A stretch of DNA of 35,132 nt from Spirochaetales bacterium (GTDB lineage Bacteria; Spirochaetota; Spirochaetia; SZUA-6; JAFGRV01), in NCBI GenBank assembly GCA_016935735.1, contig JAFGQK010000303.1, positions 1 to 35,132 on the forward strand. Direction: 5' to 3'. Position 1 is the first letter of the stretch; each line of letters starts with the position of its first letter. The notes under the pieces were generated by a model that searched no databases, was not told the origin of the DNA, and saw only the letters and a list, made by a program, of their open reading frames with translations. Positions 1 through 35,132 of this stretch are shown here, in pieces. Position numbers and translations under genes: made by a program.

Positions 1-462
1 ATAATGAGTATTTCCTGTTTCAGGATCATATCCCCAGGCAATACCATAACTGCATTTCCCTTTCCCGGCAATCTTTACAATTTTGCTTTCTATTATATAA
101 TTATTATTATAATCAAGTGTAACAGGAATTGTGGAAAATGCTGCATCAAAATCATGATTATTATTGATAATATAATATCCCTTTTGCAGTTGGAACTGTG
201 TATTGTTTTCCTTCCCTGTTTTCCATTCATTAATGGTATTGTTAAAATCATCATAAAATACGATTTTTTCGGTAAGCAAAGGAGGCAGATTCGTTTTTAT
301 TTTTTCCGTTATCCCGGGTTCCGGGTAAAGGAATTCATCGCCGGGCACGGTTTTGTCTTCTGGTATTTCCGGTACCGAGGTACATGAAAAAACAATGAGT
401 AAGCAAAAGAATACAGGATAGATTATTTCAGAAAGAATGAGGTAAAAAGACCTGATTATCAT
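1..462 (-). CDS. Putative lipoprotein, N-terminal 154 residues only (runs off the left edge)
   Basis: Reading the minus strand from an ATG at 462 gives an open frame that stays open to base 1, so the gene is cut by the window edge. A GGAG ribosome binding site lies about 8 bases upstream of the start. The N-terminus is a hydrophobic signal segment (about residues 4-26) ending in a relaxed lipobox, V-F-S-C, which predicts a lipid-anchored exported protein. A short Glu/Pro-rich linker follows. After that comes a segment with FYDDFNN, GYYIINN and YGIAWGYDPETGN, a pattern typical of concanavalin-like or DUF1080-like beta-sandwich domains that bind carbohydrate. The domain name is inference from pattern only, because the C-terminus is missing. 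It is transcribed divergently from perR. Confidence 0.72.
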   Translation of the reverse strand, partial: MIIRSFYLILSEIIYPVFFCLLIVFSCTSVPEIPEDKTVPGDEFLYPEPGITEKIKTNLPPLLTEKIVFYDDFNNTINEWKTGKENNTQFQLQKGYYIINNNHDFDAAFSTIPVTLDYNNNYIIESKIVKIAGKGKCSYGIAWGYDPETGNTHY

Positions 463-591
463 AGCTTTTTCTCCATACTAACCTATCGGAATTCCCATAG
501 CGAAAATGGATAGTTATCTTTCGATACCAAAAAAAATCAAGCTGCATAATAACAAAAAAAGATACAAATGGGTAAAAAAAAATCAAATGAC

Positions 592-620
592 TTGACATAT
601 ATTTCTTTATCTATTAATAT
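592..620 (+). promoter_or_regulatory. perR promoter, predicted to give a leaderless mRNA
   Basis: A perfect -35 TTGACA (592-597) is followed after 17 bases by TAATAT (615-620). Only five bases separate this -10 from the perR ATG at 626, so initiation about seven bases downstream would fall at or just inside the start codon. AT-rich dyads overlap the region: TATTAATA at 612-619 and TTATTAATAA at 630-639. These could be an autoregulatory PerR operator. The promoter is seen directly; the operator is inference. Confidence 0.6.
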
Positions 621-625
621 TAGGA

Positions 626-1048
626 ATGATTATTAATAAAAAAAGAAAAAGACGAAAAAGCAGGCAACGTACCAGAATTTATGAACTTATAAGAGACTGT
701 TTGGAGCATCCTACTGCACAATGGGTGTATGACAGGCTCAGGCAGGAATTCCATACGGTAAGTATGGGAAATGTATACAGAAACATAAAGATTCTCATCG
801 AAGATGGTTTAATCAGATCCTGTGAATTTGACGATGGTCTTGTTCATTATGATGCCACTATCACTACTCATTATCATTTTATTTGCAGACAATGTGATTC
901 TATTACTGATATATCACTCCCCGTTCAGCACGAAATAATAAAGACAGCACAAAAAAAAACGAACAATATCATAGAAAATCATACGATTCAGTTCTTTGGA
1001 ATATGTGAAAAATGCAATAAAATAAGCAAAAAGAAAAAGCCGGTTTAA
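626..1048 (+). CDS. perR: PerR-type Fur-family peroxide-sensing repressor
   Basis: This 140-residue protein has the full Fur-family layout: a basic N-terminal winged helix (HPTAQWVYDRL, then the recognition segment MGNVYRNIKIL at about 47-57) and a metal-binding dimerisation domain. Two CxxC pairs, C87/C90 and C127/C130, form the usual structural zinc site. Candidate regulatory metal ligands are H28, D76, H82, H84 and D95, matching the B. subtilis PerR pattern. Aspartate at position 95, where Fur has glutamate, favours peroxide sensing over iron sensing. PerR proteins repress oxidative-stress and iron-storage genes, and the next gene is a bacterioferritin. The only SD-like bases (AGGA) abut the ATG directly, so normal SD initiation is unlikely. 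An in-frame stop at 593-595 rules out a much longer protein. The PerR over Fur choice rests on the ligand pattern. Confidence 0.88.
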   Translation: MIINKKRKRRKSRQRTRIYELIRDCLEHPTAQWVYDRLRQEFHTVSMGNVYRNIKILIEDGLIRSCEFDDGLVHYDATITTHYHFICRQCDSITDISLPVQHEIIKTAQKKTNNIIENHTIQFFGICEKCNKISKKKKPV

Positions 1049-1057
1049 AAATCCGGC
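1039..1057 (+). promoter_or_regulatory. Hairpin between perR and bfr
   Basis: GCCGG (1039-1043) pairs with CCGGC (1053-1057), and the stem can extend by two T-A pairs past a T-T mismatch. It spans the perR stop codon. The tail is AT-rich but not a clean T-run, so it may be a weak terminator, an attenuator or an RNA-processing site that sets the perR to bfr ratio. The palindrome ATTATATAAT (1058-1067) lies between it and the bfr ribosome binding site. Confidence 0.45.
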
Positions 1058-1083
1058 ATTATATAATTTTTAAGGAGGAAATT

Positions 1084-1554
1084 ATGAAAGGAAACGAAAA
1101 ATTAATCAGTACGCTTAATGCTCTTCTTGCAGATGAGCTTACGGCAATCAACCAGTACATGGTTCATTCGGAAATGTGTGATGACTGGGGATATGAAAAA
1201 CTCCACAAGCATTTTGAAAAACGTGCCATTGACGAAATGAAACATGCGGAAAAACTCATAGGGCGTATTTTGTTTCTTGGAGGAACGCCAACAGTAACGA
1301 CATTGAATAAAATAATGATTGGCAGTGATGTGGAAAAACAACTTGAAAACGATCATCTTGCAGAAGAAGATGCTATTAATGCATATAATGATGCGATTAT
1401 TCTGGCTGGTGAAGTGAAGGATTATGCAACCCGTGACATTTTACAGCAAATATTGAATGAAGAAGACGACCACATAGATGTGATTGAACAATTACAGGAC
1501 CAGGTTGAACAGATGTCTTTACAGATTTTTTTAACCACGCAGGTTAAAGAGTAA
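1084..1554 (+). CDS. bfr: Bacterioferritin, haem-binding iron-storage ferritin
   Basis: The protein has 156 residues, the normal bacterioferritin length. All di-iron ferroxidase ligands are present at the E. coli Bfr positions: E18, E51, H54, E94, E127 and H130. M52, the axial haem ligand that separates bacterioferritin from ordinary ferritin, is also conserved. Bacterioferritins oxidise Fe(II) with peroxide or oxygen and store it as a mineral inside a 24-subunit shell in the cytoplasm. A strong SD, AAGGAGG (1072-1078), lies six bases before the ATG. The gene begins 35 bases after perR on the same strand, so peroxide-responsive co-regulation is likely. Confidence 0.95.
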   Translation: MKGNEKLISTLNALLADELTAINQYMVHSEMCDDWGYEKLHKHFEKRAIDEMKHAEKLIGRILFLGGTPTVTTLNKIMIGSDVEKQLENDHLAEEDAINAYNDAIILAGEVKDYATRDILQQILNEEDDHIDVIEQLQDQVEQMSLQIFLTTQVKE

Positions 1555-1607
1555 ATTAATATGTTTCACCGTAATGGAAATGTTTCCGATGAGTGAAGTG
1601 AATTGGT

Positions 1608-1638
1608 TATGAGTGCAGTTTTCATCACTGCACTCATA
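1608..1638 (+). promoter_or_regulatory. Strong 12-bp hairpin between bfr and the DUF454 gene
   Basis: Bases 1608-1619 pair perfectly with 1627-1638 around a seven-base loop (TTTTCATC region). No T-run follows; the sequence continues into a C-run and the ribosome binding site of the next gene. It could act as an mRNA stabiliser, a processing site or a protein-binding dyad. It is unlikely to be an efficient intrinsic terminator. Confidence 0.5.
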
Positions 1639-1656
1639 TACCCCCCGGAGAAGTGT

Positions 1657-2055
1657 ATGAAAAAAGTTATTTTACTCATTGCAGGAAATATCTCTCTTTC
1701 ACTCGGTGTGGCAGGCATTTTCCTGCCTGTATTGCCGACGACCCCATTTCTACTCCTTTCCGCGGCCTGTTTTTTAAGGAGTTCCGATAAACTCTATTAT
1801 TGGCTCACTCATCATAAAATGTTTGGCAACTATATCCGGAGTTATTTGAAATATAAGGCCATTTCAATAAAGGCAAAAATCATATCAATATCATTATTGT
1901 GGCTTGTTATTGGGATAACTATTATTTTCTTTATCACTATTATATGGGTGAAAGTTCTCCTTCTTCTTATAGCAGCAGGTGTCACCATTTATTTACTGTC
2001 AATAAAAACATTAACAAAAGAGATGCTGTTGGCATTAAAGAAGGAGGTTAAATAG
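1657..2055 (+). CDS. DUF454 (YbaN-family) small inner-membrane protein
   Basis: This 132-residue protein carries the DUF454 signature: a first membrane segment (about 4-24) leading into GIFLPVLPTTPFLLL, then CFLRSS, HHKMFGNYIRSY, and two closely spaced membrane segments near residues 75-115. Family members such as E. coli YbaN have no firmly established function. The ATG at 1657 was chosen because GGAG (1647-1650) sits six bases upstream. Reading further upstream would place the start inside a strong hairpin and add residues foreign to the family. Confidence 0.85.
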   Translation: MKKVILLIAGNISLSLGVAGIFLPVLPTTPFLLLSAACFLRSSDKLYYWLTHHKMFGNYIRSYLKYKAISIKAKIISISLLWLVIGITIIFFITIIWVKVLLLLIAAGVTIYLLSIKTLTKEMLLALKKEVK

Positions 2056-2114
2056 GGTAAAGTAAATTCAACGGCAAAATCGTTCACCTTTTACCCAGAA
2101 GTCTTTACTTTTTT
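2055..2114 (+). promoter_or_regulatory. Mutually exclusive inverted repeats upstream of glnN
   Basis: GGGTAAA (2055-2061) can pair with TTTACCC (2090-2096), with an inner AACG/CGTT pairing (2070-2073 and 2081-2084). AAAGTAAA (2059-2066), which overlaps the first arm, can instead pair with TTTACTTT (2104-2111), which leads into a T-run ending at 2114. The two structures cannot form together, as in an attenuator. The second helix is almost all A-T and therefore weak. Confidence 0.3.
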
Positions 2115-2182
2115 ATATTTTTATGGCCAAATAACTGTTATTAAAAAATGATTATGGATTAATAGCATAGATGGAGTTGAAT

Positions 2183-4294
2183 ATGGAAACAAGACGGTTT
2201 GAAATAACAGAGATATTTGGTTCGCATGTCTTTAATTATAAAACAATGAAAGAGAGAATGCCAAAGGATACCTATACCGCGCTTATGGAAACAATAGAAA
2301 AAGGTGTTCCACTTTCCCCTGCCATCGCCGATGTCGTGGCTAATGCAATGAAAGATTGGGCAATTGAAAAGGGTGCAACCCATTATACACACTGGTTTCA
2401 ACCACTTACCGGCAAGACCGCTGAAAAACATGATTCCTTTATTTCCCCTAACAGGGACGGAGGAGTGATCATGGAATTTTCAGGAAAACAGCTCATTCGC
2501 GGTGAACCGGATGCCTCCTCATTTCCCAGCGGCGGGTTAAGGGCAACTTTTGAAGCAAGAGGATATACTGCCTGGGATTGTACTTCCCCGGCATTTTTAA
2601 AAGAGGATTCTTCCGGAAACGTAACCCTCTGTATCCCCACTGCCTTTTGTTCGTATAAAGGGGAAGCCCTGGATACAAAAACACCGCTACTCAGATCAAT
2701 GAAAGCAGTTGAGACCCAGGCATTACGGTTGTTACAGGTTCTGGGAAACACAACAACCACAAACGTAGTGTCTGAAGTAGGGGTTGAACAGGAATATTTT
2801 CTTATCGAAAAGAGTTTTTTTTTAAAACGGATTGATCTGGTTCTTACAGGGCGAACCCTTTTCGGGAACCTTGGACCCAAAGGACAGGAATTGTCGGATC
2901 AATATTCGGGTGCGATCAAAGACAGGGTTTCTGCTTTTATGCGTGATCTGGATATGGAACTATGGAAAATGGGTATTGCATCCAAAACAAAGCATAATGA
3001 AGTTGCCCCTGCCCAGTATGAACTGGCGCCTGTTTTTACGAGTATTAACATTGCCGCAGATCATAACCAGCTAATTATGGAAACGATGCAAAAGGTTGCA
3101 TTACGGCATGGACTTGTCTGTCTTCTCCATGAAAAGCCATTTAAAGGGGTGAATGGGTCAGGCAAGCATAATAACTGGGGACTTTCAACAAATGACGGAA
3201 TCAACCTTCTCGATCCCGGAAATACACCGCATGACAATGAACAATTTTTGCTTTTTCTCTGCGCCCTTATCCGGGCTGTGGATTTATATGCCGATCTACT
3301 CCGGGCATCCACGGCAAATCCGGGAAATGAACACAGGCTTGGAGCACATGAAGCCCCTCCTGCAATTATTTCTGTTTTTCTTGGTGATGAACTTACCGAT
3401 ATTCTTCACAAAATAGCAAAAGGCGAGAAAGCGGAAAAAAAGGAAATAAAATATCTCACCATTGGTGTTGATACACTCCCGCCACTGCCCAGGGATAATA
3501 CGGACAGGAACAGGACATCCCCGTTTACCTTTAGCTGTAATAAATTCGAGTTCAGGATGGTTCCCTCATCCGCATCAATCTCGGAGCCGATGGCGGTATT
3601 AAATACAATTGTTGCACATACGTTGGAAGAAATCATAATAAGACTGAAAAAAACTAATAATTTAAACAAAGAAGCATCGGCAATTATAAAGGAAATTATC
3701 ATCAATCACGGTCGGATCATATTTAATGGGAATAATTATTCAGATGAATGGAAAAAAGAAGCACTTGACCGCGGATTAAAGAATATTACCTCGACAGTTG
3801 AAGCGTTAAAAGCATATGTATCGAAAGAATCAATGGAACTCTTTAATACATATAAAGTACTGACCTGGGAAGAGCTCCATTCACGGTATGAAGTGTATCT
3901 CGATCTTTATGCAAAGCAAATCAATATTGAAGCCAAAACATGTATTACCATGATAAAACGGGAATATATACCCTGTATCATTCATTATATAAATGATCTT
4001 TCAAGATACATCCGAAATTTAAAGATGATTTCCGGAAATACTATGGTGCCGGAGCATATTCTTAACACGATTTCCGGATTGCTTGAATCTGTTTATTCGG
4101 ATTGTAATAAACTTGAAAAGAATAGAAAAGAAGCATCCGATCTGGAAAATGTAATAAATTGTGCAGAAGCCTACTCTGAAAATGTCTGTCCTGTTATGGA
4201 GAGTATCCGTGAGTATATCGATGCCCTCGAGGAAATCGTCCCCAAAAACCTCTGGCCAGTGCCTTCGTATTCGGATATGATGTTTCATATTTAG
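2183..4294 (+). CDS. glnN: Type III glutamine synthetase (GlnN)
   Basis: The enzyme makes glutamine from glutamate, ammonia and ATP in the cytoplasm. At 703 residues it matches the large GSIII class rather than the 440-470-residue GSI. Visible motifs are the family N-terminal segment [28 protein letters not shown], the metal-binding VEQEYFLI, the ATP/glutamate loop [25 protein letters not shown] and FEFRMVPSS, so the active site appears complete. The ATG at 2183 is preferred over the one at 2171 because GGAG (2173-2176) lies six bases before it and would be inside the longer version. The radical-SAM operon begins 18 bases after its stop codon, so the four genes are probably co-transcribed. 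Confidence 0.95.
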
Positions 4295-4312
4295 TGTAAG
4301 GAGATTTGCACC

Positions 4313-5362
4313 ATGTCCGGATTCAGGGTTATTGAGTTTCAATTGCTTAAGGAATGTAATGCACGGTGTATATACTGTGCATATGCCGGTGATGTACCCG
4401 GTATGAATTTTTTTCCACTTGACCTTATAAAAAAAACCCTTTCCGAAGAACTGCCCGGGTGGGTCTGGTTCGAAGGCGGGGAAGTGACCATGAGTGAGGA
4501 ATCGAAAACTCATCTTCTTAAGGCAATTGAAATAGCATCTGCACTGGGGGTAAAAAGCAGGATCAACACAAATGCCCAGAAGCTCACACCGGAGTGGAGC
4601 AAACGTCTGGTCAAAGCAGGTCTTGAGTTTGCATGTGTCTCATTTGATACCCTTGATCCCGGGAAATTCTGTCTTCTCCGTGGATTCGATCCCTCATCCG
4701 GGCAGGTAAAACTCAATGAACTTATTTATAATTCCAAAGGTCTTATCAATACAGGGATTACTGTTGACCTCGAAACGACCCTTACACGGTATAATATCGA
4801 TGAACTTATTTCCCTGTATGAATTCGCAGAATCATGTGCAGCAGGGGAAACACAGGTGATGATGGGAGTGCAGTGTCTGGTGGCAATCTATGATGAGTTG
4901 TTCGAGTTGTATCCCGGTTTTGACTCAATGTATAATGCAATTTCACAATTGATTGAACATGCTAAAAAAGGCAGAATTCCTGTCCGGATTTGCTGTTCAC
5001 CCCTTGTACCATGTCACTATCCCGATTTGTATAAGCATCATAAAAATGTGATATGGGTCGGGTGCAGCTGCGGGGTGGACTATGTACATATCCATGGCAA
5101 TGGGGATGCACTGTTATGCGGTTTCTGGGATCATGCAGAACCGATTGGAAATTTGTATGAAAAATCCCTTGCCGATATCTGGGAATCGAGCATGCTTAAA
5201 AAAGACGGGAATACAATAGCGCCGGAGAATTGCACTCAATGTCCCTATTGGGAAGGAACCCCCCGCTGCCACAATCTGTGTTTTTCGGTTTCACACCGTA
5301 TAACAGGTAAGTTTACCACGCATTCATACTCCCTTGTCCGCAGGAAAGTAAGGGTATCGTGA
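4313..5362 (+). CDS. Radical SAM protein with SPASM-like C-terminal cysteine domain (first of three)
   Basis: The protein has 349 residues. The radical-SAM CX3CX2C motif is C15-C19-C22 (sequence CNARCIYC), which binds the [4Fe-4S] cluster that cleaves S-adenosylmethionine. The SAM-contact GGE motif appears as EGGEVTM. The C-terminal third has a seven-cysteine arrangement (CSC, LLCGFWD, then CTQC, RCHNLC) around LYEKSLADIWESS, which matches SPASM or twitch domains carrying auxiliary clusters. Such enzymes commonly modify peptides or proteins, but no substrate can be named here. AAGGAG (4298-4303) precedes the ATG by nine bases. The next gene overlaps it by four bases, indicating translational coupling. 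Confidence 0.85.
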   Translation: MSGFRVIEFQLLKECNARCIYCAYAGDVPGMNFFPLDLIKKTLSEELPGWVWFEGGEVTMSEESKTHLLKAIEIASALGVKSRINTNAQKLTPEWSKRLVKAGLEFACVSFDTLDPGKFCLLRGFDPSSGQVKLNELIYNSKGLINTGITVDLETTLTRYNIDELISLYEFAESCAAGETQVMMGVQCLVAIYDELFELYPGFDSMYNAISQLIEHAKKGRIPVRICCSPLVPCHYPDLYKHHKNVIWVGCSCGVDYVHIHGNGDALLCGFWDHAEPIGNLYEKSLADIWESSMLKKDGNTIAPENCTQCPYWEGTPRCHNLCFSVSHRITGKFTTHSYSLVRRKVRVS

Positions 5363-6402
5363 AAAGTCATAACACCGGTTCGCCGGTATATTACAATCCA
5401 TGGGAATATACTGAAATTTCATCGCCCGGTGCCCTTGTTTATCTGAGTATAGCGTGTACAACACACTGTAATTTCGCCTGTACATTCTGTTCAAAGAAAT
5501 ATAAAGCGAAAAAGCATCTCGATCCCGGGTTTTTAAAGCAGATAATCGACCAGGCTGTCAATCTCGGACTGGAAAAAGTGGAGTTGACCGGGGGTGAACC
5601 GTTTCTCTACCCCTGGTTCCGGGAGTTGACTGAATATCTTTCAAGCCGCCATATTTCAGTCTTTATCGTTACCAATGGATCTTTTATTACAGGGGAAACA
5701 GCAGCATATCTTGCAGCACAGAATATCTCTGTTTCGATAAGCCTTTCAACATTGAATGAAGACGCTTTTAACAGCAGCAGCGGGACCCGTGGCCAGTTTT
5801 CCTGTGTCCTGTCTGCGGTAAAACTGTTAAAAAAAGCGGGATTTTCCCACAATCGTTTCCCTGTCTGTGGAATCCAGAGTATTGCATCCAGGCAGAACCT
5901 GGATGAGTTTCGAACCCTCCAGGACTGGGCAGAAAACCAGGGATGCATGTTTATCCTGAACCGGCCGATTCCGGTAGGCGGGATGTCCTGTGATGATCTG
6001 ATTACCGGAGAAGATCTGAAGAACCTGCTTGTGAAAGAAAGTAACCGTGCAGATCCTGTAAAAGTCCCGTTTTCTCTTGATTCTCCCTGCAACCGGCTTA
6101 AGGCGGGGTGCTATATCGATTCGGAGGCCATGGTTTACCCGTGTCCTTCCATCAATAGTGTTGCCGGATCATTACACACACAATCCCTTGCACAGATATG
6201 GAAAGAATCCGTGCTGCTGGATTCATGCCATCATATTTCAGACCTCCTTGAAGGATCCTGCGGAAGATGTGAAGAAAAATACCGGTGCTATGGCTGCCGT
6301 GCAGTTGCATGGGCTTCCTGGGGGAATCTGACCGGACCGGATCCGGGATGTTTTCGTTTTGAACCGGATTCCCTTTATACGAGAGAAAGGATTGAACCAT
6401 GA
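5359..6402 (+). CDS. Radical SAM/SPASM enzyme (second of three)
   Basis: A 347-residue protein starting at a GTG that overlaps the previous stop codon in a GTGA junction. The cluster motif is C37-C41-C44 (CNFACTFC), followed by a canonical GGEP (LTGGEPFLYPW). The C-terminal domain is a classic SPASM: CYIDSEAMVYPCPS, QSLAQIWKES, then CGRCEEKYRCYGCRAVA and a final DPGCF. This resembles the domains in NirJ, AhbD and PqqE-type enzymes, which act on tetrapyrroles or peptides. Similarity by eye does not identify the reaction. Two non-redundant SPASM enzymes side by side suggest separate steps on one substrate or a two-enzyme complex. Confidence 0.87.
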   Translation: MKSHNTGSPVYYNPWEYTEISSPGALVYLSIACTTHCNFACTFCSKKYKAKKHLDPGFLKQIIDQAVNLGLEKVELTGGEPFLYPWFRELTEYLSSRHISVFIVTNGSFITGETAAYLAAQNISVSISLSTLNEDAFNSSSGTRGQFSCVLSAVKLLKKAGFSHNRFPVCGIQSIASRQNLDEFRTLQDWAENQGCMFILNRPIPVGGMSCDDLITGEDLKNLLVKESNRADPVKVPFSLDSPCNRLKAGCYIDSEAMVYPCPSINSVAGSLHTQSLAQIWKESVLLDSCHHISDLLEGSCGRCEEKYRCYGCRAVAWASWGNLTGPDPGCFRFEPDSLYTRERIEP

Positions 6403-7910
6403 AGATCGCCCTGGTTGCAGCGCCGGTACCAGCCGCACCACTCAGTTTTATACAGAGGGATTACTATTTTTACCTGTTTGCAATACGGGTGCTTACTGTT
6501 TTCAATCACCTTGCAGAAGAGGATTTTAAACGTTTCTGGATGCTTGAATCCGTGCATCTGGGATTACTCCAGCTTATCGCATTTCTTGAAAGGAATGGAC
6601 ATACGTGTTCTTTTTTTACCCCGGTAAGCCCCCCGGGAAATGAAGAAAGAAGAGAACAGGGGATGATCCGGGTTTTACTGGACAATGCATCCTGTTTCGA
6701 TCTTATGGGATTCTCTGCAATCACGGCAAGCTATCCGGCAGCGGCAAGAATGGCACACGCAGTCCGCCGGAAATATCCTCACCTGCCCCTTGTTATAGGA
6801 GGGCCGCATGCATGGGCATGTGACAGGGATATACTGGAACATTCGGATTTTGATTTTGTCGTGCGACAGGAGGGGGAACTCACAGCCCTGGAGCTGGTAC
6901 ATGCACTTGAAAACAATCAATCACTTAAGACGGTTTCCGGCTTAAGCTATAAAGAAAATGGACACATCATATGCAATCCGGACCGTAGCCGGATGAACCG
7001 GGGTTCCCTCCCTTTCCCGGCATACAATCACCTTGAAGACAATATTCCCGCAAAGGTTTTAATGCCGTTTCATAAAATATCCATACCGGTCGCACGGGTT
7101 ACACCAACAACCGGATGTACGAACAGTTGTGTATGGTGTGCCGATTTCTGGAAACCAGGGATCCAAAAGCAGAACCTGGAGACATTCTATAATGAAGTGG
7201 TGTATCTTATGCAGGAAAGGGACTCGCGTTACTTTTACCTGGGTACACATAATTTTTTTTATGAGATTGATTATGCCCTGCGGATTGCAGAGACAATCGG
7301 TAAAGCCGCACCTTCCGTACACTGGGAAGCACAGACACGGGTGAATAAGGAAGTTACCGCAGGCATAATGAAGAAGCTTGTTCAGACCGGGTGCCGTTGT
7401 CTTCACATGGGGATAGAGAGTGCAGATCAAACACTGCTGGATGCAATGGGGAAGAACATCACTATTGCCGATGCCCGGAATATGTGCGAGATCGCACTGA
7501 ATGAAGGTATTTATACCCATACCTATTGGATTATCGGCTCACCGTTTGAAACACGGGAAACTGCAATCAGGACAATAAAAACAATGAAAGAGTGGCTCGG
7601 GAAGGGAATATCCACATGCAGTGAGATCAATCTTCTTGTCGGCTATCCCGGAACCCGTTTTTACAGGGATTATAAACAGTATGGTATTACCTGGCAGGAT
7701 CCGGATTTCAGTCATTATGATGGCAGGAGTACACCGGTGTTTGAAACAAGATACCTGACAAAAAGGGATATTGAATACCTCTACCATCGTGCCCTGGATG
7801 AGTATTGTGAAGCCCTTATGGAAAGAAACGGTGACCGGAAGACTATTATGCAAAAACTGGGAAACAGGATGCCTGCATTTGATCCTGCTGTTATGGAAGC
7901 AGTGTTTTGA
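6399..7910 (+). CDS. B12-binding-type radical SAM protein (third of three)
   Basis: A 503-residue protein, overlapping the previous gene in an ATGA junction, with AAAGGA (6386-6391) upstream. Residues about 1-200 look like a cobalamin-binding fold (FDLMGFSAITASYP, LPLVIGGPHAW, FDFVVRQEGELTALEL), though the DxHxxG loop typical of base-off cobalamin binding was not found. The radical-SAM cluster motif is C240-C244-C247 (CTNSCVWC). Downstream motifs include HWEAQTRVN, GCRCLHMGIESA and a GYPGTRFY segment, typical of class B methylases and related enzymes. Relatives methylate unreactive carbons or rearrange rings. No terminator was recognised after it; the next stretch is the degenerate region at 7911-8644. 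Confidence 0.85.
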   Translation: MKIALVAAPVPAAPLSFIQRDYYFYLFAIRVLTVFNHLAEEDFKRFWMLESVHLGLLQLIAFLERNGHTCSFFTPVSPPGNEERREQGMIRVLLDNASCFDLMGFSAITASYPAAARMAHAVRRKYPHLPLVIGGPHAWACDRDILEHSDFDFVVRQEGELTALELVHALENNQSLKTVSGLSYKENGHIICNPDRSRMNRGSLPFPAYNHLEDNIPAKVLMPFHKISIPVARVTPTTGCTNSCVWCADFWKPGIQKQNLETFYNEVVYLMQERDSRYFYLGTHNFFYEIDYALRIAETIGKAAPSVHWEAQTRVNKEVTAGIMKKLVQTGCRCLHMGIESADQTLLDAMGKNITIADARNMCEIALNEGIYTHTYWIIGSPFETRETAIRTIKTMKEWLGKGISTCSEINLLVGYPGTRFYRDYKQYGITWQDPDFSHYDGRSTPVFETRYLTKRDIEYLYHRALDEYCEALMERNGDRKTIMQKLGNRMPAFDPAVMEAVF

Positions 7911-7916
7911 TAGAAG

Positions 7917-7941
7917 GGACACGGAAAGACACGGAAAAAAA
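7917..7941 (+). repeat. Left copy of a CACGGA-type short inverted repeat
   Basis: The stretch contains two direct ACACGGAAA units. Read on the opposite strand, 8469-8490 has nearly the same sequence, with about three mismatches and a one-base gap over some 21 positions. The pair brackets the decayed gene. Similar CACGGA-rich short dispersed repeats are seen in other bacterial genomes; their mobility is not established. Confidence 0.5.
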
Positions 7942-8063
7942 TCTGTACAAGTAATCTTTTTCATTGCAATCTTAAAATAGTTACATTCATCTGCGGTTTT
8001 TAATTTTTGTAATGTACCAGCTATCGGTAGTAAAATATTCTATTTATAGTTTAATTTTACCAT

Positions 8064-8411
8064 TTAGAAATAGATAAAACCCATTACCATAGAATTATCG
8101 TTTATTTTTGTCTCAGTATCATCTGATGTTAAAAATAATGACTTGTTTATATCTTCTTGTTGTTTATTTTTAATATAAATATCTTCTGTTGCAGTAGATA
8201 TCATTTCTGAATTACAAGAATTTAAGAAGTCAATACTTTGTTCTAATAAATCCTTTATAAAACCTTCCTACATCTCTTGTTTTAAATAAGTCTCTGCTAT
8301 CATAGGAATAATTTCAGCATGATAAGCAACTTTCTTTTTACTTCCACCCATAAAAGTTAAGAATATTTCACTACTAATTGCCGAGACATTACCAATTTTT
8401 TCTAATTGCAT
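8064..8411 (-). pseudogene. Decayed gene with in-frame amber stop, N-terminal part P63C-like
   Basis: The minus strand from ATG at 8411 reads for 47 codons, meets a TAG at 8268-8270, then continues open in the same frame for 67 more codons to TAA at 8064. Before the stop, GGSKKKVAYHAEIIP followed by IAETYLKQE resembles the P63C domain found in phage-related and bacterial proteins of unknown role. After the stop the sequence (DLLEQSIDFLNS and beyond) was not recognised. No ribosome binding site is visible, an in-frame TAG directly precedes the ATG, and the codons are more AT-rich than those of neighbouring genes. These signs suggest a truncated, inactivated import. The P63C match is tentative; a one-base read error at the TAG is possible. 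Confidence 0.45.
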
Positions 8412-8468
8412 CTATGAAAATCTATTACTTTACTGGCCATTATATGCTCACATAGAATGACTGTGTGT

Positions 8469-8490
8469 TTCTTCCATGTCTCTTCCGTGG
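8469..8490 (-). repeat. Right copy of a CACGGA-type short inverted repeat
   Basis: The minus strand reads CCACGGAAGAGACATGGAAG, the counterpart of the plus-strand sequence at 7917-7941. Together the copies enclose the pseudogene at 8064-8411 in inverted orientation, as the ends of a small non-autonomous element would. Confidence 0.45.
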
Positions 8491-8606
8491 TAAATAATCT
8501 TACCATAAGTCCCGGGTTATGGGGAAAATAACTTCCACATGCCAGAGATCAATATTTTTATAACGAAAAAATCGAACTCAAAATCATACCCTATTTATGG
8601 AGAGTA

Positions 8607-8635
8607 TTGCGTAAAAAAAGTAATTCAGGTATACT
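8607..8635 (+). promoter_or_regulatory. pyrK promoter close to the start codon
   Basis: TTGCGT (8607-8612) and TATACT (8630-8635) are separated by 17 bases. Only nine bases lie between the -10 and the pyrK ATG at 8645, and they contain no Shine-Dalgarno sequence. Transcription is predicted to start one to four bases before the ATG. Confidence 0.55.
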
Positions 8636-8644
8636 CTTCAACAA

Positions 8645-9448
8645 ATGAAGCAGATTCAGGCAAAGGTTACAGGGAACAATCAGATTGCTAAGGATTATTA
8701 TAAACTCGTCTTTTCCTGGGAACCTCCCCCGGATACGGGTCCCGGGGATTCTTATCCGGATTTTCCCAATCCGCAACCAGGACAATTTATTACCATAAGG
8801 GTGTCGGAAACGACTGTTCCGCTTTTACGAAGGCCTTTTGCTTTTTCCGGTTATAATGCGGAAACCGGGGAGGCATCTATTATCTATCTGAAACGGGGAA
8901 AGGGAACGGAAATTCTTGCAGGGAAATGCCCCGGTGAGTATATTGATATAATCGGTCCCCTCGGCAATTATCTAAAAAAGCCGGAAAACAAACAAAAGCC
9001 TGTTCTTGTTGCAGGAGGAATCGGTCTTGGCCCCCTGTTGTATTTCAGCAGCATGCTGGACCAGTGGCAAATTCCCCATCTCTTCATTTTCGGGGCACGG
9101 ACAGCACGTTACGTACCGGATATGAATTCCTTAAAAAATGTAGCTATTTGTACAGATGACGGGAGTAAAGGATTTGCCGGAACAGTTGCCGATTTTCTTA
9201 ATAACTTCGAAGAAAAAGAACTGGAACATACAATGCTTTATTGCTGTGGTCCCCTTCCCATGCTTAAAGCATGCCATGGATTTGCAACAGAGTATGACCT
9301 GGAATGTTATGTCGTAATGGAACAGATTATGGCGTGTGGTGTTGGTGCATGCATGGGATGTACAATCAAATTGAAAAAACCGCAAGGATATGCCCGTGTC
9401 TGTACAGAAGGACCGGTTTTTAAAAGCAGGGATATTGCATGGACTTGA
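8645..9448 (+). CDS. pyrK: Dihydroorotate dehydrogenase B, electron-transfer subunit (PyrK)
   Basis: A 267-residue flavin/iron-sulfur subunit that passes electrons from the PyrD FMN to NAD+ in pyrimidine synthesis. The order is a ferredoxin-reductase-like FAD domain (RRPFAFSG), an NAD-binding domain (GGIGLGPLLYF, then YCCGPLPM), and a C-terminal [2Fe-2S] site with C231, C236, C239 and C253 in the family spacing (CX4CX2CX13C). It ends inside pyrD: the reading frames overlap by ten bases, so the pair is translationally coupled. There is no SD before the ATG, and the promoter is adjacent, suggesting leaderless initiation. A glycine/proline-rich insertion (about residues 27-41) precedes the PGQF motif. 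Confidence 0.93.
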   Translation: MKQIQAKVTGNNQIAKDYYKLVFSWEPPPDTGPGDSYPDFPNPQPGQFITIRVSETTVPLLRRPFAFSGYNAETGEASIIYLKRGKGTEILAGKCPGEYIDIIGPLGNYLKKPENKQKPVLVAGGIGLGPLLYFSSMLDQWQIPHLFIFGARTARYVPDMNSLKNVAICTDDGSKGFAGTVADFLNNFEEKELEHTMLYCCGPLPMLKACHGFATEYDLECYVVMEQIMACGVGACMGCTIKLKKPQGYARVCTEGPVFKSRDIAWT

Positions 9449-10344
9449 GTATTTACATCGGAGGGAAAAAACTCGTAAACCCGGTAGGGGTTGCTTCCGG
9501 TACATTCGGATACGGATCCGAATACGAGAAACTGGTGGATTTCACCGGGCTTGGGGCACTTTATACCAAAACAGTTACCTTAAAATCCCGTTCAGGGAAC
9601 AAATGCCCCCGTATTATTGAAACACCATCCGGGATGCTTAATTCAATTGGTCTGGCAAATGTAGGGGTTGACCGGTTTATTTCCGAAAAACTCCCGCTGC
9701 TTGAGCAAGCCGGGTGTGCTTTAATACCGAATATCGCCGGCTTTACAGAGTATGAATATGCAGCCATACTGAAAAGGCTTGAAGCGAGTCACCTGCCCTG
9801 GGGATATGAAATCAATATTTCCTGTCCGAATGTTTCCCATGGGGGCTTTACCTTTGGAACCAATCCTGCCATGGTGGAACATCTTACAGCAAAACTCAGA
9901 AGAATAACGGAAAAACCGCTTATTATCAAGCTTACCCCGAATGTAACGGATATTCGCGGGATTGCACAGGCAGCGGAAAACGGTGGTGCAGATGCAGTGT
10001 CCTGTATCAATACCCTTGTCGGGATGGTCATCGATACAAAAACAAAAAAACCTGTCCTCGGCAATATAACCGGGGGGCTTTCCGGTCCGGCAATCAGGCC
10101 AGTCGGGGTCGCTTCTGTGTACAGGGTAAAGCGGGCAGTTACCATTCCTGTTATCGGACTGGGCGGTATCATGACCGCGGATGATGCAATCCAGTATTTC
10201 CTTGCAGGAGCATCTGCAATACAAATCGGCACAGGTAACTTTGTCGATCCCGGCATCCCGCAAAAGGTACTGGCCGGGATTAAAGATTACTGTGAACACG
10301 AAGGAATGAAAACCATAGGGGATTTCCATCAATTTATTGAATGA
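9439..10344 (+). CDS. pyrD: Dihydroorotate dehydrogenase B, catalytic subunit (PyrD, class 1B)
   Basis: The 301-residue FMN enzyme oxidises dihydroorotate to orotate, the fourth step of UMP synthesis. The catalytic base is C129 in NISCPNVSHGG; cysteine here marks class 1 cytosolic enzymes rather than the serine of membrane class 2. Other visible motifs are NPVGVASGTFGYG, TKTVTLKSRSGN, GLANVGVD, the lysine in KLTPNVTDI, and the FMN phosphate loops GLSGPAIRP, GLGGIMTADDA and IQIGTGNF. The neighbouring pyrK confirms the NAD-dependent 1B heterotetramer type. No other pyrimidine genes are in the window. Confidence 0.95.
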   Translation: MDLSIYIGGKKLVNPVGVASGTFGYGSEYEKLVDFTGLGALYTKTVTLKSRSGNKCPRIIETPSGMLNSIGLANVGVDRFISEKLPLLEQAGCALIPNIAGFTEYEYAAILKRLEASHLPWGYEINISCPNVSHGGFTFGTNPAMVEHLTAKLRRITEKPLIIKLTPNVTDIRGIAQAAENGGADAVSCINTLVGMVIDTKTKKPVLGNITGGLSGPAIRPVGVASVYRVKRAVTIPVIGLGGIMTADDAIQYFLAGASAIQIGTGNFVDPGIPQKVLAGIKDYCEHEGMKTIGDFHQFIE

Positions 10345-10367
10345 TTCTGCCCCGTGGGATTTTTCCC

Positions 10368-10397
10368 TTGACTTTATAAACATACATAAACTATACT
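10368..10397 (+). promoter_or_regulatory. Promoter of the acidic helical protein gene
   Basis: TTGACT (10368-10373) and TATACT (10392-10397) are separated by 18 bases. The predicted RNA start leaves a leader of about 35 bases with the ribosome binding site AGGAG at 10428-10432. Confidence 0.6.
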
Positions 10398-10438
10398 TTT
10401 TTTAATATAAGCAAAGAGAATTATTTTAGGAGTATAAA

Positions 10439-10969
10439 ATGAGTGACAGTGATGATTTTAATGATATGAATTCCACCATGGGAGGATCGACAGCAGATTT
10501 TTCCGGGGGTCCCAATCTCCGGGATGAAACAGATCTTACGGGAATGGATGTTGACTCTGCAAAAGAGTATGTTCTGTCATATATAACTACACTGAAACAG
10601 ACCCAGAGGGAACTGAAAGTTATTGAAGGAGAGCTTGATCTCTGGCAGAAACGTGTTGAATTTGCCAAAGAAAGGGGAAGGCCGGATCTTATAAGTGCAG
10701 CGGAAATGAAAGCCAGGGAAATATCGGAGAAATATGCAAAACTTGAATTGGAAGAAAAAGATCTTGCAGGAAAAGCAAGAATTCTTATGGAAAATTTTAA
10801 AAAATTAAAAACAGGATTTACCCCGACTGTTGATGCAGAACAGCTTGCAGCAGAGCTGGATATGATTACCGGCGGGCCGGACAAGGTCGCGGAAAAGATC
10901 ATAGAGGAAGAAACAATAGCAGAACTGGAAAAACTCAAACAGAAGTTAAAAGATGAGGGTTCTTTATAA
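10439..10969 (+). CDS. Unknown acidic helical protein
   Basis: A 176-residue cytoplasmic protein with no signal sequence. Residues 1-38 are acidic and probably disordered (SDSDDFNDMN, Gly/Ser-rich). Residues about 40-120 are strongly helical, rich in Glu and Lys with heptad-like leucines, and likely form a coiled coil. The rest contains TVDAEQLAAELDMITG and a terminal Glu/Lys helix. AGGAG lies six bases before the ATG, and the gene has its own promoter. I do not recognise the family. The last codons overlap the first copy of a three-copy 16-base tandem repeat, so repeat changes could alter its C-terminus. Confidence 0.75.
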   Translation: MSDSDDFNDMNSTMGGSTADFSGGPNLRDETDLTGMDVDSAKEYVLSYITTLKQTQRELKVIEGELDLWQKRVEFAKERGRPDLISAAEMKAREISEKYAKLELEEKDLAGKARILMENFKKLKTGFTPTVDAEQLAAELDMITGGPDKVAEKIIEEETIAELEKLKQKLKDEGSL

Positions 10970-11004
10970 AAAGGGTTCTTTATAAAAAGGGTTCTTTATA
11001 AAAA
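10957..11004. repeat. Three perfect tandem copies of GGGTTCTTTATAAAAA
   Basis: Copies occupy 10957-10972, 10973-10988 and 10989-11004 without mismatch. The first copy supplies the last codons (Gly-Ser-Leu) and the stop of the gene ending at 10969. The last copy supplies most of the A-run that becomes the T-tail of the minus-strand terminator. The perfect identity suggests recent expansion by slippage. Confidence 0.9.
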
Positions 11005-11030
11005 AAGCTGTCTGAACTGGATCAGACAGC
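11000..11030 (-). terminator. Intrinsic terminator of the minus-strand lipoprotein operon
   Basis: A perfect nine-base-pair stem (11007-11015 with 11022-11030) and six-base loop are followed on the minus strand by seven T residues (complement of 11000-11006). It lies 25 bases past the stop of the 11056-12570 gene. The plus-strand gene ending at 10969 may share the hairpin, although no T-run follows in that direction. Confidence 0.85.
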
Positions 11031-11055
11031 CGTGATTCTCTTCTCATTCAATAAT

Positions 11056-12570
11056 CTATCTTAATTTATTTTTAATTTCCTCCCCGATCTCATTTCCGAT
11101 TCTGGTAAAGCCGGCAGCCTGGGCACCTGCTTCGTCTGTACCCATTGCATTAACGGATTTCACTACAGTAAGAAGTATTTCACCTGTATCAAGATCAACA
11201 ACCTGAACAGTTCCAGAGCACTTGGCAAGAATTTTACCATCCCTCTTGTTAAAATTCAAAACCCTTGTAGTCCCAAAAATAGCCCGCTCGACATCTGTAC
11301 TGAATTTCGCAACAAGCACATTAATGATATCAAAGTCACTCTTTTCGTTCAGTTCAGCAGGATTTAAAGAAAGAAGTTTTACCTTAAAGCCTTCACTGGA
11401 TAATGTACTTAACAGGGAAGCGGCAGTATCTGTTTTTTTCAAAGAAGATGCATTTATATCGAGATCAAGAATAACGATTCCTGTCATGATATTCTTTGCA
11501 TTTGAATCTACCATATATTCAAAAACGATTTTTTTCCCTGCTATAAGGCTTCCCAGACCGTCTACTATTTCATCATACTGGTACGGAACCTCCCACAATG
11601 GTTCCAGATAAGATTCCATATCCAATGACATCCGGACTGTTTCGGATCCGACAAAATTCGGGATTGGATGATTAAAGGAAATCATCCCGTTTTCATCTGT
11701 CTTCATTTTTTGCGACCGGATCTGCAATTTCCCCTGTTTTGTCATCTCCTTATACCCGATTTCCAGGACAATATCCGGGATTCCCGGGTCATTCTCCGAT
11801 GTACCGGCAGCAACAACTACCATAAAGGGCTCTGCAAAAGACTGCCCTGCCAATCCTTTAAGATTATCATTAATTTTGATAAGATTTATATTCTCAATAG
11901 CACTTTTTGCTTTGTCGATGGCTTCTTTAAACAATATATCCGCATTAGGTATAGTTGATGTTGCTGCTGCTCCGGCTGCTTCAATATATTTTATCGCTGC
12001 ATCATAATACTTCTTCGCTGCTAAGGATTCATCACCTTTTTCCATCGGTATATTGACCGCATCGTATTTCTTCTGGAATATTTCCTTGATTCGTTTTCTC
12101 TCTTTTTCCAGTTCCTTTTTTTCGTACCTGGCAAGTAAGTAGATGGTTAACTTTTCCCCCTCCTTATGGGGGAGTTTTTCCCTGACCTCGAATCCGGAAA
12201 CCCTTGCAGAACCTTTGGTCTTCACTGTCTGGGAAATATCCGATGAGAATTCATCGAGTGAAGCTTTTGCTGTAGCAGTTGTCTCGGAATCAACCTCGAC
12301 ACCAATAAACATAATAATGGAATCCATTAAATCCCGGATTGCGTTATCTTCTGCTTCAGAAATATTCCCGGATTCACTCGTGCCTGAACCGATAAAATAT
12401 TTATACTTTTCATCTTCATCCGGCGGACTAAAAAACCAGTCTGGTGCAGATTGAACAGATTCCCCATCACTGGTATTATTATTGGGTTCAGGACTCCCAA
12501 CACAGCCGGAAGAAATAAAAATAAAAGAAATTAATAAAATAAAAAGGAGCCGGACAATATTTTTTTTCAT
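11056..12570 (-). CDS. LPP20-type outer-membrane-associated lipoprotein
   Basis: A 504-residue protein with a signal segment (about 7-22) and lipobox S-S-G-C, then a disordered Asn/Ser linker. The LPP20-like domain starts at PDWFFSPP and includes YFIGSGTSESGNISEAEDNAIRDL; it ends near the helical segment YEKKELEKERKRIKEIF. A tetratricopeptide-like helical stretch follows (KKYYDAAIKYIEAAGAA). The C-terminal half has beta-rich segments, including GTVQVVDLDTGEILLTVV, as seen in FlgT/CsgG-like proteins. AAGGAGG precedes the ATG. It follows the terminator at 12633-12664, so it may have its own weak promoter or rely on read-through. The specific role is unknown; cell-envelope location is well supported. 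Confidence 0.82.
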   Translation of the reverse strand: MKKNIVRLLFILLISFIFISSGCVGSPEPNNNTSDGESVQSAPDWFFSPPDEDEKYKYFIGSGTSESGNISEAEDNAIRDLMDSIIMFIGVEVDSETTATAKASLDEFSSDISQTVKTKGSARVSGFEVREKLPHKEGEKLTIYLLARYEKKELEKERKRIKEIFQKKYDAVNIPMEKGDESLAAKKYYDAAIKYIEAAGAAATSTIPNADILFKEAIDKAKSAIENINLIKINDNLKGLAGQSFAEPFMVVVAAGTSENDPGIPDIVLEIGYKEMTKQGKLQIRSQKMKTDENGMISFNHPIPNFVGSETVRMSLDMESYLEPLWEVPYQYDEIVDGLGSLIAGKKIVFEYMVDSNAKNIMTGIVILDLDINASSLKKTDTAASLLSTLSSEGFKVKLLSLNPAELNEKSDFDIINVLVAKFSTDVERAIFGTTRVLNFNKRDGKILAKCSGTVQVVDLDTGEILLTVVKSVNAMGTDEAGAQAAGFTRIGNEIGEEIKNKLR

Positions 12571-12610
12571 TGTGTCCTCCTTGAACGGTACCTTGTGAAT
12601 TACTATCGTG

Positions 12611-12628
12611 CCTCAACGAATGTTGAGG
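12611..12628 (-). promoter_or_regulatory. Leader hairpin upstream of the LPP20 lipoprotein gene
   Basis: CCTCAAC (12611-12617) pairs with GTTGAGG (12622-12628) around a four-base loop, between the preceding terminator and the ribosome binding site of the 11056-12570 gene. It has no T-run, so a role in mRNA stability or regulation is more likely than termination. Confidence 0.4.
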
Positions 12629-12632
12629 AGTG

Positions 12633-12664
12633 AAAAAAGAGACCCGGGAGAAATTTCTCCCGGG
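12633..12664 (-). terminator. Intrinsic terminator inside the lipoprotein gene cluster
   Basis: A perfect 22-base palindrome (12643-12664, CCCGGGAGAAA and its reverse complement) is followed on the minus strand by six T residues (complement of 12633-12638). It lies 28 bases after the stop codon of the 12692-13360 gene and should separate it from the next lipoprotein gene, wholly or partly. Confidence 0.75.
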
Positions 12665-12691
12665 CATATGTTGTCTTATTACGAAGCTTTT

Positions 12692-13360
12692 TTAATCCTC
12701 GAAACCGTCTCCCCATGCTTCCATCACTCTATCTTTTGCAGACTTTTCTTCCTCTGTTTCCGGTTTCACCCCGTTTAACGCCCTTTTCACCGCATCTGAA
12801 ATCTCTTTTTTAGGAACAGTCAGGAGAAACAAATATCTGAACTCTTCGTGATCGACATTACCGTCACTGTCAAAATATCTTTTCCTTACCCAGAACTTAT
12901 CCTGCTCCCTGAATCCGGCGAACTCCCCTTCGGAAACACTTTTTACAACTTCTTCCATATAGGTTTCGATAAAGTCCTTGTCTCCTGCCGCAGCACCAAC
13001 AAACTTATCCCTTACCTTATTCTGTATCATGGCAGCGAGTGCACTCATCGCAGAAAATTTCTTGGCCCACATCTCGACACCTTCTCTTGATTGTCCGGTA
13101 TGATCTTCAATTAATACATAAAAGTTTTCATATTCCGGGAGTTTTTCAAGTTCGATCGCGGTTTTTTCCACCCAATCCGGGATTCCTCCGCCAAAATCCG
13201 TGTTTCTGTGTTCAATAATTTGTGGTGGAGGCGGTGGGGGCGGTGTCGGTTTTGCAGTCGGTTCCGGTTTCGGGGTTGGTTCCTCCACATCCGATGACAC
13301 GCACCCGAACATAGCCCACAATAATACCAGAACTGTAAGCACTGACAATATTTTTTTCAT
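12692..13360 (-). CDS. Lipoprotein with proline-rich linker and PDW-containing domain
   Basis: A 222-residue protein with a signal segment (about 4-18) and lipobox M-F-G-C. A Pro/Thr/Lys linker with seven consecutive prolines follows (about 28-46). The globular domain starts at GGGIPDWV and contains NFYVLIEDHTGQSREG, an Ala-rich helix (KKFSAMSALAAMIQNKV), FWVRKRYFDSDG and FRYLFLLTVPKKEISDAV. The PDW start and overall pattern match the LPP20-like fold of the neighbouring gene, so the two may be diverged paralogues. It probably extends from the membrane on the rigid linker. A GGAGGG ribosome binding site precedes the ATG. The exact function is unknown. Confidence 0.8.
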   Translation of the reverse strand: MKKILSVLTVLVLLWAMFGCVSSDVEEPTPKPEPTAKPTPPPPPPPQIIEHRNTDFGGGIPDWVEKTAIELEKLPEYENFYVLIEDHTGQSREGVEMWAKKFSAMSALAAMIQNKVRDKFVGAAAGDKDFIETYMEEVVKSVSEGEFAGFREQDKFWVRKRYFDSDGNVDHEEFRYLFLLTVPKKEISDAVKRALNGVKPETEEEKSAKDRVMEAWGDGFED

Positions 13361-13444
13361 TATATTCCCTCCTCAAATAAATAGAAAATTGATCGGGTTT
13401 AAATTATTATCCTTAATAGAATTTTTCCCGATATATCATAATGA

Positions 13445-13463
13445 AAAGAGGCAACGCCCCTTT
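13445..13463 (-). terminator. Weak hairpin over the stop codon of the FlgT-like lipoprotein gene
   Basis: On the minus strand AAAGGGGC pairs with GCCTCTTT (one G-U pair) around a three-base loop, ending in TTTTCATT. The stem includes the stop codon region at 13462-13464. It could be a partial terminator within the gene cluster. Confidence 0.4.
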
Positions 13464-14802
13464 ACAATCCTGAATTAAACGTAATCGTCTTTCCCCTTAC
13501 CAGTACTGCATACATCTCTTCCAGTTCACTCATCGATTCAGTTGCATCATAAAAAACATTCTTAAGATCTTCTATGTCCCCGATAAAATAAACAGCGTAT
13601 TTCACTTCATCCGCAGACTGGTAGATAAGATCATAGGACTTTATATCCCTTTCAACCTTTTTCCATAATTTACTCATTGCCCTGTCATTCGGCGGGTTCT
13701 GAATAATAATCTCAAAACGGATACCGAGTTTCTTTATTTTATCGACCATATTTTCATTTATCTGCTTAAATATCTGGGGCATGACCTTTGAATAAACAAC
13801 ACCCTGGATCGCCTTTAGCCGGGCGTCTTTCTGGGATACTTTACTGAATGACGCTTTTGCATCAAGTTGATTGTATGCCACTGATCCGACAAGTTCTCCG
13901 GTAGAAGCCTGGAATGCCTTGGTCTGCACATTGGCAGTACCGTAGTATTTTCCACCGGGTTCGGTTTTACCCTGGGTTTCCCCGGTTATTTCAACATATA
14001 CATCCGCATTCAGTTTCTGGGCAATCCACTGGACAATACTTATCGATCCGCCGGTTTCTTCTTCATAGACAAGTTGATTATCTTCTTTAAGCTTTTCTGC
14101 CTGGGCAAGATCTATTGCTGTCCTGCCATTGGAAATAAGGTAATCATTTGCTATAGTAATTGCCCCTTTTATAAAATAGGGGTCTTCTTCTACAGTTTCT
14201 TCACTAAAGTAGACTAAAAAAGTCATTTTATCGATATATTTTCTAATATATTTTTCTTCTTCTTTAGTAATCTCACCATACACTTCTTTATCGGTAACCG
14301 GCTCATCGTCTTTATCCTCATCTATGTCCGTATCATCTTCTGTGGTATACTCAGTATCTGTATCATCCTCCTTTTCCCCATCTCCTATAATCCCATGAGC
14401 TTCCAGACTCCCTGCAACTGCTTTAAGCTTGACCAGGAATCTTCCCTCGTACACATACTCCTCTCCTACTTTGTCTTTCCGTGTTCTTTCGATCATTTCC
14501 ACATAGCTATTTATATGTTTGGAGTTGTAAAGCATCTCATCCAGTGTTGATTTATTGGCTTCTTCTTTGCTTTTTCCGATTATTTCCCGGACACCTTTCT
14601 GTACCGCAGATACTTTTGCAAGCATCATTGCCTCTGCCAGGGAAGTACTTTTCCCGCCACCCACGTATTCCTTTTCATCCGGATACGTCTGGACGGGTTT
14701 ATCGTCCTTCTTGTCTTTATCCTTGTCCTTCTTTGGGGGAGGTTCCGAAACACAGGAGAAGATGAGAAAAAGCATGCATGCCAGAAGTATAATTTTTTTC
14801 AT
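13462..14802 (-). CDS. FlgT-like lipoprotein with acidic insert
   Basis: A 446-residue protein with a signal segment and lipobox I-F-S-C, followed by a Lys/Asp-rich linker. The N-terminal domain (VGGGKSTSLAEAMMLAKVSAV, then YVYEGRFLVKLKAVAG) resembles the FlgT N-terminal domain, in which a protein begins with repeated Ala-rich helices and a strand. A Glu/Asp/Thr-rich insert (about 135-175) follows, then a domain with ADVYVEITGETQGK and FQASTGELVGSV, as in FlgT/CsgG middle domains. It ends with two more alpha-beta segments. Its AAAGGAGG ribosome binding site sits across the end of the upstream gene, so the pair is coupled. The family assignment is by pattern only. Confidence 0.75.
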   Translation of the reverse strand: MKKIILLACMLFLIFSCVSEPPPKKDKDKDKKDDKPVQTYPDEKEYVGGGKSTSLAEAMMLAKVSAVQKGVREIIGKSKEEANKSTLDEMLYNSKHINSYVEMIERTRKDKVGEEYVYEGRFLVKLKAVAGSLEAHGIIGDGEKEDDTDTEYTTEDDTDIDEDKDDEPVTDKEVYGEITKEEEKYIRKYIDKMTFLVYFSEETVEEDPYFIKGAITIANDYLISNGRTAIDLAQAEKLKEDNQLVYEEETGGSISIVQWIAQKLNADVYVEITGETQGKTEPGGKYYGTANVQTKAFQASTGELVGSVAYNQLDAKASFSKVSQKDARLKAIQGVVYSKVMPQIFKQINENMVDKIKKLGIRFEIIIQNPPNDRAMSKLWKKVERDIKSYDLIYQSADEVKYAVYFIGDIEDLKNVFYDATESMSELEEMYAVLVRGKTITFNSGL

Positions 14803-14817
14803 TCCATATCCCTCCTT

Positions 14818-16167
14818 TTATGATTTCCAGACAAGGGCAAGACCGCCAAGGATCCCGCCATAGTTTTTAAAGAAATTACTGAACGTAAACCAATACGAAT
14901 ACCCCACATCAAGAACAAATTTGAGATCCCGGTTAACAAGGTAATTCACCGATACATACCCTTTAAACCCTGCATGGGTAAAACCCGGTTCATTGTCTTC
15001 GTCATCATCATTATCCCATGGTATGACAAGGGTTCCCCCGGCCGCGATGGTTGGCGCTATCTGTAATCTTCCCATGTAGAAATTTATATCACATCCCACG
15101 TAAAAATTCAGGGGCATTCCATAATCTAAAATTATGCCATATCCTTCAAGACCTTTGGTCGTCATGTCCGCAATAGGCACCTCAATACCAAAAATCGGCT
15201 TAACCAGATAAAGTCCCATTGACCATATGGCTTTAATACCCGGCATAATACAGAGTGTTTTGGATTCAGGATCGGCCAATATATGGCAATAAAGAATACC
15301 ATCTACCCCAATCCGGGGGACTTCGACAAGCTGGTCATCCACCCTGGGCTTGCCATAGAGGACCGTTGCCTCGGATATCTCTTTATAGACCGATTTCACC
15401 AGTACAAGCCCTGCATGCATCTCCTTACTAAATCCGCTTTCCGTTTCCTTTGAATGAATAATTTCAAATTCATATCCCGGTTGTATTCCCATGTTCTTCC
15501 CTTTTTCAATAACGACTTCTGCCCCGTGAACCTCGAGAACACCTGTCTTTATGGTAAAAAGGGGAATTTTCTTTAATTCAAGCTCCAGATTTGAAGAAAC
15601 CGATTTTACCGCATCGAGCCAGGCATCTTCCTTATCTACGGAAAAACCCGATGTCTCTATTTCCGGTTTTGCCACTACTTCCATGGTACTCGCATCCAAT
15701 ACTGTATAGGAAGTAATGAGTTTCACCTCATATCCGGTAAAATCATCATCCTCATCGTATACTTTATCTTCATCAAAAAATGTCACTTCCGGGATAATAA
15801 CGATAAAAGAAGAAATAAGGGCATTAAAATCCGCTTCGGTAAAAATAACATGCCCGAATGATACTTCTTCCGGTATTTCGGTCTCCTGTTCTTTTATCTT
15901 TTTGATTCTTTCAATAAATTTATAAAGGTCATCATCGCTTGAAAATCGCTTCCGAACTTCCAGAACCCTGAATCGTCCCATATCTACAACGGTTTTTCTG
16001 ATTGTTGAATCAAGGGAACCAACGACATCGGAATGAAAATCCGATCCATAATAACTGATATTGAATATAGATACATCCTTTTTTTCTGACACCTCTGCCG
16101 CAGTAACTCCCGAAATAAGTATGCAGGATGTGATAAAAAGTAAAAACAATAATTTACCCTTATTCAT
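14818..16167 (-). CDS. Exported FlgT-like protein with predicted beta-rich outer-membrane C-terminus
   Basis: Starting at the ATG at 16167 gives 449 residues. This start has AAGGAGG upstream and a proper signal peptide (about 1-23, ending VTA). A possible lipobox (I-T-S-C at 12-15) lies before the most hydrophobic part, so lipidation is uncertain. Residues 30-240 show a CsgG/FlgT-like alternation, including DVSIFNISYYGSDFHSDV. GVLEVHGAEVVIEKGKNMG followed by GYEFEI matches the FlgT C-terminal SH3-like domain. The final 150 residues alternate in short amphipathic strands (FYVGCDINFYMG, FKGYVSVNYLV, FVLDVGYSYWFTF), consistent with a small beta-barrel. It is first in the minus-strand cluster, behind the promoter at 16203-16230. 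Confidence 0.78.
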   Translation of the reverse strand: MNKGKLLFLLFITSCILISGVTAAEVSEKKDVSIFNISYYGSDFHSDVVGSLDSTIRKTVVDMGRFRVLEVRKRFSSDDDLYKFIERIKKIKEQETEIPEEVSFGHVIFTEADFNALISSFIVIIPEVTFFDEDKVYDEDDDFTGYEVKLITSYTVLDASTMEVVAKPEIETSGFSVDKEDAWLDAVKSVSSNLELELKKIPLFTIKTGVLEVHGAEVVIEKGKNMGIQPGYEFEIIHSKETESGFSKEMHAGLVLVKSVYKEISEATVLYGKPRVDDQLVEVPRIGVDGILYCHILADPESKTLCIMPGIKAIWSMGLYLVKPIFGIEVPIADMTTKGLEGYGIILDYGMPLNFYVGCDINFYMGRLQIAPTIAAGGTLVIPWDNDDDEDNEPGFTHAGFKGYVSVNYLVNRDLKFVLDVGYSYWFTFSNFFKNYGGILGGLALVWKS

Positions 16168-16202
16168 ACCATTTTCCTCCTTATGCATTGTCTTAATACA
16201 TA

Positions 16203-16230
16203 AGTATATCGTTCGATTTTTTTTTTTCAA
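16203..16230 (-). promoter_or_regulatory. Promoter of the FlgT/LPP20 lipoprotein cluster
   Basis: On the minus strand TTGAAA (16230-16225) and TATACT (16208-16203) are separated by 16 bases, eight of which are A residues. This gives a leader of roughly 30 bases that includes the AAGGAGG of the 14818-16167 gene. Confidence 0.65.
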
Positions 16231-16331
16231 ATTATTTTTAACGAAATTAAGGTGAAAAATTTCATGTTTTCTCATATTAATAACACTTCATATTTACCAT
16301 GGTGACAATTTTTTTTATACTTTTTAAGAGA

Positions 16332-16469
16332 GGTTCTTGCAAAAATACCATATTTACTGCAAGAACCAACCTGTACAAAGGTGGAGTATTTTTAATTCTT
16401 TTTAATATAATAAAATAAAAATACTCTAAAACCAATTGTAAAAATCACCTTGTTGAAAACGACAATTGG
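16332..16469. repeat. Three consecutive inverted repeats upstream of the M48 protease gene
   Basis: GGTTCTTGCA (16332-16341) pairs with 16358-16367, with an inner AAATA/TATTT pairing. GAGTATTTTTA (16384-16394) pairs with 16416-16426. CCAATTG (16432-16438) pairs with 16463-16469. None is followed by a T-run in the direction that would give a clear terminator. They lie between divergent genes and could be operator sites or structured leader RNA. Confidence 0.55.
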
Positions 16470-16501
16470 CTAAAGAAATAATAATGAGAATCGGAGATCG
16501 T

Positions 16502-17755
16502 ATGGAACCAAAGATTATTTTAATGTTATATATTGTTCTTTTTGTCCTGGAATACCTGTGGGAAAGATTTCTTGGTATTATAAATATGCGTTATGTACTG
16601 AGCCGGGGTGAATTGATTCCCGATTTTGTACAGGGAATCATAACACCGGAAGAATACCGGAAATCGATAAAATATACTCTTACAAAAGAAAAATTCGGTA
16701 TTATAGCAAATACAGCCTCATCGATCTTTCTCCTCCTCCTTATTTTAAGCGGATTTCTTGGTTTTATGGATTCACTCATATCCGGTTTTAAATTTGACAG
16801 GTATACATATGGTGTTATTTATATCCTGTTCATCGTCTTAATATTCAGGCTTTTTGCCCTTCCTTTTTCACTTTATGGTCAGTTCAGTATCGAAGAGCGG
16901 TTCGGTTTTAATAAAATGACCCTGGGGTTGTTTTTTGTTGATCTTTTAAAGAGTCTTGTACTCTCTGCTATTCTTTTTATCCCCCTGCTTTACCTTCTCT
17001 TCTTTTTTATGGATAAAGCAGGAAATTTCTGGTGGTTTTATGCATTCGGAATATTTACATTGGTTCAATTTTTCATTATGTTCCTCTACCCCACCGTAAT
17101 AGCCCCCCTGTTCAACAAATTCACCCCACTGGAAGAAGGAACCCTCCGGGACAGGATATTTACCCTTGCGGAAAAGCTGGGATTCAGAACAAAAGGCATT
17201 TATAAAATGGATGGGAGCAGGCGATCCGGGCATAGTAATGCATATTTTACGGGAATTGGAAAATCAAAACGGATTGTTCTTTATGATACCCTGATTGATT
17301 CCCTAAAAGAAGAGGAGCTTGTGGCTGTCCTCGCACATGAAATAGGACATGAGAAAAAGCATCATATCAAAAAAGAACTTGTCCTTTCCTTAATCGGGAG
17401 TCTGGCCGGGTTTTTTATTATAAGTCTTTTACTCCAATTCCCCCCCTTTTTTAAAGCATTCGGTTTTACCGGGCCCAGTTTTCATGCTGTTCTTATTCTC
17501 CTTATGTTCTGCTCCGGGCCTTTCACCTTTTTCATAAAGCCGGTTTTTTCCATTCTCTCACGCAAATATGAATATGAAGCAGACAGGTTTGCTGTTACAT
17601 CAACAGATGCTGCCGAAAGCCTGAAAAGTGCTCTTATTTCCCTGCATAAAAACAATTCAGGTAATCTAACCCCGCACCCTCTCTATAGTTTTTATTATTA
17701 TTCCCATCCCACACTTGCAGAAAGGGTCAGGGCGATCGAAAATGTTACACAATAG
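16502..17755 (+). CDS. M48-family (Ste24/CAAX-type) membrane metalloprotease
   Basis: The start ATG at 16502 has GGAG (16493-16496) five bases upstream, giving 417 residues. The zinc site is complete: H279 and H283 in HEIGH with catalytic E280, and E359 in YEYEADRFA. Several membrane segments precede the catalytic motif, and NAYFTGIGKSKRIVLYDTL, FSIEERFGFNK and NKFTPLEEG are typical of Ste24-like enzymes. Eukaryotic Ste24 trims prenylated proteins; the bacterial homologues are thought to be inner-membrane quality-control proteases, as CAAX prenylation is absent from most bacteria. The upstream region has three stacked inverted repeats. Confidence 0.93.
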   Translation: MEPKIILMLYIVLFVLEYLWERFLGIINMRYVLSRGELIPDFVQGIITPEEYRKSIKYTLTKEKFGIIANTASSIFLLLLILSGFLGFMDSLISGFKFDRYTYGVIYILFIVLIFRLFALPFSLYGQFSIEERFGFNKMTLGLFFVDLLKSLVLSAILFIPLLYLLFFFMDKAGNFWWFYAFGIFTLVQFFIMFLYPTVIAPLFNKFTPLEEGTLRDRIFTLAEKLGFRTKGIYKMDGSRRSGHSNAYFTGIGKSKRIVLYDTLIDSLKEEELVAVLAHEIGHEKKHHIKKELVLSLIGSLAGFFIISLLLQFPPFFKAFGFTGPSFHAVLILLMFCSGPFTFFIKPVFSILSRKYEYEADRFAVTSTDAAESLKSALISLHKNNSGNLTPHPLYSFYYYSHPTLAERVRAIENVTQ

Positions 17756-17829
17756 ATTTCATTTTTATGATTTTTTTGAATTTACTTACCAGTTAAAAGA
17801 TTATACTATCTTAAACAGGGAGTTGTCCG

Positions 17830-18735
17830 ATGATAATAAGAAAAAGAATTTGTGAAAAAGATATTACAAAAGCATTCGATATAAGGAATCAAATAGATAT
17901 ATATCTTGAATTATACGGTGAAGAAAAACCATTAATACACAAACCATATGAAAAAAAACCTGGTGAAAAGCCGGAAACCCAATCGGGGTCTAAATCTAAA
18001 ACCGAATCTGAAACAAAGTCCGAATCCGGGCAGGATAAATTTTCTGGGGTATATGAATACGGCTGGACAATCGGGATTACCGGCACTCATGAAAACTGGA
18101 TTAAAACGATGAAAAAGGATGATAATGCACTTATTATTCAACTGCTGTTTAAGACAGCAAAAACAAATTTCAGGATAAGAGAGATAGCACCTTCGCTTCT
18201 CCTGTTCAAAGAATTAAAACCGTCGCTGCTGGACAAAATCTCGAATTACTGGCAATCATTTTCACCGATTTTAGGCATCGTCGATAAAATACCGATGAAA
18301 CCCGGGAAAGACACCCTGTTGAATCTTATTCCCTCTGCACTTTCAAGCCTGAATCTTACCCAACTTTCGGCAAATGAACTACGGTGGTATGTAAAAAGTA
18401 TTTCTACACCGTCAATGGAACCGGGAATTGAATGGTGTATATCAAGAAAAGCGATAAAACGTGCAGGAAACCGGATTACCGGGAATATTACCGTGATGAT
18501 CGAAGAGTGTGAAGACAGGTCAGAGGAAAAAGATAAAGATAACGATACGCCTGAATTTTATATAGAACTCAGATCCAGATTGTTATTAAAGGATTTCTTC
18601 TTGCGGGAATACTGGCTTCCCCGGATGATATATAAAGGACAGGAAGAATATAAAGAACCGAAAGAATATAAAGAACCGGAAAAAGCATTTGAAATAAAGA
18701 TAATGCCGCAGACTCAAGATTCCCGGGTGCTTTAA
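17830..18735 (+). CDS. Unknown cytoplasmic protein with low-complexity linker and EYKEP repeat
   Basis: A 301-residue protein of unrecognised family, without signal peptide or membrane segments. Residues 36-66 are a Lys/Glu/Ser low-complexity linker (KSKTESETKSESG), then a core containing YEYGWTIGITGTHENW, LLKDFFLREYWLPRMIY and ISTPSMEPGIEWC. Near the C-terminus an 18-base tandem repeat (18643-18660, 18661-18678) encodes EEYKEP and KEYKEP. The ATG at 17830 has GGGAG at 17818-17822; a TATACT (17802-17807) upstream may be its -10, though no good -35 is visible. Function cannot be inferred. Start and coding status are well supported by the ribosome binding site and the long open frame. Confidence 0.75.
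   Translation: MIIRKRICEKDITKAFDIRNQIDIYLELYGEEKPLIHKPYEKKPGEKPETQSGSKSKTESETKSESGQDKFSGVYEYGWTIGITGTHENWIKTMKKDDNALIIQLLFKTAKTNFRIREIAPSLLLFKELKPSLLDKISNYWQSFSPILGIVDKIPMKPGKDTLLNLIPSALSSLNLTQLSANELRWYVKSISTPSMEPGIEWCISRKAIKRAGNRITGNITVMIEECEDRSEEKDKDNDTPEFYIELRSRLLLKDFFLREYWLPRMIYKGQEEYKEPKEYKEPEKAFEIKIMPQTQDSRVL
18643..18678 (+). repeat. Two-copy 18-base tandem repeat inside the unknown gene
   Basis: The copies differ only at the first base (GAAGAATATAAAGAACCG and AAAGAATATAAAGAACCG) and keep the reading frame, so the protein has two E/K-EYKEP units. Confidence 0.85.
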
Positions 18736-18799
18736 AGAATGATCAGGAATATAATGTATAATAATTACAGAAAAAGTTAAAAGAAAGGTGATACGGCAT

Positions 18800-19165
18800 A
18801 TGCAATTTTTTATTATTATAATAAGTATCTCCCTTGGGGCCGTTGGGCAGTTATTTTTAAAACTGGCTGCAATACATGCATCAGGGAGTAATCCAGATCA
18901 GGTAGTACAGTATTATTTACGCCTGTTTTTAACCCCATACACTTACCTGGGTGCGCTGTCATATGGAGTAAGCTTTTTTGTCTGGATGTTTTTGCTGAAA
19001 AAATATGACTTGAGTTTCTTAAGGCCGCTCGTCGGATTCGGGTATATTGTTACTTCGATTCTTGCATGGATTGTTTTAAAAGAAAAAATTACTGTTGTAA
19101 GATGGATCGGAATCGGGCTTATTGCTTCAGGGGTTTACCTGGTGGGAATTACGATAAAAACCTAA
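18800..19165 (+). CDS. Small EamA/SMR-like four-helix membrane protein
   Basis: Choosing the ATG at 18800, which follows AGGTGAT (18786-18792), gives 121 residues with four membrane segments (about 2-22, 43-63, 68-90 and 95-117). Motifs include SLGAVGQLFLKLAA, near-universal in the EamA/SMR superfamily, and LGALSYGVSFFVWMFLLKKYDLSFLRPL followed by WIVLKEKITVVRWIGIGLI. Half-size EamA proteins act as dimers; relatives include multidrug exporters and the undecaprenyl-phosphate-aminoarabinose flippases ArnE/ArnF. Which substrate it carries cannot be told. The stop codon is inside a bidirectional terminator. Confidence 0.85.
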   Translation: MQFFIIIISISLGAVGQLFLKLAAIHASGSNPDQVVQYYLRLFLTPYTYLGALSYGVSFFVWMFLLKKYDLSFLRPLVGFGYIVTSILAWIVLKEKITVVRWIGIGLIASGVYLVGITIKT

Positions 19166-19185
19166 GTATTTATTACTTAGGTTTT
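19157..19185. terminator. Bidirectional terminator between convergent genes
   Basis: A twelve-base-pair stem (19157-19168 with 19174-19185) and a five-base loop lie between the convergent EamA-like and GH141-like genes. The plus-strand tail is TTTTATTC and the minus-strand tail TTTTTATCG. It overlaps the stop codons of both genes (19163-19165 and 19184-19186). Confidence 0.85.
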
Positions 19186-22100
19186 ATTCATAATAATAAT
19201 ACCGCTTTTTATTGTTCCTGAACTTTTTGAAAAGAATTACACCTATTATCCCTGCTGCGATAATAATAATTACAAGAATAATAATATGAAGAAAGCCCGG
19301 CCTGGTGGTATCCTCTCCCCCTTTCTGTGAAGTATTCCCGAAAAGCCATGACCAGGTATTGGTAGATGCAGTATTCGTCGCTTTGTCTCCTTTTTCCTTT
19401 TTATCGTTTTTGTCGTTTCCTTTTTTATCCGGGGGATTTGTGGGGCCTGTCACCGGTTTCCCGTCTTCTCCGATAACGACTTCCCCGGAATCAGACCGGT
19501 TATTTTTTTTCTCTTTTCCATTCTCTCCTTTATTCTTTTCTGCTGTAGTACCTTTTTCCTTATGAATTCTTTCTATGTATTCGACCAGGGTCTCACCTTC
19601 GTGTGTATCTTCTTTTTTCCCCTCAAGAAATTTATAGATTTCATCCCTGGAAGCATGTGCAAATACCGTTGACAGATCATCCGGATTACCATTTCCATTA
19701 TCATCATCATCATATTGTTCATTATTATCATCATTGTCATTCTCATCCCAATCAAAGGGATCGGTTTCATCCGTGATATTTTCGTCCGATGAATCATCGT
19801 CATCATCCTGGCTTTCTTCCTCTGTCAGGATGGTAACAACCACACTGCCTTCTGCCCAGGGACCATCTGTTGAATAAGCTGTTATCGTGATTGTATGATC
19901 TCCCGTATCCTCGAATACCCAATCCAGTAAGTATTGTTCATTTAAGCCTGCAATCATATTTCCATCAATAGAAATTTCAAGATAAACCCCGCTAAGATTT
20001 GCTTTTACTACCTTTGCTTCTATGTGAACCGGTGTCCCGGTGACATATTGTGACATGTTTTGGGGGCTTATAATTCTTAAGGAAGGAGATTGCGGTAAAG
20101 GACGCATTGCCAGTCTCTTTATTTCATCTTCCCGTAATGCCCTCCTGTAATAATAGACTTCATCCAGGTATCCTTTAAAAAAATAATTCACTGAATTAAA
20201 AGGCTTGATTCCCCCGATCATGAAATTAGAATCTGATTTCCCGTAATCCGATGTCCGGGCATCGACTGTAGCCGACACCTCGCCATTGATGTAGATTAAA
20301 AGCTGTTCCCCTGTTGCTACGGTGGCAATATGAGTCCATTCATCTGTCATAATATCTTCCGGGGCAAAGGTCGTATAGTTATTTGTAAGGGTCCACACTG
20401 CTATTTTCCCCGTTTCATTAAAGCTGGAAATGAATGCCCCGTATTGTCCCATAATACCGGTAAAGGGTTTTAAAGCCGTGGCTTTCATCCAGTATGCAAC
20501 AGTAAATGCGGACAACCCGTTTGCCAGCGGATGCTCTGTTTCCACATTCCCACTTCCGTCAAAAAACAGGCAGCTCCCGTATATTCCTTCCTCTTCCCAA
20601 TCGACAAAATTAATGTTCCCGTTATTATTGTTCCCGGATGAATCATGAGCGATAAGCCCTGACGCTTCATCAAAGTCCCAGTATGCCAGGAGATCTGACT
20701 GGGCTTCCAGAACATTAACCATAATGGTTTTAGAATTTTCATCATACTCGTTATCTATCGCTTTTACAGTAAGAAGATGTGTACCGGGGGTAACACCGGC
20801 CCAGATAAACTCATAGGGCGGTTCATAAGCCATCCCTATATGATATTCCTGGGTATACACCTCTACACTCTCAACAAAACCATCCAGGTCGGTTGCATTC
20901 ACTATGATTGATATATCAAGGGGACCATCATAACTCGAATTCGCCGGGGGATTGAGAATTTCCACCGTGGGGCGGAGATTTTCGCCCTTGCTTGCAATGG
21001 ATTTGAGTTCAGTTTCCCCAATTGCATAGCTGTAAAGCCGGACATCATCTATCGCACCGGTAAAGTTGGTGTCCCCGGGGCTGAAAATGCCCCCGCCACT
21101 ATTAAATGGAGAATCCGATCTCCCGTAATCGCTGACAGCCTGGGTGGAATTTCCGATCAGCGAACCATCAAAATAAAGCCGCATGCCGCTTTGATTACCG
21201 ATAACTGCCAGATGATGCCATGTATTCAACTGGCCGGGATACTTGACTTCGATTCCTCCCTTCCCGATGGTATACACCTGGAGTATCAGGTCATTTGAAA
21301 AACCAAGGCTTACCACCCCTGCCTGGCCAAAGAACCCGACTTTGGTTCCCCCTTCTTCGGGTTTTATCCACCCGGCCATGGTGAATTGTGAAAGCACATT
21401 CATCAGGGGGATGTTGGTGGTAATATATGCAGTGCCGTCAAAGTATAATGCACCCCCGCCTTTTACACCATAGATTTCCCCGGCATTGTATGGTGTCCCG
21501 TGATGTTCCTTGCCTGAAATATCCTGGACCACTCCCCCTACCACCGAGTCCATTGGCCAGTGTCCGATAAGCAAATTTTCCGCAGTTACCCATATGAATA
21601 CGGCAGTATCCTGCTTCATCCCTGCATTGTTTTCGGCAATCGCCGTTATAAGATAATCTCCCGGCTGTACATTTTCCCAGGTGTATTCCAGAGAATTTGC
21701 AGGAACCGTGGTAAGATGCTGGTTATTTGCCCTTATTTCAATAAAATGGATTCCACTGGATAAATCTTCTGCCGTTACCCGTATATCAATATTACACGGC
21801 CCCTGGAATTTCTGGTTTTCAGACGGTTCAAGAATCTGGACGTCCGGTGGGTTGGAAAGAATATTCTTTACATAAATCTGTACCGCTTCTTCATCCCTGC
21901 TTGAATCATTATCCTCTGCAACTACCTTTAAAAGATAAGATCCTTCGGGGACATTCTGCCAGTTAAATGAAAAATAGGAATCGCCTGTTTCATAAAGCAG
22001 CTTTTCATTTGCATAAAGCCACATTTTTACCACACTTCCATCCGAATCCTCTGCTCTTGCAGTAATGGTGATATTGGAATTGATGGGGAATTCCTGATTA

Positions 22101-24304
22101 TTCCTGGGTGTTTCAAAAACAATATGCGGTGATAGATTGATTCCCGTATCCTGTTCTTTCGGAATCTGGGCGTAAAAACGGAACCAGTCTACCTGGACAG
22201 GGCACATACTCCCACTGAAACGCAGATAAACATCATATAATCCGGCAACAGTTTCGATGGAGGATTTATCAATGATATATGAAGTAATCCCTCCTGTTCC
22301 GTTTATTGGAATGGTGCAGAGGGAGAGAGAACCGTATTTATTCTGAGCCCTTATCTCAATTTCCCTATCGGTACCTGTACCAAAAGAGGCATTGCAGGAA
22401 AGCTTTATTTCTACTTTCTTTAAGGAACTGTCAAAGTAAACGGATCCGTACCTTGTGTAATTTCCGCTTGACGATGACCGTATGGTGGTAACCCGGTTTG
22501 CTATTCCCAAAGCAGTGTTATAATCTTCCGCTTCTATTGCATCCCGGGCGTACCTGTGGGCAAAAGATGATTCGATTCCGATGCTATCCTGGTTTATGTT
22601 GGTAAATCCCAGGTCCAATACAGGTGACCCGGTCTTTACCTTATAATAGTGGGATTCCGGTTCTTCAAACTCCGGATCCTCGTCTATTATCGACTGCCTG
22701 TCATATCCGATGGTATAAATTTTCCGCCAGTCAGAAATATCACAGATAAGGGTGGGTGTCTTTACCTGGTATATGCTACCGGAATGATACATAAAGTTAT
22801 TATTGGATTCCCGGAAATTGGGATTATTCCATTCGTCAAATACATAGAAATATCTTCCGTTTTTCTTATAAAAGATATTTTGTGTTATTTCGGGATTCCG
22901 GGCGTGGCTGCTCGAAGCATCGAACCCGAGTCCGCCATATGTACCGTAATTCGAGAAAATATTGTTTTTTATCGTACAGTTATTGCCGGAAAGAAAAATC
23001 GCCCGCCCTTTACTGTTCGATCCCACCATCGTGTGAACGATATTGTTCTCTATGAGAGCATTTGATGTGGATTCACCAACATAAATTCCGGCAGGAATAA
23101 GGGCGGAATTCTGTATATAGATATCATGAATACAATTATTGGAAATACTATTGTTCGATCCTGCCTGGAAAAGATAGATTCCCCCGCCTTGTGTAACAGG
23201 GGTCACTCTTGAAACATCATTATTTCTTACCAGATTATAACTTGCATCAGGGCCATTGATGATAATCCCGTTCCCGGAAATGTACCTTATCCTGTTCTTT
23301 TCTATTATATTATTTCTGCTCTGGATTATCCGGATACCCGATCCGGATGATGATTTATACGCCCCGGATATGATGAAATTTCCCGAAAGAGTATTATTAC
23401 TGCTTGCATCAGAAGGTCCTTCCCCGGATAAATATCCCCGTAATGAAACGCCATGAAAATTAAAATCATCTATCCGGTTATTCCGTATTTTAATATTTCT
23501 GGCATATTTATCCACCACAATACCTGACACACCGGCACCAATAAGCTCGCATGAATCAACAGTGATATTTTCTGCGTTTTCCATATGAATAAGACCGGTT
23601 TCATCATAAAAGCTGGTAATACCACTGGACTTAAATCTGGTTCCAACGATGATAAGATCATGAAAACTTATGTTTTCTACCGGAGAACTTCCTGAACTTC
23701 CCTTTAGTTTTATAATGGTTTCTGTTTCCGGGAAAAAAATACACTGGTTAGAGACAGGATTATTCCTGGGGTAATAGTAAAGAATTCCGGTATCACCATC
23801 ATAATAGTACTTACCCGGGCAATCGAGTTTGAATATCATTTCATTTAACGAAAGGCTTCCCGGATTAAGAACCGCGATTCCCCTGTCCCTGTTTTCAAAA
23901 AAAGCGGATGTATCCCTGAACCCCACATTGGTAGACCATATCATTCCATCATAATTATTCCATGCAGTAATTTTAAGACCACCGGCAATAAAAACGTCAT
24001 CTTCACCATAGTTTTCATAAGTCACCCTGTTTCCGGTGGGATTCGAATCCGGCTCTGTAAATTCTATAGGGGTATCTATATAATACATTCCTTCCCTGAA
24101 AAAAACAGTAATATCTTCTGAAATACCGCCGCCTATAATCGTTCGCACCCTTTTTCTGGCACCATCAAAGGTTTGAAGCGGATTGTCTATAGCCCCGGTA
24201 TTTGTATCATTTCCGGTAGGTGAAACATATAAATCGAGGGAGAATACATGATAATAAAAGAGATTAAATAGTATTACGATTAAAAATATGGTTTTATTTT
24301 TCAT
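19184..24304 (-). CDS. Giant surface glycosidase-like protein: GH141-type beta-helix, CBM6-like, Ig-like and LamG domains, C-terminal anchor
   Basis: The protein has 1706 residues. A signal peptide (about 1-22) leads into a right-handed beta-helix domain (about 24-590). That domain begins LYVSPTGNDTNTG and has GMYYIDTPIEF, DDVFIAGGLKITAW and a long run of parallel-beta-helix turns; its end (ESHYYKVKTGSPVLDLGF) matches the GH141 family (xylanase and alpha-fucosidase activities). A CBM6-like module follows (about 590-722, EAEDYNT, VDWFRFYA). Four bacterial Ig-like domains (about 726, 820, 1113 and 1408) alternate with two LamG domains (about 910-1105 and 1205-1395). An Asp/Asn-rich stretch and a Lys/Glu-rich region precede a single membrane segment (about 1673-1693) and basic tail, so it is probably displayed on the cell surface. 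The enzyme substrate is uncertain. No SD precedes its ATG. Confidence 0.82.
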   Translation of the reverse strand: MKNKTIFLIVILFNLFYYHVFSLDLYVSPTGNDTNTGAIDNPLQTFDGARKRVRTIIGGGISEDITVFFREGMYYIDTPIEFTEPDSNPTGNRVTYENYGEDDVFIAGGLKITAWNNYDGMIWSTNVGFRDTSAFFENRDRGIAVLNPGSLSLNEMIFKLDCPGKYYYDGDTGILYYYPRNNPVSNQCIFFPETETIIKLKGSSGSSPVENISFHDLIIVGTRFKSSGITSFYDETGLIHMENAENITVDSCELIGAGVSGIVVDKYARNIKIRNNRIDDFNFHGVSLRGYLSGEGPSDASSNNTLSGNFIISGAYKSSSGSGIRIIQSRNNIIEKNRIRYISGNGIIINGPDASYNLVRNNDVSRVTPVTQGGGIYLFQAGSNNSISNNCIHDIYIQNSALIPAGIYVGESTSNALIENNIVHTMVGSNSKGRAIFLSGNNCTIKNNIFSNYGTYGGLGFDASSSHARNPEITQNIFYKKNGRYFYVFDEWNNPNFRESNNNFMYHSGSIYQVKTPTLICDISDWRKIYTIGYDRQSIIDEDPEFEEPESHYYKVKTGSPVLDLGFTNINQDSIGIESSFAHRYARDAIEAEDYNTALGIANRVTTIRSSSSGNYTRYGSVYFDSSLKKVEIKLSCNASFGTGTDREIEIRAQNKYGSLSLCTIPINGTGGITSYIIDKSSIETVAGLYDVYLRFSGSMCPVQVDWFRFYAQIPKEQDTGINLSPHIVFETPRNNQEFPINSNITITARAEDSDGSVVKMWLYANEKLLYETGDSYFSFNWQNVPEGSYLLKVVAEDNDSSRDEEAVQIYVKNILSNPPDVQILEPSENQKFQGPCNIDIRVTAEDLSSGIHFIEIRANNQHLTTVPANSLEYTWENVQPGDYLITAIAENNAGMKQDTAVFIWVTAENLLIGHWPMDSVVGGVVQDISGKEHHGTPYNAGEIYGVKGGGALYFDGTAYITTNIPLMNVLSQFTMAGWIKPEEGGTKVGFFGQAGVVSLGFSNDLILQVYTIGKGGIEVKYPGQLNTWHHLAVIGNQSGMRLYFDGSLIGNSTQAVSDYGRSDSPFNSGGGIFSPGDTNFTGAIDDVRLYSYAIGETELKSIASKGENLRPTVEILNPPANSSYDGPLDISIIVNATDLDGFVESVEVYTQEYHIGMAYEPPYEFIWAGVTPGTHLLTVKAIDNEYDENSKTIMVNVLEAQSDLLAYWDFDEASGLIAHDSSGNNNNGNINFVDWEEEGIYGSCLFFDGSGNVETEHPLANGLSAFTVAYWMKATALKPFTGIMGQYGAFISSFNETGKIAVWTLTNNYTTFAPEDIMTDEWTHIATVATGEQLLIYINGEVSATVDARTSDYGKSDSNFMIGGIKPFNSVNYFFKGYLDEVYYYRRALREDEIKRLAMRPLPQSPSLRIISPQNMSQYVTGTPVHIEAKVVKANLSGVYLEISIDGNMIAGLNEQYLLDWVFEDTGDHTITITAYSTDGPWAEGSVVVTILTEEESQDDDDDSSDENITDETDPFDWDENDNDDNNEQYDDDDNGNGNPDDLSTVFAHASRDEIYKFLEGKKEDTHEGETLVEYIERIHKEKGTTAEKNKGENGKEKKNNRSDSGEVVIGEDGKPVTGPTNPPDKKGNDKNDKKEKGDKATNTASTNTWSWLFGNTSQKGGEDTTRPGFLHIIILVIIIIAAGIIGVILFKKFRNNKKRYYYYE

Positions 24305-24324
24305 TTTTTGCTTTTACACTTTAT

Positions 24325-24353
24325 ACATTACCATGAATAGCGGAAAAAGTCAA
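24325..24353 (-). promoter_or_regulatory. Promoter of the giant surface protein gene
   Basis: On the minus strand TTGACT (24353-24348) and TAATGT (24330-24325) are 17 bases apart. The -10 lies 20 bases from the ATG at 24304, so the predicted leader is only about 13 bases. It has A-rich sequence but no SD. Confidence 0.5.
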
Positions 24354-24488
24354 ATATATGTTGGGTGTAATTTTATGACCGGCTTTTTTGGTTCCTTTAA
24401 TGTACCGGACAAAGGTAAAGAACTGCCTGTTTCTGTGTGACAGAATTTCAAATTATTTCTTAAAAAAAAAAAGAAAATAAAAAAGTGA

Positions 24489-24517
24489 TTGAAGAAATTA
24501 TAATAAAGGTATATAAT
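24489..24517 (+). promoter_or_regulatory. Near-consensus promoter of the predicted small RNA
   Basis: TTGAAG (24489-24494) and a perfect TATAAT (24512-24517) are separated by exactly 17 bases. No protein-coding gene follows on the plus strand. A terminator starts 38 bases downstream of the -10. Confidence 0.65.
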
Positions 24518-24523
24518 CGCTCC

Positions 24524-24604
24524 AACGAAAGTTACAGGTAATTAAAAACCTTTTGTCCTGTGTTCCGGGTTCCTCCCCCTTTTCCTGGACGCAGGACTTT
24601 TTTT
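24524..24604 (+). ncRNA. Predicted small regulatory RNA (about 81 bases)
   Basis: This plus-strand transcript would start about seven bases after the -10 at 24512-24517 and end at a seven-T run. It contains no open frame with a ribosome binding site. A small 5' hairpin is possible (AGGT 24536-24539 with ACCT 24548-24551). The 3' hairpin has an outer stem (24555-24562 with 24590-24597, one G-U) and an inner stem of six pairs. Its loop, TTCCTCCCCCTTTT (24570-24583), is entirely pyrimidine and contains UUCCUCC, complementary to the GGAGGAA in several ribosome binding sites of this window. That resembles C-rich-loop riboregulators in other bacteria. Only the promoter and terminator are seen; an RNA product is inferred. 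Confidence 0.5.
24555..24604 (+). terminator. Intrinsic terminator of the small RNA
   Basis: A stem of eight outer and about six inner pairs with one bulged base closes a 14-base pyrimidine loop and is followed by seven T residues (24598-24604). On the minus strand the same hairpin is followed by AAAAGGTTTTT, so it suits plus-strand transcription better, although it may also end the minus-strand DUF362 gene. Confidence 0.7.
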
Positions 24605-25766
24605 ATCCTGAAAACATTCTATAGAGTAATCCGCCGGTTAATTGAACAGCATTCTCCGGGCACATTTCATGACAGCAATAGCAGCGGATACACTTTTTAT
24701 GATTAATTTCTGCATATGCTGCATCTTCCCCTGCAGAGTTTATTATCGTAATAGCAGACTCCGGACATGCACGCTTGCAGGCGCCACAGGCAATACATAT
24801 ATCTTTCCGGATGTGAGGTTTCCTGGTAAATACATTCACAAAAAGCGGAGAAAGCCTGTCCACAAGCTTAAGCCCACCCCCTTTTAAAAGCGTATCGGGA
24901 AGTTTGAAATCCCTGCATCTGATTTCGGAGAAATCAGCTCCAATCAATTCGACCTGTTCCGGTGAATTGGGTGTAATACCCAGTCTCCGTGCTTCGGTTA
25001 AAACAGGATTATCCTTTGGCGACAGTCCTGCAATTTCTCCTGCAATAATATCCAGAGCCAGGGGATTTTCCGATGCTAAAAGATATCCGATATTTTTCGG
25101 GGTTCCCCCGGATGGACCATTCCCTTCCATTCCAACCACCGCATCCATAATGGAAAGCCGTGGGGGAATGCATCGTATAAGATCAATAAGCATCCTGGCA
25201 AAATATCCTTTATTACGGAGTTTTGAATGGTATCCGGGTTTCTTGAGCCCCGGTATTACCCCGAACATATTTTTCACAGCACCGGTTAAATGCATAAAAA
25301 CATGGGTCTTTAATTTGCATACATTAAACAATACATCCGCATCAAGAACAGGTGCAATAATCTCAAACTGCTTAATAAGAGAACCTTCCTGAAAAGAAAC
25401 CTGCTTATACTCTGTATTGTAATTCAATTCCCAGCTGTTTTTTAAAGCTATATCATATATACCACACCGTTCATAGCATTTTTCAAGACTCTTCCGGTTA
25501 TAAGGGATCCCTGACCCCGGGCTATCGGCAATCAGGACAGCCCCCCCCCCTTGTTCAACGAATTTGCAGACACCGGCCAGAATCCGGGGATGTGTGGTCA
25601 CCGCTTTTTCAGGATCAGCAGCACTTAATAGATTCGGTTTAATAAGAACTTTTTCTCCCGGATGGACAAATTGTTTGATATCACCCATCATTGAAAATAA
25701 AACCTTCATCATTTCATCTGAATGCTCATAATCCGGGCACTTTACAATAAATACTTTATAAGCCAC
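24603..25766 (-). CDS. DUF362 protein with C-terminal two-cluster ferredoxin domain
   Basis: A 387-residue protein with the DUF362 domain (about 1-290). Motifs include VLIKPNLLSAADPEKAVTTHP, GAVLIADSPGSG, NVCKLKTHVFMHLTGAVKN and a conserved IMDAVVGMEGNGPSGGTP. The C-terminus carries two CX2CX2CX3CP motifs (CIACGACKRACP and CIRCYCCHEMCP), so it should bind two [4Fe-4S] clusters. Family members are probably cytoplasmic redox proteins; no reaction is established. The start is a GTG at 25766 with GGAG six bases upstream. It follows the methyltransferase gene by 54 bases on the same strand, probably in one operon from the promoter at 26964-26992. Confidence 0.88.
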   Translation of the reverse strand: MAYKVFIVKCPDYEHSDEMMKVLFSMMGDIKQFVHPGEKVLIKPNLLSAADPEKAVTTHPRILAGVCKFVEQGGGAVLIADSPGSGIPYNRKSLEKCYERCGIYDIALKNSWELNYNTEYKQVSFQEGSLIKQFEIIAPVLDADVLFNVCKLKTHVFMHLTGAVKNMFGVIPGLKKPGYHSKLRNKGYFARMLIDLIRCIPPRLSIMDAVVGMEGNGPSGGTPKNIGYLLASENPLALDIIAGEIAGLSPKDNPVLTEARRLGITPNSPEQVELIGADFSEIRCRDFKLPDTLLKGGGLKLVDRLSPLFVNVFTRKPHIRKDICIACGACKRACPESAITIINSAGEDAAYAEINHKKCIRCYCCHEMCPENAVQLTGGLLYRMFSG

Positions 25767-25820
25767 TATATCTCCATAAAAAGGAAAGTTGTTCGGATCG
25801 TTTAAAAAACGATATGTGAT

Positions 25821-26924
25821 TTATTGGGAATAATCCATATCCCCATCTTCCGATTCTGAATACCGTTTCCCTTCCTGATCCCTGAAAGATATGAAATGCA
25901 CCTTCCTGGGGAGAAGGTTTTCACGGTCAAAATAGATACTTTCTCCATCAACATGCTTTGTCACTTTAAGAAGCTTTTGACCGGAGGGCGGACCAACAGG
26001 AATAACCATGATTCCTTCCGGTGCCAGTTGTTTCAGCAGGGGGGGAGGAATATGATCTATTGAACAGGTAACAATAATTCTATCAAATGGTTCCTTTTCC
26101 GGCCATCCATAATAGCCGTCTCCTGTCACTCTTCGTATGTTTTTATAGTGATGATATTCCTGTTCATATTCCCGGTAAAGATTGTTGGTTTCAGCGGCGA
26201 GTTCCTCGATTATTTCTATTGTATAAATAAAATTGGATAATTCGGAAAGAAGGGCAGATTGATACCCTGAACCTGTCCCGATTTCCAGTACTTTATGATC
26301 CGGTTCAGGGGCGATTGTCTGGGTCATTAAAGAAACAATCCACGGATCTGTGATTGTAGCGCCATATCCTATCGGCATATACGCATGTTCATAAGCACGG
26401 TTGATATTTCTTTTGCGGATAAAATTTTCTCTCGGAGTCCGTAAAAATGCTTCTTTTATTCTGTCATCCTGAATGCTATCCCATCTGATAAGATCCTGAA
26501 GACAATCCCAGCGCCAGCTTATGAATTTTTCCTTTTCACTTGTATGGGCCAGCATCCATTGAACATATTCTTCTTTATTATCCATAGGAGGGTGAAGTGT
26601 CCGTTGAGTGATATCATGCCGTGGAATACCTTCATCCAGGGGAATAAGAACATTGTTACCGGATTGTTTATTATTACTGAAATTTACTCCAGGCGAAGAT
26701 TTTGTATCCGGGACAAAGGTAACAAAGAGTAAATAACCGGTTAAAAACCCGATAATAATCACAAGAGTATGGCTGATTAACAGGAATATGATTTTTTTAA
26801 GAAAAGGTCTTCCGGGTTTTATGGTTTTTATCCCCGGTTTGTTTCCTTTATTCTTTTCCAGTGTACACTCTGGACATAATCCGGGCTTTTTCACATCTAC
26901 CCCACAAGACAGACAAGCTGGCAT
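25821..26924 (-). CDS. Membrane-anchored PCMT-like methyltransferase with N-terminal zinc ribbon
   Basis: The ATG at 26924 has AGGAGG upstream and gives 367 residues. A short zinc-ribbon with C4, C7, C17 and C20 comes first (CLSCG, CPEC), then a Lys-rich stretch and a single membrane segment (about 45-70). The C-terminal domain is PCMT-like: RENFIRKRN, the glycine loop VLEIGTGSGYQSALL (about 211-225), YTIEIIEELA, GDGYYGWPEKEPFDRIIVT and APEGIMVIPVG. PCMT enzymes use SAM to methylate isoaspartate during protein repair and normally lack a membrane anchor. The Lys/Arg residues lie on the N-terminal side of the helix, so the positive-inside rule places the methyltransferase domain outside the cytoplasm, which is unusual. 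Confidence 0.85.
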   Translation of the reverse strand: MPACLSCGVDVKKPGLCPECTLEKNKGNKPGIKTIKPGRPFLKKIIFLLISHTLVIIIGFLTGYLLFVTFVPDTKSSPGVNFSNNKQSGNNVLIPLDEGIPRHDITQRTLHPPMDNKEEYVQWMLAHTSEKEKFISWRWDCLQDLIRWDSIQDDRIKEAFLRTPRENFIRKRNINRAYEHAYMPIGYGATITDPWIVSLMTQTIAPEPDHKVLEIGTGSGYQSALLSELSNFIYTIEIIEELAAETNNLYREYEQEYHHYKNIRRVTGDGYYGWPEKEPFDRIIVTCSIDHIPPPLLKQLAPEGIMVIPVGPPSGQKLLKVTKHVDGESIYFDRENLLPRKVHFISFRDQEGKRYSESEDGDMDYSQ

Positions 26925-26963
26925 AAAATAATTCCTCCTGCAATCAGTCAAATCTTCCGCATA

Positions 26964-26992
26964 AGTATACAGTTGAGCAATGTATGTGTCAA
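26964..26992 (-). promoter_or_regulatory. Near-consensus promoter of the PCMT-DUF362 operon
   Basis: On the minus strand a perfect TTGACA (26992-26987) and TATACT (26969-26964) are 17 bases apart. The predicted RNA start is about 33 bases upstream of the ATG at 26924. Confidence 0.75.
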
Positions 26993-27032
26993 TGATATTT
27001 TAAGAATATAGCTACAGGTTCCTTTTAAAAAA

Positions 27033-27578
27033 TTATTCAAGATTCGCGTGCCGCATTCTGAATTCATCAAGATCGATTTTTAATTTCCTGGAAAGCACAT
27101 TAAATAATGCATCAAGGCAGAGACTCACCGTGTGCTCGAAAACAGCAGCTTTTAAAACAATATTGGATTCTTCAATTGGTATGATAAGGGTTTTATCCGA
27201 AACCTCTGTAAGAGTGGATTCCGGCTCTGCGGTGATAATAACCACCATTGCCCCCAATTCCCTGGCCCTTTTTGCAATATATGCTGTATATCCTGTTTGC
27301 CCTGTGCAACTGAGTGCTACAAGCAGATCTCCTTTTTGAGCAGCAGGGGTGATTGTTTCCCCGGGAATATAGGCAGGAAGTCCGGCATGCATAAGACGCA
27401 TTCCAAAGCTCCTTGCGACAAGACCGCTTCTGCCTGCACCTGTTACAAAGGTTCTTTTGATTCTTGGCAGGATATTTGCCAGTTCTATAAAAAATTCCCA
27501 GTTCACCCTATCCATTGTCTTGTTTATGCATTCCAGAAGGTACTTCCCTTCCTCTTTTATTCTTTTTATATCAGGCAT
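27033..27578 (-). CDS. hxlB: 6-phospho-3-hexuloisomerase (SIS-domain isomerase)
   Basis: A 181-residue single SIS-domain protein, the usual length. Motifs are FVTGAGRSGLVARSFGMRLMHAG, LLVALSCTGQTGYT, AMVVIITAEPESTLTEVSD and AAVFEHTVSLCLDALFNVL. The enzyme interconverts 3-hexulose-6-phosphate and fructose 6-phosphate, in formaldehyde fixation by the ribulose monophosphate pathway or in making ribulose 5-phosphate. Its usual partner, hexulose-6-phosphate synthase (hxlA), is not in the window. It lies 19 bases after the regulatory ATPase gene and is probably co-transcribed with it. A different sugar-phosphate isomerase activity cannot be excluded. Confidence 0.88.
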   Translation of the reverse strand: MPDIKRIKEEGKYLLECINKTMDRVNWEFFIELANILPRIKRTFVTGAGRSGLVARSFGMRLMHAGLPAYIPGETITPAAQKGDLLVALSCTGQTGYTAYIAKRARELGAMVVIITAEPESTLTEVSDKTLIIPIEESNIVLKAAVFEHTVSLCLDALFNVLSRKLKIDLDEFRMRHANLE

Positions 27579-27597
27579 ACTTTCTCTCTTTTACGGA

Positions 27598-28884
27598 TCA
27601 GGAAACAAGACTGGATGATTGCTGGTTTAACCTGTTAATACGCTGTGCAAGAAGCCTGGCGAGAAAAATACCATAATGCGGATTCTTTTTGATTGCATCG
27701 AGAAAGGCCTCTTTTGATATTTTTAACAAAACACTTTTTCCTTCTGACCGTACTGTAGCTGACCGTCTATTGTTCAATAAAAAAGACATCTCGCCAAGAA
27801 AGATATCAGCGGGCGTTAAATAGGAAATTACCTTTCCATTTGCAATAATATTCAACATCCCGGAAACAATATAATAGAGAAAATTGGATTCTTCTCCTTC
27901 CTGAAATACAATCTCGTTATTCTGGAATATAACCTCTTCCTGCTCAATAAAAACCTCGGGCACCACATTACTTTCATTCTGCTGGTGATAAAGCTTAAAA
28001 ATGACTTCATTGCCTTTATCATTATATTCAAGATCGGAAACATATATTTCCGCCATCATGATACCCCGGCCATGTAAAGCAAGGGGATCTCCTGATTGTA
28101 TCTGTTTTTTTCGTTCCCGCCAGTTAAATCCGTCTCCTTCATCCCGGATAAGGAATGAGGATTCGTTCTGGGTTATTTTGTACTCAAAAAAAACCTTTTT
28201 TTTATTTATTTCCGGATCCTTGTTTTTCTCCCGGATCAGTTCAAATATCTCCCTCCCGGAGTCGAGCCAGTCGCTTTTTTCTTTAAAGGATATTTTACAG
28301 TTTCCGTGCTCGATGGCATTGATAAGTAATTCGCTTAAAGCGACATTCAGGCATTCTTTTTTCTCCAGGTTTATATAGTTGGAATTAAAGAGATAATTGG
28401 AAACAAGATGTGCATAGGTCATCACATCAAAAGGATCATTGTCAATAATAAAAGCACCAAGAATATTTGCAAGAAATTGATTCTGAATATGCCGTTGAAA
28501 AAGAATCTGCCTGTTCTGTTTTACAATTCTTAATACCCGGGGAAAGGAGAAATCAAATCGTACTTTTTGAATTAAACTTACAATATTTGAATTCTTTATT
28601 TTTGTATCCAGTTGATTTTCTATCTCAGTATCATAGATACCGATTATTCCGCCATAATGGAGCCAGGGATCAGAGATAATCTGATCCAGAATTGAATAAA
28701 TATCGATGGATTTGTCCATAAAATTAAAGACACTTATCTCGGGAAGTTCATAATTCAGGTATTCCAGACATTTTGCCTTGTCACGTAAAAAAATCGGTTC
28801 AAACTCCCTTCCCAGTTCATCGCAAAAAGTGAGAATTCTATGATTCAGACTTTCATCCGAGTTTAGAATTGCTATTTTTTTCAT
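27598..28884 (-). CDS. Anti-sigma-factor-like ATPase with C-terminal cyclic-nucleotide-binding domain
   Basis: A 428-residue cytoplasmic regulator. Residues 1-130 look like a degenerate receiver-like domain. Residues about 145-300 are an RsbW/HATPase_c domain with the N box NVALSELLINAIEHGN (about 181-196), the DxGxG box in RDEGDGFNW (about 250) and a GRGI box (HGRGIMMAEIY). The C-terminal domain (about 310-425) is a cNMP-binding or CRP-like effector fold (EIVFQEGEESNFLYYIVSG, FLGEMSFLLNNRRSATVR). Such proteins phosphorylate anti-anti-sigma partners or relay stress signals; no partner is nearby. The promoter at 28899-28928 lies very close and there is no SD, suggesting a leader of only about seven bases. 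Confidence 0.85.
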   Translation of the reverse strand: MKKIAILNSDESLNHRILTFCDELGREFEPIFLRDKAKCLEYLNYELPEISVFNFMDKSIDIYSILDQIISDPWLHYGGIIGIYDTEIENQLDTKIKNSNIVSLIQKVRFDFSFPRVLRIVKQNRQILFQRHIQNQFLANILGAFIIDNDPFDVMTYAHLVSNYLFNSNYINLEKKECLNVALSELLINAIEHGNCKISFKEKSDWLDSGREIFELIREKNKDPEINKKKVFFEYKITQNESSFLIRDEGDGFNWRERKKQIQSGDPLALHGRGIMMAEIYVSDLEYNDKGNEVIFKLYHQQNESNVVPEVFIEQEEVIFQNNEIVFQEGEESNFLYYIVSGMLNIIANGKVISYLTPADIFLGEMSFLLNNRRSATVRSEGKSVLLKISKEAFLDAIKKNPHYGIFLARLLAQRINRLNQQSSSLVS

Positions 28885-28898
28885 ACTATTACAAATTT

Positions 28899-28928
28899 AC
28901 TATAATACGGTAAAAGATAAAAAGTCAA
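28899..28928 (-). promoter_or_regulatory. Promoter of the regulatory ATPase and hxlB
   Basis: On the minus strand TTGACT (28928-28923) and TATAGT (28904-28899) are 18 bases apart. The -10 ends 14 bases before the ATG at 28884, predicting a leader of about seven bases without an SD. Confidence 0.55.
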
Positions 28929-29051
28929 TAGGTATGATTAAGGAATTTCTTTCTATTCATAACTGCAGTAAAGTAATAAGAATATATGTTTTTCATCATG
29001 AAAACGGGGAATCTGAGAACCCATTAGTAGTACTCATGAATATTAAAATGG

Positions 29052-31199
29052 CTATTTCTCCATTACTTCAAAATCTATACTGACAGAGGGAGGTGCACCC
29101 AGGGTTTTACTCCTGTTTCCCGGAGAAGATCCCCCGATGGTAAGAGTAATTATCCCGGATTCCAGAACAGCATCTCCCTTTTCATTGATGATCTGCATAT
29201 CTTCCGGCGAGACGGTAAACCGGACATTCCTGCTTTCTTTTGCTTTCAAGTGAATTCTTTGAAAACCTTTTAATGCATAACGGGGTGTTTCTATAAAAGC
29301 ATTGTCATGACTTATATATAATTGAATGACCTCGTCACTCCCGCAATCACCTGTATTGGTAATAGTAACTTCGACAGATACGGTCTCACCTTTTGTAATA
29401 TGATCTTTGCTTAATAAAGGCGGACTATAGACAAATGATGTATAACCGAGCCCGAATCCAAAAGGAAAGAGGGGTTCTTCCTTTATATAGCGGTAAGTGC
29501 GGTTTTTCATGGAGTAATCCGTAAAATCGGGCACCTGTTCAATAGATTCAGGAAAAGTGATGGGTAATTTACCGGAAGGGGAAACATTCCCGAAAAGAAT
29601 GTCTGCCACTGCATTTCCTCCTTCTTCACCGGGATACCATACATAGAGAAGGGCCTCTACTGTATCAAGTATCTTTGTTACAACCAGTGGACTGCCTGCT
29701 GTTAGAATAACAATAACAGGAATACCGGTTTTTACCAGATCATTGATAAAACAGACCTGGTATTCCGGAAGATCGATATGTTTTCTGTCGCCTTCGCCGG
29801 AAGTTCCGCCGGCATCAACACCTTCCTCACCTTCATCCTGGGGTGTTATACCCATTACTGCAATAAAAACATCTGCTTTTGTCGGTTCATCCACATACCC
29901 ATGTGTCACGTTTTCAATCGTTACCTCTTTATTCACCCGGTGGTACCTTACCGAAATACCGGTCCCGGCTTTTTCCAGGATACCTTCCAGAATCGATACC
30001 ATCCTGCCGCTATGGCCATTGTAGTTACCCAGCAGTAATTCAATATCAGTTGCATTATTCCCGAAGACATAGATATTTTTTAAATCCTTTTTTAATGGCA
30101 GGATATTGTTTCTGTTTTTTAAAAGGACAATGGATTTTACCGCTGCTTCATATGCCAGCTCCCTGTGCTTCGGACACTCCACCACCTCATCTCCCAGGGA
30201 AGAATAAGGAACAAGTTCCGGTGGATCAAACATGCCGAGTTTAAACCTGGTACGAAAGATATTTTTCAAGGCAGTATCCAGTTGTTTTTCCGTGATTAAT
30301 CCTTTTTTTATGGCATTTAAAAGATATGTCTGATCATAGATACAGCCGCAATTAAGATCACAGCCGCTGCTTAATGCCATTGCGATCGATTCTTCCGGTG
30401 TGGAGGTGACGTTATGATGCAGATGAAAATCAGCGATTCCCCAGCAGTCTGATACAACATGCCCCTTGAAATTCCATTTTTTTCTAAGAGTTTCGATAAG
30501 CAGAAATTTATTCCCGCAGCAGGGTTCCCCATTCACCCTGTTGAATGCTCCCATCACAATTTCCACACCGGCATCCACCAGGGCTTTAAAAGCAGGCAGA
30601 TATGTTTCATTCAGGTCTTTAAGGTTTACTCTGGCATTAAATTGATGACGCAATTTTTCCGGGCCGCTGTGAACGGCAAAATGTTTGGCACATGCAGCAA
30701 CCTTTAAATAGACAGGATGCTCTCCCTGAAGCCCCTTTATAAAGGCAGTTCCCAGGGTTGCAGTAAGATAAGGGTCTTCCCCGTATGTTTCCTGGCCACG
30801 GCCCCATCGTGGGTCACGAAAAATATTGATGTTCGGACTCCAGAAGGTTAATCCCCGGTAGCGTAAATTATTCCCTATTTTCTGTGCGGCATTGTATTTT
30901 GCCCTGGCCTCATCCGAGATGGCAGTTGCCACCCGGTAAATAAGCTCCTTATCAAATGTAGCAGCCATCCCGATTGCCTGGGGAAAAACGGTCGCTTTAC
31001 CCGCACGGGCTACACCATGGAGACATTCATTCCACCAGTCATATTCAGGGATATCCAGCCGCGGTATTGCCCTGCTTATATGAAGAAGCTGTGTCGTTTT
31101 TTCCTCTATCGTCATATGGGACACCAGGTCATCGACCCGTTCATCAATAGACCTGGTTGGATCCTTGTAAATGAATTGTGCATTATGTTTTGCCGGCAT
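29052..31199 (-). CDS. Glycoside hydrolase family 3 beta-glycosidase, xylosidase-like
   Basis: The ATG at 31199, with GGAG eight bases upstream, gives 715 residues. The GTG nine bases earlier overlaps the ribosome binding site and is less likely. The N-terminal barrel contains WWNECLHGVARAG, VFPQAIGMAATFD, FRDPRWGRGQETYGEDPYL and KHFAVHSGPE, close to beta-xylosidases of the GH3 family. The catalytic nucleophile is D251 in VVSDCWGI. The second domain and a C-terminal fibronectin-III-like domain (DEVIQLYISHD, NVRFTVSPEDM) complete the standard GH3 layout. No signal peptide is present, so it probably acts on imported oligosaccharides in the cytoplasm. It may work after the surface protein encoded at 19184-24304. 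Exact sugar specificity is uncertain. Confidence 0.92.
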   Translation of the reverse strand: MPAKHNAQFIYKDPTRSIDERVDDLVSHMTIEEKTTQLLHISRAIPRLDIPEYDWWNECLHGVARAGKATVFPQAIGMAATFDKELIYRVATAISDEARAKYNAAQKIGNNLRYRGLTFWSPNINIFRDPRWGRGQETYGEDPYLTATLGTAFIKGLQGEHPVYLKVAACAKHFAVHSGPEKLRHQFNARVNLKDLNETYLPAFKALVDAGVEIVMGAFNRVNGEPCCGNKFLLIETLRKKWNFKGHVVSDCWGIADFHLHHNVTSTPEESIAMALSSGCDLNCGCIYDQTYLLNAIKKGLITEKQLDTALKNIFRTRFKLGMFDPPELVPYSSLGDEVVECPKHRELAYEAAVKSIVLLKNRNNILPLKKDLKNIYVFGNNATDIELLLGNYNGHSGRMVSILEGILEKAGTGISVRYHRVNKEVTIENVTHGYVDEPTKADVFIAVMGITPQDEGEEGVDAGGTSGEGDRKHIDLPEYQVCFINDLVKTGIPVIVILTAGSPLVVTKILDTVEALLYVWYPGEEGGNAVADILFGNVSPSGKLPITFPESIEQVPDFTDYSMKNRTYRYIKEEPLFPFGFGLGYTSFVYSPPLLSKDHITKGETVSVEVTITNTGDCGSDEVIQLYISHDNAFIETPRYALKGFQRIHLKAKESRNVRFTVSPEDMQIINEKGDAVLESGIITLTIGGSSPGNRSKTLGAPPSVSIDFEVMEK

Positions 31200-31326
31200 T
31201 CTTTTCACTCCTTCTGTAACCCGGATATAAACAGTATAATGTAATATAATTTATAGTTATTCAGCAACCCCTGAAACGATGACAGGAATGATGTTAAAAA
31301 AGAAATTTGAATACCGGCACTCTCCA

Positions 31327-31803
31327 TTATTCCAACCACTTAACAGTTTTTAAATTATTTTCCTTTAATATGGTATTACACTGCCCGACATGGTACTGGA
31401 TATGTCTTATCATAAGCAGGATTATATCCAGGTTTGTAAATGACCCGGATAATACCGACTTTTCTGTGAGAATGTTGTCATTGAGACTGGTAAAATAATC
31501 GATACAGGAATTTCTTACTGTTTCACCATACCTCTTTATCTCCCGGTTTGAAAGAGTTTGCACCGGTTCATCCTCAAAATCAGGATACAGGTGTTTTCCC
31601 GGAAAAGGATCCGGCAGCTTTGAATTTTCCAGACGCATCCAGTAATGTATCCCGGATAATGCATGAAAAATATACTGCCAGAACGGCACCCTGTTTTTTT
31701 TCTCATACCATAATTCATCCGGACAATAACCGGGTAGTTCTGTAAGCATGGTAAAAGACATAAAGAATTGTTTCCTGCATATCTCCGTAATAATAGTGTT
31801 CAT
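31327..31803 (-). CDS. DinB-like four-helix protein
   Basis: A 158-residue cytoplasmic protein of the DinB/YfiT-like helical superfamily. Visible motifs are FWQYIFHALSGIHYWMR (metal-binding His candidates) and, near the C-terminus, MIRHIQYHVGQCNTIL, both typical of these metal-dependent, possibly thiol-transferase proteins. The only SD-like sequence, AGGA, directly touches the ATG, as in perR, so start placement is less certain; a later in-frame ATG (MSFTML) is possible. It lies 127 bases upstream of the GH3 gene on the same strand, with no clear link in function. Confidence 0.8.
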   Translation of the reverse strand: MNTIITEICRKQFFMSFTMLTELPGYCPDELWYEKKNRVPFWQYIFHALSGIHYWMRLENSKLPDPFPGKHLYPDFEDEPVQTLSNREIKRYGETVRNSCIDYFTSLNDNILTEKSVLSGSFTNLDIILLMIRHIQYHVGQCNTILKENNLKTVKWLE

Positions 31804-31903
31804 TCCTTATACGTATATATAGAATTCTTTTTATCTCTTAATTATAGCGTATTATGAAAAAAGATGCCAGTAGTGATGAATTTCTATAACATTAATATAA
31901 TTA

Positions 31904-31932
31904 TTGCTAATTACCGGTGAATTTATTACACT
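31904..31932 (+). promoter_or_regulatory. Promoter of the GGDEF-EAL gene
   Basis: TTGCTA (31904-31909) and TACACT (31927-31932) are 17 bases apart. The ATG at 31948 is 15 bases beyond the -10 and has no SD, so the leader should be about eight bases. TGAATTTA (31918-31925) and TAAATTCA (31941-31948) form an inverted repeat around the -10 that reaches the first base of the ATG. Confidence 0.5.
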
Positions 31933-31947
31933 AATATCAGTAAATTC

Positions 31948-34900
31948 ATGAAATGGCTAAGATTTCACTATGAATCAATCAATCCCTTTGCGATGTTGCT
32001 TATTCTTGGTATATTTACCCTTTACCTTAGTTTTATAAAAAACAAGACAAAATCCACCTATTTTCTTATTGGATTTCTTTCAGGGAATCTCATCTACCTC
32101 CTCTATCTGCTTTTGAATTACTGGATCGACATCCCATTTTCCGCATATCTAACATGGTTTTTGCTTAATTTTTCTGCCACGAATTTTATTTTCCTTTCAC
32201 TTTTTGCAACTCATTATTATAAAAATATCTGGCCTCTGGAATCACGTATCTTCCTGTATTGTTCATTTGCGTATTTTCTTTTTATCTTTATTCCATTTTT
32301 ATGCTCTTTTTATATATTTCCCATCGTCTATTCATTTGATGTCATCCCGGGATACAATTTATCGATAACAGAAAAGTTTCCGATTTTATACATCATCTTT
32401 AAATTAGTGTATCTTCTGGGATTATTCATCTATATCTGGTCCTTTCTTATCCTGGTAAGAAAGGCAATATTTATTGAAACTCACCATAAGAAAGAAAATG
32501 ATAATGCAACAGAATATTCCCTGTTCCCTGCCCCTGATAAAAAAATTAAAATATTTTTTTTAAAGAAAGTTGTGTGTCTTTTTACACTAAAACAAAGACA
32601 GGCAATTGCCTGCCGTTCTTTTGCCCTCTGTATTCTGGGTCATATGTTATGGTTTTTCATTTACGGTATTTATGTAGTAAACCCACAGGTGAATTTGCCT
32701 GTTTTTTTAAAGATATTATTAAATTATTTTCCGGTATTAACCTGGCTTTTTTTTATTACTTCTTATATGAACCACAGCCATGATTCGGCAAGCTTTACTA
32801 TAAAGCTTATCGGTTTTTCTGTTATTCTTCCCATTGTTGCAATGAGCTTTATCAGCAACACCTACCTTTTTCAACACAAAAATAATTTTATGCAAATGAA
32901 GATTTCAGAAATTAATTCGATTATAAATGATCTGGATGCGGGGGAAAAAACAACCAGTCCGGAAACCCTGGAATATATAATAAAAAAATACCCCGGTACG
33001 AATAATAAAGAAATAATATTCAACCGGCATGGAATAATTAGCCCGGATTCTTTTATCAGTCCCGGGGAGTTTATAATCAAACCGAATGAACTTGCAGATA
33101 ATAAAATTTCTTTCTATTACACAGAGAATGCCGGAATAAGTGCATTTTCATATCATTTTAAAAGCATCATTTCGGAACAGGATAATCGTCTTCACCGGTA
33201 TCTCTATTTCATTTTTTCAAAGGGCCATACATATTACCAGGCCGGGTATGTTTTTGAGGATTATCTTTATTATATGCATACAGGAACACGGCTTTGTGTT
33301 ATATCGATTTTCGTAATTACCATTATCCTCCTTTTAACGGTAACCTTTTTTATTCAGGTTATTATTAAAAAACCGCTGTCCAGGCTTTTATCCGGTGTGG
33401 ATGAGGTAAAAAAGGGAAATTTCTCCCTGTCAGTCAAAAAGATATATAATGATGAAATCGGGATTATTACCGATTCATTCAATACCATGATTGCATCCTT
33501 AAAAGCATCACAGTGCCAGGTGCGGGAGTATGCAAATGACCTCGAAAAAAAGGTAGAAGAAAGAACGACAAGAATTAATGAAAAAGCGCACCAGTTGAAA
33601 CAGATGAATCTTGCCCTTCAGAATGAGATAAGTGAACGAAGAAAAATAGAAATGCAACTGGAATACAACGCCCTCCATGATCCGCTTACCGGTCTTGCCA
33701 ACAGAATGCTTCTTTTTGACCATCTCTCATTTATCATGAATCAGCAGGACAGGAAGGATCAAAAGCTGTTATTTTCTTTAATGTTTATGGATATCGACCG
33801 GTTTAAAATTATTAATGACAGTCTTGGTCATGAGTTCGGTGACAAACTCTTAATTGAAATCGGCAACAGATTAACACAACATTTAAGAAAACAGGATACC
33901 ATTGCCCGGATAGGAGGGGATGAATTTGTTATTCTTATGACCGAGATGATCGATATGTTTCATGTACGGCATTGTGCAGACAGGATACTTGAAATGGTAA
34001 AAATACCATTTCACTATAATGGTAAAGAATTAATCGTAACGGCAAGTATAGGAGTAACCTTAAGTTCCCAGGGATATAACAAACCCGAGGATATGATAAG
34101 AGATGCAGACATTGCGATGTACAGGGCCAAATCCTGGGGAAGAGCCCGTTATGCGTTTTTTGACATAGAAATGCATGAAAAGGTGGCAAAGGAACAGGAA
34201 CTTGAATCCGCACTTCATATTGCAGCACAAAAGAATGATTTCAAGGTCGTTTTTCAACCGATAATAAATCAACAGACCCGGAAACCCGAAACTTTTGAAG
34301 CGCTTATCCGCTGGAAGCACCCTGAACTGGGAAATATTCCCCCCTGTACTTTTATTCCCATTGCAGAAGAGACGGGACTCATTTTATCTATAGGGGATTT
34401 TGTGCTGAAAGAAGCCATTCAAACATGTAAAAAATGGCATTCTTCCGGTTATAATAATATAAATATCTCTGTTAATTGTTCTGCAAAACAATTTCTTATT
34501 CCTGCTTTTCATGACAGGGTACGGAAAATTCTTGAACAAAATAAATTGCAGCCGGAAAATCTTATACTGGAAATCACCGAATCCTTTTTTCTGGATAATG
34601 TTGCAGAAGTTGTGCAGGCCAATCTTCTATCCTTAAAAAGGATGGGAGTTCTTCTTGCAATGGATGATTTCGGTACCGGCTATTCTTCGTTAGCATCTTT
34701 GAATCATTTACCGATTAATATACTGAAGATCGACCGGTCAATATCATTAAATATTCCCGGGGAAATAAGTATGTGTAAAATTATGAATGCCATTATTTCC
34801 CTTGCACGGTATATTGAATTAAGTGTCGTTGTAGAAGGAATAGAAAACCAGGAACAGATAGATTTCCTTTCCTCGTTTACCGATGTGTCTATCCAGGGAT

Positions 34901-34959
34901 ATTATTACAGCAAACCCCTATCCGAGGAAGAGACATTCACCTACCTTAAAAACCACTAA
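31948..34959 (+). CDS. Membrane GGDEF-EAL cyclic-di-GMP protein with HAMP linker
   Basis: A 1003-residue protein. About seven or eight membrane helices occupy residues 14-300, followed by an extracytoplasmic sensor region (about 300-430), another helix (about 432-456), a HAMP linker and a coiled coil (about 520-575). The GGDEF domain (diguanylate cyclase) has intact GGDEF at 656-660 and an I-site RxxD at 647-650, so it may be product-inhibited. The EAL phosphodiesterase domain has E784-A785-L786 (FEALIRWKHP), DDFGTGYSSL and EGIEN. Both active sites look complete, so it may synthesise or degrade c-di-GMP, depending on the membrane signal. The N-terminal seven-helix module resembles 7TM sensors, but its ligand is unknown. 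Confidence 0.92.
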   Translation: MKWLRFHYESINPFAMLLILGIFTLYLSFIKNKTKSTYFLIGFLSGNLIYLLYLLLNYWIDIPFSAYLTWFLLNFSATNFIFLSLFATHYYKNIWPLESRIFLYCSFAYFLFIFIPFLCSFYIFPIVYSFDVIPGYNLSITEKFPILYIIFKLVYLLGLFIYIWSFLILVRKAIFIETHHKKENDNATEYSLFPAPDKKIKIFFLKKVVCLFTLKQRQAIACRSFALCILGHMLWFFIYGIYVVNPQVNLPVFLKILLNYFPVLTWLFFITSYMNHSHDSASFTIKLIGFSVILPIVAMSFISNTYLFQHKNNFMQMKISEINSIINDLDAGEKTTSPETLEYIIKKYPGTNNKEIIFNRHGIISPDSFISPGEFIIKPNELADNKISFYYTENAGISAFSYHFKSIISEQDNRLHRYLYFIFSKGHTYYQAGYVFEDYLYYMHTGTRLCVISIFVITIILLLTVTFFIQVIIKKPLSRLLSGVDEVKKGNFSLSVKKIYNDEIGIITDSFNTMIASLKASQCQVREYANDLEKKVEERTTRINEKAHQLKQMNLALQNEISERRKIEMQLEYNALHDPLTGLANRMLLFDHLSFIMNQQDRKDQKLLFSLMFMDIDRFKIINDSLGHEFGDKLLIEIGNRLTQHLRKQDTIARIGGDEFVILMTEMIDMFHVRHCADRILEMVKIPFHYNGKELIVTASIGVTLSSQGYNKPEDMIRDADIAMYRAKSWGRARYAFFDIEMHEKVAKEQELESALHIAAQKNDFKVVFQPIINQQTRKPETFEALIRWKHPELGNIPPCTFIPIAEETGLILSIGDFVLKEAIQTCKKWHSSGYNNINISVNCSAKQFLIPAFHDRVRKILEQNKLQPENLILEITESFFLDNVAEVVQANLLSLKRMGVLLAMDDFGTGYSSLASLNHLPINILKIDRSISLNIPGEISMCKIMNAIISLARYIELSVVVEGIENQEQIDFLSSFTDVSIQGYYYSKPLSEEETFTYLKNH

Positions 34960-35132
34960 GAAATAGCACGATTGTAATTTATGGGTGGGAATTCGATATC
35001 GGGCAAGCCCTATTGACAAAGAAAAATAAGTAACCACAGCGTTGACTACGCCCACAACCCAAATCAAGAGAAGCAGGAAATAATTTATACCTGTAATTAC
35101 ATCAGATCCAGAAAGGATCCGGCCAACGCACG
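34960..35132. other. Right-edge region without a supported gene
   Basis: A plus-strand frame stays open from the stop at 35014-35016 to the window edge (containing VDYAHNPNQ and IRSRKDPANA) and a minus-strand frame is also open here. Neither has a visible start signal or recognisable family. GGGC/GCCC (35001-35010 region) could form a small hairpin. Confidence 0.35.

Follow-up and report, generated by a model that had tools for sequence, protein, structure and literature searches.

A predicted small RNA with an anti-Shine-Dalgarno terminator loop and a candidate family of such RNAs across spirochaetes

A 35,132-nt stretch of DNA from a Spirochaetales bacterium, analysed here as a whole and called the window, very probably encodes an orphan plus-strand small RNA (sRNA), predicted from sequence, whose terminator loop can pair with Shine-Dalgarno (SD) sequences. 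Such an RNA had been proposed in a first-pass annotation of the window, and the proposal gains support from the recurrence of this loop type throughout the class, with compensatory changes in the stems. The recurring hairpins appear to represent an undescribed family of small RNAs across spirochaetes. In a hairpin loop, these RNAs display a copy of the sequence with which the ribosome binds mRNA, and could thereby block ribosome binding sites. Within this family, the window RNA is probably a divergent member driven by sigma-70. Taken as a whole, an Hfq-independent sRNA with its own sigma-70 promoter, belonging as a divergent member to a class-wide anti-SD family, is the best explanation and a moderately probable one.

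The unit (24462-24604, plus strand) is situated between two minus-strand genes, with its TATAAT promoter 37 nt upstream of the hairpin. Its features and neighbours are as follows.

24462..24486, plus strand: A-rich tract upstream of the promoter, possible UP element
24489..24517, plus strand: sigma-70-type promoter TTGAAG-N17-TATAAT (TTGAAG 24489-24494, TATAAT 24512-24517)
24524..24604, plus strand: predicted small RNA of about 81 nt, ORF-free, with a putative transcript start
24555..24597, plus strand: terminator hairpin of 14 pairs, -21.6 kcal/mol on folding, with GG/CC closing the loop
24570..24583, plus strand: 14-nt pyrimidine loop UUCCUCCCCCUUUU (TTCCTCCCCCTTTT in window letters)
24572-24576, plus strand: anti-SD core CCUCC within the loop
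24598..24604, plus strand: seven-T tail, overlapping the convergent DUF362 gene at its stop codon
24603..25766, minus strand: convergent DUF362/ferredoxin-type gene, its stop codon in the T-run
19184..24304, minus strand: beta-helix/laminin-G (LamG) surface protein gene, 1706 aa, reading away from the sRNA

The promoter had been annotated as leading to no protein gene and, after some eighty bases, to a hairpin and seven T residues; these coordinates were confirmed, and a gene and ORF check found nothing on the plus strand inside the unit. TATAAT, described as the most consensus-like -10 element, is not unique, because it occurs 65 times in the window. The hairpin folds better on the plus strand than on the minus strand (folding z of -3.7 vs -1.4; stem energy of -21.6 vs -15.6 kcal/mol), since its G-U wobble pairs become A-C mismatches on the latter. 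Its arrangement of GG, 14 nt and CC followed by seven T residues is the form that defines the family described below, namely a pyrimidine-rich loop of 11-20 nt closed by GG/CC.

How often such units arise by chance was estimated from a sample of 1.0 Mb of the genome to which the window belongs. After crude gene calling, 342 intergenic regions were scanned for promoters scoring 10/12 or more that had a terminator hairpin of -8 kcal/mol or stronger 30-300 nt downstream. Seven intergenic pairs were obtained, compared with 0.2 in 20 shuffled sets, while promoter-like matches by themselves occurred at chance (38 vs 34 expected, in 12 kb). By our reading, the other six pairs comprise two tRNA genes, an S21-like (rpsU) gene and another small coding gene, together with a tRNA terminator read in reverse and a remaining candidate; the presence of tRNA genes and rpsU indicates that the method finds real genes. 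Among the seven, the hairpin of the window unit is the strongest by a wide margin, and it ranks second in strength among all intergenic terminators of the sample. Only 16 intergenic terminators of -14 kcal/mol or better were present in the 1.0 Mb, and this rarity of strong intrinsic terminators suggests that Rho-dependent termination dominates in this genome. Strong orphan terminators with no evident upstream gene were also seen at loci L204 (8682-8712), L188 (2156-2191) and L193 (2885-2928), where their sequences hint at possible further small RNAs. Additionally, a terminator with the stem GCTGTC...GACAGC, or close forms of it, followed by at least seven T residues, recurs in the genome, at 11007-11030 of the window and at L154 17754, L179 15568 and L207 19679.

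The family was delineated with covariance models. A first model, with the window RNA as its only sequence, was searched against 297 genomes of the class (about 1 Gb), where its best five non-self matches had E-values of 2e-4 to 2e-3; four of these are real family members, terminator hairpins with differing stems and the common loop GG-UUYCU.CYUCCUUUY-CC. Another model was built from five such hairpins, with AGGAC of the outer stem removed from the window row of the alignment, keeping the tail in register, and a further one without any window sequence. The five-hairpin model matched in 202 of 395 genomes at E<=0.1 and in about 125 of the 395 at E<=5e-5, where chance would give about 0.02. Across 30 loci, none of them from the window's genome, the stem is 100% paired and eight of its ten pairs have changed on both sides; none of 500 shuffles reached any covariation measure. 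In a control of 490 kb of non-spirochaete loci, the best score was 23.7 bits, compared with 38-65 bits for members. Three members belong to other classes of the phylum. Nine hits (L226, L229, L282, L285-L288, L292 and L293) were set aside as ordinary terminators that lack the loop.

The consensus loop is GG-UUU(N)ACCUCCUUU(U)-CC, with UCCUCCUUU as an alternative core, and contains the 16S anti-SD core; ACCUCCUUU is the anti-SD stretch at the 16S rRNA 3' end. Member genomes presumably include those of Spirochaeta thermophila (two), Treponema denticola, Sediminispirochaeta smaragdinae, Sphaerochaeta coccoides and Spirochaeta africana, and by these names the class holding the family is Spirochaetia. 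Some species have multiple copies per genome. The genes downstream vary by species (leuS, a QTMAN glycosyltransferase, a trypsin-like protease, a LacI-type regulator), in keeping with independent RNAs that act in trans. In Rfam 15, no family reached its gathering score for the window region or the family members; the only match at that level was an SRP RNA elsewhere in locus L266, and matches at E up to 10 over the window region were sub-threshold and of chance quality, the best being IsrM with 18.6 bits against a cut-off of 376. A search of the open-access literature, with subscription journals outside its scope, found no papers on such RNAs in spirochaetes.

Many members share a promoter motif. 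TGTAAC-N14-18-GTT was found upstream of 25 of 44 members (shuffled mean 0.2, maximum 2), nearly always with a spacing of N17, since a GTTGTT in the N14 cases places a second GTT at that distance. In 252 kb of member loci, searched on both strands, 26 of the 27 occurrences fall within 250 nt upstream of the hairpins. The motif looks like the promoter of an ECF sigma factor; promoters of the sigma-X type also carry TGTAAC. A sigma-70 promoter takes its place in six of the 44 members (0.1 expected), including those of S. thermophila, and the window unit likewise has its own promoter of sigma-70 type without the TGTAAC type. Furthermore, 17 of the 44 members (vs 0.09 expected) carry a second anti-SD copy upstream, ACCTCCTTT with the ACCUCCUUU core, either in a second hairpin or single-stranded. 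Both features occur in the member that we take to be from T. denticola (L326, 1286-1330), which has TGTAAC-N16-GTT, the upstream ACCTCCTTT and the terminator loop UUUUUCUCCUCCUUUU.

Given that the window RNA is an RNA at all, its membership in this family is quite likely. Scored with the window-free model, its hairpin is the top match of the window (E=3e-4), with a lead of 11 bits over the second. Over the whole genome, however, the same model gives it a non-significant E of about 0.15, so that it is called a probable rather than an established member; ordinary terminators in sister genomes reach up to 32 bits with this model. The loop core is CCCCCUUUU, compared with ACCUCCUUU or CCUCCUUU in the family, and the best core in UUCCUCCCCCUUUU scores 9.1 bits vs at least 12.3 for members. 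The probability of an equally good score is 9e-4 for a random 14-nt loop and 0.08 for one made up of pyrimidines only. Among 40 terminator loops of its own genome, the window loop is the best against the family core, and it is identical at 13 of 14 positions to a loop of genome G037 and at 12 of 14 to loops of G085 and T. denticola. A canonical-looking member is found elsewhere in the window's genome, on the minus strand of contig C156 at about 35021-34890 (L189, L337). It has TGTAAC-N17-GTT, the hairpin loop UUUUACCUCCUUUC and then a separate terminator. Downstream of it lie a nucleoside-phosphorylase-like gene and then a PCMT-like gene, both named from their sequences.

A rival reading, which we regard as unlikely, is that the window gives a genuine small RNA or terminated transcript from outside the family, with a pyrimidine loop that is similar by chance or convergence. 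In its favour are the divergent loop core, the weak genome-wide score with the window-free model and the canonical-looking member on C156. Against it, the loop length of 14, the GG/CC closure and the placement of the U-tail all match the family, the window sequence by itself retrieves family members among its top matches, and other species also have sigma-70-driven members and several copies per genome.

A quite improbable reading is that the hairpin is a terminator without a functional RNA, either shielding DUF362 from antisense transcription or ending DUF362 itself, with an incidental promoter. In its favour, the hairpin begins immediately past the stop codon of DUF362, and promoter-like matches by themselves are no more frequent than chance predicts; however, the minus-strand stem is the weaker one (-15.6 vs -21.6 kcal/mol) and has no adjoining U-run, the plus strand offers, 37 nt upstream, a TATAAT promoter of the right spacing with an A-tract, and orphan units elsewhere conserve this type of loop. 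It is scarcely credible that the element is a cis-acting attenuator or leader of a plus-strand gene: some relatives have the hairpin 45-200 nt upstream of a same-strand gene, but no plus-strand gene follows in the window, and the downstream genes vary between species.

According to the proposed mechanism, the window unit would give rise to an sRNA of about 81 nt from its own sigma-70 promoter, acting with no need for Hfq, and its 3' terminator hairpin would present the 14-nt pyrimidine loop with the anti-SD core. The family loop, mostly ACCUCCUUU as in the 16S rRNA 3' tail, may base-pair with target mRNAs at their SD and so prevent binding of the 30S subunit, leading to translational repression. 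As the loop is exposed and complementary to the SD, loop-to-SD pairing that excludes the 30S subunit is the simplest mechanism. In many lineages the family would be driven by the ECF-type TGTAAC-N17-GTT promoter. What the sequences show directly is the anatomy of the unit, the excess of such units over chance, the conservation of loop and stem in the family, and the promoter motifs. We infer transcription, ECF control, SD pairing and translational repression from sequence, as we do the descent of the window RNA from the family rather than as a look-alike. Hfq (PF17209) is absent from the 26 genomes of the order, whereas it was found in five of 14 control genomes. The broadest picture, on which our judgement is evenly balanced, is a spirochaete-wide sRNA family with one or two anti-SD copies in or near loops, placed in many lineages under a single ECF-type sigma factor and serving as an Hfq-free broad brake on translation initiation during envelope stress, with the window RNA as a sigma-70-driven offshoot.

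The first-pass annotation had matched the loop to GGAGGAA before bfr, the FlgT-like gene (ATG at 16167) and the PCMT-like gene (ATG at 26924). All three sites were found, that of bfr at 1074-1080, one base off the position first given. These genes are not supported as targets: they rank 103-124 of 709 genes by duplex energy in the 1.0 Mb sample, and GGAGGAA lies upstream of 33 of the 709 gene starts there, so the three are not special. Since GGAGG precedes 132 of these starts and GGAGGAA 33, the core by itself cannot confer specificity. Either targets may be picked by flanking bases and accessibility, or the RNA may act broadly.

Little is known of small RNAs in spirochaetes, and Hfq is lacking in the order studied. 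MicA and RybB are sigma-E-dependent small RNAs that block ribosome binding, require Hfq and pair through seed regions. The spirochaete family is proposed to block ribosome binding under an ECF sigma factor as well, but would do so with an anti-SD copy, in an order where Hfq was not found. RNAIII, CyaR and AbcR1 are partly Hfq-dependent; they are longer than the spirochaete RNAs and unrelated to them in sequence. Their loops bind ribosome binding sites through partial anti-SD motifs (PMC3927594).

The closest functional parallels are the cuckoo/alpha-r14 RNAs and the CcsR RNAs of Rhodobacter. The alpha-r14/NfeR1/SmelA075 'cuckoo' RNAs of alphaproteobacteria combine an invariant anti-SD loop, CCUCCUCCC, with freely varying stems, and resemble the spirochaete family in their anti-SD hairpin loops, multiple hairpins and several copies per genome (PMC10746234, PMC3927594). 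The spirochaete RNAs differ in displaying ACCUCCUUU in a GG/CC-closed loop of 11-20 nt that is usually the terminator itself, in belonging to another bacterial class, in their TGTAAC-N17-GTT promoter and in showing no similarity by Rfam models. Cuckoo RNAs carry CCUCCUCCC in each of several hairpin loops, from which the window loop differs, again with no Rfam match. CcsR1-4 of Rhodobacter sphaeroides, counted as cuckoo-type and tied to stress defence, are likewise transcribed from promoters of alternative sigma factors, RpoHI/RpoHII (PMC10253847). Their transcripts, however, also encode a DUF1127 protein and undergo RNase E processing, whereas each spirochaete RNA apparently has a promoter to itself and no protein gene attached. 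If true, a covarying class-wide family with a 16S anti-SD loop and a bipartite promoter that hardly occurs outside it would represent a case of convergence with the cuckoo RNAs. With such a family, cultured species could be used to test how an anti-SD loop selects its partners from thousands of SDs.

Conservation in close relatives, named in the first-pass annotation as a refuting check, gives a mixed picture: close relatives lack the unit at the syntenic place, yet the loop type occurs in many more distant ones. The sole same-genus genome (G001) retains the gene order HATPase-SIS-PCMT-LamG but lacks the stretch that carries DUF362 and the sRNA (about 24320-25857). A genome of the next genus (G002) retains HATPase-SIS-PCMT with a different gene adjoining and has no terminator of the window type after the PCMT gene. 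DNA-level searches for orthologues of the intergenic region found none in 41 and 26 genomes, the latter set being the order, and matched only ferredoxin-like coding sequence. The window unit is therefore lineage-specific at this place. The flanks of the best 33 DUF362 homologues, from other phyla, contain no comparable promoter-hairpin unit, and thus the RNA does not obviously travel with DUF362. A LamG paralogue on contig C336 of the window's genome shares only an upstream promoter-like element and not the sRNA. This element, TTGACT-N17-TAATGTATAA, is found in the window at 24320-24353 on the minus strand, before the LamG gene.
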